Notes under the pieces: model-generated
What the model saw: only the letters and a program-made list of their open reading frames with translations
Told to the model about the DNA's origin: nothing
The model's database searches: none
Made by a program: the position numbers and the translations under genes
Shown: positions 1 to 64,000 of the stretch, piece after piece
How the letters are laid out: every line of letters begins with the position of its first letter
How positions within the stretch are numbered: the first letter of the stretch is position 1
Assembly (NCBI GenBank): GCA_948144175.1
Contig: CANXME010000106.1
Coordinates: 4,092,001-4,156,000, forward strand
Length of the DNA stretch: 64,000 bases
From: Closterium sp. NIES-65
Taxonomy: Eukaryota > Streptophyta > Zygnematophyceae > Desmidiales > Closteriaceae
Reading direction: 5' to 3'

Positions 1-58
1 GATAAGACATATTAAAAAGAAGAATATTACACAATAAATAGATCTAGATAGCCATGTA
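1..58. other. left edge, unassigned
   Basis: AT-rich sequence before the probable start of the LTR of element C. I see no gene or repeat in it. Confidence 0.3.
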
Positions 59-129
59 TGTCAAAACAATATATGATTTCTATCGTTCTAGGCTATCTAG
101 AGATATTTCTTAGAGGGTACCGAACATTT
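59..129 (+). repeat. 5' LTR of C, left piece
   Basis: It begins with TGTCAAAAC and resembles the start of the B LTR, sharing a GGTAC..AACATTT stretch. It is cut at 129 by B. The other piece is at 13795-13877, which gives a total of about 154 bp. Confidence 0.55.
125..129. repeat. target site duplication of B (left copy)
   Basis: CATTT at 125-129 is repeated exactly at 13790-13794, directly outside the two LTR ends of B. Confidence 0.9.
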
Positions 130-144
130 TGTCAAACTTATATG
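130..144 (+). repeat. 5' LTR of B, first 15 bp
   Basis: TGTCAAACTTATATG is identical to the start of the B 3' LTR at 13664. It is interrupted after base 144 by A and resumes at 6554. Confidence 0.9.
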
Positions 145-275
145 TGTGAAAATAAATGACCAGGAATGGAATGACTAAGTCAGTGTTGGGTACAAATACA
201 ACCCTAGAAAGCTATACCCCATATGTGCTACCCCACTATAGCCTACAAACATGCATCAGCTATAATAATCTGACA
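145..275 (-). repeat. 3' LTR of A
   Basis: 131 bp, reading TGTGAAAATAAATG to AATCTGACA on the plus strand. It pairs with 6418-6548; by eye the two copies differ at very few positions, so A is a rather young insertion. Confidence 0.92.
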
Positions 276-300
276 CACCCCCATAGGCAAAGTGGGGGAG
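276..300 (-). promoter_or_regulatory. polypurine tract region of A with small hairpin
   Basis: Directly inside the 3' LTR. On the minus strand a short inverted repeat (CCCC..GGGG around a TTTGCCTA-type loop) ends in GGGGGTG next to the LTR. The same arrangement occurs in B, D, J, I and T. By position it is the plus-strand priming site. Confidence 0.7.
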
Positions 301-484
301 AACAACGGGTCACAAGACCAGTCAAGCAAAGCAAAGCAAAGCAAGCTCAGGGTGGATCACAAAGTCACCACACAGTCCGAGCACAAGAGCAGGGCCAGAG
401 GCCAGTTCACATGCAGGAGTACAGACATATATATAAAACTAGACAAGCAGGAGCAGGTATATATATGTCACAGTACAAGTAAAG

Positions 485-2403
485 TCAAGAAGAGAGCAAG
501 TGAGGCAAGACAGGCACAAGACCCAGCTGGGTGCAGAAGCGCTGATGGTCACAAGGCGCGAGTGCCTTGGTGAACACATCAGCAGTGTTGGCCTCAGAGG
601 CCACGTACGCAAGTCACAACTGACCACGCTGCTGCAGCTCACAAGTAAGGAAGTAGCGGAGAGCAATGTGCTTCGTTCTGTGCTCCAAGCGCTGCTCTCG
701 ACACAAGGCCAGCATGGCCTTGTTGTCTACGTACAGCAATGGAGGAGAACAGGCGGCTCTCAAAGGTCAGTCAGCAGGTAGGTGAGCCGGCGAAGCTCCT
801 GTGCAGCCATGGCCCCGGCGTAGATCTCAGCCTCACAACTGGAGCTGAGAACCGAAGACGAACGAGTAGACCGCCACGAGACAGAGCCGGAACCAAGACT
901 GAAGGTGTAACCCTGTGACGACCGCTGCGTAGCCTGGTCGTCAGCCCAAGAAGCGTCCGCGTGGCTTGTAAGGACCACTGGACTCCGCCCTCCAAGCACT
1001 AGCCCCATGCCCGACGTACTGCACAGGTAGCGCAATACCCTCTTCGCTGCAGCCATGTGCTCTGGTCGGTGTCTCCCAGGAGCAACATAGCGTGCAAGAA
1101 TGCTCAGAGGGTATGCAAGGTCAGGTCGTGTGCAGGTCATCAGGTACATGAGGCAGCCAACAAGCTCTGGGTACGGGCCACTCGACTCTACGGACTCATC
1201 CGAAGGCAGAGCTGAGAGTGAGTGGCGATTAGACAGAGGAGTGGCCTGAGGCGAGGAGTACGTGAAGCCGAAGCGCTGAAGGACCTGCTGCACCATGTGT
1301 GACTGAGTCAAGGTGATGGTGCGGCGTGCTCCGTCCCGAGTGATCTGCAAGCCAAGGTAGCTGCGCAGTTCACCCAAGTCTGTGCACGTGTGTCTCTTCA
1401 GTAGCTCGGACTTCACGTAGGCGAGTCCAGCAGTGTCCGCTGTGGCAAAGACCAAGTCGTCGACGTACACGAGGATGTTGAACGGCGGCAGGGAAGTGTC
1501 GGTGCGAAGAAACAGCGACGGGTCAGCAGTAGACGGAGCAATCCCAAGAGCCGCAAGCGTAGTCCTCAGTGTGTCGTGCCACTCACGCGGTGCCTGGCGG
1601 AGACCGTAGATTGGCCGTCGGAGGCTCCACTGGGTGCCAGGATGGAAAGTCCCAGTGAAGCCAAGTGGACGGCGCAGCCAGATCTCCTCGTGCAGGCTAC
1701 CCTGCAGGAACGCAGTGCTGAAGGCGAGAGAGTGAAGCTCGTAGTCGCGCTGAGCGGCTATGTGCAGCAGCACCCGAAGAGTGGTCATCTTCGGGGTGGG
1801 AGAGAAGGTCTGAAAGTAGTCAACTCCCTGCCGCTGATTGAAGCCATGAGCAACGTACCGCGCCTTGAAGACAGGCGGAAAGCCCGGCGGCCGCTTCACC
1901 CGGAAGATCCACATGCCACTGACGATGTTCGCCCCAGGAGGGGGAACTGCGTCAACGTAGGTGCCTGTGGACTTCCACGAAGCCATCTCTGCATCCATAG
2001 CTGCCTGCCGCTGAGAGGAGTAGGGACCCTCTACGGCCTCCGCGTAAGAGCGCGGAGTCGGGATGTCTAGTGCATCCGGGTCTCCCTCAGGAGCAAGCAG
2101 TACAGACGTGAGATGAGGTGAAGCAGCAGCCAGACACTGTAACTCCTCCTGCCTGTCCTCTAGGAAGTCCGTGCCAAGAGCACACTCACCCCCGACGGAC
2201 AGAGGACAGACAGACGCAGACTCAGCAACAAGACTAGCAGCGTAGTCTAGACGACAGCGAGCAGCAAAGTCGACGAGCTCAGCACCCGCAGCAGCACCAG
2301 AGTCACCAGTAACCTCGACCGGGTCAACTGCGTCTACCTGGGACACACCTGAGGGGGCAGGAACCTGAGGGGGGAGGGGGTCTACCGGGGGGGGAACCGG
2401 CAC
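485..2403 (-). pseudogene. reverse transcriptase and RNase H of A
   Basis: The minus frame is open from 2403 to 760 (547 codons). It holds the copia RT: an AEMASWKSTGTYV entry region, a TAFLQGSLHEEIWLRRP stretch, and the intact LVYVDDLVFA active site around codons 310-325. The RNase H part follows, with ADASWADDQ and SSCEAEIYAG motifs. After 760 the frame shifts, and the last part (DNKAMLALC, TKHIALRYF, FTKAL) continues in another frame to a stop near 485. Compared with B, the linker before RT has lost a few hundred codons, including the GAEP-type repeats: the protein passes straight from DSGAAAGAE to LVDFAARC. The gene would make the enzyme copying the element RNA into DNA, but is broken here. 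Confidence 0.85.
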
Positions 2404-4862
2404 AAGGATGTCCGGCGGAGGGGGGAGGGAAGGAGTGCGGTAGGGGAAGAGGCGGTAGAAGGGGACTAACTCGTCGAACGTGACGTCCTGGGAGGACAGA
2501 ACACGACGAGAGGAGGGGTGGTAAAACTGCCACCCTGGAGCATCAGTGGGGAAGCCAAGGAAGACACAGGGAGCAGCATGAGGGGACAGCTTGTCCGCAG
2601 ACTAATCGCGGACAAACGCCCGAGATCCCCAGACACGGAACGCCGACGCATCGCCAACCTTCCCCGTCCACAGCAAGACTGGGGACATCGCGGGCCGAGA
2701 GACCCTGGGGTGAAGGTTGAGCTGATGCGCCGCGTACCTCACTGCAAACGGCCACAGAAAATGGGGGGCAGCCGCATGCATCATGGACGTATGAGAGACA
2801 TCCATGACCATGCCAATGCGGCGCTAAGCAGTCCCATTTTGCTGTGGAGAATCCGGAAGCGTGAAGGTCTGGCGGATCCCCCGTGCACGACAGTAGTCTC
2901 GTAGAAGGCGAGAGGAGAACTCTCCGCCCCTGTCCGAGTGCAGACGCAAAACAGGAAAGTCCGAGCCGAAGCTCTTCCTGAGCTGGAGACGAGCCTCGCG
3001 GATCCAGTCGATCAGCACCTCAGTGACAGCACTCTTGCTGCGCAAGGGGAGGACTGTGGTGTAACGCGAGTAGTCGTCAACCACCAACAGGAAGTAGCGC
3101 TCGTGACCCTGCCCACGGACGGGGGCTGGGCCCCACACGTCCATGTGAAGCGTCTGCAGAGGAGCCTCTGTCGGGGGGAACTGGGAGGAGTGAGGAGAAG
3201 CCCGGAGGCGACCCTCGACACAGGGGACACAGGAAGGTCCAGGCCCGGAGGGAAGGGGAGGGAGTGACTAGGGAAGACCAGAGACAAGGACACGGGAAGC
3301 CATGCTCCGAAGACGGGGCATGGACGGGTGGCCAAGACGGTGGTGCCACAGGAGAGTCTCGTGAGACAGGAGGCGACAAGAACAGGGGGCAGACTCAGGA
3401 CCTGACCGGGACGCAGCAGCAAGCACCTGACCTGACACAGCTACCTGACCGGACGCAGAGACAGGAGGAGACGTAGTGGTCAGGGTGTAGAGACTCGACC
3501 CCGGCCGACGTGAGAAGGTGGCCAGGTGTCGGCCTATGCGTGCGTCCGTGCAGTGGGTCACCCGCTGACTCGCAGGAGTGAACTGGTGAACCCCCGCATC
3601 CTGGAGGTCCGCACCACTCACCAAGTTCGTAGAGAACGAGGGAAGGTACAGACCAGACAGGGTGCCCGAAGGGGCAGCCGGACACGGGAGGACAGTGGAG
3701 AAGTGAGAGAGGACAGGACCCCCAGAGGGGTCAGCCAGGGAGACGGCAACCGGCCGGCCAAGCGGCGTAAGGGTGGTGCGGTCTCGAAAGAAGGAGCGAG
3801 AAGCCCCAGAGTCAAGTGTGAAAGTAAGGGAGGACGAGGGCGACGCAGTACCTGAGAGCGCAATCTTACCAGTACCTGAGAGCGCAGACGCACTGGCACC
3901 TACAGCAGCAGCCTCACAAGCACCTAGCGCAGCAGTACCAATGCCCGGGTCGGGCTGGAAACACCGGTAACCCTCAGTCTCCTCACTAATAGTCACAGCA
4001 TACATAGCAGCAAGGATAGCATCAAAATCAAGATCAAAGATAGCTACACCAGCCCTAAGAAGCTCATCCCAGCGAGGGATCTCACTAGCCCCAGGGAACT
4101 GCTGACGCCAAGCGTCCGTCATGCGGCCAAAGCAGCGCTGGGTGGGGTGGGCACCCCCACACTGCTCACCCGCGCGGTCGCCGGAACGAAGGACGTAGTT
4201 GCAAGGACCAGTACCCCCACCCCTCTGACGCTGAGTGTACCACTCACGAAGCTGCTGAGGCGGAGGGATTTCCCGCGAACGCTGCTGCTGCTGCTGCTGC
4301 GAGCGCTAGCCACCACCACCGCCGCTCCGCTGCTGGGTACCACCCCGACTAGCTCCACCCCCTCCACCACCACCGCCTCCTCCGCTGCCTCCTCCGCCGC
4401 CTCCACCTCCGCCGCTGCCACCACCACCACCGCTGCCACCACCACCGCCGCCTCCGCCGCTGCTGCCACCACCACCACCACCCCCACCACTACTCCCGCC
4501 GCCACCCCCACTCCCTCCGTCGCCTCCGCCGCCACCGCCACCGCCCCCTCCAGCTCCACCCGCGCCCTTGCCCCCCTTGCCCTTGCCACAGCGACGTCTC
4601 CCACTAGGGGCAGACGCCGCGCTGACCGACTCAAGACCAAGCAGGTCGGCAGCAGCAGCAGAGGCAACAGAGGGCAGCAAGGGGGAAGGAGAGCATCCCT
4701 CAAAGATGGGGGTGCGAGGGTCACCACGAGAAGCTCCTACAGCGACTATGCTCTTCTCCGCTGCGAGGAGGGCCTTCTCGAGGACGTCGACGGTGAGGGT
4801 GGTGGGACAGACTGCGAGAAAGTGGTCCCTGACTACGCGAAGGGAGTCAGGGAGGCGTGCGA
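2404..4862 (-). pseudogene. gag C-terminus, protease and integrase of A
   Basis: Read from high to low coordinates: a very glycine-rich stretch (about 4320-4560), an unusual Cys/His motif near 4120-4220 (C-X13-C-X3-H-X4-C), a retropepsin site TLDSGASRSFF, a pre-integrase HHRLGHPS motif, and the integrase core with MDVWGP and LHSDRGGEF. The third acidic residue, glutamate in the NGIAERR motif of B, is replaced by a TAG stop at 2824-2826. A second stop follows in RD*SADKL. The minus frame is shifted more than once between 3268 and 3144. The product would process the polyprotein and insert the cDNA; this copy is dead for integration. Confidence 0.82.
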
Positions 4863-5357
4863 CTACGTAGTAGAGAGTGATGTACCTGGGGGGGGGTTCT
4901 TAGCGCAGAACTCAGCAGGAAGGGCGGTGCGGTAGCGAGTGTCACTAGTGCGGAGGTGCGAAATGAGGTCAGCGACAGTGGGAAAGGCAGAGAGGTTAGG
5001 AAAGAGGTAGGGAAGCATGAGACGGCTCAGTGCAGCAGTGGCAGGGGAGGAGTAGCGCGCAACTACAGCGTCGTACAAGGTCTGAGCACTCTTGTACTGA
5101 CTAAAGTGCGCGCGCTCAGAGGTAGGGAGGTGGCGACGCACAGCAAGACGTGCAGCAGCATCGCGGGTGGCCCACTGAGAGCGCACAGTGGGATCAGCAT
5201 CAGCAGCAGGAGCAGGAGAGGCGCGAGAGGTAAGGTCAAAGAGAGAGAGGCCGTCTGCCCTATCGCACTGTAAAAACAACTGCAGGTCGTCTACCCAGAC
5301 CTCAAAGTCAATGGCGCGACCCTCAGCGTCAAAAGCTAGGACACTAGGGGTAGCCAT
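4863..5357 (-). pseudogene. gag N-terminal part of A
   Basis: The start is the ATG at 5357, which begins MATPSVLAFDAEGR as in B at 7600; an upstream in-frame ATG at 5399 adds only 14 unmatched residues. The protein (about 165 residues) holds VWVDDLQLFLQCDRADG and a TLYDAVVARYSSP stretch shared with B, typical of a copia capsid domain. It ends after a run of nine C (4888-4896 on the plus strand), where the reading continues in the -1 frame into the rest of gag. B has a C run and the same relative frame step at the same place. Confidence 0.8.
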
Positions 5358-5429
5358 GACGACGACAGCGAAGCAGTGCAAGCAGTAGGGGAAGAGCACG
5401 CAGTGACAGTGGGACTGTGCTCACCAGGC

Positions 5430-6330
5430 AGGGCAGGCCGGGCAACTCTGCAGAAGGGCGGCTCGGCGACTCAGCTACTCGGCTGCTGGGCGGCTCGGCT
5501 CCCGGGCGGCTCGGCGGCAGGGCGGCTCTGGTGCAGGGCGGCTCGGCTCCCGGGCGGCTCGGCGGCAAGGCGGCTCGGGTGCAGGGCGGCTCGGCTCCCG
5601 GGCGGCTCGGCGGCAGGGCGGCTCGGGTGCGGGGCGGCTCGGCTGCACTGCTGCTCGGCTGCTGCAGGTGGGCGGCTCGGCTGCTGCTGGTAGGGTGGCG
5701 GGGCCGCGAGGCCAGGGGCGGCGGGGCCGAAGTAGCAGGGCCGGCAGGTGCAGCGGCGGGGACGGCGGGGCCGTGGCTGGTGGAGCGGCGGGGCCGGCAG
5801 AGAGGGCGGCGGAGCCGCGGCTGAGCAGGCGGCGGGGCCGGTGGCGTAGCGGGCGGCGGGGCCGCGTCGTAGTTGGCGGCTGGGCCGCGTCGTAGCGGGC
5901 GGTGGGGCCGCGTCAGAGCAGGCGGCGGGGCCGCGTCAGAGGTGGCGGCGGGGCCGCGTCAGATCAGGCGGCGGGGCCGCGTCAGAGGTGGCGGCGGGGC
6001 CGCGTCAGATCAGGCAGCGGGGCCGCGTCAGAGGTGGCGGCGGGGCCGCGTAAGAGGTGGCGGCGGGGCCTCGTCAGAGCAGGCGGCAGGGCCGCGTCGT
6101 AGCGGGCGGCGGGGCCGCGTTAGAGTAGGCGGCAGGGCCGCGTCAGAGCAGGCGGCAGGGCCGCGTCGAGCAGGTGGCGGGGCCGCTTCGTAGCTGGCGG
6201 CGGGGCCGCGATCGGGTGGCGGGGCCGCGACGTGGCGGCGAGGCTGCGATCGGGTGGCGGGGCCGCGATCAGAAGGGGTGGCGGGGCCGCGTCTGAGGGA
6301 CGGCGGGGCCACGAGGGAAAGGGCGACTCG
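5430..6330 (-). repeat. GC-rich tandem array in the leader of A
   Basis: Imperfect tandem units of roughly 20-30 bp based on GGCGGCTCGG (5450-5690) and then GGCGGGGCCGCGTCAGA (5700-6300). It lies between the primer binding site and gag. All frames are open because the repeat lacks A/T-rich stop codons; I do not call a protein. Arrays of other sequence but similar GC-rich character sit in the same place in B, D, I and T. Confidence 0.85.
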
Positions 6331-6372
6331 AGGGGTCGCTAAAAAAAAGGTGCGCGCCTCGGGGCGCGCTTC

Positions 6373-6417
6373 GGTGGGCCCTAGGCAACGTTCCCACAGG
6401 GAACTCGCTCTATACCA
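6373..6417 (-). promoter_or_regulatory. primer binding site and conserved leader module of A
   Basis: On the minus strand, directly after the 5' LTR, TGGTATAGAGCGAG resembles the copia initiator-tRNA-Met primer site TGGTATCAGAGC with one base missing. It is followed by a hairpin GTTCCC/GGGAAC (6390-6404, 3-nt loop) and the box GGGCCCACC (6373-6381). Confidence 0.8.
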
Positions 6418-6548
6418 TGTGAAAATAAATGACCAAGAATGGAATGACTAAGTCAGTGTTGGGTACAAATACAACCCTAGAAAGCTGTACCCCATATGTG
6501 CTACCCCACTATAGCCTACAAACATGCATCAGCTATAATAATCTGACA
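6418..6548 (-). repeat. 5' LTR of A
   Basis: 131 bp, partner of 145-275. It is followed by the target duplication ATATG at 6549-6553. Confidence 0.92.
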
Positions 6549-6665
6549 ATATGCTATAGTCTGTGTAGGCTGTAGTGGGGTAGACTATATGGGGTACAAC
6601 ATTTCTAGGTTTTTTTCTACTTGTACCCACCTGCTTGCTAGTTCATTCATTCCTCATTCTTCACA
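6549..6665 (+). repeat. 5' LTR of B, remaining part (with A target duplication)
   Basis: 6549-6553 is the second ATATG copy. 6554-6665 continues the B LTR from CTATAGTCTGTGTAGG to TTCTTCACA. Together with 130-144 it gives a 127-bp LTR, matching the 126-bp 3' LTR. Confidence 0.9.
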
Positions 6666-6711
6666 TGGTATAGAGCAGGTTCCCTCGTGGGAACGCTTCT
6701 CAGGGCCCACC
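6666..6711 (+). promoter_or_regulatory. primer binding site and conserved leader module of B
   Basis: TGGTATAGAGCAGG starts right after the LTR. The hairpin GTTCCC-TCGT-GGGAAC lies at 6679-6694 and GGGCCCACC at 6703-6711. The same order is found in A, C, D, I and T. Confidence 0.82.
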
Positions 6712-6739
6712 ACCTAACTCGATCTTTTTTTTCCCTGCC

Positions 6740-7540
6740 CGAGGCGTGCCCCGTAGGCCGCCCTCACGTCGCGCCCTCCTAGAGGCCCCTCGCAACACCC
6801 TTAGCGGCACCGTCGCCGTCCTTAGCGACCGCGTCGCCGCCCCTCTATGCCCCTCGCGGCCCCTTCAGGGCCCTGTCGCCGCCGCTCTAGGCCCCGTCGC
6901 CACCGCTCTAGGCCCCGTCGCCGCCGCTCTAGGCCCCTCGCGGCCCCTTCACGGCCCCGTCGCAGCCGCTCTAGGCCCCGTCACCGCCCCTATAGGCCCC
7001 TCGCGGCCCTTTCACGGCCCCGTCGCCGCCCCTAGCGGCCCCGTCGCCGCCTCTCCAGGCCCCTCGCAGCCCCTTCGCGGCCTCGACGCCGCCACTTGCG
7101 GCCCCGTCGCCGCCCCCTCTAGGCCCCTTACGGCCCCTTCGCGGCCTCGTCGCCGCCCCTCTAGGCCCCTTGCGGCCCCTCTGCGGCCCCGTCGCCGCCC
7201 CTAGCGGCCCCGTCGCCGCCCTTGAGGCCCCGTTGCCGCCCTTCGCGGCCACCTCGCCGCCCTTAGCGGCCCCGTCGCCGCCCCTAGTGGCCCCATCACC
7301 GCCTCTACCGGCCCAGTCGCCGCCTCTACCGGCCCCGTCGCCGCCTCTACCGGCCCCTTCACCGCTGAGCAGCCCAGCAGCTGACCAGCCGAACCACCCA
7401 GCAGCCGAGTCGCTCAATAGCCGAGCCGCCGAGCCGCCGAGCCGCCCAGCCTCCGAGCCGCCCAGCAGCCGAGCCGCCGAGCCGCCCCGCAACCGAGCCG
7501 CCGAGCCGCCCAGCCGTCGAGCCGCTACTATTCCTACCGT
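6740..7540 (+). repeat. GC-rich tandem array in the leader of B
   Basis: Imperfect repeats of about 18-24 bp around CGGCCCCGTCGCCGCC (6850-7370), then units around GAGCCGCCGAGCCGCC (7410-7520). It is non-coding by judgement: open in several frames on both strands, and gag starts only at 7600. Confidence 0.85.
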
Positions 7541-7599
7541 CGCGCCCCGGCCCTACTTACTCGGACTGGTGAGATTCTCCCTGCTAGGCCACTACAGTC

Positions 7600-8106
7600 A
7601 TGGCTACCCCCAGTGTCCTTACCTTTGATGCTGAGGGTCGTGCTGTTGACTTTGAGGTCTGGGTCGATGACTTCGAGCTGTTCCTACAGTGCGATAGGGC
7701 AGACGGACTCTCCCTGTTCGATCTCACCTCTGGTGCCTCTCCTCCCCCGCCTGCTACTGCTGACAGCACTTTTCACTCACAGTGGGCCACACGCGATGCT
7801 GCTGCCCGTCTTGCTGTGCGTCGCCACTTACCGACCACTGAGCGTGCGCACTTTAGCTAGTACAAGAGTGCTAAGACCTTGTACAACGCTGTAGTTGCAC
7901 GCTACTCCTCCCCTGCCACTGCTGCGCTTAGCCGCCTCATGCTGCCGTACCTGTTTCCTGACCTTGCTGCCTTTCCCACAGTCGCTGACCTCATTACGCA
8001 CCTTCGCACTAGTGACACTCCCTACCGCGCTGCGCTTCCTGCTGAGTTCCGTGCCAAGAACCCCACCCCCCCCCCCCCCCCATGTACATCACCCTCTACT
8101 ACATAG
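7600..8106 (+). pseudogene. gag N-terminal part of B
   Basis: It starts at ATG 7600 (MATPSVLTFDAEGR), about 0.9 kb after the primer site, and matches the A gag closely. The frame has a TAG stop at 7858-7860 where A has a glutamine codon, consistent with CAG to TAG. It then continues (TLYNAVVARYSSP, FPTVADLITHLRTS) to a C run at about 8066-8080. After the run this frame soon stops at 8104-8106, while the rest of gag continues in the -1 frame from MYITLYY. The protein would be the capsid part of the virus-like particle. Confidence 0.82.
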
Positions 8107-9575
8107 TCACCCGGCTCCTTGACTCCCTTCTCTTAGTCAGGGACCACTTCCTCTCTGTTTGCCCCACCACACTCACCGTTGACCTCCTCGAGGAGCGCCT
8201 CCTAGCAGCAGAGAAGAGCATAGTCGCTGTAGGAGCCTCTCGTGGTGACCCTCGCACCCCCGTCTTTGAGGGGTGTTCCCCCTCCCCCCTCTTGACCTCT
8301 GTTGGGAGACGCCGCACCGGCAAGGGCAAGGGGAGCAAGGGCAATGGAGGGGCTGGCGGGGGCGGTGGAGGTGGTGGTGGAGGCAGTGGAGGGGGTGGGG
8401 GTGGTGGTGGGAGTGGTGGCGGGGGTGGAGGTGTCGGTGGCGGCAGTGGAGGCGGAGGAGGCGGCGGCGGTGGCGGAGGGAGCGGAGGCGGCGGAGGTGG
8501 CGGAGGCGGCGGAGCTGGCGGAGGCGGCGGCAACAGCGGTGGAGCTGATCGCGGCTCTGCGCAGAGGAGTGGCTCCGGTGGTGGTCCGCGCCAGAAGAAG
8601 CAGCGCACTCGTGAGACCCTGTCCCCTCAGCAGCTTCGTGAGTGGTACGCTGCGCGTCAGCGCGGTGGGGATACTGGTCCCTGCACCTACGTCCTTCGTA
8701 CCGGCGACTGTGCTGGTGAGCAGTGCGGGGGCCTGCACTCCACCCAGCGCTGCTTCGGCCGCCTGACGGACGCGTGGCGTCACCAGTTCCCTGACGCCAC
8801 TGAGATCCCTCGCTGGGGAGAGTTGTCTAGGGCGGGGGTTGCTATCTTTGATCTTGATTATGATGCTATTCTTGCTGCCATGTATGCTGTGTCTACTAGT
8901 GATGAGGATGAGTGTTACCTGTGTGTTCCGCCTGACCCGGGCATTGAGCCTGCTGTTCTAGGTGCTGGTGAGGCTGCTGCTCTAGGTGCTAGTGCGTCTG
9001 CTGCCCCAGGTGCTGGTGAGTCTGCTCTCTCAGGTGCGTCTGCTCAGGCCTTACACACCTTCACCCTTGACTCGGGTGCTTCCCGCTCCTTCTTTCAAGA
9101 CCGCACCACACTTACGCCGCTTAGTCGGCCGGTTGCGGTCTCCCTGGCAGACCCCTCTGGGGGTCCTGTCCTTGCTAGCTTCTCCACTGTCTTACCGTGC
9201 CCGGCAGCCCCCTTTGGCACCCTGTCAGGTCTCTACCTCCCCTCGTTCTCTACAAACTTGGTGAGTGGAGCTGATCTACTGGATAGGGGGGTTGACCAGC
9301 TCACTCGTGCGAGTCAGCGGGTGACCCACTGCACGTGTGCTCGGACGGGCCGACACTTGGCCACGTTTACCCCTCGGCCGGGGTCGAGCTTTTACACACT
9401 GGCTACTGAGTCTCCTCCGGTTGCTGAGTCTGGTCAAGTAGCTGCGTCGAGTCAGGTGTTTGCTGTAGCGTCCAGGTCTGGTCCTGAGTCTGCGCCCTGC
9501 TCGTGTCGTCTCTTTTCCCACCAGACTCTCCTTTGGCACCACCGCCTTGGTCACCCCTCCCTGCCTCGTCTCTGA
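8082..9575 (+). pseudogene. gag C-terminus and protease of B
   Basis: A 497-codon frame. It begins with the end of capsid (VRDHFLSVCPTTLTVD), then a poly-glycine stretch with scattered serine (8340-8540), then a Cys/His motif CTYVLRTGDC..C..H..C at about 8670-8757. The retropepsin site TLDSGASRSFF follows near 9065-9100 with its Asp-Ser-Gly intact. The frame ends in the pre-integrase region (LLWHHRLGHPSLPRL) at a TGA at 9573-9575; D has CGA there, so a C to T change at a CpG explains the stop. The next codons continue in the same frame into integrase. Confidence 0.8.
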
Positions 9576-10838
9576 GGCATGGCCTCCTGTGTCCTTGTCT
9601 CTGGTCTCCCCCGGTCCCTACCTCCCCTACCTCCTGGGCCTGCCCCTACCTGCGTCCCCTGCGTCGAGGGGCGACAGCGCGCCGCCCCTCACTCCTCCGA
9701 GTTTCCTCCGACATAGGCTCCGCTGCAGACTCTTCACATGGACGTGTGGGGCCCCGCCCGCGTCCGTGCCCAAGGTTACGAGCGTTACTTCCAGTTGGTG
9801 GTTGACGACTTCTTGCGTTACACCACGGTGTTCTGCTTGCGCAGCAAGGGTGACGTCACTGAGGTGTTGATCGACTGGATCCGCGCAGCTCGTCTCCAGC
9901 TCAGAGAGAGTTTCGGCTCCGACTTTCCTATTCTGCGTCTGCACTCTGACAGAGGCGGGGAGTTTTCCTCTGCCCCTCTGGGAGCCTTCTGTTGTGCACA
10001 GGGCATCGGCGAGACCTTCACGCTTCCGGCCTCTCCAGAGCAAAATGGGATTGCTGAGCGCCGCATTGGCATGGTCATGGACGTCGCTCGTACGTCCATG
10101 ATCCATGCGGCTGCCCCCCATTTTCTGTGGCCATTTGCGGTTCAATATGCAGCGCATCAGCTCAACCTTCAGCCCCGGGTCTCCTTGCCAGAGACCTCCC
10201 CCACCTTGCGGTGGACGGGGAAGGTTGGCGATGCGTCTGCGTTTCGGGTCTGGGGATCTCGGGCGTTTGTCCGCGACTTGTCTGCGGACAAGCTGTCCCC
10301 CAGTGCTGTTTCCTGCGTCTTCCTTGGCTTCCCCCCTGACGCGCCTGGGTGGCAGTTTTACCACCCCACCTCGCGCCGTGTACTATCCTCCCAGGACGTC
10401 ACCTTTGACGAGTCGGTGCCTTACTACCGCCTCTTCCCCTACCGCACTGCGCCCCTCCCCCCGTCGCTGCTCTTCCTTGCGCCCGGTCCTCCCCTGGTAG
10501 ACCCCCTCCCCCCTCAGGCTCCTGCCCCGTCAGGTGTGTCCCAGGTAGACGCAGTCGAGCCTGTCGAAGTAGCTGTTGACTCTGGTGCTGCTAGAGGTGC
10601 TGAGCCTGCGGGTGCCGGGTCTGGAGGTGCTGAGCCTGGGAGTGCGGAGCCTGGGGGTGCTGAGTCGAAGGTTGCGGAGCCTGGGGGTGCTGAGCCTGGG
10701 GGTGCTAAGTTTGGGGGTGCTGAGCTTGGGGGTGCTAAGTCTGGGGGTGCTGAGCCTGGGGGTGCTGGATGTGCTCTTGTGGCCTCTCGCGGTGCTTCGT
10801 CGAGGCGGGAGCTACTCTCTCTGAAGGAGCTGCGCTAG
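9576..10838 (+). pseudogene. integrase of B plus start of the repeat linker
   Basis: Same frame as the protease. A second stop (TAG near 9714) precedes the open stretch from 9738. The integrase core has all three acidic sites: MDVWGP, LHSDRGGEF and NGIAERR. The copia C-terminal block DASAFRVWGSRAFVRD follows and the domain ends near 10460. From 10580 the protein is a run of GGAEP-type pentapeptides and their variants, closing at a TAG at 10836-10838 where D has GAG. The integrase core itself is uninterrupted in this copy. Confidence 0.82.
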
Positions 10839-11900
10839 TGGTTTGCCCGGCGCTGGAGCCGTGCTGCTGGAGCTGGAGGTACTACTGTTGCTGCTGGTCC
10901 CGGAGGTGTTCGTACTGGAGGTACAGGAGCTGCTGGGACTAGGGGTGCTGCTAGGGCTGCAGGAGTTGGTCCTACTGGAGGTACTGCAGGAGTTGCCGGC
11001 GGTACTAGAGCTGCCGGTCCTGCTGGCGTTGGTGCTCCTGGAGCTGCTGGAGCTGCTGGGGGTGTTGGCGCTGGTGGTTCAGTTGGCGCTGGTGCGTTTG
11101 AGGGTGCTGGAGTTGGCGGTGTCGTAGCTGGAGGTACTTTTGGCGCTAGTGCTGCCGTTGAGGGTACTGGTGCTGTCCCTGCTGGTTCTAGAGGCGCTGC
11201 GCGGCCGAGGCCGTACTTCGTTCCGCTCCTTGAGCAGGTTCTTGGTCTCCCTCCCTCTACTGGTCCTGCTCCTCCCTTAGAGTGTCCACAGCCTGTCCAG
11301 TCGCGGTCACAGTTACAGCCCGCCTCCCCCCTACCTGCTCCTTCTCCCTACACTGGTCCTAGTGGAGGTCTTGCTGAGCGTCGTGAGCCTTCGTCTCGTC
11401 CCGCGTCGCCTGCTCGTGCTGCTCGCACTAGTGGTCGTGCTTCGCGTCCGCGTCCTCCTGCGGTCCCAGGCACACACCAGATGGCACTGCGTCTTTCCAC
11501 TGCTCCTCTGCGTGTCCCGTTGCCGTCTCCTCCGGAGTCCTCTCTTCCTGTTCTTGCTGACCCGGAGTCTGACTCTCTTCGTGCTGCCAGTCCTACTGTC
11601 ACACGTCTCCTGGCTACTGTTGTCACTGACCCTTCCTTTGACTCCACTGCTGCGCCTGCCCTAGTTGCTGAGCTTGTCGACTTTGCTGCTCGCTGTCGTC
11701 TCAACTACTCTGCTAGTCTTGTTGCTGAGTCTGAGTCTGTCTGTCCTCCGTCCGTCGGGGGTGAGTGTGCTCTTAGCATGGACGTCCTTGAGGACAGGCA
11801 GGAGGAGTTCCAATGTTTTGCTGCTGCTTTGCCTCATCTCGTGTCCACGCTGATTGCCCCTGAGGGAGACCCGGATGCACCAGACATCCCGACTCCTTGA
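10839..11900 (+). pseudogene. low-complexity linker between integrase and RT of B
   Basis: Same frame continued: glycine/alanine-rich repeats with GAAG and TGG steps (10850-11190), then a less biased part (PRPYFVPLLEQVLGL, MALRLSTAPLRVPLP, DFAARCRLNYSASLVAESES, GECALSMDVLEDRQEEFQ) that is also present in D, J and P. It stops at TGA 11898-11900, where D reads CGA. No enzymatic motif is seen. It links integrase to RT in the polyprotein and may be cut out by the protease. Confidence 0.75.
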
Positions 11901-13466
11901 TCGTACGCTGAGGCGATCGAGGGTCCCTACTCCTCACAGTGGCAGTCAGCCATGGACGCAGAGATGGCTTCGTGGAAGTCCACAGGCACCTACGTCGACG
12001 AGGTTCCCCCACCTGGGGCGAACATCGTCAGTGGCATGTGGATTTTCAGGGTGAAGCGGCCGCTGGGATCTCCGCTTGTCTTCAAGGCGCGTTACGTGGC
12101 TCGAGGCTTCAGTCAGCGGCAGGGAGTTCACTACTTTAAGACCTTCTCTCCCACCTCGAAGATGACCACTCTTCGGATGTTGCTGCACATAGCCGCTCAG
12201 CGTGACTACGAGCTTCACTCTCTTGACTTCAGCACAGCTTTCCTGCAGGGCAGCCTGCACGAGGAGATCTGGCTGCGCCGCCCACCTGGCTTCACTGGGT
12301 CGTCTCCTCCTGGTACCCAATGGAGCCATCGGCGGCCAGTCTACCGTCTCCGCCAGGCGCCCCGTGAGTGGCACGACACACTGAGGACTACACTTGCGGC
12401 TCTTTGGTTTGCTCCTTCTACTGCCGATCCGTCGGTGTTTCTGCGCACCGACACCTCTTTGCCGCCGTTCTACATCCTTGTGTACGTCGACGACTTGGTC
12501 TTTGCCACTGCTGACGCTGCTAGACTCGCCCACGTGAAGTCTGAGCTGTAGAAGAGACACACGTGCACAAACCTGGGTGAACTGCACAGCTACCTTGGCT
12601 TGCAGATCACCCGGGACAGAGCACAGCGCACCATTACCCTGACTCAGTCACACATGGTGCAGCAGGTCCTTCAGCGCTTCGACTTCACGTACTCCTCGCC
12701 TCAGGCCATTCCTCTGTCTACTCGCCACTCGCTCTCAGCTCTGCCTTAAGATGAGTCCGTAGAGCCAAGTGGCCCGTACCTAGAGCTTATAGGCTGCCTC
12801 ATGTACCTGATGACTTGCACAGGACCTGACCTTGCTTACCCTCTTAGCATCTTGGCACGCTATGTTGCTCCTCGGAGACACCGACCAGAGCACATGGCTG
12901 CAGCGAAGAGGGTGTTGCGCTACTTGTGCAGTACGTCGGGCATGGGGCTAGTGCTTGGAGGGCGACGTCGAGTGGTCCTCACAGGTCACGCAGACACTTC
13001 TTGGGCTGACGACCAGGCTACGCAGCGGTCGTCACAGGGTTACACCTTCAGCCTTGGCTCCGGTTCTGTTTCGTGGCGGTCTACCCGCTCGTCTTCTGAT
13101 CTCGGCTCTAGCTGTGAGCCTGAGATCTACGCGGGGGCCATGGCTGTACAGGAGCTACGCTGGCTCACCTACCTGCTGACTGACCTAGGAGAGCCGCCTC
13201 GTTTTCCTCCAGTTCTGTACGTAGACAACAAGGCCATGCTGGCCTTGTGTCGGGAGCACAGACTGGAGCACAGAACGAAGCACATTGCTCTTCGCTACTT
13301 CCTTGCTCGTGAGCTGCAACAGCTTGGTCAGCTGTGCCTTGCTTACGTGGCCTCTGAGGCCAACACTGGTGATATCTTTACCAAGGCACTTCCGCCTTGT
13401 GATCATCAGCGCTTCTGTACGATTCTAGGTCTTGTGCCTACTTGGCCTCACTTGCTCACTTCTTGA
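11901..13466 (+). pseudogene. reverse transcriptase and RNase H of B
   Basis: Same frame. RT starts near 11950 (AEMASWKSTGTYV), with TAFLQGSLHEEIWLRRPPG and the active site LVYVDDLVFA near 12475-12505. There is a TAG at 12549 (CAG in D) and a TAA near 12750 (TTG in D). RNase H covers 12990-13460 with ADTSWADDQ, SSCEPEIYAG (A and D have CEAEIYAG), LYVDNKAMLALC and DIFTKALPP, ending at TGA 13464-13466. The two stops make it inactive as one protein although the RT active site is kept. Confidence 0.85.
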
Positions 13467-13640
13467 CCTTGCTTGTACTGTGATCTTTCTCTACCTGCAC
13501 TTGCCTGTTTACCTTTATATATGATCTTGCATGTGAACTAGCCTTTTGGCCTTGCTCTTGTGCTCGGATTGTGTGGTGACGTTGTGATCCACCCTGAGCT
13601 TGCTTTGCTTTGCTTGACTGGTCTGGTGACCTCTTGTTCT

Positions 13641-13663
13641 CCCCCACTTTGCCTATGGGGGTG
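13641..13663 (+). promoter_or_regulatory. polypurine tract region of B with small hairpin
   Basis: CCCCCACTTTGCCTATGGGGG ends in GTG directly before the 3' LTR and can fold back on itself. It is conserved in position and form in A, D, I, J and T. Confidence 0.7.
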
Positions 13664-13789
13664 TGTCAAACTTATATGCTATAGTCTTTGTAGGCTGTAG
13701 TGGGGTAGACTATATGGGGTACAACATTTCTAGGGTTTTCCTACTTGTACCCACCTGCTTGCTAGTTCATTCATTCCTCATTCTTCACA
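13664..13789 (+). repeat. 3' LTR of B
   Basis: 126 bp, TGTCAAACTT to TTCTTCACA, followed by the CATTT target duplication. It gives the intact LTR sequence that proves where A was inserted in the 5' copy. Confidence 0.92.
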
Positions 13790-13877
13790 CATTTCTCGAC
13801 ACTCTTGTACTCGGCCCCCCTTACCTAATCGACACTTCTCTCTACTCTAGTCACCTAGTCTGGACTACATTTTGACA
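13790..13877 (+). repeat. target duplication and right piece of the 5' LTR of C
   Basis: 13790-13794 is CATTT. 13795-13877 (CTCGACACTC to TTTTGACA) completes the C LTR that B entered. The primer binding site of C starts at 13878. Confidence 0.65.
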
Positions 13878-13927
13878 TGGTATTCTGAGCAGGTCCCATA
13901 GGACCTATTTTTTCTTAAGGGCCCACC
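13878..13927 (+). promoter_or_regulatory. primer binding site and leader module of C
   Basis: TGGTATTCTGAGCAGG at 13878. The hairpin is AGGTCC-CATA-GGACCT at 13891-13906 and GGGCCCACC lies at 13919-13927. The stem differs from that of B at paired positions, so pairing is kept while the bases change. Confidence 0.75.
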
Positions 13928-14493
13928 GTTAGCTTGTATCCCGCCCATTCGTTCTGCCCCGCCCCACGAAATCGCGACCGTCTGTTCGCTAGTGCCGCCC
14001 CGCCTAGCGAGATCGCCCTGACCTACCCTATGCGCGACCCATACGCACCTTGCTCGCACGCACGTACCCCGCCCTGCGCCACCCTGACCGCGCACCTGCT
14101 GCCCAGCGCGCTGCTCACGCTGCCCGCCAGCAACTAGCGCCCGGCCTGCGCCCTGCCCGCGTGCACCCCACTCTCACCCCGTGCGCACCCACACACACCC
14201 TGCATGCGCCATGCTCGTCCGCGCTGCTGCACGCTGCTGCTGGTGTCACTTACGCGGCTGCTTCTGCTGCATGCGCTGCTGCTGCTACTGACTGCCACTG
14301 CCTGTCATGGCCACAGTAGCCACTACCTCACCTAGACACTCTATCACCACAGCAACTTTGCAAGTGAATTATTCAGCGAGGCCGTCTTGGTGGTGGAGGT
14401 TATCGTGCTGGAGGTGCTGGATAGCAATGGCAGCCCGCGCACAGTAGATCCGTGAGTAGATCCGTGAGTGGGTAGTTCAGCGCGGCCGTCCAG
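13928..14493 (+). other. leader of C
   Basis: C-rich leader with many CGCACC/GCGCC steps but no clear tandem array, then CTGCTG-type stretches around 14220-14300. No gag start like that of A or B is found; gag N-terminal sequence is missing. Confidence 0.45.
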
Positions 14494-15855
14494 GTGGTGG
14501 AGATTATGGTTTTATGGGTACTGGACAGCGGCGGCACCAGCGTCAGCGAGAAGACCTTCTGCTCGCAGCAGCTTTGCGATTGTGTTTCTCAACGAGGCGT
14601 CCCTGGTTGTGTAGAGGCTGCTCCTCTAGGTGCTAGTGAGTCTGCTGCCGCTCTAGGTGCTAGTGAGTCTGCTGCAGCTCTAGGTGCTAGTGCGTCTACC
14701 GCCACTGGTCCTGCCTCAGCTGAGGCCTTGCACATTCTCACACTTAGGAGCGTCACGTTGCTTCTTTCATGATTGCACCATTGTCACACCGCTCGCAACA
14801 CCTGTCCGAGCCTCACTAGCAGACCCCACTGGGGGCCTAGTAGTAGCACGAGCCTCCACTGTTCTCTTGTGTCCAGCAGTCCCCTCCGGCTCTCTTTCAG
14901 GCCTCCACCTCCCCTCGTTCTCGACGAACTTGGTGAGCAACGCAGTCCTTCAAGATGTTTGGGTTGATACCTTTATCCCTGTAGGGCAGCGTGTGGCCAT
15001 CTGTACATGCTCCCGGACTAGACGTCACCTTGCTACGTTCACTCGGCAGCCTGGGTCCAGTCTGTACACCCTGAACACTGCATCTGCATAGGTGGCTACG
15101 TCAGGTCAGGTGGCTGCGTCGAGTCAGGTGTTTGCGTCTGGTCAGTTCGCTACGTCGTTCTTTTGTCTAGTACTCTCCCACCAGACTCTTCTCCGGCACC
15201 ACCGACTTGGTCAACCCTCTCTGCCACGTCTCTACAGCATGCACTCCCGTCTCCGTGTCTCTGGCCTTCCCAGGTCCCTTCCCCCCCTCCCACGCTCGCC
15301 TGCCCCGCTGTGCCTTCCCTGCGTCGAGGGGCGGCAGCGCTCCGCTCCTCACTCCTCGTTACTTCTGACCACTGCTCCTCTGCAGACTCTCCACATGGAC
15401 GTGTGGGGCCCGACCCCCGTCAATGGAGTGGAGTAGGAGGGCTACTTCCTGCTAGTCGTTAACGACTACACGCGCTACACCACGGTCTTCCCCTTGCGCA
15501 GCTAGGCAGCCGTCAGCGGTGTGTTGATTCAATGGATCCGTGCTACTCGTAGGCAGCTGCGCGAGCGGTTTCAGCGGGACCTTCCAAACCTGCGTCTACA
15601 CACTGACAGGGGTGGTGACTTCTCTTTCGTCTTCCTTGAGGAGTTCTGTTGAGACGAGGGTATCATCCAGTCTTTCACACTTCCGGCCTCTTTGCAGCAA
15701 AATGGGATTGCTGAGCGTTGCATTGGCTTGATCATGGAGGTTGCTCGTACCTCCATGATCCATGCAGCTACTCCCCATTTTCTGTGGCCGTTTGCGGTCC
15801 AATACGCTGTGCATCAGCCCAGCCCTTGGCCCCGTGTCTCTTTGCCAGAGACTTC
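14494..15855 (+). pseudogene. gag end, protease and integrase remnant of C
   Basis: Fragments in several frames match B: GASESAAALGAS repeats (14630-14700), the protease-side stretch CTIVTPLATPVRASLADP, the pre-integrase motif LLRHHRLGQPSLPRL, MDVWGPTP, LHTDRGGDF and NGIAERCIG. The protease Asp-Ser-Gly is damaged and frames shift near 14760. Stops interrupt integrase several times. It ends at ATFHFLWPF-type sequence interrupted by T at 15856. A dead copy, older than A and B. Confidence 0.75.
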
Positions 15856-16034
15856 TGTCAGAATATAATACTTGTCTAGCCTGCAGTGGGGTACTCTATA
15901 GCGAGTACAGCCCCTTAGGGTTTCCTATTTGTATCCACCTGCTTGCTAGTGTAAACCCCTCCTTTGCTCATTTCTCTCTTGCCTAGCTAGGTAAACCCTA
16001 GCTATGGCTCCTCACTCTGCTCACTATTCTCACA
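15856..16034 (+). repeat. 5' LTR of T
   Basis: 179 bp, TGTCAGAATATAATAC to TATTCTCACA. It contains the core TAGGGTTT and CCACCTGCTTGCTAG shared with the LTRs of B and D. Confidence 0.9.
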
Positions 16035-16074
16035 TGCTATCAGAGCGGTTACGCTCCTGGCCTGTGGGCCCACC
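16035..16074 (+). promoter_or_regulatory. primer binding site and leader module of T
   Basis: TGCTATCAGAGC at 16035-16046 is one base from the classical initiator-Met primer site of copia elements. The overlapping hairpin GAGCG-GTTA-CGCTC lies at 16043-16056 and GGGCCCACC at 16066-16074. Confidence 0.82.
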
Positions 16075-16139
16075 GGCTTCCGCTGCCCTACTGTGTGTCG
16101 CGCGCCCCGTGGCGCGCGACCTTTGATTTTCTTCCCGCC

Positions 16140-16620
16140 ACGCGCTCGGGGCGCGTGGCGGTTTTCTGCCCGCCGTGCGCCCCGAGGCGCGCGGCGGTTT
16201 CCTGATTCGTCGCGGCGCCTTGGGGGCCCGCAGGCAGGCCCCTCCCGTCGCCTCGTCGCGGCGCTTTGGGGGCCCGCACGCAGGCCCCTCCCGTTGCCTC
16301 GTCGCGGCGCTTTGGGGGCCCGCGCGCCAGCCCTAACCGTCGCCTCGTCGCGGCGCCTTGGGGGCCTGCGCGCGGCCCCTCTCGTTGCCCGTCGAGCCGC
16401 CCATGTGGGCCCGTACGCGGCCCCTCCCGTAGCCCGTCGGGGCGCCCTGGGGGCCGCGCTCCTCTTTCCCCCCTCCCTCCTCCCTTTCACCTGCAGCGGC
16501 CGCCCCTGGACCAGCCCGCACCTGCAGCAGCCGCCCCTGGAGCAGCCCGCACCTGCAGGAGCCGCCTTAGGATCAGCGCGAGCCGCCCCTGCAGCAGCCC
16601 GCGGCCTGTCCCGTCTCCCA
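16140..16620 (+). repeat. GC-rich tandem arrays in T
   Basis: The first array has units of about 60 bp around CGTCGCGGCGCTTTGGGGGC (16205-16450). The second has units of about 30 bp around GCACCTGCAGCAGCCGCCCC (16490-16600). Neither is called coding. Confidence 0.8.
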
Positions 16621-17088
16621 CTGCTGCAGCTGTCGCTGAGGGGGGTGGGTGTGTGGGAGCCTAGGGTTTAGGGTTTAAGGGGGGTGCTGTGGGAGTGGAG
16701 CTAGGGTTTGAAAAGGGGGTGTGTGAGAGGGGAGTGGGGCAGCTGGGGGAGGTTGTGTGAAGGTAGCTGTCGTGTTGCCTGCAGCGCCTGTAGTCCGTCG
16801 CCCTTGCTTCGTTAGCGTGTGAGCCTGTTGCACCAGTCGCCAGTGGGTACGTTGCTCTTGCCACTCGTCTATAGCCGCGGAGCCAGTCACTCCAGTAGTT
16901 CGTCGCCCTTGCTTTGGTAGCCACTGAGTCAGCCGCTCCTGTGCCCGTGCCTCTGCAGCTTCAGTCGTTGCCTCGCATCTTCTCTCCCTCCACAGTCTCC
17001 CCTCCTCCTTACTTGCCCTCTGTGATACCCTCTAGCTTTGCTTATCATTGTGAACTCTTGCTCTATGCCTGCATGCTGTACTGATTAT
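16621..17088 (+). other. internal non-coding part of T
   Basis: G/T-rich stretch with short TAGGGTTTAGGGTTT telomere-like sequence near 16662, then a C-rich part (GCCGCTCCTGTGCCCGTGC) that is shared in reverse with I at 43960-44250. I see no credible open frame. Confidence 0.6.
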
Positions 17089-17111
17089 ACCCCACTTCGA
17101 CTATGGGGGTG
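17089..17111 (+). promoter_or_regulatory. polypurine tract region of T
   Basis: ACCCCACTTCGACTATGGGG ending GTG directly before the 3' LTR; same form as in B. Confidence 0.7.
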
Positions 17112-17290
17112 TGTCAGAATATAATACTTGTCTAGCCTGCAGTGGGGTACTCTATAGCGAGTACAGCCCCTTAGGGTTTCCTATTTGTATCCACCTGCTT
17201 GCTAGTGCAAACCCCTCCTTTGCTCATTTCTCTCTAGCCTAGCTAGGTAAACCCTAGCTATGGCTCCTCACTGTGCTCACTATTCTCACA
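17112..17290 (+). repeat. 3' LTR of T
   Basis: 179 bp, partner of 15856-16034. It is followed by AATTT and then resumed C integrase sequence (GGACGGGAAAGATTGGCGATG at 17310-17330). Confidence 0.9.
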
Positions 17291-17330
17291 AATTTGCCCA
17301 TACTCCGTTGGACGGGAAAGATTGGCGATG

Positions 17331-18244
17331 TGTCGTATTGCACTATTAAGCTTGGCCTCGAGCAATAGCTGAAGTAGTGCAGCAGCAAGGGTGTACTATA
17401 ATGTACTGTGCTTGCTATTTCGTTTTGGGAGAGAGTTGGTGGGCAGATTTCGAGGGGGTTGGTGTGCCCAAGGCGTGAGGAATTGGGAGAAGAAACCCAA
17501 TGCATGCGGTGCGGAGCTGGATGGCGGTGGGAAAGCTGGATTCGAGTTAACTCGTAGGTAGCCAGCTAGCACCTTGGGAGTGCGCCGAAGAGGTTTCTTC
17601 GCGCACCAAGAGCCAGAAGGCCACACTAGGAAGTAGTTAGGATAGATCTGAAGGGGGTCCAAATGTTTGCTTGCCTTTTGCTTGTTTGTTCCTTTTATAC
17701 TACAATTCTGACTTGAATTCGAAGCTAGCAATGTTAGGAGTTCGAGCAATAGTCTGCGCACAGCACTGGTATTGCGGAACTTGATCCAAACAAGCAAAAA
17801 GGGCTCAGCAGAAGCAACGCTAGTGCTGGAACAAAGTTAGGCCAAGGGCCGCGGGGTATGCACGGATCTGATCCGGAATTGTACATTCGACAGCTGAGGA
17901 ATACTCGACGCGAGTGATGGGAGATCTTGAAGGTGAAGAGGCGTCTCGTCAGAGATTTTGAGCTGGATCTCATGAACCTGTACAAGGTGCGGGCCAAGGG
18001 CTGACGGAGAAGCCAATGGGGCGCACGGAGTCATCCACTTGCCATACCCCAGCGCGAGAGAGCAAAGAAAGATCAGAGCGCGCGCGGATCTGAGAAGGGA
18101 ACGCCTGGAGGAAGGGAGAATGAAGCGAATCTGACGGGCAACCAAGGAGGATGGCGGGAAACTGAGCTGGGGGTTGGAAATCGAGAAGCATGACACCGGC
18201 GATACGAGGGTGAACCTGGAGGATCGCATGGATCTGGAGGGCCT
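17331..18244 (+). other. leader region of F
   Basis: About 0.9 kb of moderate GC content before gag. It may include an LTR (a TTTTATACTACAATTC stretch near 17693 could hold a TATA box), but I find no second copy in the window to prove it. No coding match. Confidence 0.35.
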
Positions 18245-19087
18245 GTGAATAACTGGGGCAGTGGGCGATCGGCGGGGCTGATGGTGCCTAAGATTGAGAT
18301 CCTCGAAAGATTTTCAGGTGTACCAGGAGAGGAACATGCGCTGAAAAATTACCTGATGATGATCGAAGATATCCACTACCCCTGGGATCAAGAACGACTC
18401 GACCCCATCGAGTTCTTCTGTGGATTGTGGAAGACGCTGAGAGGAGAAGCACAGACACACCATCGTGTTGAACGCACGGGTTTGTTGAGGCAGTGCAATG
18501 AAGGCCAGCTGCAGCCACGAGAGGTCACGGGCAAGTTCCTGGAAATTCTGCAGGAGCAGTTTCCAGGGCATTCTGCTGAGCGGCTGGTGGAGTTCCGGGA
18601 CTTGAAGCCCAAGCTATACTCCCTGGGCATTTGAGCAAAGCTCAAGCAGGTGTACATGGTTGCTAAGGAAGTGGAGGAAGGGAGACAATTCTTTGATGCT
18701 ATTTGGAGCACCAGCCGCTACAGCGAGCGGCGGCGACTAGCATGGGGGGCACCAGAAGGAAGGAGGTAGGAGGAGGAAGAGCATTCCATGGGAGAAGATC
18801 AGCGGCGCTGTCACCAGTGTGGGGAAGTGGGCCACATCCGCCGAGATTGTGTGGCAAAGAAGTCGTGCGACATCTGCAGGCAGAAGGGGCACCTGAAGAG
18901 GGATAGCCCAAGGGCGCCTACCTGCGCGGGCTATGGACAAAGAGGGCATACAGAGGAACAATGTTATAGCAGAGGAAGACGAGATAGGAGTAATTCCAGT
19001 AGGGAGCAACAGCTAGAGCAAGAGCTGAAGAAGCTCCGGGCACAGCTGGGTAAGGCAAAATCAGTGAAGACCTCGAGCAAGCAATGA
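18245..19087 (+). pseudogene. gag with zinc knuckles of F
   Basis: One frame from about 18245 to TGA 19085-19087, with stops at 18632 and near 18767. The true start is not clear (18245 is GTG). The capsid-like part reads PKIEILERFSG, ALKNYLMMIED, GKFLEILQEQFPGHSAERLVEF and matches G at 47200-47500. The zinc knuckles are CHQCGEVGHIRRDC and CDICRQKGHLKRD (last Cys lost), then CAGYGQRGHTEEQC, at 18810-18965. A charged coiled-coil-like tail (EQQLEQELKKLRAQLGKAK) ends the frame. The stop overlaps the ATG of the next frame (ATGA at 19084-19087). Confidence 0.78.
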
Positions 19088-19662
19088 TGGCATGGGAGGA
19101 TGATGAGGATGAGTCAGATGAGGAAGAGCCGGAGCGGGCGTATATAGCTATGGTGCCACGGGCACGGGAAGAGCTGGGACTGCGGACTGGCGGGAAGGAC
19201 GGTAGGGCAGAACTGAAGACATATGGACGGAGGACGAAGATTAGAACAGAACCGGAAACGGTAGAAGGAAGGGCGAAGAGGAGGCCGGAGGAGAGGTTGG
19301 TGTGCCAGCCAATAGCAATACAAGTGGAAGGAGGAGCAATCGCGGTGAAGGGCATCAAGGTGAATAACGTGGTGGTGGATACGGGGGCACAGAGTGTGCT
19401 GCTAGGACGCTAGTTAAGTGAGCAGCTACAACACAAGGAGGGAGTGGAGGTCCAAGAGAAGGGAATGCTTATCATGATGGCCAAAGGTGGTGCACCCAAA
19501 TGGATGCCCAGTACGAAGGAGCCGTTGGAGGTAGTGTTGCTGCCGGACAAAGAGCAGGAAACCCGCATAAGAGTGCAGTGTTGCCTTACCGAGTCAGATG
19601 ACTATGACATGCTGCTTGGTATGGAGCTCTTGTTCAAAGTGGGAGCTAATATCTGCACTTGA
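19084..19662 (+). pseudogene. aspartic protease region of F
   Basis: The frame is -1 to gag and starts at the overlapping ATG 19084. An acidic stretch (EDDEDESDEEEPE) leads to the retropepsin motif VVVDTGAQSVLLGR at 19369-19410, with Asp-Thr-Gly intact. The second conserved block is YDMLLGMELLFKVGA (19606-19650), like the ILGMDWL block of Ty3/gypsy proteases. Stops lie at 19411-19413 and 19660-19662. The enzyme would cut the polyprotein. The methyltransferase follows in the same frame after the second stop. Confidence 0.75.
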
Positions 19663-19677
19663 CACGAGCAACTGCTG

Positions 19678-20817
19678 TTGCGCACCGAATTCTGGGAGGA
19701 GGATAGGCTGCTGGGGGAACTGCCAGTAAGATTTGTGAAGACAGAACCGAAGAATGCGTGGAGGGTAGGTACGGAGTTGCCTAAGCCTGGATGGGGGAAG
19801 AAGGGAGGAGAGAACAGAGGGAGTGAGGGAACTGATGGATTAACGGGGCCGAAAGTCTTGAGGGATCAAGGAGTGACCCTGGTGGAGCTTTTCGGGGGGT
19901 TGGGAGCACGACTGGCAGCAGTGCTGGAAGCCGTGATGGAGATAAAAAGACAGATATATGTGGAAATTGATACAGTGGTGAGACGGATGGAGTGGGAGCC
20001 TGCGAGACAGCTGCAGAAAAAGTACCCTGCTCAACTCCAGAGGCGGGTGATAAAGGAAGCAAAGCAGGGAATGACGTGGGACGTCAAGGAGATTACCAAG
20101 GAGATGGTGCGCTCATGGGGAGAGGTAGATCTGCTGGTGGCGAAATGGGAATGTCAAGGCACTTCACGAGCGGGCAAGGGAAGGGGATTACAAGACGAGA
20201 GGACAGCACTGCTGAGCAAGCTGCTGAAAATTATGGCATGGATGAAGAAAGGGGACAGCAAGTATGCCTATGTCGTTGAGCATGTAGACATGGATGGAGA
20301 CATGCGGGAGCCGATCAAGGAGGTGAAAGAGCTGGTGGAAGCCTGCCTGGGGAGGGGCGTGAGCTCGGATGGCGCAAAATTGGGAGCTAGATTCCATCGC
20401 GTGCGCCGCCTCTGGCAAAACGTGATACCTGGAAAGGAGCTGAAGGATAGAGTGGGAAGGGTGGTGCGAGAGCAAGACAGGACAGTGCAAGACATCTTAG
20501 AACCAGGGAGAGTGGCAGCAGAGGTGGTCAAGCGAGACCATCCAAGGCAATACCAATGCAACCGTGTGGGGAAACCGTGATGCGCTTGGCCCACGTTGGT
20601 GGCATACCCGGGAGCGAGGGGATTCAAGGATGAAGAGGGAGAACCAGGTCCAAGAATAGTGTACAACCACAACAAGGCACGGTGGGAGGGACCGATGGCG
20701 ATTGAGAGAGAGCAAGCGATGGGCTATGCTCTGGGGGCAACGGCAGCGGCAGGAGTGACGGAACAAGAGAGGAGGGCAGCAATTGGCCGAGCGATAGATC
20801 TACACTCACTCACCTAG
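19678..20817 (+). pseudogene. C5-cytosine DNA methyltransferase-like domain of F
   Basis: Same frame as the protease, 300 codons to TGA 20578, then on to 20817. The SAM-binding motif I is LVELFGGLG (codons 68-76, counting from 19678). A VEID motif lies at 95-98. Motif IV is WECQGTSRAGKG, with the catalytic cysteine at codon 159 (20152-20154) and Glu in place of the usual Pro of PCQ. Motif VI is YVVEHVD instead of ENV. A C-terminal block (VQDILEPGR, then REQAMGYALGATAA and RAAIGRAIDLHSL) also occurs in G. The arrangement is like the Dnmt3/DRM-type enzymes described in some algal and dinoflagellate retrotransposons. It would methylate cytosines in DNA. One TGA at 20578 breaks this copy. Confidence 0.83.
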
Positions 20818-21159
20818 ATGCAGCAAGGCAGGGAGCAAGAGGGAAAGGAAGAGACACCAGCGTTCGCAGCGACAAGGCCAGCGGCAGAGGAAGAGAAATT
20901 CTAGGAGCTAGGAGCCGACCTGAGCATGGAAGTGGCGGCAAAGATACATGAGCATTGAAGCAGCACAGAAAACTTATGCGTCGCCCTTCTTGTCGAACAA
21001 GATGATATGGATCAGAAGTGAACCGCGCCGCGACTAGAAAAGGGAACGTATCGCCTTCTATGCCAACAACAAAGAAGAGTGGCGACCGCAACGCCTCTAC
21101 TGCAAAGTTTGCAAAAATTGGGCACTTGGCTGAGCGATGCAAATTCCACTCCGCTCCTT
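20818..21159 (+). other. end of F, unassigned
   Basis: After the methyltransferase stop there are short open pieces only. A stretch near 21110 reads FAKIGHLAERC, like a zinc knuckle that has lost its first cysteines. No RT or integrase is seen before the J LTR. Confidence 0.35.
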
Positions 21160-21210
21160 TGTCAGGATACTAAGCGAGGGTGAATGAACTAGCACCAGGA
21201 TGGGTACAAG
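21160..21210 (-). repeat. 3' LTR of J, left piece
   Basis: TGTCAGGATACTAAGC to GGGTACAAG; contains TGAATGAACTAGC as in the D LTR. It is interrupted by S and resumes at 21345. The exact start is uncertain. Confidence 0.65.
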
Positions 21211-21339
21211 TGTGAAAGTTTAGAAGAAAGAAGAGGGCTGCAGTAGCAAGAATGGGGATACAAATAGCAAACCCTAGAAGGGTTGTACTCGCTATAGAGC
21301 ACCCCACTACAGGCTAGAGCATAAGATAACATTCTGACA
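21211..21339 (-). repeat. solo LTR S (T/I family) inside the J LTR
   Basis: 129 bp, TGTGAAAGTTTAG to CATTCTGACA, close to the 130-bp LTRs of I. It is flanked by a perfect 5-bp duplication ACAAG (21206-21210 and 21340-21344). A solo LTR is left when the two LTRs of an inserted element recombine. Confidence 0.9.
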
Positions 21340-21422
21340 ACAAGTACTAACCTAAATTGGGTTGTACCCCATATGGGCTACCCCACTACAGCCTACATAA
21401 TATGCAACATATAAGTTTGACA
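21340..21422 (-). repeat. 3' LTR of J, right piece (with S target duplication)
   Basis: ACAAG copy at 21340-21344, then TACTAACCTAAATTGG to AAGTTTGACA, ending at the polypurine side. Confidence 0.8.
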
Positions 21423-21447
21423 CACCCACATAAGCAAAGTGGGGGAG
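21423..21447 (-). promoter_or_regulatory. polypurine tract region of J
   Basis: CACCCACATAAGCAAAGTGG (plus strand) followed by GGGGA; hairpin form as in A, B and D, with one mismatch. Confidence 0.6.
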
Positions 21448-21659
21448 AACAAGAGGCCACAAGACCAGTCAAGAAAAGCAAAGCAAGCTCAAGGTGGATC
21501 ACGAAGTCACCACATACTGTGCGCACAACCAAATGGCCAAAAGGCCATTTCACATGCAGAGTTATATAATGCAAAACAAGCAGTACACTGATTACAACCT
21601 AGCAAGTGTAAGCATGCAGGCATAAATAGATTACAGTACAAGCAAAGTCAAAAAGTGAG

Positions 21660-23124
21660 CAAGTGAGGCCTTTAGGCACAAGGCTGAAGTGCCTTGGTGA
21701 AGATATCTGCAGTGTTGGCCCGAGAGGCCACATAAGCAAGACGAGGTTGACCACGCTGCTGCAACTCACGAGCAAGGAAGTAACGGAGAGCAATCTGCTT
21801 TGTCCTGTGCTCCAATCTGTGCTCTCGACACAAGGAAATCATGGCCTTGTTTTCTACGTAAAGAACTGGAGGAGAACAAGGCAGCTCTCCCAAGTCGGCC
21901 AGCAGGTAGGTGAGCCAGCGTAACTCTTGTGCAGCCATGGCCCCTGCATAGATCTCAGCCTCACAACTAGAACTGAGAATAGAAGACGAGCGGGTAGACC
22001 GCCAAGAAACAGAGCCGGAGCCAAGGCTGAAAGTGTAACCCAGTGATGACCGCTGCGTAGCCAAGTCGTCAACCCAAGAGGCGTCTGCGTGTCCAGTGAC
22101 GACAACTGGACCCTGTCCTCCAAGCACGAGCCCCATGCCCGACGTACTACACAAGTAGCGCATCACCCTCTTAGCGGCCTTCCAGTGCTCTGCTCGGTGT
22201 CTCCCGAGCGCAACGTAGCGTGCCAGGATGCTAAAAGGGTAGGCAAGGTCAGGTCGAGTGCAGGTCATCAGGTATATGAGGCAGCCCACAAGCTCTGGAT
22301 ACAGGCCACTCGGCTCTACGGACTTGTCCAAAGGTGGAGCTGAGAGCGAATGATTGGTAGGCAGAGGAGTGGGCTCTGGCAAGGAGTACTGGAAGTCGAA
22401 GCGCTGAAGGACCTGCTCCACCATGTGTGACTGAGTCAAGATTATGGTGCGCCGTGCTCTGTCCCGGGTGATCTGCAAGCCCAGATAGCTATGCAGCTCA
22501 CCCAGGTCTATGCACGTGTGTCACTTCTGCAGCTCCGACTTCACATGGGCGAGTCCCTTAGTGTCAGCAGTGGCAAAGACCAAGTCATCGATGTACACGA
22601 GGATGTAGAACGGCGGCAGCGTAGAAACAGCGATGGGTCAGCAGTAGAATGAGCAAACCTAAGAGCCGCAAGTGTCGTCCTCAGTGTGTCGTGCGACTCG
22701 CGAGGCGCTTGGCAGAGACCGTAGACTGGCCGCCAGAGGCTCCACTGGGTACTTGCAGAATACGACCCAGTTAAGCCAGGTGGGCGGCGGAGCCAGATCT
22801 CCTCATGCAAGCTGCCCTGTAAGAAAGCTATGTTGAAGTCAAGAGAGTGAAGCTCGTAGTCACGCTGAGCGGCGACGCGCAGTGTCACCCAAAGAGTGGT
22901 CATCTTCGGGGTAGGGGAGAAGGTCTGGAAGAAGTCAACTATCTGGGTTCAGTTTGTCGCTGACTGAAGCCTCGTGCAGCGTAAGGCGCCTTGAAGACAG
23001 GCGGAGAACCCGGTGGCCGCTTCACCCTGAACATCCACGTGCCATCAACTATGTTTGCCCCAGGAAGGGGAACCTCGTCGACGTAAGTGCATATGGACTT
23101 CCACGATGCCATCTCTGCGTCCAT
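21660..23124 (-). pseudogene. reverse transcriptase and RNase H of J
   Basis: RNase H and the RT end occupy 21672-22478 in one open frame (ADASWVDDLATQ, SSCEAEIYAG, LYVENKAMISLC, DIFTKAL). The upstream RT pieces at 22541-22903 and 22939-23124 are in other frames. Around 22615 a deletion removes the stretch TDTSLPPF seen in B and shifts the frame before the active site. The remaining active-site region reads YIDDLVF in the shifted frame. It matches B throughout but is inactive. Confidence 0.78.
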
Positions 23125-24900
23125 GGCTGTCTGCCACTAAGGGGAGTAGGGACCCGTAATCGCCTCTGCGTAAGAGCACCGGGTCGGGATGTCTGGTGCA
23201 TCCGGGTCTCCCTTAGGTGCAATCAGCAAGGACACGAGATGAGGTACAGTAGCTGCAAAACACTCAAATTCCTCCTGCCTGTCCTCAAGGACGTCCGTGC
23301 CAAGAGCACACTCACCCCCGACGGACGGAGGACAGACAGACTCAGACTCAGCAACAAGACTAGCGGCGTAGTCAAGGTGACAGGCGGTAGCAAATTCAAC
23401 AAGCTCAGCAACTAGGGCAGACGCAGCAGTGGACTCAAACGAAGGGTCAGTAACAATAGTGGCCGGAAGACGTGCGACAATAGGACTCGTAGCATGAAGG
23501 AAGTCAGACTCAGGGTCCGGGCCATCAGCAAGAGAGGACGCAGGAGGAGTCGGCAGGGGGACGCACTGTGGAATGGAGGAAGGACGGAGTGCCATATGGT
23601 GGGTGCTGGGGATAGCAGGAGGGCGCGGACGCGGAACACGACGACCAGTGCGAACAGCGCGAACAGGCAAGGAAGGACGAGACGCAGGCTCACGACGCTT
23701 TATAAGACCTCTAGTCTGCTCAGTGTAAGGAGAAGGAGCAGGCAGAGGGGAGGCTGGGTATAACTGCGGCTGCAAGTGGTCAGGTGGTGGACACAGTAAG
23801 GGAGGAGTAAGGCCAGTAGAATACGGGAGATCAAGAACCTGCTGAAGTAGTGGAACGAAATACGGTCGCGGCCGCACAGCGCCTCCAGAACCAGCACCGA
23901 CAACTTTAGCACCCCCAAAGCCAGCACCCCCAGCTCCAGAGTTTCCAGCTCCAACGCCAGCAGCACCACTAGCAGCTCCAGCTCCAGCTCCTCCAGCTCC
24001 AACGCCTGCAACACCTCTAGCTCCAGCGGCTCCAGTACCTCCAGTTGAGCCCCTTCGGGACCAGTGGCTCCAGCTCCAGGGTCTCCAGCTCCAGCGCCTG
24101 CAATACCACCGGCTCCAACAGTTCCAGTACCTCCAGCACGAGCACCTGAAGTGCATCCAGCTCTAGCCCCCCCAGCTCTAGCAGTGCCACTCTGAAGACT
24201 CCAGCGCTGAGCAAACCACTCGCGCAGCTGCAGTGGAGAGAGAGGCTGACGTCGTAACGAGGCACCCTTAGAACCTCCAGCACCTCTAGAACCTCTAGGA
24301 CAAGCAGCTCCAGTACCTCCGGGGCCAGCAGCTCCAGCACCTCCGGTACCTCAAGCTCCAGCGGCTCTAGCTCCAGGGTCTCCAGCTCCAGCGCCTGCAG
24401 TACCACCGGCTCCAGCAGCTCCAGTACCTGGAGTACGAGCACCTCCGGGACCAGCAGCTCCAGCACCTCCAGGACCAGCAGCTCCAATGCATGCAGCTCT
24501 CGGTCCCCCAGCTCCAGCAGCGCCACTTCAAAGGCTCCAGCGCTGCACAAACCACTCGCGTAGCTGCGGTGGAGAGAGAGACCCCCGCCATGATGAGGCA
24601 CCCGGAGAACCTCTAGCAGACAAAGTACCTCCAGGCTCAGCACGCTTAGGCTCAGCACCCCCAAGCCTAGCACCCCCAAGCTCCGCAAGCTCAGGCTCAG
24701 CATTCCCAGGTTCCGCACCCTCAGACTCAGCAGCCCTAGGCTCAGCACCCCAAGGCTCCGCACACTCAGGCTCAGCACCCCCCGGCTCCGCTCGTTCACG
24801 CGCAGCACCCCCAGTCGCAGCACCTCTAGCAGCACCACCCCCAGCAGCACCGGAGTCGACAGCGACCTCGACAGGCTCGACAAGGTCTACCTGAGACACC
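23125..24900 (-). pseudogene. repeat-rich linker between integrase and RT of J
   Basis: The 23137-24156 frame carries PRPYFVPLLQQVLDL, MALRPSSIPQCVPLP, DFLHATSPIVARL and GECALGTDVLEDRQEEFE, as in B. Towards higher coordinates come CCAGCTCCAG-type tandem repeats (23900-24530) and then GAEP-type pentapeptide repeats (24600-24860) in another frame. Parts of the block LREWFAQRWS occur twice (near 24200 and 24540), so the linker has been duplicated. Confidence 0.7.
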
Positions 24901-25560
24901 GGAGGAGGACGTGGTGTGAGGAAGAGCGGCGGGGGGGGGGGGGGGGAGAGGGGCAGTGCGGTAGGGGAAGAGACTGTAAAAGGGAACCGACTCGTCAAAC
25001 GTGACGTCCTGAGAAGGTAGGAGATGGCGTGAGGTGGGGTGGTAAAGCTGCCAGCCAGGCCGGTCAGGGGGAAAGCCAAGGAAGATGCAGGGAATGGCGC
25101 GGGAGGAGAGCTTGTCCGAGAAAGTATCACGGACAAAGGCACGAGAGCCCCAGACCCGGAACATTGACGCATATCTAACCTTCCCCGTCCAACGCAGTGT
25201 AGGCGAGGTCTCTGGCAAGGAGACACGGGGCCAGAGGTTGAGCTGATACGCAGCGTACCGGACCGCAAATGGCCATAGAAAATGGGGGGCAGCTGCATGG
25301 ATCATAGAGGTACGAGCGACCTCCATGACTAAGCCAATGCGGCGCTCAGCAACCCCATTTTGCTGCCGAGAGGGCGGAAGCGTGAACGACTGGAGAATGC
25401 CCTCCCCACAACAGAAGTCCCGTAAGAGGTCGGAGGAAAACTCACCACCTCTGTCAGAGTGCAGACGCAGGACTAGAAGGTCGTATGGAACCGCTCGCGG
25501 AGCTGAAACGGACAGCGCGGATCCAAGGGATCAAAACATCAGGAACCATACGCAGACGCA
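24901..25560 (-). pseudogene. integrase remnant of J
   Basis: The C-terminal integrase part is open at 24826-25326 (HFLWPFAVRYAAYQLNL, FRVWGSRAFVRD, SQDVTFDESVPF). LHSDRGGEF-type sequence and NGVAERR lie at 25340-25480 in other frames. At about 25555 the sequence jumps to protease-distal sequence, so pre-integrase and the first catalytic aspartate are deleted. A run of G at 24930-24945 lies in the proline codons after the domain. Confidence 0.72.
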
Positions 25561-26396
25561 GCTACCTGGGGAGGCTCAGTAGTCAGTGTGTACAGACTTG
25601 ACCCAGGCCGACGGGTGAACGTGGCCAGGTGACGGCCAGTCCGGGAGCATGTACTGATTATCACACACTATCCACGAGGGGTGAACGTATCAACCCATTC
25701 ATCCTGAAGGACGGCGGTGCTCACCAAATTCGTAGAGAACGGAGGGAGGTGAAGACCTGACAGTGAGCCAGGTGGAACAGGAGGACACAAGAGAACAGTG
25801 GAGGAACAGGCAAGAACTGGGCCCCCAGAGGGGTCAGCCAAAGAGACATCAACAGGTGCAGGGAGTGGTGTAACTGTGGTACTGTCGCAAAAGAAACAGA
25901 GGGAAGCGCCTGAGTCAAGCGTGAAGGTGTGCAAGGCCTTTGCAGCTGCAGTACCAGAGAGAGCACACTCACTAGCACCTGGAGCAGACTCACCAGCACC
26001 TAGAGCAGACTCACTAGCTCCTGGAGCAACAGCCTCTATGCCTAGGTCGGGCGCCACACACAGGTAACAGTCACCCTCACCACTAACAGTCAATGCATAC
26101 ATTGCAGTGAAGATAGCATCATAGCCAAGAGCAAAGATATCCACCCTCTGCCTAAGCAACTCCAGCCAGCGAGGGAGCTCAGCCGCGTCGCCAAACTCTG
26201 CACGCCAGGCGTCAATTAGACAAGAGAAGCTACGGGACTGTGTGTGACCAACTTTCCCGCAAGTCTGACCAGCCCGATCACCTGTGCAAATGACGTACGA
26301 GTAGCAAGCAGTACTCCGAGACGCCCCACGCTGAGCGAACCACCCACGAAGCTGATGGGGCGTAAGGGTCTCGCGCAGACACCGCTGCAGCTGCAT
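25561..26396 (-). pseudogene. protease and gag end of J
   Basis: The open frame 25668-26396 (242 codons) starts in LRETLTPHQLRGWFAQRG, then a Cys/His motif (CYSYVICTGDRAGQTCGKVGH; the last cysteine of the A/B motif is lost), then DAWRAEFGDAAELPRW. The protease site is TLDSGASLCFF with the Asp-Ser-Gly intact. The frame ends at 25668; similarity to B continues to about 25560 in another frame. Confidence 0.75.
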
Positions 26397-26607
26397 CGGG
26401 CCACCGCCTGAAACTCCCCACTAAATAGCTCCACGGCGACTGCCACTACGGCCGCCGCCACTACTCCAACTATCAAACCACTCACAAAGCTGCTAGGGCG
26501 TAAGGGTCTCGCGCGGATGCCTCTGGAGCTGCATCTGGCCACCGCCCAAAACTCCCCACCGAACTGCTCCATCGAGACTGCCACTACGGCCACCGCCACC
26601 ACTCCCA
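26397..26607 (-). repeat. tandem duplication at the broken 5' end of J
   Basis: Two units of about 130 bp share TAAGGGTCTCGCGC, GCATC.GGCCACCGCC and AAACTCCCCAC. They repeat the segment just before the zinc motif. D shows a similar duplication at 33140-33350. Confidence 0.65.
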
Positions 26608-26703
26608 TGTGAGAATAGTAAGCACAGTGAGGAGCCATAGCTAGGGTTTAGCTAGCTAGGCAAGAGAGAAATGAACAAAGGAGGGGTTTCACTAGCAGCA
26701 GGA
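26608..26703 (-). repeat. T-type LTR fragment
   Basis: Reverse copy of about 96 bp from the 3' part of the T LTR (TGTGAGAATAG, then GGAGGGGTTTCACTAGC). No primer site lies beside it, so it is a truncated piece at a junction between J and E. Confidence 0.75.
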
Positions 26704-26706
26704 CAT

Positions 26707-26791
26707 CCAGTGCTTGTCGCCAACATTTTTCAAGACCCTATTCATCACGGTCAAGAATAGGGTCTTGAAAAATGTTGGCGACAAGCACTGG
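26707..26791. repeat. perfect 37-bp inverted repeat at the start of E
   Basis: Left arm 26707-26743 and right arm 26755-26791 are exact reverse complements, with an 11-bp spacer (ATCACGGTCAA). The right arm is the E integrase coding sequence (DKHWVPYE region); the left arm is its inverted copy. Confidence 0.95.
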
Positions 26792-27510
26792 GTGCCGTAC
26801 GAGCGTTGGCTTGGGAAGAAGCCATCCATTGACATGCTGCGGGTGTGGGGCTGCATGGGACCTGATGATGCCCAACGAGCAGAGGCACAAGCTAGAAGTT
26901 GCTCCTGAAAGGTTGTCCATCTTGGGATGGCTCCTGACTCAAATGGGTGGTTGATGTGGGACCCCAAGAGCAAGAGGAAGCTGGTCAGCCGTGATGTCAA
27001 GTTTGTGGAGGACGTCATGTACAAAGACTGGCAGCAGCAACAGTAGGTGCAAATTGGCTTGCATCTGCACGAGATTGAGTTGTCTGCAGTGGAGGAGGTT
27101 CAGCTGCACCTTGAGGATCTCCCTGAGTTAGAGCTGACCAGTGACCACAGTGGCGGTGGTGAGCAGCAAGGTGCTGGTCCTGCTGCGGAAGAGGGGTTGG
27201 AGGATGAGTCGGCGCGTTGGACTCACCGACTCAGGCCAAGCCTGCTGCAACCGCCGAGGTTACCAAGAGGAGTGTGCAGAAAGGAGCTTCACCACCTGAG
27301 CAGCAGACTGCAACCCGCAAGAAGAGAGTGGCAGTACAACCTTCAAGGCTGAAGTATAGCCGTTTGGGAGGACCCAAGCAAGGTGCCATGGCGGTTCATG
27401 CGGATGAGGGAGAGGATGAGGAGATGGCCTTCTGTTTCTTCACACCATTGCTTGGAGAACCAGCCACAATGGAGGAGGCACTGAGTGGACCCCAGAAGGA
27501 GGAATAGAAG
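26755..27510 (+). pseudogene. integrase C-terminal part and linker of E
   Basis: Matches K: KHWVPYERWLGKKPSIDMLRVWGCM, then after a frame change LGMAPDSNGWLMWDPKSKRK and LVSRDVKFVEDVMYKDW, then an acidic linker (LHEIELSAVEEVQLHLEDL) and a second part with EDEEMAFCFFTPLLGEPATMEEALSGPQ. The catalytic acidic residues lie upstream and are lost. Confidence 0.7.
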
Positions 27511-28574
27511 TCTGCCATGGATTCCGAGTTTAACAATCTTATTGAGAATGGCACTTGGGAGCTTGTTGAGTTACCCGAAGGGCGACGGCCAATCAGCAGC
27601 AAGTGGGTCGTCAAGGTGAAGAGTGGAGCTGATGGTGCGTTGGAGCGGTTCAAGAGCCGCTTGGTCGCCAAGGGGTTTCAGTAGAAACAGAAGGTCGACT
27701 TCAAGGAGATCTTCACTCCCGTTGTTAAGCCAGTGACATTGAGGACTGTGCTGGCTGGCGCCGCTGTGAAGGGATGGCACATGAAGCAGATGGATATCAG
27801 CACTGCATTTCTCAATGGAATACTGCTAGAGGATATCTACATGGTGCAGCGCGACGGCTATAAGGATGGGACGAGCCGGGTGTGCAAACTCAAGAAGGCT
27901 ATCTACGACCTTAAGCAAGCGCCCAGGTGCTGGTACGAGAAGATGGAGGAGGTGCTGCTGGGTGGAGGCTTCAAGACGTCCCAAGCGGATCACAACTTGT
28001 TTCTACTTGGAGAGGGGGAGCAGCTGCTCGTGTTGCTGCTGTATGTTGACGACATACTGCTGTTCTCACCTTCCATGAGCAGATTGAGAGGACACAGAAG
28101 CTGCTGATGGACAACTTCAAGTGCAAGATCCTGGGGGATATCCACTATTACTTAGGGCTGTAGATTGAGAGGGATGTTGAGAGGAGGTGGCTGAAGATGC
28201 ATCAGTCCCACTACATCTCTGGTGTCATGGAGCGCTATGGTGTGACTGGGGGTCGCACTTTGATGACACTGTTCCCTGCGGGCTTCAAACTGAAGAAGGC
28301 AGCTGAGGAGGATGATACACTCGAGGATGAGCATCAGAATGAGTATCAATCACTCATTGGAAGTGTGATGTATGAAGCTGTGCATACGCGACCTGATGCC
28401 TCATTCTGAGTGGGGCAGCTGGCCAGAGTTGTGCAGCGGCCCACTGAGGAGCAGTTGGAGGTGGCAAAGTGCTTGGTGCGCTACCATGGATCAACGGCAT
28501 TTGCTGGTGTTCAGTTTTCAGCTGGTGGCCAGCTGAAACAGATTGGAGCAGATGGGGTCACGCATGGAACCTTG
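27511..28574 (+). pseudogene. reverse transcriptase of E, left part
   Basis: It starts with ESMADFNN-type sequence, GTWELVELPEGRR, SKWVVKVKSGADG and KSRLVAKGFQ, then a TAG near 27682. The open stretch 27733-28107 has MKQMDISTAFLNGIL, YDLKQAPRCWYEKM and the active site LLYVDDILLFSP intact. A frame change near 28070 is followed by GDIHYYLGL and PAGFKLKKAAEEDDTLED. It breaks at 28574 with the CCTTG target of D in the RNase H entry (QIGADGVTHG). Confidence 0.78.
28570..28574. repeat. target site duplication of D (left copy)
   Basis: CCTTG, repeated exactly at 35023-35027. E RNase H coding sequence (THG | TLKLSCFTDA) reads across when D is removed. Confidence 0.92.
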
Positions 28575-28701
28575 TGTGGAAGAACGAGGAATGAATGAAC
28601 TAGCAAGCAGGTGGGTACAAGTAGGAAAAGCGAAAAAGTGATGTACCCCATATTGTCTACCCCACTACAGCCTACACAGACTATAGCATATGAGTTTGAC
28701 A
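28575..28701 (-). repeat. 3' LTR of D
   Basis: 127 bp, TGTGGAAGAACG to GAGTTTGACA; same family as the B LTR, inverted. Confidence 0.92.
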
Positions 28702-28726
28702 CACCCCCATAGGCGAAATGGGGGAG
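28702..28726 (-). promoter_or_regulatory. polypurine tract region of D
   Basis: CACCCCCATAGGCGAAATGG then GGGAG on the plus strand; hairpin form shared with A and B. Confidence 0.7.
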
Positions 28727-28898
28727 AACAAGAGGTCACAAGACCAGTCAAACAAAGTAAAGCAAGCTCAGGGTGGATCACAACGTCACCACACATTCCG
28801 AGCACAAGTTCAAGGCCACAAGGCCAGTTCGCATGCAAGATCATATAGAAAGGTAAACAAGCAAGTGCAGGTATAGAAAGATCACAGTACAAGCAAGG

Positions 28899-31799
28899 TC
28901 AAGAAGTGGGCAAGTGAGGCCAAGAAGGCACTAGACCTAGCATCGTACAGAAGCGCTCATGATCACAAGGCGGAAGTGCCTTGGTAAAGATATCAGCAGT
29001 GTTGGCCTCAAAGGCCACGTAAGCAAGGCGCAACTGACCATGCTTCTGTAGCTCACAAGCAAGGAAGTAGCGAAGAGCAATGTGCTTCGTTGTGTGCCCC
29101 AGTCTGTGCTCCCGACACAAGGCCAGCATGGCCTTGTTGTCTACGTATAGAGCTGGAGGAGAACGAGGCGGCTCTCCTAGGTCAGTCAGCAGGTAGGTGA
29201 GCCAGCGTAGTTCCTGTGCAGCCATGGCCCCCGCGTAGATCTCAGCCTCACAGCTGGAGCCGAGAACAGAAGACGAGCGGGTAGACCGCCATGAAACAGA
29301 GCCAGAACCAAGGCTGAAGGTGTAACCCTGTGACGACCGCTGCGTAGCCTGGTCGTCAGCCCAAGAAGCGTCTACGTGACCTATGAGGACCATTGAACGT
29401 CTACCTCCAAGCACTAGCCCCATGCCCGACGTACTACACAAGTAGCGCAACATCCTCTTCGCTGCAGCCATGTGCACTGGTCGGTGTCTCCCAGGAGCAA
29501 CATAGCGTGCCAAGATGCTAAGAGGGTATGCAAGGTCAGGTCGTGTGCAGGTCATCAGGTACATGAGGCAGCCAACAAGCTCTGGGTACGGGCCACTCGG
29601 CTCTACGGACTCATCCAAAGGCAGAGCTGAGAGCGAGTGGCGAGTAGACAGAGGAGTGGCCTGAGGCGAGGAGTACGTGAAGTCGAAGCGCTGAAGGACC
29701 TGCTGCACCATGTGTGACTGAGTCAGGGTAATGGTGCGCTGTGCTCTGTCCCGGGTGATCTGCAAGCCAAGGTAGCTGCGCAGTTCACCAAGGTCTGTGC
29801 ACGTGTGTCTCTTCTGCAGCTCGGAATTCACGTGGGCGAGTCCAGCAGTGTCAGCAGTGGCAAAGACCAAGTCGTCGACGTACACGAGGATGTAGAACTG
29901 CGACAAAGAGGTGTCGTTGCGCAGGAACAGCGACAGGTCGGCACTAGAAGGAGGAAACCCAAGAGCCGCAAGTGTAGTTTTCAATGTGTCGTGCCACTCA
30001 TAGGGCGCCTGGCGGAGACCGTAGACTGGCCGTCGGAGGCTCCACTGGGTACCAGGGGGAAACGACCCAGTGAAGCCAGGTGGGCGGCGCAGCCAGATCT
30101 TGTGCAGGCTGCCCTGCAGGAAAGCTGTGCTGAAGTCAAGAGAGTGAAGCTCGTAGTCGCGCTGAGCGGCTATGTGCAGCAGCACCCAAAGAGTGGTCAT
30201 CTTCGGGGTGGGAGAGAAGGTCTGAAAGTAGTCAACTCCCTGCTGCTGACTGAAGCCTCGAGCCACGTAACGCGCCTTGAAGACAGGTGGAGAACCCGGC
30301 GGCCGCTTCACCCTGAAAATCCACATGCCACTGACGAAGTTCGCCCCAGGTGGGGGAACCTCGTCGACGTAGGTGCCTGTGGACTTCCAGGAAGCCATCT
30401 CTGCGTCCATGGCTGACTGCCACTGTGAGGAGTAGGGACCCTCGATCGCCTCAGCGTACGATCGAGGAGTCGGGATGTCTGGTGCATCCGGGTGTCCCTC
30501 AGGGGCAATCAGCGTGGACACGAGATGGGGCAAAGCAGCAGCAAAACACTGGAACTCCTCCTGTCTGTCCTCAACGACGTCCGTGCTAAGAGCACACTCA
30601 CCCCCGACGGACAGAGGACAGACAGACTCAGACTCAGCAACAAGACTAGCGGCGTAGTCTAGACGACAGCGAGCAGCAAAGTCGACAAGCTTAGCAACCA
30701 AGGCAGATGCAGCAGTGGACTGAAAGGAAGGGTCAGTGACAACAGTAGCCAGGAGACGCGTGACAGTAGGACTGGTAGCACGAAGAGAGTCAGACTCCGG
30801 GTCAGCAAGAACAGGAAGAGAGGACTCTGGAGGAGACGGCAACGGGACACGCAGAGGAGCAGTGGAAGGACGCAGTGCCATCTGGTGTGTGCCTGGGACC
30901 GCAGGAGGACGCGGACGCGGAGCACGACTACTAGTGCGAGCAGCACGAATAGGCGACGTAGGACGAGAAGCAGGCTCACGACAATCAGCAAGATCTCCTG
31001 TAGGACAAGTGTAGGCAGAAGGAGCAGGCAGCGGGGAGGCGGGCTGTAACTCTGACCGCGACTGGAGAGGCTGTGGACACTCTAAGGGAGGAGCAGGACC
31101 ATTAGAGGGCGGGAGACCAAGAACCTGCTCAAGGAGCGGAACGAAGAATGGCCGTGGCTGCGGAGCGCCTCTAGAACCAGCAGGGACAGCACCAGTACCC
31201 CCAGCGGCAGCACCAGCGCAAGCAGCACCTCCTGCTCCAACAGCGCCAACTCCGGCACCCTCAGACGCACCAGCGCCTGCAGCACCTCCAGCGCTAACAC
31301 CCCCAGCAGCTCCAGCTCCTGCAGCTCTAGCTCCAGCAGCACCAAATCCAGCAGGACCGTCAGCTCCAGCTGCCTCAGCAGCATCCCGAGGCCCAGCAGC
31401 TCGAGTACCGCCAGTACGAGCACCTCCAGGACTATTGGCTCCAGTAACTCCAGTTCCGACCCCAGGGTCAGCAGTAACAGCAGCACCTCCAACTCCAGCA
31501 GCACGGCTCCAGCGCTGGGCAAACCACTCGCGCAGCTCATGTGGAGAGGGTAGCTCACGCCTCAACAAAGCACCTGAAGGGGCCCCAAACCCAGCACCAC
31601 CATAGGCCACACGAGCAGACCCATCACCCCCAGGCTCCGCACCTCCAGGCTCAGCACCCCCAGGAACAGCACCCCCAGGCTTAGCACCCCTAGCAGCACC
31701 ATAGTCAACAGCTACCTCGACAGGCTCGACTGCGTCTACCTGGGACACACCTGATGGGGCAGAACCCTGAGGGGGGGAGGGGGTCCCTGTGCACGACAA
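28899..31799 (-). CDS. RT-RNase H polyprotein part of D (966 codons, open)
   Basis: This is the longest open frame of the B-like family here. It starts just after the integrase deletion (SAPSGVSQVDAVEPVEV), runs through GAEP-like repeats and glycine/alanine-rich repeats, then PRPFFVPLLEQVLGL and the entry to RT (AEMASWKSTGTYV). RT has LVYVDDLVFATADT intact; one residue is lost in SLHKIWLRRPPG compared with SLHEEIW in A and B. RNase H has VDASWADDQ, SSCEAEIYAG, LYVDNKAMLALC and DIFTKALPP. It ends at 28899. The ATG at 31797-31799 arises at the deletion joint and is not a natural start; the natural product would be part of a longer polyprotein. It could still encode an active RT domain if translated. 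Confidence 0.78.
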   Translation of the reverse strand: MSCTGTPSPPQGSAPSGVSQVDAVEPVEVAVDYGAARGAKPGGAVPGGAEPGGAEPGGDGSARVAYGGAGFGAPSGALLRRELPSPHELREWFAQRWSRAAGVGGAAVTADPGVGTGVTGANSPGGARTGGTRAAGPRDAAEAAGADGPAGFGAAGARAAGAGAAGGVSAGGAAGAGASEGAGVGAVGAGGAACAGAAAGGTGAVPAGSRGAPQPRPFFVPLLEQVLGLPPSNGPAPPLECPQPLQSRSELQPASPLPAPSAYTCPTGDLADCREPASRPTSPIRAARTSSRAPRPRPPAVPGTHQMALRPSTAPLRVPLPSPPESSLPVLADPESDSLRATSPTVTRLLATVVTDPSFQSTAASALVAKLVDFAARCRLDYAASLVAESESVCPLSVGGECALSTDVVEDRQEEFQCFAAALPHLVSTLIAPEGHPDAPDIPTPRSYAEAIEGPYSSQWQSAMDAEMASWKSTGTYVDEVPPPGANFVSGMWIFRVKRPPGSPPVFKARYVARGFSQQQGVDYFQTFSPTPKMTTLWVLLHIAAQRDYELHSLDFSTAFLQGSLHKIWLRRPPGFTGSFPPGTQWSLRRPVYGLRQAPYEWHDTLKTTLAALGFPPSSADLSLFLRNDTSLSQFYILVYVDDLVFATADTAGLAHVNSELQKRHTCTDLGELRSYLGLQITRDRAQRTITLTQSHMVQQVLQRFDFTYSSPQATPLSTRHSLSALPLDESVEPSGPYPELVGCLMYLMTCTRPDLAYPLSILARYVAPGRHRPVHMAAAKRMLRYLCSTSGMGLVLGGRRSMVLIGHVDASWADDQATQRSSQGYTFSLGSGSVSWRSTRSSSVLGSSCEAEIYAGAMAAQELRWLTYLLTDLGEPPRSPPALYVDNKAMLALCREHRLGHTTKHIALRYFLACELQKHGQLRLAYVAFEANTADIFTKALPPCDHERFCTMLGLVPSWPHLPTS

Positions 31800-32974
31800 A
31801 AGGCTCCGAGAAGGGCAGAGGAAAACTCCCCGTCTCTTTCAAAGTGCAGACGCAGAACAAGAAAGTCCGAGCCAAAACTCTCTCTGAGCTGGAGACGAGC
31901 TGCGCGGATCCAGTCGATCAACACCTCAGTGACGTCACCCTTGCTGCGCAAGCGGAACACCGTGGTGTAACGCGAGTAGTCGTCAACCACCAACAGGAAG
32001 TAACGCTCGTGACCCTGGCCACAGACGCGGGCGGGGCCCCACACGTCCATGTGAAGAGTCGAAAGCGGAGCCTCTGTCGGAGGAAACTCCAAGGAGTGAG
32101 GGGCGGCGCGTTGCCGCCCCTCGACGCAGGGAACGCAAGTAGGGGCAGGCCCCGGAGGGAGGGGAGGGAGGGACTGGGGGAGACCAGAGACAAGGACACG
32201 GGAGGCCATGCCTCGGAGACGAGGGAGGGAGGGGTGACCAAGGCGGTGGTGCCAAAGGAGAGTCTGGTGGGACAGGAGACGACACGAGCAGGGAGCAGAC
32301 TTAGGACCAGACCTGGACGCTGCAGCAAACACCTGACTCGACGCAGCTACCTGACCAGACTCAGCAACCGGAGGAGACTCAGTAGTCAGTGTGTACAGGC
32401 TCGACCTCGGCTGACGGGTAAACGTGGCCAAGTGTCGGCCCGTCCGAGCACACGTACAGTGGGTCACCCGCTGACTCGCAGGAGTGAACTGGTCCACCCC
32501 CCCATCCTGTAGATCAGCACCACTCACCAAGTTTGTAGAGAATGAGGGGAGGTAGAGACCTGACAGGGTGCCAGAGGGGGCTGCCGGACACGGCAAGACA
32601 GTGGAGAAGTGGGCAAGGACAGGACCCCCAGAGGGGTCCGCCAGGGAGACCGCAAGTGGCCGACAAAGCGGCGTAAGCGTGGTGCGGTCTCGAAAGAAGG
32701 AGCGGGAAGCACCCGAGTCAAGGGTGAAGGTGTGTAATGCCTGAGCCGACGTGGTACCTGTGAGAGCAGACTCACCAGTACCTGGGGCAGCAGACGCACT
32801 AGCACCTAGAGCAGCAGCCTCACCAGCACCTAGAACAGCAGTCTCAATGCCCGGGTCAGGCGGAACACACAGGTAACAGTCACCCTCATCACTAGTAGGC
32901 AATGCATACATGGCAGTGAGGATAGCATCATAGTCAAGAGTATAGATATCTACCCGCAGCCTAAGCGGCTCCAC
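31736..32974 (-). pseudogene. protease and truncated integrase of D
   Basis: 412-codon frame: RVDIYTLDYDAILTAMYALP, repeats with GASASAAPG, protease TLDSGASRSFFRD intact, pre-integrase LLWHHRLGHPSLPRL, zinc-side CVPCVEGRQR, integrase MDVWGP and the second acid region altered to LHFERDGEF (LHSDRGGEF in B), then FCRAQG. At about 31785 it jumps to proline codons that in B lie after the integrase: roughly 190 codons, including the catalytic glutamate, are deleted and the frame changes. The integrase cannot work. Confidence 0.82.
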
Positions 32975-33400
32975 CCAGTCGGGGAGCTCAGCCGCGTCGC
33001 CAAACTCCGTACGCCACGCGTCGCTCAGACGGGCGAAGTAGCGGGACTATGCGTGACCAAATGTCCCGCAAGGTTGACCAGTCCGAGCACCAGTGCGAAT
33101 GACGTACGGACAGCGAGCAGTACCCCGTAACCTGCCACGCTGAGCGTACCACTCACAAGCTGCTGGGGCGAAAGGACCGCGCACGGACAACGCTGCAGCT
33201 GCACCTAGCTGCTACAAGCAGCTGCCTAACTACTCACTCCAAGACGACTCCCACTACGGCCACCCCGACAACCCCAAGTAGCGTACCACTCACGAAGCTG
33301 CTGGTGCGTGAGGGACTCACGCAGACGTCGCTGAAGCTGCATCTGGCCACGCCAGGAGAACCAGTAGCAGTAGAAAGAGCAGTCGCAGCAAGAGCAGCAA
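32975..33400 (-). pseudogene. gag remnant of D
   Basis: Pieces of the zinc-motif region (CPYVIRTGARTGQPCGTFGHA, then a stop, SRYFARLSDAWRTEFGD) and two or three partly duplicated LREWYAQ/RESLTHQQLREWYA segments. No capsid N-terminus like MATPSVL is found between here and the leader array. Confidence 0.65.
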
Positions 33401-33479
33401 TAACAGCAGTACGGGCAGGGCAGTGCTCACCAGTGGCGAGAAGGGCAGGCGTACGACGGCTGCAACGGCGAGGCCGCTA

Positions 33480-34790
33480 CCGCTGTAGGGCGAGGGCTCC
33501 GCGGCAGCTGCAGGGGCGGCTGCTCCAGGGGCGGCTGCTCCAGGGGCGGCTGCTGCAGGGGTAGCTGCTCCAAGGGCGGCTGCTGCAGGGGCGGCTGCTC
33601 CAGGGGCGGCTGCTGCAGGGGCGGCTGCTCCAAGGGCAGCTGCTACAGGGGTGGCTGCTCCAGGGGTGGTTGCTGCAGTGGCGGCTGCTCCAGGGGCGGC
33701 TGCTGCAGAGGCGGCTGCTCCAGGGGCGGCTGCTGCAGTGGCAGCTGCTCCAGGGGCGGCTGCTGCAGTGGCAGCTGCTCCAGGGGCGGGTATTGCAGGG
33801 GTGGCTGCTAGAGGGGCGGCTGGTGCAGTGGCGGCTGCTCCTGGGGCGGCTGCTTTAGGGGCGGCTACTCCAGGGGCGGCTGCTGCAGGGGAGGCTGCTC
33901 CAGGGGCGGTTGCTGTAGTGGCGGCTGCTCCAGGGGCGGCTGCTGCAGGGGCGGCTGCTCCAGGGGCGGCTGCTGCTGTGGCGGCTGCTCCAGGGGCGGC
34001 TGCTCCAAGGGCAGCTGCTGCAGTGGCGGCTGCTCCAGGGGCGGCTGCTCCAGGGGCGGCTGCTGCAGGGGTGGCTGCTCCAGGGGCGGCTGCTCCAGGG
34101 GCGGCTGCTTCAGGGGCGGCTGCTCCAGGGGCGGCTGCTTCAGGGGCGGCTGCTCCAGAGGCGGCTGCTGCAGGGGAGGCTGCTCCAGGGGCGGCTGCTG
34201 CAGTGGCGGCTGTTCCAGGGCGCAGGTTAGGGCAGGGCGCCGCGGCGGGCAGGGGTGACGCCCCGCGGGTCGCGCAGGGGCGTCGCGACGCACAGGAGCC
34301 GCGCCTCGCGGGTCCCGCAGGGGCGACCCGACGAGGCGGGGCCGCGACTGGGGACGGGGCGGGGCCGCGACTGGCGACGGGGCGGGGCTGCGACCGGCGA
34401 CAGGGCGGGGTCGCTACGGGCAGCGGGGCGGTGCCGCGAAGTGGCCGCGAAGGGAGCCGCGAGGGGGCCGCGAGGGAGCCATGAAGGGGCTGTGAAGGGG
34501 CCGCGAAGGGGCCGCGAGGGGGCCGCGAAGGTGCTGCGAAGGGGCGGTGAAGGGGCCGCGAAGGGGCTGTGAAGGGGCCGCGAAGGGGCCATGAAGGTGC
34601 CGCGAAGGGGCCTTGAAGGGGCCGCGAAGGGGCCGCGAAGGGAGGCCGAGGAGGGGCCACGAGGGGCCTGAAGGGGCCGCGAAGGGCCGTGAGAGGGGCC
34701 GTGAGGGGCCGTGAGAGGGGCCGCTACGGGGCCGTAGGGGAGCGCGACGGGCCACTAAGGGCAGGGGATGCGACGGGAGGGTAGGCACAC
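33480..34790 (-). repeat. long GC-rich tandem array in the leader of D
   Basis: 33480-34225: about 25 imperfect 30-bp units of GGGGCGGCTGCTCCA/GGGGCGGCTGCTGCA. 34240-34400: CGGGGCCGCGACTGG-type units. 34440-34740: GGGGCCGCGAA-type 12-mers and multiples. It is open in long frames on both strands (alanine/proline-rich), which I attribute to base composition. Confidence 0.88.
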
Positions 34791-34852
34791 GGGGCGCGAC
34801 TCGGACAGGGGCGAAGTGCGCTCCGGGGAGGAAAAAAAAATCGATATTCGAT

Positions 34853-34895
34853 GGGCCCTAGGAAACGTTCCCACTAGGGAATCTGCTCTATACCA
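34853..34895 (-). promoter_or_regulatory. primer binding site and leader module of D
   Basis: On the minus strand TGGTATAGAGCAGATTCCC follows the LTR, then a GTTCCC/GGGAAT stem (34867-34882) and GGGCCC at 34853-34858. Confidence 0.8.
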
Positions 34896-35022
34896 TGTGA
34901 AAGAACGAGGAATGAATGAACTAGCAAGCAGGTGGGTACAAGTAGGAAAAGTGTAAAAGTGTTGTACCCCATATTGTCTACCCCACTACAGCCTACACAA
35001 ATTTTAGCATATGAGTTTGACA
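34896..35022 (-). repeat. 5' LTR of D
   Basis: 127 bp, TGTGAAAGAACG to GAGTTTGACA, followed by CCTTG. Confidence 0.92.
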
Positions 35023-35500
35023 CCTTGAAGCTATCGTGCTTCACCGATGCTTTTTGGGCTTCAAAGAAAGAGGATCCGTCATCAGTTGGCGGCTTTGTGT
35101 GCATGGTCGGAGGTGGACCAGTGAGCTAGAGGTCCAAGAAGCAGAGTGAGAATGCTCAGTGTTTAGGAGAGAAAGAGTACATGGCAATGTACCATGCCAT
35201 CAATGAGATCGTGCTTCTTAGGAAGCTGATGGAGGACATGGGAGCTGAACAGGAGGGACCTACACCAGTTTTCTCCAACAGCGAGGCTGCTATTGCCATG
35301 GCTAATAATCCTATCCTGAATGGGCTGAACAAGTATATGAAGATTAAGTGGCACTAGGTGAGGCAGATGGTGAAGTAGGGGATTGTTGAGCTTCACCATG
35401 TGAAGGCTACTAAGTAGGCGACATAATTTCTCTCCAAGAGACTTCCCGAGAGCGCACATTGGAAGCTTACAAAGATGTGTGGCATGGCATTGCACTAGTG
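35023..35500 (+). pseudogene. RNase H of E, right part
   Basis: Continuation of the E frame after D: TLKLSCFTDAFWASKKEDPSS is 21 residues in the frame starting in the target duplication; I cite only TLKLSCFTDA. GGFVCMVGGGPVS, EKEYMAMYHAINEIVLLRKL and MANNPILNGLNKYMKIKWH follow, with stops. It matches SVGGFICCVGGGP and ESEYMALFRAVREIVW of K. Ends near MCGMALH at 35497. Confidence 0.78.
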
Positions 35501-36428
35501 TGGGCAGCAGTGTCATGAGTGCATGTGTGATTGTGTGCATGAGAGTTTGCTTGTGTGTGAGTGTGTGTGCATGCAGTCCGTTAGTCTGAGGAGGAGTTGG
35601 TTGAATGCACGTCATTCTGAGTGCATGTCATTCTAACGTCCTGCTGAGTGCTCGTGCTATTCATGCGTGCAATGTTTGCATGAGCATATGTCATTGTGCA
35701 TGGCTGTTGGATATTTTCATCTCTGTGTTTTTCTCCAAGTTTAAATGCTTGATCATGCAGGAGAAATCTAGAGCTTTCCAACAATACCAAGATCGCCTTA
35801 TTCCGACCAAGATCGCCCAAGTTACAAGATTTCCAAGACTCAGATGTCTTATTACTTATTGGGGTTATATCTAATTTGGGTGATTACTTGGACATGACTA
35901 TAAAGAGATCTTTGGTTGGGTGGTTAGGAAGGCAACTTTGACTTTTGGATTGGGGTGGTTAGAAGTTTCTAGCATGGGTTGCAAATGTTGCAACACCTAG
36001 GCAAAGTCCAACTATATTGGATTTTGTATGTGACATCTCAAGGACCTCATGGTGAGGGTTGCATCCTTGCTACTAGGAAGGTTCTTACTATCCTTCCCTA
36101 GCTCCTCGAGAACCCCTTCCTTCTCATGGTTCTCTTGGAGGTCCCCAACCCCAACATCCTATCCTTTAATGTTTGTACTTCCTCCACCACTCTAGTCATG
36201 CGGCTGCTGGACGTTTTTACTTGGTTCTCACTCCCTAGACCATCTTGCTAAGTGATTCAAATTGGAGATGGTAGCCTAATGCGCACAATCCAGCTGAGCG
36301 GATTTGCGTTTTGTTGAGAAATGAGTTCGTCGTAAGTTCTCAAAGTGACGAATCCTAAACAATATTAGCATCCCTCTTCTCCACTCTTGTGGGACCCCCT
36401 TACGTCTCACCTCCCATGCCTCCTCCTC
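35501..36428 (+). other. 3' end and probable 3' LTR of E
   Basis: TG-rich stretch to 35580, CTGAGGAGGAGT as polypurine-like tract, then TGGTTGAATGCACG at 35598 in the place where K has its LTR start TGTTGGTGC. The rest to about 36428 is AT-richer with no coding match, as expected of an LTR. I find no second copy to fix its right end. Confidence 0.45.
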
Positions 36429-37315
36429 CTAATGTTTAAGCAGAATCTCCGTCTCCTCCTCCTTTTTCTCATCTGCCCTGGTCCAGGGGTTTGCCTTGGC
36501 TTTGTGGTCCCTTCTCCTCTCTAGTCGATTCTTCTCTAGGTACCTGTGCATGGTATCCACCAGCCAATGCAGAGCATTCAAGTCCATCGCCTTGCCCAAT
36601 GCTCTCCTGCGCTGCCGCTCCATCACCTCTCCACTCACCATTGCTCCTTCCATGAAGCCCATGGCCAACTCTCCCAAGAGCCATAGGTTTCTCCCATACT
36701 CCTTTTAGTCGGTCGAACACCATCCTTAGGCCTTCAATGCCTTCTTCCATCTTAAACCCCCTTGCTTGATCATATGCCACCAGATTGGGCCATGCTTGCC
36801 TTGGTTCCCCCACCTTGTTGCACAGGTACTGAGTCTCATGGTCAGGGTGCCTCACAGGCGCAAACAGCCTCACTGGTTCCAATATGTCTTGTACCAATCG
36901 TGGGCGAGGTCTCTCCATCATTGACAGCTTGAACTACAACGTTGCCTTTGGCAACACTTTCTGCCAGTACCTGGGTGTGCGGTGTGTACTGCTGCCATTC
37001 TGTACGGCATTCCATGCCACTCCTACCTCCATCTCCCCCCGGATCTCTTCCTCTGCACGTTTCTCTGCCTCCCTGGTATCGTTCCTGTTGTCTACATTCT
37101 CTAGTATATATGCTACCTCCCCCTACTTGCGCTCGATCAACTTCAGGATGCGAATGAGCTCTCGGAATAGCCTGCTCCGAGGATCTTCCATCCGCTTACC
37201 CTCCCCTACCCGTGACATCCCTTGGCATTCCCACCCCGCGACAACCAATTCAATGTGTCCTTAGTGGGCCAGTGCATCTTCTTTCACGTCCTCCGCCCTG
37301 TGGCAGGTCCACACT
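36429..37315 (-). pseudogene. cytosine methyltransferase fragment of retroelement G
   Basis: Minus strand. Motif IV is VVAGWECQGMSRVGEG with the catalytic Cys codon at 37225-37227, and motif VI is YILENVD, closer to the usual ENV than in F. After a stop at about 37120 and a frame change come RYWQKVLP, MERPRPRLVQDILEP, QYLCNKVGEPRQAWPNLVAYD, then in another frame MGELAMGFMEGAM and RRRALGKAMDLNALHWLV, ending at 36429. All match F in order. Motif I is missing: beyond about 37320 the sequence passes to the H insertion, and beyond that to gag, so the N-terminal half was deleted before H arrived. Confidence 0.82.
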
Positions 37316-37351
37316 GTCCCCTTATCCACTGCGCCTTTTTTCAATTGGGAT

Positions 37352-37484
37352 GGGCAAATTGCCCCATGACCTAGCAAGCAGTGTGTGCACTAGGAAAACG
37401 ACTAAGAAACAGAGAACACAAAGATCGCACGAGCATCCGTGCCTAGCCCGTAGTCTAGTTCCCGTTGTAGTAGTTTTCTCCGCA
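37352..37484 (+). repeat. 5' LTR of H
   Basis: GGGCAAATTGCCCC to TCTCCGCA. It matches 43653-43740 plus 46894-46939, and a variant at about 45480-45616. A further related LTR is inverted at 63470. Confidence 0.75.
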
Positions 37485-37500
37485 TGGTGCGGTGAGCGTG
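37485..37500 (+). promoter_or_regulatory. primer binding site of H (not the initiator-Met type)
   Basis: TGGTGCGGTGAGCGTG follows the LTR end CA. It starts with TGG as a tRNA 3' end requires but does not fit TGGTATCAGAGC; the tRNA is unknown to me. Confidence 0.5.
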
Positions 37501-37588
37501 GACGGCACACGACTTACCTTTCAGTCAGGTCGACGTAGTGGTCACTTACCTAAGTTGTTCGTAGGCCGGCAGCCGTGCAGTCACTAGC

Positions 37589-39400
37589 GTGCGTGTAGGT
37601 GACACAGAGGTGATGGACACACTGGAGGGACGGCTGGAGGATGCGAGGAGACGCCATGAGACCCAGGAGTACAGGGCGATACCCTGGGCGATCGTCGAGG
37701 GTGGACTCCGCACCATGTGGGCGACGGAGCATCCCCCTTCTCGACCAGCTTCTCCTCGACCGGTGAACAATGAAGGCGGCGTGAACGTGGGCGTCAACGC
37801 CGGAGGTGGCCAAGTCGGCAGCAGTGCGGGAGGTACGTCGAGGCAGCGTGGTGTGATTCACGCTGATGAAGTCAGCGGCATTCATGCACGAGGGGTGCAG
37901 TCGTTGGCGGCTGCAGGCTCCTCGCAGGGCGACGTCAAAGGATGACGAAGCAGATTGTTGCCGATGTCAGCGACCCAAATGACAGTGGGCGGGATTGCTC
38001 CAAGCTACGGCTACTTCAAGTTTACGCCGGACTGGATCCTGGTCACCCCGCCGCTTGTTGGTCGACTCGACATACTCACCTTGAAGGAAGCCATCGAGCC
38101 CCAGCTGGAGATGGTCGGGCTGATCGGCTTCGCCCGAGGGACCGTGGCGACGCCGGATAAGCACCACCCCGACTTGCGGGCGGAGTTTCGCGCCGTGCAG
38201 CTGTTGACCTTCACGGTCATCTCGCGGTGCTGCTGGCCGGGCGTGCAGATCGCCTTGAAGTGGTGCCGAGAGTACCTCGACTCCGGCCACCGGGCATGGC
38301 ATTTCATTGAGTCGACCTACCAAGTCACCGACGACTTGTTTATCTCCCAGTTGGAGGGGCAGCTGACGCATCTGCGTATGGGCGACGAGGAGACGGCGAA
38401 CGACTACTGCAACCGAGCCCGGTGAATTCTCGCCACCATCAAGATGGCCAGCGCGCAGTACTCGACGGCGCCGTACATCAACCACGTCATGCGGGGACTC
38501 TCAAGCAGCTACAACTTGCTGAAGCGGCTGTCGATGGCGCCGAGCACGAGGGCGACGCTCAACGAGGACAACTTGACCTCGTACATCCTGCACGACGAGG
38601 CGATGCAGGAGGCAGATCGGTCCCAAGAACTCTTGGCGCAGGCAAACTTTGTTGCCCCGGCGAAGCAAGCTGGCCGACCGGGGAAGCACGGACAGTCTGG
38701 CGGCAGTGGCTGGAAGCCGACCAAGGAAGTCAACAAGAAGAAGTTGGCCAAGGACAACGGTCGAGGAGGAGGAGGTCGACGTCGGGAGTGCTGGCTGTGC
38801 GGGGATCCCGACCACCTCTCCTTCAAGTGCCCCGACCGAAGTGACTCCGACGACGCCAAGGGAGGCCGTGGGAGGTCTGGTAGCCGTCGTCCTTGTCGTG
38901 GAGGAAACAAGCCGCGCAAGGAGAAGCAGTTGACCAAGTCGACCTCGGCGAAGGACGTCGACTCCTCTGCTGGCAGCAAGGGGCGGGATGACAAGACGGC
39001 GTCGTGCTCGCTGGTCGGCGTCGAGGAGCCGACCGTCTTGCTGGCGCCGGAGGCCAGAGAGGACTTCCATGCGGTGGCGGCAGCTGTGCAGGCAAACTTG
39101 GCGGTGGTCCTGCTCGACAGCGTCTGCTCCCACCACCTGATGGGGACGACGGAGGTCTTCGTTGACTTGCAGCCGAGTGGCAACATCAAGCACGTGCGCG
39201 GCTTCAAAGGGGCGCTGTAGGACGTCTAGGGTCGTGGCACTGTCGCTCTGCAAGGGGAGGCCGGGAAGCAGGTGCTCATCCTTGACGTGCTGTACGTCCC
39301 GGATAAGCGGGCCAACCTGCTGTCATCCGGCCAGCTGAAGGAGCACGGTGTGAAGCCGCAGGAGGACGGCGACGGGATGCTACTCGTCTCAACAACATGC
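37589..39400 (+). pseudogene. gag and protease of H
   Basis: One frame with stops at 37943, 38423 and two near 39218-39230. Capsid part: YFKFTPDWILVTPPLVGRL, WCREYLDSGHRAWHFI, HLRMGDEETANDYCNRA, NHVMRGLSSSYNLLKRL. The zinc knuckle is CWLCGDPDHLSFKC at 38790-38830 (Asp in the usual Gly place before His). Protease: VVLLDSVCSHHLMG, where the usual Asp-Ser-Gly is Asp-Ser-Val. The block VLYVPDKRANLLSSGQLKEHG follows. The stop at 38423 is TGA. The true start is not resolved. Confidence 0.75.
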
Positions 39401-40140
39401 TTGGTCGGGCGACATACTCCGGGCGTGTCCTCTGCACCGACCTGCGTCCCTGCTCAACGAGGTCGACGTCGCCCACGCCGGAGGTTGTGGCTCTGCGGGC
39501 AATCGTCTCTAAGACGAAGTCGACACCGGCCAGGATGCATGCGAGACTTGCCCACGTCAGCATGGACACGATACGGAGCTCGGCAAAGAACGAGGTCGCC
39601 ATTGGGCTGGACCTCAAGTCGACAACGGGGGCCGACTCATCGTGTGTCTCGTGCTAATGCTGCACTCGGACCGAGGAGGGGAGTTCCTCGGGGATTGTCC
39701 ACGACCTTACCTGCCCGTACACCCCGCAGCAGAACGGCATGGCGGAGCGGGAGATGAGGACGGTGGTGGAGTCCGTGCGGACGATGCTGCTGCACATGGG
39801 CGTGCAGCACCACTGGTGGCACCTCGCATTGCGGCGGGCCGTCTGGGTCCGCAACTGCCTTGAGAGGTCGACGCTGCCGCCGGGGACAACGCCGTACCAG
39901 CTCCTTACCGGGACGAAGCCTGACTTGTCGATGGCGCGGGTGTGGGGCTGCATGGCGCAGTTCTTGGTCCTTGAGCAGCAGTGTGGTAGGAAGTTGAAGC
40001 CAAAGGCTAGGTGGGGCCTTCACCTCGGCGTGTCAGAGGAGAGCAAGGGCTGGGAGCTCCTCGACATCGCCGACAACCGGCTGGTCACCACGTCGGACGT
40101 GGTGTTCTACGAGGATATGTCACTGGAGGTGTGGACGTTG
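39397..40140 (+). pseudogene. integrase remnant of H
   Basis: Pre-integrase MHARLAHVSMDTIRSS in one frame, a stop at about 39657, then LMLHSDRGGEFLGDC (second acid) in another frame and CPYTPQQNGMAEREM (third acid) back in the first. The segment with the first catalytic aspartate and the zinc site is deleted between about 39645 and 39660. From 39739 the C-terminal part is open: HWWHLALRRAVWVRNCLE, PYQLLTGTKPDLSMARVWG, VSEESKGWELLDI. Confidence 0.72.
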
Positions 40141-41619
40141 GAGCACGGGCCGGTGTCAGGACGGACGCCGACCACCCCACCGTCCGACTTCTCGACGCCG
40201 ACGCTGCCTCTGCTCGCCAAGGTCAGTCAGCTTGCTGGTGAGGACGTCGAGGTCATCTGTCCTCCTTCTCCTTCCCCTACAATTCCTGCCCCTCCCTTCG
40301 TGGCCGACCTGCATGGGCTGACTCCGATGTCGGCCTCCGGCGATGAGGGGAGTAGTGGGACGTCGCCTTCGGCGCCGGCCAAGGGCATCGCCAGTGGCCG
40401 ATGTGTCGAGCGGCAAGTTGACTTGGTAGTGCAGGTCGAGGAGGAGCCGGTCGAGGAGGAGCAGTCGGTGAAGCCGACGAAGAAGACACTAGTAGGGCAA
40501 CAGCCGCCAGGCAAGCAGGCAGCGGTGATGCCGACCACGGAGCAGTCGGCAACTAGGCACTCGGTAGAGGAGCCCACTACAGGGGAGAGGTCGGCCACGA
40601 AGTCGGCTGAGGTGCAGCAAGACGACGAGGGCAGCGAAGCCGGTGATGAAGGGGAGAAGTCCACCGACAGTGATGTGGTGGAGGTTCCGCCTGAACCCCA
40701 AAAGTCATGTCGACTTCGGAGGCCGCCCGACTTCTTCGTCCCCGCTGCCTTCACAACAGTGTACGGCGTGGATGACGACGACCTGGCGTATGACGACGCA
40801 GAGGAGGATGAGGAGTTTCCGGAGCTCGACCCCGACTTGCATGCCGACCCCGAGTACTGGTGGGACATCTCGACGATGACGGCGAAGGAGGCGTTGGCGA
40901 GCTGGAAGGGCCCAGTGGTGAAGGCCGCCATGGAGGAGATCCGCAGCCTCATCAACATGGGCACTTGGGAGCTGGTCGAACGCCCGCCGGGAGTGAACAT
41001 CGTGAAGAACCGGTGGGTGTTGACGACGAAGTACCACGTTGACGACACCGTCGAGCGCGAGAAGGCAAGGCTGGTCGTGAAGGGCTTCACCCAGGTGTAT
41101 GGAGCCGACTACAACGAGACGTTCGCGCCGGTGGGCAGCTACGTCACGCTCAGGATCTTCCTCAGTATCGTTGCCGTCCTCAACCTCAACCTGATGCAGC
41201 TCGACATGAAGAACGCCTTCCTGCAGAGCAAGCTCGACAGGGTGCTCTACATGTCCCTGCCGGACTACTTCAACGACGGAATTGGCTGGGTGTGCAAGCT
41301 GCTGAAGAACCTGTACGGCCTGAAGCAATCGCCGCTGCTGTGGTACTTGGCGCTCAACGACGTACTAGTCGGCGCCGGGTGGAAGAAGAGCCAGGTCGAC
41401 GAGGCTCTGTACTTCAAGGTCGGCGACGACGGAGTGGCCTGCTCGGTGTTGGTCTACGTCAATGACATGCTCGCCGCCAGCAGCAGCACCGAGATGCTGA
41501 AGGAGTTGAAGGAGCTGCTGGTGTCCGCCTTTGAGTTGCGTGAGATCTCGCCGGTGCAGAAGTACCTTGGGCTGGAGATCGTCCGCGACAGGTCGGCGGG
41601 GAAGCTGTGGCTGCACTAG
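40141..41619 (+). pseudogene. linker and reverse transcriptase of H
   Basis: Part of a 626-codon open frame from 39739 to 41619. A variable acidic linker (VEEEPVEEEQSVKPTKKT) is followed by LRRPPDFFVPAAFTTVYG and RT: GTWELVERPPGVNIVKNRW, ARLVVKGFTQVYGADYNETF, QLDMKNAFLQSKLDRVLYM, LYGLKQSPLLWY. The active site reads VYVNDMLAAS; the first of the two catalytic aspartates is Asn. That alone should abolish polymerase activity. The frame stops at TAG 41617-41619 just after the domain. Confidence 0.82.
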
Positions 41620-42449
41620 CAGGGCTACGCCGACAAGCTGCGTAGGCGCTTCATCAACGAGGAGCAGACCGGGCGTACCCCGAAGATGCCGGTCTCGGTC
41701 GACGCCTACGCCGAGCCCACCTTCGAGGACGAAGAGGCACAGGAGTGATAGGAGGAGTACCGGCAGAAGGTCGGCTCGCTGCAGTTCGCGGAAACGATGA
41801 TGAGGACGGACATCGCCTTCGCCTGCAGCAAGCTGGGGAGCGGCTTCATGGTGAGGAGTGACCAGCACTGGCGTGAGGTTGACCGCTGCCTTGCCTACCT
41901 CGCCAATATGCGTGATACTGCCCTGGAGTTCGGCGGTGGACCGGAGTCACTGGAGCTGGTTGGCTACGTGGACGGCGACGACACCGGTGTCAAGCAGAAC
42001 AGGACGAGCACGGGAGGCTACGTGTTCATCCACGGAGGGGCCGTAGTCTCCTGGTCGAGCCAGCTCATCAAGTGCGCGACGTTGTCGTCGATCGAGTTGG
42101 AGTACGTGGCGGCAAGCGAAGCCGGCAAGGAGGGACGCCGACTTCGCTTCCTCCTCGCAGAGTTCCGGCAGCTGGATGCCGGACTGTCCTCCGGGTGGAC
42201 AACAAGTCGGCCATCACTGTCGCTGAGGGCACGGGGTTGACGGGCAACCTCAAGCACATGGAGCGGCGACAGGCCTGGCTGCAGCACATGGTGAGGCGCG
42301 GGAAGTTCTTGCTGAGGTACATCCCGACCGCCGAGTTGCCGGCCGACTTCCTGACGAAGGCGCTGCACTATCCGGCCTTCAACCGGTGCTCCATTGCCAT
42401 CGGCCAGATGCGCTTGGCCGACGTGGGAGACAAAGATGACGACGTGTAG
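41620..42449 (+). pseudogene. RNase H of H
   Basis: Same frame after the TAG: GYADKLRRRFINEEQ, two adjacent stops near 41747, FAETMMRTDIAFACSKLGS, GYVDGDDTGVKQNRTSTGGY, SSIELEYVAASEAGKEG. A frame change near 42185 leads to LRVDNKSAITVAEGTGLTGN, FLLRYIPTAELPADFLTKAL and the stop at 42449. Order and motifs are those of a copia RNase H. Confidence 0.75.
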
Positions 42450-43652
42450 AAGTAGGTGCCATGCCCTGTTGCCTGGCTGGTGCGGTGGACGACGTGCTGT
42501 GTGTTGGGTGCACGTCGATGAGCTAGTCTCCGAGGAGTACTGCCGTGTGGACTGGGGGCCCAAGCGTGAACGCGGTAGGGGAGTCTCAACGGGAGTTGTG
42601 TGTTGGCTTCGTCCGCGCTTGGGTGGAGCCGACTTCGTGGTCGGGTGTAAGGGGAGCAGCGGACCTGCAGCAGCGGGCGAGCTGGTTGACGAGGAGGTCG
42701 ACCTGCACGGGTGCCACTGCACGGGCACCGCCTTTAGGGAGGTTGACCTGGGAAGTCGACCTGCGGAGGGCATCGACTTGGTGACGCCAACTTGGGGCAG
42801 CCGACTTGGGTGGTCGGCTGACAGGACTACTGGTCGATCTGGTGGTTGGTCGACCAGACCTGCAGGTCGACTTCGTGGTGGTCGAGTAGGCATGATGTCG
42901 ACCTGGTGGTTGACCAGCCTGGTGGTCGACCAGACCTGGTGGTCGACGGAGGAGGGGCCGACGTTGACCTCGACTCAGGACGCCGAGCAGTTGGGCTTCG
43001 AGTAGCGGGGCGTCAACTTGGTGACGCCGACTTGGGATAGCTGACCTGGAGCTGGTCGGCTGACAACTGCGCTGGTCGACATGGAGCTGGTCGACCAGGA
43101 GTGACGTCGACCTAGAGCTGGTCGACCAAGGGTGTAGTTGACCAGGTGAGGTCGACTTAGGTGTGGTCGTCGACTTGGGAGGTCGACGGGCACATACGCT
43201 AGCAGCTGGTTGACGTGGTTGCCCGGTCAACCAGGTTACCTGGGTGACAAGGTTCTGCGGAGGAGTGCGACAGTCGCCCAGGCAAAGTTGGTGAGTCCGA
43301 CCTCGGTGGTGGAATCCCGAGGTTGACGTGGCTGATTAGATGCAGTCGCCAGCGCCAGGTTGACTTGGTGTGTGCGTTGTACAGGTGACGAGGCTCAGCC
43401 CGCGAATCATCTGCGAGCACCTGCGAAGCGGGTGCGCTGCTGTTCTGCGGGAGCAACGCTGACACGCTGTCACCCTGCGACGTTGGCACGCCGTCGACTT
43501 TGCACTACTGGAGCGCAGTCGACCAAGTCGTGCTGGAACGCGGTCGACCATGCTGCTCTGGCAGTTGACCGACTTGAATGCTAGCCTCTGATGTAGTCTT
43601 GCCATGCCAACTTCATTGTACCATTGTTGTCAACTTTCTCTAGTGAAACTCT
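42450..43652 (+). repeat. GTCGAC-rich 3' region of H
   Basis: About 1.2 kb between RNase H and the 3' LTR, crowded with GGTCGACC/GTCGAC palindromes spaced irregularly, many as CTGGTCGACCA. It contains no enzyme motif. A second copy lies at 44508-45480 inside I and a third, inverted, starts at 63640 in M, so it belongs to the family. Short open pieces in the last 300 bp are not called genes. Confidence 0.75.
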
Positions 43653-43740
43653 TGTCAAATTGCCCCATGACCTAGCAAGCAGTGTGTGCACTAGGAAAAC
43701 GACTAAGGAACAGAGAACGCTGAGATCACACGAGCATCCT
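43653..43740 (+). repeat. 3' LTR of H, left piece
   Basis: TGTCAAATTGCCCC to CGAGCATCC. It is interrupted by I after CATCC (43736-43740); CATCT at 46889-46893 is the partner. The LTR continues at 46894-46939. Confidence 0.8.
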
Positions 43741-43870
43741 GTGAAGAATGAGGAATGAAGAAGAGGGGGTTGCACTAGCAGCAGTTGGCATACATATAGG
43801 AAACCCTAATTGGGTTGTACTCGCTATAGAGTACCCTACTGCAGGCTAGACATTTATAACATTCTGACAC
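43741..43870 (-). repeat. 3' LTR of I
   Basis: 130 bp, TGTGAAGAATGAGG to CATTCTGACA. Confidence 0.9.
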
Positions 43871-43893
43871 ACCCCCATAGCCAAAGTGGGGTG
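43871..43893 (-). promoter_or_regulatory. polypurine tract region of I
   Basis: CACCCCCATAGCCAAAGTGG then GGT on the plus strand; same form as T. Confidence 0.65.
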
Positions 43894-44507
43894 TAATCAG
43901 CACAGTGAGCAAGCAGGCATAGAGTAGGAGTTCACAATAGGGAGCAAAGCTAGAGTTAATCACAACGGGCAAGTGAGGAGGAGGAGGAACTGTGGAGGGA
44001 GAGAAGATGGGAGGCAACGACTGAAGCTGCAGAGGCACGGGCACAGGAGCGGCTGACTCAGGGGCTACCAAAGCAAGGGCGACGGACTACTGGAGTAACT
44101 GGCTCCGCGGCTATAGACGAGCGGCAGGAGCAACAGACCCACTGGCGACTGGTGCAACAGGCTCACTGGCTACCGAAGCAAGGGCGACGGACTACAGGCG
44201 CTGCAGGCGACACGACAGCTACGTTCACACAACCTCCTCCAGCTGCCCCACACCCCTCGACACACACCCCCTGCTCAAACCCTAGTTCCACTCCCACAGG
44301 ACCCCCCTTTTACACACCCCTTGCTGCACCCTAGGTTCACTCACACCCCACCCCCTGGCACCACTCCTTCGACTCCCACACACCCACCCCCCTCAGCGGC
44401 AGCTGCAGCAGTGGGAGACAGAGGAGGAGGAGGAGCAGGGGAGACCACACACCCGCCACCCCCTACTCGCCACCCCCAGACCCTAACACAGGGCAGGGCG
44501 GGACGAC
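43894..44507 (-). other. T-type internal sequence of I
   Basis: Reverse complement similar to T at 16620-17090, including GCTCCGCGGCTATAGACGAG and the C-rich run with ACACACCC. No coding match. Confidence 0.65.
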
Positions 44508-45616
44508 GGGTAGGGAGGTTACTGTCAACGGGAGTTGTGTATTGGCCCCGTCCTTGCTTGGGCGAAGCCAACTTTGTGGTCGGGTGTGAGGGGAGCAGCC
44601 GACCTGTAGCAGTGGGTGAGCTGGTCGACAACGAGGTCGACTTGCACGGGGGACCACTGCACGGGCGCCGACTTCAGGGTGGCGCCGACTTCAGGGAGGT
44701 CGACTTGGGAGTCGACCTACGGGTGACGTCAACTTGGAGAGCCGACCTCGACGGTCGGCTAACAGACTGCTGGTCGACGAAGGAGGGGCCGACGTCGACC
44801 TCGACTCAGGACGCCGAGCAGTTGGGCGTCGAGCAGCGGGGCGTCAACTTTGTGACGCCAGCTTCGGGTGGCCGACGTGGGTGGTCGGCCGACGACTGTG
44901 CTGGTCGACGTGGAGCTGGTCGACCAGAGGGGACGTCGACCTGGAGGAGGTCGACCGATGGTATCGTCGACCTGGTGAGGTCGACGTGGAGGTGGTCGTC
45001 GACTTGGGAGGTCTACAGGCACGTACGGGAGCTGCTGGTCGACATGGTTGCCGGGTCGACCAGGTTACCTGGGTGACGAAGTGCTGCGGAAGAGTGCGAC
45101 GGTCGCCCAGGCGAAGTTGGCGAGCCCGACCTCGGTGGTGGTATCCCAAGGTCGACGTGGCCGATCAGAGGCAGTCATCAGCTTGAGGTTGACGTGGTGT
45201 GTGCGCTGTGCAGGGGACAAGACTCTGTGCGCCAATCATCTGCGCACAACTGCGAAGCAAGGTGCACTGCTGTCCTGCAAGAGCAACGCTGTCACGCCGT
45301 CAACCTGCGACGTTGGCACGCCGTCGACCTTGCCTTGCTGGAGTGCGGTCGACCAAGTCGTGCTGGAACGTGGTCGACCAAGCTGCGTTGGCAGTTGGCC
45401 GACCTGAATGCTTGCTCTGATGTAGTCTTGCTATGCCAACTTCATTGTACCAATTGTTCTGGACTTTTTCCGTGTGGAACTCTTGCCAATTTTCCCCGTG
45501 AACTAGCAAGTAGTGTATGCACCAGGAAAACGACTAAGGAACAGAGAACGCAGAGATCACACGAGCACACGTGCCTAGCCCGTAGCCTAGCTCCCGTTGC
45601 TGCAGTTATCTCCGCA
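44508..45616 (+). mobile_element. H-family 3' end captured in I
   Basis: Starts at TCAACGGGAGTTGTGT as in H near 42580 and runs through the GTCGAC-rich region to an LTR-like end TCTCCGCA at 45616. It holds no coding part. It is a 5'-truncated H-family copy or a transduced end lying inside I, in opposite orientation to I. Confidence 0.75.
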
Positions 45617-45620
45617 GTTA

Positions 45621-45722
45621 CGGGGGGGGGGGGGAGGGGGGGGGGCCGACGCGCGGCCTCCTAGGGCGCCAAAATAGGCGGCAGAAGGGGCGACGCTTGC
45701 CCCCCCCCCCCCCCCCCCCCCA
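45621..45722. repeat. G-run and C-run pair
   Basis: A G run with one A (45621-45648) and a C run (45700-45722) face each other across about 50 bp and could pair or form G-quadruplex structure. The lengths may be affected by sequencing. Confidence 0.7.
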
Positions 45723-45725
45723 GGT

Positions 45726-46103
45726 TGTGAGAGTACGACGGCTTATGCCAGCTATGCTTGCTTGCCTCTACTTTATCATGCTATTTCTAGAATAGGATAA
45801 TTATATGCATGCATGAATTGCTTGATTTCCTAGGCTAGGTGCTTTCCTATATTTTATTATAGTTATAGCACCGAGCTAGGTTGCGTGCACCGAATTCTGG
45901 CTTTTCGGTTGCCACCAAATTGCCTTTTACCGAATTTGGTAAGGATCTGTTCGGGACGCTTCGCGACCCGCGGAACCTTCGCGTAACACCTGGTTACGGG
46001 GCCTTGTGTCGAGCCTATATATAGCCTCGTGTTGTACCCAGGTGATCATTCAATTCAATTCAATTTGAATCATCTTTTCTGAGCTCGATCCCAGATCCTC
46101 ACA
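45726..46103 (+). repeat. solo LTR N1 inside I
   Basis: 378 bp, TGTGAGAGTACGACGG to AGATCCTCACA, with perfect duplication CAGGT (45721-45725 and 46104-46108). It holds a TATATATA box near 46016. A related copy lies at 48674. No coding element of this family is in the window. Confidence 0.9.
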
Positions 46104-46129
46104 CAGGTCGCCCGCAGCCCCCCAGGGAG

Positions 46130-46700
46130 CCGCGACGGGCGACGGGAAAAGAGGGGGGGGGCGGTGCACGGGCCCCCGGTGCGCCGCGACAGGCGACGGA
46201 GCATGGCCGGGGCGGGGCCGGGGCAGGGTCGAGGCAGGGCCGAAAGGGGCGGCGACGGGGCCACAAGTGGCGGCGACGGGGCCGCTAGAGGCGGTGACGG
46301 GGCCGATAGGGGCAGCGACGGGGCCGCTAGGGGCGGCGACGGGGCCGCTAGGGGCGGCGACGGGGCCGCGAAGGGGCGGCGACGGGGCCGGTAGAGGCAG
46401 CGACGGGGCCGCGAAGGGCGACAGGGCCGCTAGAGGCGGCGACGGGCCCGCGAAGAGCGGCGATGGGGTCGCTAGGGGCGGCGACGGGGCCGCGAAGGGC
46501 GGCGACGTGGCCACGAAGGGCGGCGACGGGGCCACTAGGGGCGGCGACGGGACCGCTAGGGGCGGCGACGGGACCGCTAGGGGCGGCGACGGGGCCGCGA
46601 AGGGGCCGCGAGGGGCCTGGAAGGGCGGCAATGGGGGCGCAAAGGGGCCGCGAGGGGCCGAGAAGGGCAGCGACGGGGCCCCTAAGAGTAGCACACAGAG
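46130..46700 (-). repeat. GC-rich tandem array in the leader of I
   Basis: Units of about 18 bp, GGCGACGGGGCCGCTAGG and variants. Similar in kind to the B array (the reverse complement CGGCCCCGTCGCCGCC is the B unit), which ties I to the B family. Confidence 0.88.
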
Positions 46701-46721
46701 TAGCAGCGCAAGCAGCTAGGT

Positions 46722-46758
46722 GGGCCCACACGCCAGGAGCGTAGATGCTCTGATAGCA
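46722..46758 (-). promoter_or_regulatory. primer binding site and leader module of I
   Basis: Minus strand TGCTATCAGAGC (46747-46758), stem GAGC/GCTC (46737-46750, 6-nt loop) and GGGCCCACC (46719-46727). Confidence 0.78.
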
Positions 46759-46888
46759 TATGAAGAATGAGGAATGAAGAAGAGGGGGTTGCACTAGCAG
46801 CAATTGGCATACATATAGGAAACCCTAATTGGGTTGTACTCGCTATAGAGTACCCTACTGCAGGCTAGACAATTATAACATTCTGACA
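46759..46888 (-). repeat. 5' LTR of I
   Basis: 130 bp, partner of 43741-43870; begins TATGAAG where the other copy has TGTGAAG. Confidence 0.88.
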
Positions 46889-46939
46889 CATCTGTGCCTA
46901 GCCCTTAGTCTAGCTCCCATTGTAGTAGTTGTCTCCGCA
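46889..46939 (+). repeat. 3' LTR of H, right piece
   Basis: CATCT duplication then GTGCCTAGCCC to TCTCCGCA; completes the H LTR. Confidence 0.8.
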
Positions 46940-47924
46940 CCACTCGACTGCTCGCTCCCCTCTACGCTCCACCTCAAACAGCCTCCTCCCTGTCTTCTCT
47001 CGTTTCGCTGCCTCATAAGCTTCCTTTAGCGTCGCGTTCGCACCCAGGTCAAAGATTTTCACCTGCACATCGCGCTGTAGCTCATAGTTCATTCCATTTA
47101 GAATTTGCTTATAAGGCGGCCTTGATCGAAGCAGCTTATGCCTTCCTTTAGCTCGATGAGGCGCCCATAATATGCCAAAGAGATTTCCCCGCTCTCCTAT
47201 TGAATTCTCGAAACTCTACGACACGCTCTGGGGTTTGCAAGGAGTATTGCTCCCTTATAATATCTAGGAACCGCGCCGTCGGATCTCTTTCTCCCGGCCT
47301 CCCTCTCACCGCCCACTCCAGAAGGTCCGTGCGGTAGATGCAGTAGTAGGTTTCAGCTTCCCCCATCAGGGTATTCGCCAGCCAGCGGATGAGCTCGTTG
47401 GTGGCAAGGCGATCTCTCTCCCATCTTGCCCTCAGATTCTCCAAGTGCATCAGGTAATTCTTCAGCAAGGGTCCTCGACGTGTTTCGCCAGAGAACCGCT
47501 CCGGTACCTCCACCTTTGGCAGCATTGTGTAACACCATCGCAGCAACGTTGCTTCTTCTTTCAAGCCCTGCCAGGACGCGCTCGGCTGATAGCCTTGCTC
47601 TGCCCGCTTTCCTGCTCCGTCGGCCACTCCTCCTTCTTCCGACGTGGGCCGAGCCACACTGTCCTTCTTTACTCCCTTCTCCGATTCTAGCACCTGCTCG
47701 CGCTTCTTATCTGAGCCTGTGGCTCCCTCCCGATTCTCTTTTCCCGGTCCATACGCACCTTGCACGTTCGTATTCGTCCCTTGAATTTTGCCGCTTTTTC
47801 CGTCCCCATCCATCACTTCTTTTTCCACCAACGCGACTTTTGCCGCGTAGTCAACTCCACATCTCGTGGGCATTCTCTCTGCAATAGATTGCTTGTATGT
47901 GATGAGCTCTCTGCTCCTACACAT
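46940..47924 (-). pseudogene. gag of retroelement G
   Basis: Starts at ATG 47924 (MCRSRELITYKQS) and is open to 47148 (258 codons); a frame change near 47150-47090 leads to MNYELQRDVQVKIFDLG and EKTGRRLFEVERRGERAVEW up to the H insertion. Capsid-like blocks PKVEVPERFSG, LLKNYLMHLENL, FLDIIREQYSLQTPERVVEF match F. The charged N-terminal part (about 100 residues) has no match in F. No zinc knuckle or protease follows: past H the sequence goes to methyltransferase motif IV, so those parts are deleted. Confidence 0.78.
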
Positions 47925-48673
47925 AGCTACCTCTAGGGTTAGGCTATCCCTTACTCGTTATATCTCCTTATGTTCACTACCTGCTCTCTTCACCGCAAGA
48001 ATCTCGTATTGAAAGGAAACATAGAAGCAATGAGGAACACACAACAAGAATCCACCTATACTACTAGCATGTTCTCCGCCCTGCGCTCATCCCATCATTC
48101 CTAGCCTAGTCGTAAACAGCTAAAACTCTCTTTGAGTGGGCTTGCATATGTGCTGCTTCTTGCCAACCCTCGTGCCTATGATCTTATTGCCTCCAGCTGG
48201 AACTACGCTGCTCTAACGGAATTCTTGGTGTGTACCTGCAAACAATAGGGGAAACAAACATGCAAGCACACAAACACTTATCCACTGCCATTCCCCGCCC
48301 TCCTTCCCACTGCCCCTGCTGAGTGCTGTAAATTTACGTCCCGTCCTCCCTGTGCTTACGTAAGTGCCGCCTCATAGGAACTTCCCCATACAGATCCACC
48401 CCCCCTTCGCCCCTCGCATCAGCAACCGCCAGTTCCCCCGCTCACTCCTCATCCCTTGAAACGATGTTTGACTCTTCACTTCCCATCCTCGCTAGCTGCT
48501 TCACTCGTTATGTACAATATGTACGAAATCTACACCCCCATTTGCTCCTCCCCTTGCCCTTTCACATTCATGCAAATGTGACAAAGCTGCTATGGGCAAC
48601 GCACGCCGTGCTCTCAAGGGCTATCTTGTCAAGCAAGGCGTTTCTCTCGCCACCTCGCTTGGAGGGGCTGCCG
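47925..48673. other. leader side of G, unassigned
   Basis: AT-richer sequence with no tandem array, no recognisable primer site and no coding match. It should hold the leader and perhaps the 5' LTR of G. Confidence 0.3.
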
Positions 48674-49046
48674 TGTGAGAGCACGATGCCTTATGCTGGC
48701 TTTGCTAGCTTGCCTTGACTTCATTATGCTATTTATAGCTTAGGTTTGATTTTTATCATGCATGCTTATGCTTCATTTCCTAGGTTAGTTGCTTTCCTAT
48801 ATTTTATTATAGTTAAAGCACCGAATTAGGTTGCATGTTCTGGATTCCATGCCTTTCGGTTGCCACTGATTTGCCTTCTACTCAATTCAGGAAGGTTCTG
48901 TTCGGGATGCTTGGCGACCCTCATAGCATTCATGCAACACCTGAGTTACTGGCCTAGTGACGAGACTACATATAGCCTCGTGTTGTACCAAGGTGGATCA
49001 TTCAATACATTTCCCATTTTCTGAACTCGATCATATCGATCCTCAC
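48674..49046 (+). repeat. N-type LTR N2
   Basis: About 373 bp, TGTGAGAGCACGATGCC to GATCCTCACG, clearly related to N1 with many differences. No target duplication is visible, so one end may be altered or it may be the remaining LTR of a lost element. Confidence 0.75.
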
Positions 49047-49249
49047 GTAGGGTGAAGGAAAGCAATGCAGTCTGTGAGGTCTCACCTGAGCCAGCCACAA
49101 AGACTAGTACTAAACTAGTGGTAGCTGCAACTCCCACACTAAGAACCTCTGAGGTGCCTGGACCGGAAATTACACACGTACCAAGACTCGAACACATGTC
49201 TCAATAGCAGCTGCAGCTCCCACGTACCGGTGTGTTTACTGGCCGGGTC

Positions 49250-49760
49250 CGACAGGTGGAGGTTGTCGCAGGCGCTGCTGCTGAACCCCCCACTGCTGCT
49301 GCTACGACCACCGGTCCTGCTGCCACTGCTGCTGCTGCTGCTGCCGATGTCGCCACATCGACATGGCACCCTAGTACGGGTGTAGGGGCCAGTCAAGGTG
49401 GCAGTACTAGTAGTAGGACGGCCTAGGCTGGTGCTAGCGCGACTGAAAGTGGCCTAAGCTGATGCTGGTGCATTAGGGGTAGCCTATGCTCCTGCTGGTG
49501 CGCTGGGTGCAGATATGCTGCTGCTGGTGCGCTGGGGGCGGCATATGCTACTACTGGTGCTATTGGTGGCAGTCTAGGCTGCCGCTTATGGGCTAGCGGC
49601 AGTGGAGGTTGCTGCTAGTGCTACTGGTGGCAGCCTAAGCTGCTGGTGCGCTGGGGGCAGCCTATGCTGCAGCTGGTGCTACCTGTGGCAGTCTGGGCTG
49701 CCGGTAGTATACTGGCAGCAATGTAAGCTGTTGCTGGTGCTACTGGTTGCAGTCTAGGCT
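49250..49760 (-). repeat. GCTGCTGGTG-type repeats in the leader of O
   Basis: Irregular units around GGCAGCCTATGCTGCTGGTG with CTGCTG stretches. They lie in the place of the GC-rich arrays of A, B and D but are less G/C-biased. Confidence 0.65.
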
Positions 49761-50463
49761 GCTGGTCGCTAGAGAGAGATCTAGAGTGGTGGGGAACAAT
49801 CTGGTATGGTTGAGTGCGGTGAAGGGCGGCTGCGACAGGTTGAGAGTGGTCCAGTACGGTGAAGGGTTGTTTCTTATGGTTGGGAGTGGTCTAGTGTGGT
49901 GAAGAGCGGTTTCTTGCGGCTGGAAGTGGTCTAGTGCGGGTGAGAGGCGGATCTGGTGCTTTTAAATACAGTTCAACGGTTTTGGAGTGGTTGAGGGAGG
50001 TTGAAAGGGGTGTAGGGCGGTTGTGGCGGCTGTTGGGGTTTACTGCCGTAGACCGAGCTAGAGATAGGTGGGAAAGGGTGGTATGGAGCAGCGACAGACA
50101 CTGTACGAGCGGAAATGAGAGGGGGTTGGGGAACGCGTGGGGGCCACAGGGCCAGCTAGCATGGGCCACGGGGCCATTGACCACGGGCCGCGTGGCTCGC
50201 TACCGTCAGGCTGCAGGGGCCGCTAACGAAAAAGGGGCCGCGGGGCCTGGCGCACGAGAAACGGACGGGCGACGAGCGACAGGAGGGGAAAACCTATGGG
50301 TGACGGGTTGGCTAATGACGACGAGCGCGCTACGGGCGACGGGCGACGAGCAACGAGGCGCGCTTTAGGACGGAGCACGCGCTAGTGATTTTGGTGGGCC
50401 CATAGTCTATCGAGTGAAAACCGCTAGGGGAAATCATAGCTGGGGTAAACCTTGCTCTTACCA

Positions 50464-50591
50464 TGTGACGATATGAGAATGAATGACTAGATTGGGAAAA
50501 TACAAGTTTATATGAAACCTAACCCTAACCCTAGGAAGGAGAAAGTACACCTAGACTAATAATTAGAAGCTATAACAAATATAGCTGGACA
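50464..50591 (-). repeat. 5' LTR of O
   Basis: 128 bp, TGTGACGATATGAG to ATAGCTGGACA; length and ends agree with the A, B and D LTRs. Contains CCTAACCCTAACCCTAGG. Confidence 0.6.
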
Positions 50592-51797
50592 CTACTCCTC
50601 TACTGTGTCTATCGACTGACCTTTCTCTGTCACTATTACCACCGGACTCCCCATTACGTGCTCCCCATGTTCGTCCTTCACTTGTCTCCAGCGTGCACAC
50701 CATGGCACTTCGTCCTTCCTCTGTTCCATACCATGTTGTCCTGCCGTCATCTCCTATGTCTTCTCTTCCTGACGTCCTTGACTGTGAGTCTGACCTTGCT
50801 CGTGCTGCTAGTCTGAGTGTCACTTGTTGTCTGGCCACACTTGTCACTGACCCTACTTTCAAGTTTGTTGCTGCGTTTGCCTAGTCACTAAGCTAGTTGA
50901 CATTGCTACTACCTGTCGTCTTGACTACTTCACGAGTCTTGTTTCTAAGCCTTACTGTCCTCCGTTCGTCGGGGGTGAGACTGCTCTTGGATGTGACGTC
51001 CTTCAGAATATGCGCTTTGAGCTGGAGTGCCTCGCAGATGCTGTACCTCATCTCGGTGCCATGTTGCTTGCCCCTAAGGGAGACCTGGATGCACTGGACA
51101 TCCCGACCCCATGCTCTTACGTAGATGCGATATCTGGTCAGTACTCCTCTTAGTGGCAAAAATCCATGGACGCAGAGATGGCATCATGGAAGTCCACAGG
51201 CACCTACGTCGACGCAGTTCCCCCTCCTAGGGCAAACATAGTCAATGGCATGTGGATTTTCAGGGCGAAGCGGCCGCCGGGTTCTCCGCATGCCCTTAAG
51301 GCACGTCATGTTGCATGAGGCTTCGGTCAGCGACAGGGGGTCGACTTCTCTAGACCTTCTCTCCCACCCCGAAGATGACCGCTCTTTGGGTGTTAATGCA
51401 CGTTGCAGCATAACTATGAGCTTCACTCACTCAACTTTTCTACAGATATCTTGCAGGAGAGCCTTCGCGAGGAGATCTAGCTGCGTCACTCACTTGGCTT
51501 CACTAGGTCGTTTCCTGGGGGTACCCAATGGAGCCTCCGGCGGCCAGTCTATGGTCTGCGTCAAGGACCCCGCGAGTGGCACGACACATCGATGATAACA
51601 CTTGCGGTTCTTGGTTTTGCTCCTTCGATTGCTGACCCGTCACTGTTTCTACGCACCGACCCTTCTCTGCCGCCATTCTACATCCTTGTGTACTTTGATG
51701 ACTTGGTCTTTGTTAAACCTGACACGAGGCACCAGCCCGTGAAGCTGCAGAAGACACATACCTGCACTGACCTGGGTGAGCTACCGAGCTATCTTTG
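50592..51797 (+). pseudogene. copia fragment P (linker and reverse transcriptase)
   Basis: Plus strand, several frames. Blocks matching B: MALRPSSVPYHVVLP, a GECALG-like stretch, MDAEMASWKSTGTYV near 51167, then FRAKRPPGSP, SFTHST, LYILVYFDDLVFV (active-site first residue changed, YVDD to YFDD) and CTDLGELPSYL, where it ends at 51797. No gag, integrase or RNase H. An old fragment. Confidence 0.72.
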
Positions 51798-51805
51798 ATG
51801 GGTGC

Positions 51806-51828
51806 ATTTTTTTTTTTTTTTTTTTTTG
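51806..51828 (-). repeat. poly-T tract
   Basis: About 22 T directly after P. On the minus strand this is a poly-A end, which could close a reverse-transcribed sequence lying to the right. Confidence 0.7.
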
Positions 51829-52029
51829 CACATCAACCAGCCGCATGCGTCGCATTTTGCATTTTGTGTGTGTGCGCAATTTTCATTTTCATTTTGTTGT
51901 GTTATGTCCGCATTTGTTCTTGCACTTGTGTTTCGTTTTGATTCGTAATTGCATTTTGTGTTTGTGCAATTTCAGTTGTATTTTCACTGTACTTAAGAAG
52001 CTCCTATGATGCGCCCAAAAGAACCTCTC

Positions 52030-52265
52030 ATGAAGCGCTCAAATGGCCTCCCATGAAGTGTTCAAATGAAGACCCCATGGAGCTCAAACGAAGCTCGCGT
52101 TTGAGGCTCATGCGAGCGACCCATGAAAGTCCGATGAGATTTGAATGTTTCATGTGAGGCTCATGCGAGCAACGCACGATAGTCCTATGAGTTTTGAATG
52201 TGTAATGCGAGGCCCATTGGAATCTCATAAGTCTCGAATTTTTCATACGAGGCTTATGTGAGTGA
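52030..52265. repeat. imperfect TTTGAATGT..CATGNGAGGC repeats
   Basis: Four or five units of roughly 45-60 bp: TTTGAATGTTTCATGTGAGG, TTTTGAATGTGTAATGCGAG, TCTCGAATTTTTCATACGAG, with earlier CATGAAG steps. Confidence 0.65.
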
Positions 52266-52893
52266 GTGGTCGGCTAGGGGGGCTCGGAAGTTTGACTGGT
52301 CAAGGGGGGTGCTATTTGACCATTTCGGGAGAGTCGAAGGGTGTGGAAATCAGGACCGCATGTAAGGTCCTGATTCGCGCGTGTGGCCTCTCGGAGCTCG
52401 GGCGTGTGCCAGCCTTGTTGCGCGTGCACTGTACTGCACGATCGCAATAAGACAGGGCCCATTTTGGCCCTGTCCCACACTATACACGCACATGATTTTG
52501 ATCAGGGCGGGCTGTACAGCATGACCAAGAATAAATCTTGGTCGTACGTGTGACACAAGGGGGTGCTCGGGATTACAGTTGAAAAACTGTATCCCGTGCT
52601 GACTCACGGGATGGGAATTTTTTCGCGAATGTCACGCCGCTTTGCTTGGTCATTTGGCCACAGGTATAAAACGATTATTATGCTTTTCAAACGGTAAAAG
52701 CTGTTTTACAACTGTGAGCTCACATCAACTCATGAGAGGTACATTGGAGTTATAAGTAAGTCTCATGAGTGTGCACAATTGAGTCAGCAGGGCTAATCGT
52801 TACAAGTGCAATTTGAATACTGTTTTTATCAAAATGAGGATATAGCCAAATGTGCAAGGGGTTGAACAACCGTTTTCAAAAACAGCATGGTGA

Positions 52894-52898
52894 AATCG
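52894..52898. repeat. target site duplication of K (left copy)
   Basis: AATCG; exact copy at 59404-59408. Confidence 0.9.
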
Positions 52899-53728
52899 TG
52901 TTATAGTCACAATAGGCTCCAATGTGCCTAAAACGCAAGACAGAGTGCACAGCCGGATTTCTGCACAGCGGCTTCAAACGTTCATAGCGTTCTGGTCAGA
53001 ACTTCAAATGACCTGATTCAACTTGGATATGGAGCGTTTGAACGTCGCCTACAATAGGCAATTTAGATCGCACAATTTCACCAAGTATTGACGACACAGT
53101 GTCAGTTTGAACGAACGGCACTATGGCAGCCACTATATTCTTATAACACAAAATAGGAAGAGATATGAAGAGTTACGAGTTGGGAATGAATCCCAGCTCC
53201 TACAAACCCCAAGAGCCAAGGTACTGTGATGTGGAACAGTGCCACACTGTCCCCAACCACGAAGGGTCTCGAAACTACCCTTCACTAGGGCCTACACCAA
53301 GTGAAATGTTACACTACACAAAGTAATGTAACTATCTTCAATATCTTGAGGTGTACCCTTTTGGCGAGCTTCGAAATCACTTTAGGCTTGACACCAAGGC
53401 TCGGGCTCTTCATCACAAACTCATCCTTGAGTTCTTGATGGGTCTGCTGCACACACCTGCGACACACTGAACGTTCGACACAGGACAAAATAGAAACCAC
53501 GCACGACAAAAATAGAAACCACGCGCGAGACACAAACGACCGCGTAACACGCGTCTAGCGATAACTCGCTATTGACTCGACACACACACTCGACATCATG
53601 ACTCAACATTCACACACTATTATAAGCATGAAATATATATTATCCCATGCCCTCATACAATTCCATACACACACACATGCACGCACACGGACAACAAGCC
53701 GAGTGCAAACCGTAGGGTTGCACCAACA
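52899..53728 (-). repeat. 3' LTR of K
   Basis: 830 bp, TGTTATAGTCACAATAGG to TTGCACCAACA on the plus strand. It carries an AGCGATAACTCGCT hairpin near 53559 and a TATATATTA stretch near 53630. Confidence 0.93.
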
Positions 53729-53741
53729 AACTCCCCCTCAG
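53729..53741 (-). promoter_or_regulatory. polypurine tract of K
   Basis: Minus strand TGAGGGGGAGTT directly before the 3' LTR. Confidence 0.8.
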
Positions 53742-53769
53742 ATTGTTGGCCTTAGGATATGTTGCTCTC

Positions 53770-56700
53770 TTAGTTCAGAGCCATCCCAGCCAGCTTGCAA
53801 CACTTCCAATGCTGCTGCTCCACCAGCCTCTTAGTCATCATGTCAGCCGGCTGCCCCGTGGTCTTCACGTAGCGCAACTCAACTTCACCCGCGGTCACCA
53901 TGCTCCTCGTCCAATGCCACTTCACCCTCATGTGCTTTGTGAGTCCATGCAACACAGGGTTCTTAGCAAGAGCAATGGCACCCTGGCTGTCACATTAGAG
54001 TGGGGTAGGTCCTTGCTGCTCCTCCCCCACTTCAGCCAACAAACGCCGCTGCCACACAATCTCCCGTACGGCACGGAAGAGTGCCATGTACTCGGACTCC
54101 ACCGAGCTCAAAGCTTGGTCAACCTGCTTCTTGCTCTCCCAAGCAGTTGGGCCTCCACCAACACAGCATATGAAGCCTCCCACACTTGTCATGTCCTCTG
54201 GTTCCGATGCATATGACGCATCCGAGTAGGCGGTGAGGAACAAACGCCCGGGCTCAACACCATCCGCGCCCTTTTGGCGCCTTTGTGCCGCCGCTGAGTA
54301 TTGCAGCCCAACGGTCGGTGTTTGGCCAAGATACTTGGCCACCCTCATTCCAGCTGCTACCTGCTCCTCATTAGGGCATTGCACAAACCTAGCCAGCTGC
54401 CCGGTAGCAAACGCGACGTCCGGTCGGGTGTTTACCGCCGCATACATGAGGCTGCCCACCAGCGAGTGAAAACGGCGCCTCTCCTCCTCACAAACGCTCT
54501 CCTCCTCTGGTCCCTTCACACACTTGAACCCAGAGGGAAAGGGAGTAGCCACATGACCTTCACTCTGGCCAAAGTTGGCAGCCAACGCCTCCAGGTACTT
54601 CCGTTGGTGCACTCGCATGCTCCGCTTCTCCACGTCTCGTTCGATGTGGAGCCCAAGGTAGAAGTTCACGTCACCAAGGGACTTGCACTTGAACTTGTCA
54701 TGCAGCTTCAGCATCACCTCCTTCACAAGGTCAGAGGAGGGTGAGAATATAAGAATGTCATCCACATAAACCACCATGAAGCTCCTCTGCTCCCCCTCGC
54801 CAAGCATGAACAAGGAGTGATCGGCCGTTGAGGGAGTGAAGCCGATCCCCTCCAACACTTCGCGCAGCTTCATGTACCATTGCCTAGGGGCCTGCTTCAG
54901 CCCATAGAGGGCCTTCTTCAGCTTACACACTCTGCCACTACCATCATCAAACCCCTCTGGCTGCGCCATAAAAATCTCCTCCTCAAGGATGCCGTTAAGG
55001 AATGCCTTTACAATGTCCATTTGTTTAACTACCCATCCTTTGATGGCGGCTCCCGCGAATAGGGTTCGCAGCTTCGTCGGCTTCACCACAGGGGCAAACA
55101 GCTCCTTGAAGTCCACCTTCTCCTTCTGCTGGTACCCCTTGGCTACAAGCCTAGACTTGTAGCGCTCGATCTTGCCGTCGGAATCTGACTTGATTTTGAA
55201 GAGCCACTTGGACGTTATCACCGTACGCCCCTCCGGTAGCTCCACCAATTCAAACGTGTCATTCTCCTTGATGCTCTTCAGCTCACTCTCTATGGCCTTC
55301 TTCCACTCCTCAGCATCACTACTCTCCAAAGCCTCCTTGAGAGTTGATGGTTCTCCCGGCATCTCCACCGGAGAGAAGAACGCGAAGGCACACTCCTCGT
55401 AGTCACTCTCCTCGTCGTCTCCGACCATCATTGCCGCTCCGGCCAGGGCTGTCTTGCCTTGCTTTCCCAGCGCATCATAGGTCAGCCTATTAGGGGGTTG
55501 TACTCTTCTCTTGCCCCTTCCTTCCTCCTCAGCTGCAGGGACTTGAAGGCCTTGGCGTTGCTGCGGTGTGGCTCGAATCCGTGGAGCACTCGTAGTACGG
55601 GAAGGGAGTGACGGTGCACGCTCGCTCACTTGCTGCACCTCCTCCTCTTCTTCCTCTGCATCATTGGCCTCCTCTCCCCCATTCACAAGGGAGGATTGCC
55701 TTGTGGTTGTGGTGCTGCTGCTCAGCTCCAAAGGCAGCTCCACATGCTCCAAACCGGAACTCTTCACCTCCCCAAACCGCACGCCTATCTTCGCCTCATT
55801 CTCCGCCTTCCAATCTTTGTACATGAAGTTCTCCATGAACTTGCAGTCCCTACTCACCAAGAACTTCTTGGTGAATGGGTCCCAAAGAAGCCATCCCTTG
55901 CTGTTTTGAGCCATGCCCAAGTGCACGGCCCACACCGCCTTGGCACCAAGCTTGTTGTGCCGAAGATGCTTAGGCACGAGCGCCATGCACATGCACCCGA
56001 ACACCCGAAGCATATCCACCTTTGGCTTCCTTCCTAGCCACTCCACATAGGGCACCCATTTGTCTGCTCCCACGTGAGTCAAGGCTCGGTTCTTGGCCAC
56101 ACACGCACTCCGCACCGCATCAGGCCAGAAATAGTCGGGTAGCCCGGCTTCAATGAGCAACCCGCGTGCCGCCTCCGTGATTGTGCGGTTCGCTCGCTCA
56201 GCGATGCTGTTCATTCCAGGGGAGTATGGCATGGTGAGGGAGTGCCGAATACCATTCTTCTTCAGCCACAACCCAAACTCCTTGCTCAGGAACTCTCCCC
56301 CTCGATCGGTGCGGATTGACTTGACTAGACGGTCTTGTTGCCGCTCCACCATCGGGAACCAATCCGCCTTCAACGTTTCAACCACGTCGCTCTTCTTGGC
56401 CAGCACGTACACCCAAGTCATACGGGTGTAGACGTCCACAATAGTGAGGAAGTACTCAGCTCCAGCAGCTCCAAGCTTCAGGGGGCCCACCACGTCCATC
56501 ACCACCTCATCAAGTGGTGCCTTAGCCGTTGCCTCCAAACTAGAGAATGGGAAACGGGTGAACTTGGCTTGCATGCACGTCAGGCAGCCAAGTACCTCAT
56601 CGGGCTCCCCCTTCACACGTATGCCAGCAACCATCTCATTCTTTACTAGCAGCTGCAAGATGGGCAGGGCCACATGCCCCATGCGTCGATGCAAGTTGAG

Positions 56701-57006
56701 CCAATCACACTCCCCCGTAGCCGAAGTTGGATTGGAGAATGCCGCGCTCGCAATAGCGCCCCACATACTCTCTCCGTAGTCCTCCTCCGCTGCTACCTTG
56801 GGGTTCTTCTCACCCTTTTGCTGCTCCTTGGCTGCTGCACCTCTCTCCATAGGTTCACCAAGCTTGCTGGTCCCTCCAAGATTGCACTTCTTGGACTCCT
56901 TCTCCTTAGCGCGACCGTCCGCGCAATCGCCGCTACCAACCGCTCCACCTTTGGTGCTGACGCTTGCTGCCACTTGCCTCTCCTTAGGCATTGGGACCAC
57001 AGGGAT
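53770..57006 (-). pseudogene. integrase, reverse transcriptase and RNase H of K
   Basis: Open from the codon after the gag stop to 53995 (1001 codons from the first ATG at 57000). Pre-integrase WLNLHRRMGHVALPILQL, zinc site CLTCMQAKF; integrase with VVMDVVGP, IRTDRGGEF and NSIAERANR all present; VDMLRVFGCMCMAL. Acidic linker EEANDAEEEEEEVQQ. RT: TSKWLFKIKSDSDGKIERY, QMDIVKAFLNGILEEE, LYGLKQAPRQWYMKL, active site VVYVDDILIFSP. RNase H: TAYSDASYASEPEDMTSVGG, SSVESEYMALFRAVREI. A TAA at 53995-53997 replaces the Tyr codon that L has in PLYCDSQGAIAL; the rest (CDSQGAIALAKNP to KLAGMALN) runs on to 53770. Confidence 0.88.
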
Positions 57007-58539
57007 CTACCACATCTCGTTGTAGACATCTCTGTCTTCATGAAGGTCCCAAAGAATCCGATCGCCAAGCCTTGCGGTGTAGGTCTTGGCTCCCTTTGAG
57101 TTCGTGTCCATGCCGGCCTTTGCCAACCGCCGCACGAAAATCAGGTTGGCAGCAAGGCTGGGCACCCAAAGCACATTCTTGAGGCCCACCATCTTCCCAT
57201 CAGCACCCTTGAACATGGCTTTGCCCATGCCTTTCACCTCCGCTCGCTGCCCCAAAGCCGATGTGACATGCTTCACCGGTGACGGTTCGAGTTCGGTGAG
57301 CAAGTCCGGGCGAGGTGTCATGCTATAGGTAGCGCCACTATAGATCACCCAGTAGTCCAGGGGGTGTAGGGTCACCTTCCCCACAGCTGCTGGCTCCTCA
57401 AAGCCTTCATCCTTCTCTGGACCAGCTGGTACTTGCGTCGACACGAAGTAGAATAGACCCGGGTACCGAACGTCGCTCGGGTCCTTGTCGTTGTCTCCGC
57501 TCTTCATGTTTGCAGCTCCGCCACCGCGACCGCCACGGCCTCCACGGCCTCTTCCTCTCCCTCCTCCTGCTCCTCTACCCTCCTGGCCTTGAGCAGGGGT
57601 CCATCCTTCAGGGAGTTTGAAGCAATCGCGCCACATGTGCCCGGTCTTGTGGCAATAGTGACATTCACCGTCAAATCGGCCGCGACCGCGACCGTAGCTC
57701 TTGCCGTCGCTGCCGTAACCGCCACTCCCGCGGCCTCCGCCGAAGTTGTTGCCACCAAACCTTCCTCCCCCTCGTCCTCTACCTCTTCCTCGACCATGTC
57801 CACGGCCGATGCTTGCTGCCCCAGCGCCATCCGCACTCACCAACTCACGGCGGCGGAAATCCTCTTGAAGGATAGCTCGCTTCACGTCTTCAAGCGAGAG
57901 GCGGGGCAAGTCGCGATTAAGGTTGATGATGAGCGAGGACCATGACTCAGGGAGTAGGGCCAGCAACTTGGTCTTCTTTTGGAGCTCACTATAGTTCAAA
58001 TCAGCTCCCTCAAGCCACGTCAACAAGTCGAAGAATTTTTGCACCCCTTCTTCAACCGCTTCATCCTCTTCAATTCGTAGTGTCGCCATTTGTCGTTCCA
58101 ACACCACAGCTACCGCCGCTATTGCAGGAGCATGTACACCTTTGAGAGCAGCCCATGCCTTTGGTCCCTTCTCTGGTTCACGCTGGAAAGGCTTGATGTG
58201 ACGGATTTGGCTGCTCCCCAACGCTTGCCCAAGTAGGAGGTAGCCTTGTGCGCTCTTCCGCACCCACGGGCTCTTCTCCGGATCGTTCTCGGGACGCTTC
58301 TCCGTTCCTTCCATTACCTCCAGCAGGTCATAGTGGTCAAATATGTTCTCCATTTTGAATGACCACTCAGCAAAGTTGTCACCATTGAACTTGTCAAGGC
58401 CAAACACTCTAGGCTCATCCCTAGATGGGCCAACACTTGGTTGCACGGGCGCCATGGTTGAATCACGGGGTTGGCCTTGAGCTTGGGCTTCTCCTCTGCC
58501 ACCAGCACCTCTGCCACCCCTTTCCTCAGGTCCAGCCAT
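57007..58539 (-). pseudogene. gag and protease of K
   Basis: I start at ATG 58539 (MAGPEERGG), 21 bp after the primer site; the open frame upstream only runs through the primer site itself. Capsid: VFGLDKFNGDNFAEWSFKME, KKTKLLALLPESWSSLI, LEDVKRAILQEDFRRREL. Glycine/arginine-rich stretch, then zinc knuckle CHYCHKTGHMWRDC (about 57635-57680). Protease: YWVIYSGATYSMT at about 57330-57370, where the catalytic Asp of the usual DSGA is Tyr. It ends with VLWVPSLAANLIFVRRLAKAG and a TAG at 57007-57009; integrase follows in the same frame. Read-through of a single TAG is possible in principle, but the protease change argues for decay. Confidence 0.85.
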
Positions 58540-58559
58540 TGTCGAAACTGGTTCAAGGG

Positions 58560-58571
58560 GCTCTGATACCA
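58560..58571 (-). promoter_or_regulatory. primer binding site of K
   Basis: TGGTATCAGAGC on the minus strand, two bases inside the 5' LTR end. It is the classical copia site for initiator tRNA-Met. Confidence 0.92.
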
Positions 58572-58573
58572 CT

Positions 58574-59403
58574 TGTTATAGTCACAGTAGGCTCCAATGT
58601 GCCTAAAACGAAAGATAGAGTGCACAGTCGGATTTCTGCAAAGCGGCTTCAAACGTTTATAGCGTTCTGCTCACAACTTCAAATGACTTGACTCAACTTG
58701 GATCTTGAGCATCTGAATGTCGCCTACAATAGGCACTTTAGATCGCACAATTTCACCGAGTATTGACGACACAGTGTGAGTTTGAACGAACGGCACTATG
58801 GCAGCCACTATATTCTTAGAACACAAAATAGGAAGAGATATGAAGAGTTACGAGTTGGGAATGACTCCCAGCTCCTACAAACCCCAAGAGCCAAGGTACT
58901 GTGATGTGGAACAGTGCCACACTGTCCCCAACCACGAAGGGTCTCGAAACTACCCTTCACTAGGGCCTACACCAAGTGAATTGTTACACTACACAAAGTA
59001 ATGTAACTATCTTCAATATCTTGAGGTGTACCCTTTTGGCGAGCTTCGAAATCACTTGAGGCTTGACACCAAGGCTCGGGCTCTTCATCACAAACTCATC
59101 CTTGAGTTCTTGATGGGTCTGCTGCACACACCTGCGACACACCGAACGTTCGACACAGGACAAAATAGAAACCGCGCACGACAAAAATAGAAACCGCGCG
59201 CGAGACACAAACGACCGCGTAACACGCGTCTAGCGATAAATCGCTATTGACTCAACACACACACTCGACATCATGACTCAACATTCACACACATTTATAA
59301 GCATGAAATATATATTATCCCATGCCCTCATACCATTCCATACACACACACATGCACGCACATGGACAACAAGCCGAGTGCAAACCGTAGGGTTGCACCA
59401 ACA
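58574..59403 (-). repeat. 5' LTR of K
   Basis: 830 bp, TGTTATAGTCACAGTAGG to TTGCACCAACA. On the minus strand a TATAAAT stretch (59292-59300) lies about 105 bp from the LTR start and is a candidate promoter. Confidence 0.93.
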
Positions 59404-61175
59404 AATCGTGCGAGTTAGTTTAACAACTGTTTTCTACTTGCCCTTTCTAGTGCGTAGAGTTCTAGTCTCAATAGGCTCCAATGCGCCTAAAACAAAAGAT
59501 AGAGTGCATAGTCGGATTTCGGCACAGCGGCTATAAAACATTCATAGCGTTCTGGTCACAGCTTCAAATGACCGGATTCAACTTGGATCTTGAGCGTCTT
59601 TCAGTCGCCTATAGTAGGCAATTTAGATCGCACAATTTCACAAAGTATTGACGATACAACTTTGGTTTGAACGAACGGCACTATGGCAGCCACTATAGTC
59701 TTTGAACACAAATTAGGAAGAGTTACAAGTTGGGAATGACTCCCCAGCTCCTACAAACCCCAAGAGCCGAGGTAGAGTGATGTGGAACAGTGCCACACTG
59801 TCCCCAACCACGAAGGGTCTCGAAATTACCCTTCACTAGGGCCTACACCAAGTGAAATGTTACACTACACTAAGTAATGTAACTGTCTTCATTATCTTGA
59901 GGTGTACCCTTTTCGCGGGCTTCGCGATCACTTGAATCTTGACACCAAGGCTCTGGTTCTTCACCACAAACTCATATTTGAGTTCCTGATCAGTATACTG
60001 CACACATCTACGACATGCCGAACGTTCCACATACACGACAAAATAGAAATCGTGCACGAGACACAGGAGAAAATGGAAACCGCGCACAAGAAACAAACGA
60101 CCGCGTGACACGTGACTAGCGATAACTCGCTATTGAGTCGACACACACACTCGACATCATGACTCAGCATTCACACACATTTATAAGCATGAAATATATA
60201 TTATCCCATGCCCTCATACCATTCCATACACACACACATGCACGCACACGGACAACAAGCCGAGTGCAAACCGTAGGGTTGCACCAACAAATCGTGCGAG
60301 TTAGTTTAACAACTGTTTTCTACTTGCCCTTTCTAGTGCGTAGAGTTCTAGTCTCAATAGGCTCCAATGCGCCTAAAACAAAAGATAGAGTGCATAGTCG
60401 GATTTCGGCACAGCGGCTATAAAACATTCATAGCGTTCTGGTCACAGCTTCAAATGACCTGATTCAACTTGGATCTTGAGCGTCTTTCAGTCGCCTATAG
60501 TAGGCAATTTAGATCGCACAATTTCACAAAGTATTGACGATACAACTTTGGTTTTAACGAACGGCACTATGGCAGCCACTATAGTCTTTGAACACAAATT
60601 ACGAAGAGTTACAAGTTGGGAATGACTCCCCAGCTCCTACAAACCCCAAGAGCCGAGGTAGAGTGATGTGGAACAGTGCCACACTGTCCCCAACCACGAA
60701 GGGTCTCGAAACTACCCTTCACTAGGGCATACACCAAGTGAAATGTTACACTACACTAAGTAATGTAACTGTCTTCATTATCTTGAGGTGTACCCTTTTC
60801 GCGGGCTTCGCGATCACTTGAATCTTGACACCAAGGCTCTGGTTCTTCACCACAAACTCATATTTGAGTTCCTGATCAGTATACTGCACACATCTGCGAC
60901 ATGCCGAACGTTCCACATACACGACAAAATAGAAATCGTGCACGAGACACACGAGAAAATGGAAACCGCGCACAAGAAACAAACGACCGCGTGACACGTG
61001 ACTAGCGATAACTCGCTATTGACTCGACACACACACTCGACATCATGACTCAACATTCATACACTATTATAAGCATGAAATATATATTATCCCATGCCCT
61101 CATATCATTCCATGCATACACGCATGCACGCACACGGACAACAAGCCAAGTGCAAACCGTAGGGTTCAACCAACA
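59404..61175 (-). repeat. tandem 886-bp duplication: spacer plus LTR, twice
   Basis: 59404-60289 and 60290-61175 are near copies (roughly 20 differences). Each is a 54-bp spacer (AATCGTGCGAGTTAG...) followed by an 832-bp LTR related to that of K (59458-60289 and 60344-61175). The right one abuts the polypurine tract of L and is its 3' LTR. The middle LTR reads like L over most of its length but like the K 5' LTR from about 60165 on. Confidence 0.88.
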
Positions 61176-61195
61176 AACTCCCCCTCGGATTTGTC
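61176..61195 (-). promoter_or_regulatory. polypurine tract of L
   Basis: Minus strand CCGAGGGGGAGTT before the LTR; same form as in K. Confidence 0.75.
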
Positions 61196-61215
61196 GGCCT
61201 TAGGATCTGCTCCTC

Positions 61216-63439
61216 TCAGTTCAGGGCCATTCCAGCCAGCTTGCAACACTTCCAATGCTGCTGCTCTACCAGCCTCTTGGTCATCATGTCAGCCGGCTGC
61301 CCCGTCGTCTTCACGTAGTGCAACTCAACTTCACCCCCAGCCACCATGCTCCTCCTCCAATGCCACTTCACCTTCATGTGCTTTGAGAGGCCATGCATAC
61401 AGGGTTTTTAGCAAGAGCAATGGCACCTTGGCTATCACAATAGAGTGGGGTAGGCCCTTGCTGCTCCTCCCTCAATTCAGCCAACAAACGCCGCTGCCAC
61501 ACAATCTCTCGTACGGCACGGAACAGTGCCAGGTACTCGGACTCCACCGAGCTCAATGCTTGGTCCACCTGCTTCTTGCTTTCCCAAGCAGTTGGGCCTC
61601 CACCAACACAGCAGATGAACCCTCCAACACTTGTCATGTCCTCTGGTTCCGATGCATATGAAGCATCCGAGAATGCGGTGAGGAACAAACGCCCAGGCTC
61701 AACTCCATCCGCGCCCTTTTGGCGCCTTTGCGCCGCCGCCGAGTATTGCAACCCAACGGTCGGTGCTTCGCCAAGAAACTTGGCCACCCTCATTCCAGGT
61801 GCTACCTGCTTCTCATTAGAGCATTGAACAGCCCTAGCTAACTGCCCGGTAGCAAAGGCAACGTCCGGCCGAGTGTTGACCGCCGCGTACATGAGGCTGC
61901 CCACCAACGAGTGAAAACGGCGCCTCTCCTCTTCACCAACGCTCTCCTCCTCTTGTCCCTTCACACACTTGAACCCAGAGGGAAAGGGTGTAGCCACATG
62001 ACCTTCACTCTGCCCAAAGTTGGCAGCCAACGCCTCCAGGTACTTCTGTTGGTGCACCCGCATGCACCGCTTCTCTATGTCGCGTTCAATGTGGAGCCCG
62101 AGGTAGAAATTCACGTCGCCAAGTGCCTTGCACTTGAACTTGTCCTGAAGCTTCAGAATCACCTCCTTCTCAAGGTCAGAGCAGGGTGAGAAAATGAGGA
62201 TGTCATCAACATACACCAACGTTGAAGGAAGCTCCTCTGCTCTCCCTCGACAAGCGTGAACAAGGAGTGATCGGCCGTTGAAGGTGTGAAGCCGATCTCC
62301 TCCAACACTTCACGCAGCTTCAAGTACCACTGCATAAGGGCTTGCTTCAGCTCATAGAGGGCCTTCTTCAGCTTCAGCACTCTACCACTTCCATCATCAA
62401 ACCCCTTTGGCTGCGCCATGAAGACCTCTTCATCTAGAACGCCGTTGAGGAATGCCGTTACAAAGTCCATCTGCTTCACCACCCATCCTTTGATGGCAGC
62501 CCCCGCGAGTAGGGTCTGCAGCGTCGTCGGCTTCACCACAGGAGCAAACAGTTCCTTGAAGTCCACCTTCTCCTTCTGCTGGTACCCCTTGGCTACAAGC
62601 CTAGACTTGTAGCGCTCGATCTTGCCGTCGGCGTCCGACTTGATCTTGAAGAGCCACTTGGACGTTATCGCATTACGCCCCTCCGGTAGCTCCACCAATT
62701 CCCACGTGTTGTTCTCCTCGATGCTCTTCACCTCACTCTCCATTGCCTTCTTCCACTCCTCAGTATCACTACTCTCCAAGGCCTCCTTGAGAGTTGCTGG
62801 TTCCCCCGGCATCTCCATCGGAGAGAAGAACACGAACGCACACTCCTCGTCGTCTCCGACCATCATTGCCGCTCCGCCCAGGGCTGACTTGCCCTGCTTT
62901 TCTGGTGCATCATAGGTCAACATATTAGGGGCTTGAACTCTTCTCTTGCCCCTTCCTTCCTCCTCAACTGCCGGGACTTGAAGGCCTTGGTGTTGCTGCG
63001 GTGTGACTCGGATCCGTGGAGCACTTGTAGCACGTGAAGGAAGTGTCAGTGCACGCTTGCTCACTTGCTACACCTCCTCCTCTTCTTCCTCTGCATCCCT
63101 GGCCTCCTCTCCTCCATTCACAAGGGAAGACTGCCTTATGGTAGTGCTGCCACTGCTCAGCTCCAAAGGCAGCTCCACATGCTCCAAGCCGGAACTCTTT
63201 ACCTCCCCAAACCGCATGCCGATCTTAGCCTCATTCTCCGCCTTCCAATCCTTGTACATGAGGTTCTCCATGAACTTGGAATCCCTGCTCACCATGAACT
63301 TCTTGGTGAATGGGTCCAAAAGAAGCCAGCCCTTGCTGTTTTGAGCCATGCCCAAGTGCACAGCCCATATCGCCTTGGCACCAAGCTTGTTGTGTCGAAG
63401 ATGCTTAGGCACGAGCGCCATGCATATGCACCCGAACAT
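61216..63439 (-). pseudogene. integrase end, reverse transcriptase and RNase H of L
   Basis: 63439-63068: FGCICMALVPKHLRHNKLGA to EEARDAEEEEEEV, stop TAG at about 63067. 63064-62159: linker and RT (TSKWLFKIKSDADGKIERY, QMDFVTAFLNGVLDEEVFM), with a small insertion near 62220 that shifts the frame before the active site. 62219-61374: MVYVDDILIFSPCSDLEKEV, TAFSDASYASEPEDMTSVGG, PLYCDSQGAIALAKNP. A one-base loss near 61400 shifts the last part (MHGLSKHMKVKWHWRRSM to KLAGMALN, 61216). Very close to K but with three frame breaks. Confidence 0.83.
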
Positions 63440-63469
63440 TCGAAGTGCATATGCATATGCACCCGAACA
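63422..63469. repeat. short duplication at the L/M joint
   Basis: GCATATGCACCCGAACAT occurs twice (63422-63439 and 63452-63469), joined by TCGAAGTGCAT. The second copy directly abuts the M LTR. Confidence 0.75.
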
Positions 63470-64000
63470 TGCGGAGATAACTGCTGCAACGGGAGCTAGA
63501 CCACGGGCTAGGCACGGGTGCTCATGTGATGTCTGCGTTCCTTAGTCGTTTGCTTGTGTGTTCTCTGCTTGCACATTCACGGGGAGATTTTTGCAAGAGT
63601 TTCACTAGCAAAGATTAACAACAATGGTAGCAACAACATTGGCATCACAGACTACATCAATGCTAGCTAGGCTGTTGGTCGACCTCCAGCGCAGCATGGT
63701 CGACCGCGCTCCAGCGCAGCAGCGCTCGCACCGCTCGAGCGTTGAAGAGTAGCGGTTCACCAACGTTGCAAGTCCACGATGTGCCAATGCTGTAGCAAGT
63801 TGGCTGCATAGCGTTGCACCCACAGGACAACGGTGCACCTGCTTCACAGATGCGTGCAGCTGGTTGGTGCGCCACTCCTCATCACGTGCACAGCGCAGAC
63901 GCCTGGCAGACTCCATGCCACCGACTGCGCCCACCAGCCACGTCGACCTCGGGATACCACCCCCGAGGTCGGCCTCGCAGACTCCACCCCGGCGACATTC
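63470..64000 (-). mobile_element. 3' end of M, an H-family element (runs off the window)
   Basis: TGCGGAGATAACTGC at 63470 is the reverse complement of the H LTR end; LTR-like sequence runs to about 63600, followed by a GTCGACC-containing region like the H 3' region (43340-43600, inverted). No coding motif is reached before the window ends. Confidence 0.75.

Follow-up and report, generated by a model that had tools for sequence, protein, structure and literature searches.

The closest described system is KnitGypsy-Dnmt3 of Klebsormidium nitens (de Mendoza et al. 2018, PMC5890265), a Gypsy retrotransposon whose Pol frame includes a Dnmt3 methyltransferase (MTase). According to the sections of that paper available to us, its MTase has a Ka/Ks under 0.2 and conserved key residues, and the K. 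nitens enzyme showed no activity in yeast, a result from which its authors draw no conclusion because human DNMT3B was inactive as well. The same sections report that the SymbioDIRS-Dnmt3 enzymes of Symbiodinium methylate CG, and discuss cDNA methylation, shielding and effects on the host; neither Closterium nor Zygnema occurs in the paper. A preliminary description of the locus studied here had pointed out that cytosine MTases can be captured by retrotransposons, and this precedent is real. A 2019 opinion article (PMC6338049) proposes antiviral roles and names green algae and charophytes among the groups in which Ty3/Gypsy and DIRS elements encoding DAM and DCM were found. Its available sections describe no chlorophyte Gypsy element with a cytosine MTase, but given that mention, part of the chlorophyte finding presented below may already have been noted in print. 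A 2025 DNMT study (PMC12344493) cites, in its available part, retrotransposon DNMT3 as previously reported, and in the available main text of the paper on the Closterium NIES-65 assembly (876 Mb, PMC10407611) the word "retrotransposon" is absent. No closer published system was found in the literature search, which covered few subscription papers.

The window (the whole stretch of 64,000 nucleotides of Closterium sp. NIES-65 DNA that was analysed) contains at 17332-20981, on the plus strand, a dead, truncated pseudogene of an MTase-carrying element. It begins with a 5' terminal repeat, A1 (17332-17787, ~455 nt, starting with TGTCG), which shares 87-91% identity with repeat A of copy L018. BLASTn matches cover 17340-17392 and 17388-17777, with a further match to L018 at 17388-18607, while its precise start and its end near 17787 were set by eye against L018. 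A gag region follows (18248-19060, plus strand; tblastn 51%, residues 178-497 of the open-frame polyprotein P0004), with CCHC zinc knuckles in the frame 18770-19087 that match PF00098 (E 1.3e-6); it contains stops and is read in a different frame from the downstream part. The aspartic protease region, VVDTGAQSVLLG (plus strand, approximate limits 19320-19660), lies within the stretch that tblastn aligned with residues 497-1103 of P0004 and is broken by a stop. Its DTGAQS stretch reaches a Pfam E of only 0.19 in the window copy, and the corresponding region of open-frame relatives matches PF13650/PF13975.

The DNMT3-type C5-cytosine MTase itself occupies 19830-20817 (plus strand), with motifs I (LVELFGGLG), IV (WECQG), VI (EHV) and VIII (HRVR) and a C-terminal GRAID block. 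The frame 19663-20580 encodes LVELFGGLG, WECQGTSRAGKG and YVVEHVD, with the codon of the catalytic cysteine (TGT) at 20152-20154. A TGA at 20578-20580 splits the domain, and REQAMGYALG and RAAIGRAIDL follow in the same frame, up to 20817. These motifs and the catalytic cysteine, as well as gag, zinc knuckles and protease in that order upstream, are all present where the preliminary description had placed them. The segment 20818-20981 (plus strand) is the start of the linker towards the reverse transcriptase (RT) and holds the truncation point, since the matches to L018 by tblastn and BLASTn stop at 20952 and 20981. No match to the RT, RNaseH or integrase of this element family was found within the window by tblastn with three whole polyproteins. 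Alignment of the window copy with its relatives revealed in-frame stops, the frame change and gaps.

Copia-type sequences (identified by eye from the ORFs) flank this copy at 17080-17310 and 21265-25530, the part at 21672-25530 being on the minus strand. The nesting may be due to them, but they do not clearly explain the break at 20981. Another MTase remnant of this family, more diverged than the first, lies on the minus strand at 36345-37353 (tblastn 31-49%, two pieces, and ORFs) and retains AGWECQ at 37222-37239 (pattern match G000:C106:4129222-4129239). A gag remnant of the same family is also on the minus strand, at 46970-47630 (tblastn 30-55%, short pieces); perhaps the two are one element split by ~10 kb of insertions.

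The 874-Mb assembly (2400 contigs) was searched with the MTase frame, and 129 matches were scored among 1370 candidates. An open frame of 2071-2084 aa was found in 25 of the 129 and one of 2162-2375 aa in 8 more, 2 of which were flagged with a stop inside the match. The open-frame polyproteins L009 (2084 aa), L012 (2281 aa) and L025 (2375 aa) share one domain order: zinc knuckles, aspartic protease, MTase, RT, RNaseH, integrase zinc domain and rve core. This is the Ty3/Gypsy succession of protease, RT, RNaseH and integrase (H2C2 and rve) behind gag, with the MTase inserted between protease and RT. We are therefore practically certain that the element belongs to a Ty3/Gypsy-type family with a single gag-pol polyprotein carrying a DNMT3-type MTase in that position. 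The order gag-protease-MTase given in the preliminary description was correct as far as it went, but incomplete, as open-frame copies continue with RT, RNaseH and integrase. Its main claim, that a retroelement encodes its own C5-MTase, is borne out by these whole frames, and the genome search for intact copies that it had suggested was successful. Neither of the outcomes that it had named as counting against it, i.e. the lack of an MTase match or of gag and protease in other copies, was encountered.

The exact AGWECQ codon pattern occurs at 705 places in the genome (339 + 366; reversed control, 0), a count that does not include the window copy with its KWECQ, whereas AGWPCQ occurs once, a number equal to that of its reversed control. 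Sister elements free of the MTase were not found among the best 147 of 11,725 RT candidates, 21 of which were compared for the motif. In this comparison (RT matches on contigs C1-C417) the MTase motif was present in 18 of 21; the three places lacking it (C244, C387:157156 and C222) are all shorter or broken frames, and a mutated motif, such as that of the window copy, would escape the pattern. In two fetched copies, L040 and L041 (RT 68% identical), the MTase and two B repeats were present. No host DNMT gene appeared among the 10 fetched of 123 PF00145 matches (901 candidates), all 10 being AGWECQG frames.

The preliminary description had proposed a comparison with Pfam DNA_methylase, the outcome of which depended on the query. 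The window MTase alone scored 18.5 bits (E 0.0014), below the curated cut-off of 22, and its PDB matches were DNMT3B/3A at E 0.0016 and up, whereas a profile of 18 MTase sequences matched DNMT3A at E 5.9e-21. DNMT2-type tRNA MTases were much weaker with the same profile (E 0.009-0.026). Among the C5-MTase classes, DNMT3 was the best match by both profile and fold, and the motif order, I to X, is unrearranged. The features that define PF00145 (FxGG, the motif IV cysteine, the motif VI glutamate, RxR in motif VIII and the order of motifs) are all present. Residues F38, G39, G40, C125, E167, R207 and R209 are invariant in the 18-sequence alignment; in a larger set of 43 aligned domains the motif IV cysteine and motif VI glutamate are found in all, and HRxR of motif VIII in 41 (the exceptions being one gap and one ARVR). 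The window MTase thus belongs to the DNMT3-type C5-cytosine MTases, its match being far beyond chance once its relatives are included.

A proline directly before the catalytic cysteine is usual in C5-MTases (typical, not defining). Its replacement by glutamate, called unusual in the preliminary description, is real but common to all 43 aligned domains, and therefore does not reflect decay of the window copy. Similarly, EHV in place of ENV is indeed present, but it is a subfamily trait: motif VI reads EHV in 14 of the 43 domains, ENT in 14, EHL, ENV and ENA in 4 each, ENL in 2 and ENS in 1.

Eight copies (L011, L013, L014, L015, L016, L018, L021 and L025) have the layout A1-coding-B1-A2-B2, the 3' part of which was also seen in L017. 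Repeat A begins with TGTC, repeat B ends with GACA, and the B1/A2 junction reads CGACA-GC-TGTC. Instead of the whole identical LTR at both ends that marks Ty3/Gypsy elements, A is found at the 5' end and B-A-B at the 3' end. Exact 4-bp target duplications flank 10 of the 12 copies in which both ends were read (L011 ATCA, L013 CCAT, L014 ACTC, L015 TGCC, L016 CCAC, L018 CCGA, L021 ACTC, L023 TGTG, L025 GCAT and L026 AGAC); the flanks of L019 (GGAT/GGAC) and L012 (CTGC/GGTC) are inexact. The chance of a 4-bp flank match, estimated from the window composition, is ~0.005 per copy, and such a match comes easier to L013, which lies within a short repeat. The count leaves aside L010, which ends in A2 without B2, and L009, L017, L020 and L027, in which one end was read. 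Four copies (L012, L019, L023 and L026) have the form A-coding-B without A2-B2 and may be deletion products of recombination between B1 and B2. Tandem repeats with units of about 155, 62 and 80 bp were observed in or beside L010 (1-83 and 7549-8350), L021 (1-410 and 7889-8160) and L011 (9046-9901), which may indicate a target preference or just a repeat-rich genome.

DIRS elements use a tyrosine recombinase and are not known to leave a target duplication. The Closterium elements share with them the split direct repeats (A-coding-B-A-B), but not these two traits: target duplications are present, and the domains matched in three polyproteins (E up to 1) include an rve integrase but no recombinase. 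DIRS-type split repeats thus coexist with DDE-type integration in these elements.

Pairwise dN/dS ratios between copies (Nei-Gojobori) were 0.050 for the MTase versus 0.038 for the RT in L009-L021, 0.046 versus 0.030 in L025-L016 and 0.059 versus 0.032 in L012-L025; the MTase ratio was 0.136 in L027-L022. Values of 0.21-0.22 in three young pairs (L018-L020, L018-L019 and L012-L015) rest on few changes, and in young pairs a few differences are enough to lift single ratios of other domains above 1. The most distant pairs gave MTase ratios of 0.079 (L018-L009), 0.141 (L009-L012) and 0.211 (L018-L012), at a dS of 1.8-3.0 (saturated or nearly so), and saturation of dS left L009-L027 without a ratio. 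With a dS of 1.6-3.0 across the deep MTase pairs, the ratios are rough. Taken together, the ratios indicate strong purifying selection on the MTase, slightly weaker than on the RT. Within single copies, A1 and A2 agree at all or almost all positions (508/508, 364/364, 426/428, 202/203 and 481/494), and hence some insertions are recent.

All three relatives found in the first protein search belong to Closterium (NIES-67, -53 and -54); NIES-65 and Naga37s-1 were added later. With the MTase region of P0004 as the query, 36 proteins were found among the 7990 candidates scored, i.e. those that share most words with it. Closterium accounts for 12 of them, Haematococcus lacustris for 3 (on contigs of 10-16 Mb) and Chlamydomonas eustigma for 1, while 20 come from metagenomes and other sources. 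No protein named as one of K. nitens was among the relatives matched in the protein searches. The chlorophyte-type elements (H. lacustris P0035, P0040 and P0041, C. eustigma P0039 and metagenome proteins among P0017-P0037), known here from proteins alone, have an MTase of the same WEC(Q/V) family (29-40% identity over the aligned part) and a Gypsy RT, RNaseH and integrase. They differ in that the MTase lies behind RNaseH, ahead of the integrase where one is matched. A PHD finger is present near the C-terminus of P0017, P0035 and P0039 and absent from P0034 and from P0026, which ends early. P0034 (residues 1560-1753) and the C-terminus of P0035 show a further terminal stretch; that of P0034 weakly matches D12 N6-adenine MTases (PF02086, E 0.027, below the cut-off) and nothing notable in PDB, and could possibly represent a second, degenerate methyltransferase.

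In IQ-TREE trees of the MTase (40 domains) and the RT (28 domains), both rooted at the midpoint without an outgroup, the chlorophyte/metagenome set splits from the rest with a support of 100, although several inner nodes are weak. That both trees separate Closterium from this set suggests that MTase and RT have long been resident in their elements, while the different position within pol implies either a shift of the MTase or two separate captures. The closest proline-bearing relatives are the metagenome proteins P0062-P0067 and P0071 (PCQ in six, SCQ in P0067), which are apparently multi-copy, have EMV or KMV in motif VI and share 34-37% identity with the element enzyme; P0062 and P0065 fall on the Closterium side of the MTase tree, separated from Closterium by a node with a support of only 61. 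Donors outside eukaryotes were also considered. A scan of IMG/VR based on the aligned MTases gave one locus among 62 pattern stretches, a prokaryotic-type SPCQ enzyme with 25% identity, and fold matches in the viral library were weaker than the best in PDB (E 5e-16 vs 1e-17). Among 69 prokaryotic pattern stretches there were two loci, both Chitinophagaceae MAGs with GSPCT enzymes of 24% identity. A viral and a prokaryotic origin were therefore rejected; the two scans found no WECQ donor, which is no proof of absence. As a bolder and rather doubtful reading, these enzymes might form a DNMT lineage living only in retrotransposons, i.e. DNMT3-derived, with a fixed proline-to-glutamate change, spread over Gypsy elements of chlorophytes and streptophytes, shifted within pol, and in Closterium found together with split repeats and a DDE integrase. 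If the glutamate alters catalysis or substrate, this would be an MTase tuned for retroelement cDNA.

As a whole, the locus is best explained, with a somewhat better than even chance, as a dead copy of an MTase-carrying Ty3/Gypsy family whose MTase methylates the element's own cDNA. The enzyme, cleaved from the pol polyprotein or working within it, would methylate cytosines of newly made cDNA inside the particle or the pre-integration complex by the covalent cysteine mechanism, using the cysteine of motif IV, the glutamate of motif VI and the arginine of motif VIII. A new copy would then arrive pre-marked, and so might escape being sensed or damaged as foreign DNA, have its chromatin state set, or be protected from deamination. 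The MTase is probably catalytically active as a C5-MTase; that the element's own cDNA is its main substrate is more tentative, and we put the chance slightly below even. Own-cDNA methylation is favoured because of the position in pol, the conserved catalytic residues and the selection. The CpG content does not support self-methylation, as the observed/expected ratio (0.63-0.74 in five element copies, 0.67 in the window copy) reveals no element-specific depletion against two Copia-like stretches of the window (0.61 and 0.67; window mean 0.73). The glutamate in motif IV, the undecided yeast assay of the K. nitens enzyme and the slightly higher dN/dS of the MTase than of the RT likewise speak against this reading or are neutral to it.

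This lack of CpG depletion would suit an enzyme that modifies RNA or an RNA:DNA hybrid (genomic RNA or primer tRNA), with the proline-to-glutamate change, fixed throughout the family, reflecting a changed substrate; RNA methylation was also suggested for SymbioLINE-Dnmt in the available part of PMC5890265. We consider it unlikely, since the nearest relatives in sequence and fold are DNA enzymes (DNMT3A/3B bound to DNA) and the tRNA MTases of DNMT2 type are far weaker in the profile search. The absence of the canonical proline from all 43 aligned members could also mean a catalytically dead domain kept as a DNA- or RNA-binding module, but the conservation of the catalytic cysteine, the motif VI glutamate and HRxR described above, the invariant FGG of motif I and a dN/dS of about 0.05 in three pairs make this improbable. 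Action in trans, on host DNA or the insertion site, would silence neighbours, competitors or the element's own excess copies; hundreds of copies would supply ample enzyme if expressed, and host effects are discussed for Symbiodinium (PMC5890265, available sections). The location of the MTase inside the polyprotein, between protease and RT, favours a role in the particle instead, and we hold trans action to be improbable as well. Finally, the single-sequence Pfam score below the cut-off might have pointed to a host DNMT gene or a chance similarity beside unrelated gag and protease sequences. This is refuted, with a negligible residual probability, by the same domain order in open-frame polyproteins, by relatives in five Closterium strains (NIES-53, -54, -65, -67 and Naga37s-1) and by target duplications that bracket whole elements.

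Hosts commonly silence retrotransposons by DNA methylation; here the element itself encodes an enzyme of the very kind that writes the silencing mark, and selection retains it. A single charophyte precedent alone could have been an oddity; hundreds of zygnematophyte copies together with chlorophyte relatives make it look like a lasting strategy in green algae. The recent open-frame copies and the cultured Closterium strains render the role of the MTase directly testable. The glutamate in place of proline poses a sharp enzymological question, and the split repeats with 4-bp duplications raise that of the replication mode of the element, including the regeneration of B2.

Compared with known enzymes, the element MTase shares its catalytic fold and set of motifs with vertebrate DNMT3A/DNMT3B, which differ in having SPCN where the element has WECQ. 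Fold and motif set are also common to plant DRM2, the motif order of which is rearranged, and which matches the element MTase only in part. Among retrotransposons, SymbioDIRS-Dnmt3, as presented in the available sections of PMC5890265, likewise has a Dnmt3 domain in its polyprotein and A-coding-B-A-B repeats, but it encodes a tyrosine recombinase rather than a DDE integrase, and its pol is of the DIRS and not the Gypsy type. KnitGypsy-Dnmt3, compared by the text and the legend of Fig. 4 in the same paper, is the nearest counterpart, with an unrearranged Dnmt3-type MTase in a Gypsy Pol frame and DIRS-like repeats, in a host from another class of streptophyte algae. A Gypsy-borne Dnmt3 with DIRS-like repeats is therefore, going by these parts of the paper, a kind of element already known. 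New, within the literature searched, are its occurrence in Closterium with ~700 motif-intact copies, the family-wide WEC motif, the chlorophyte relatives (Haematococcus and Chlamydomonas eustigma), in which the MTase follows RNaseH, and the exact 4-bp target duplications around split-repeat Gypsy elements.
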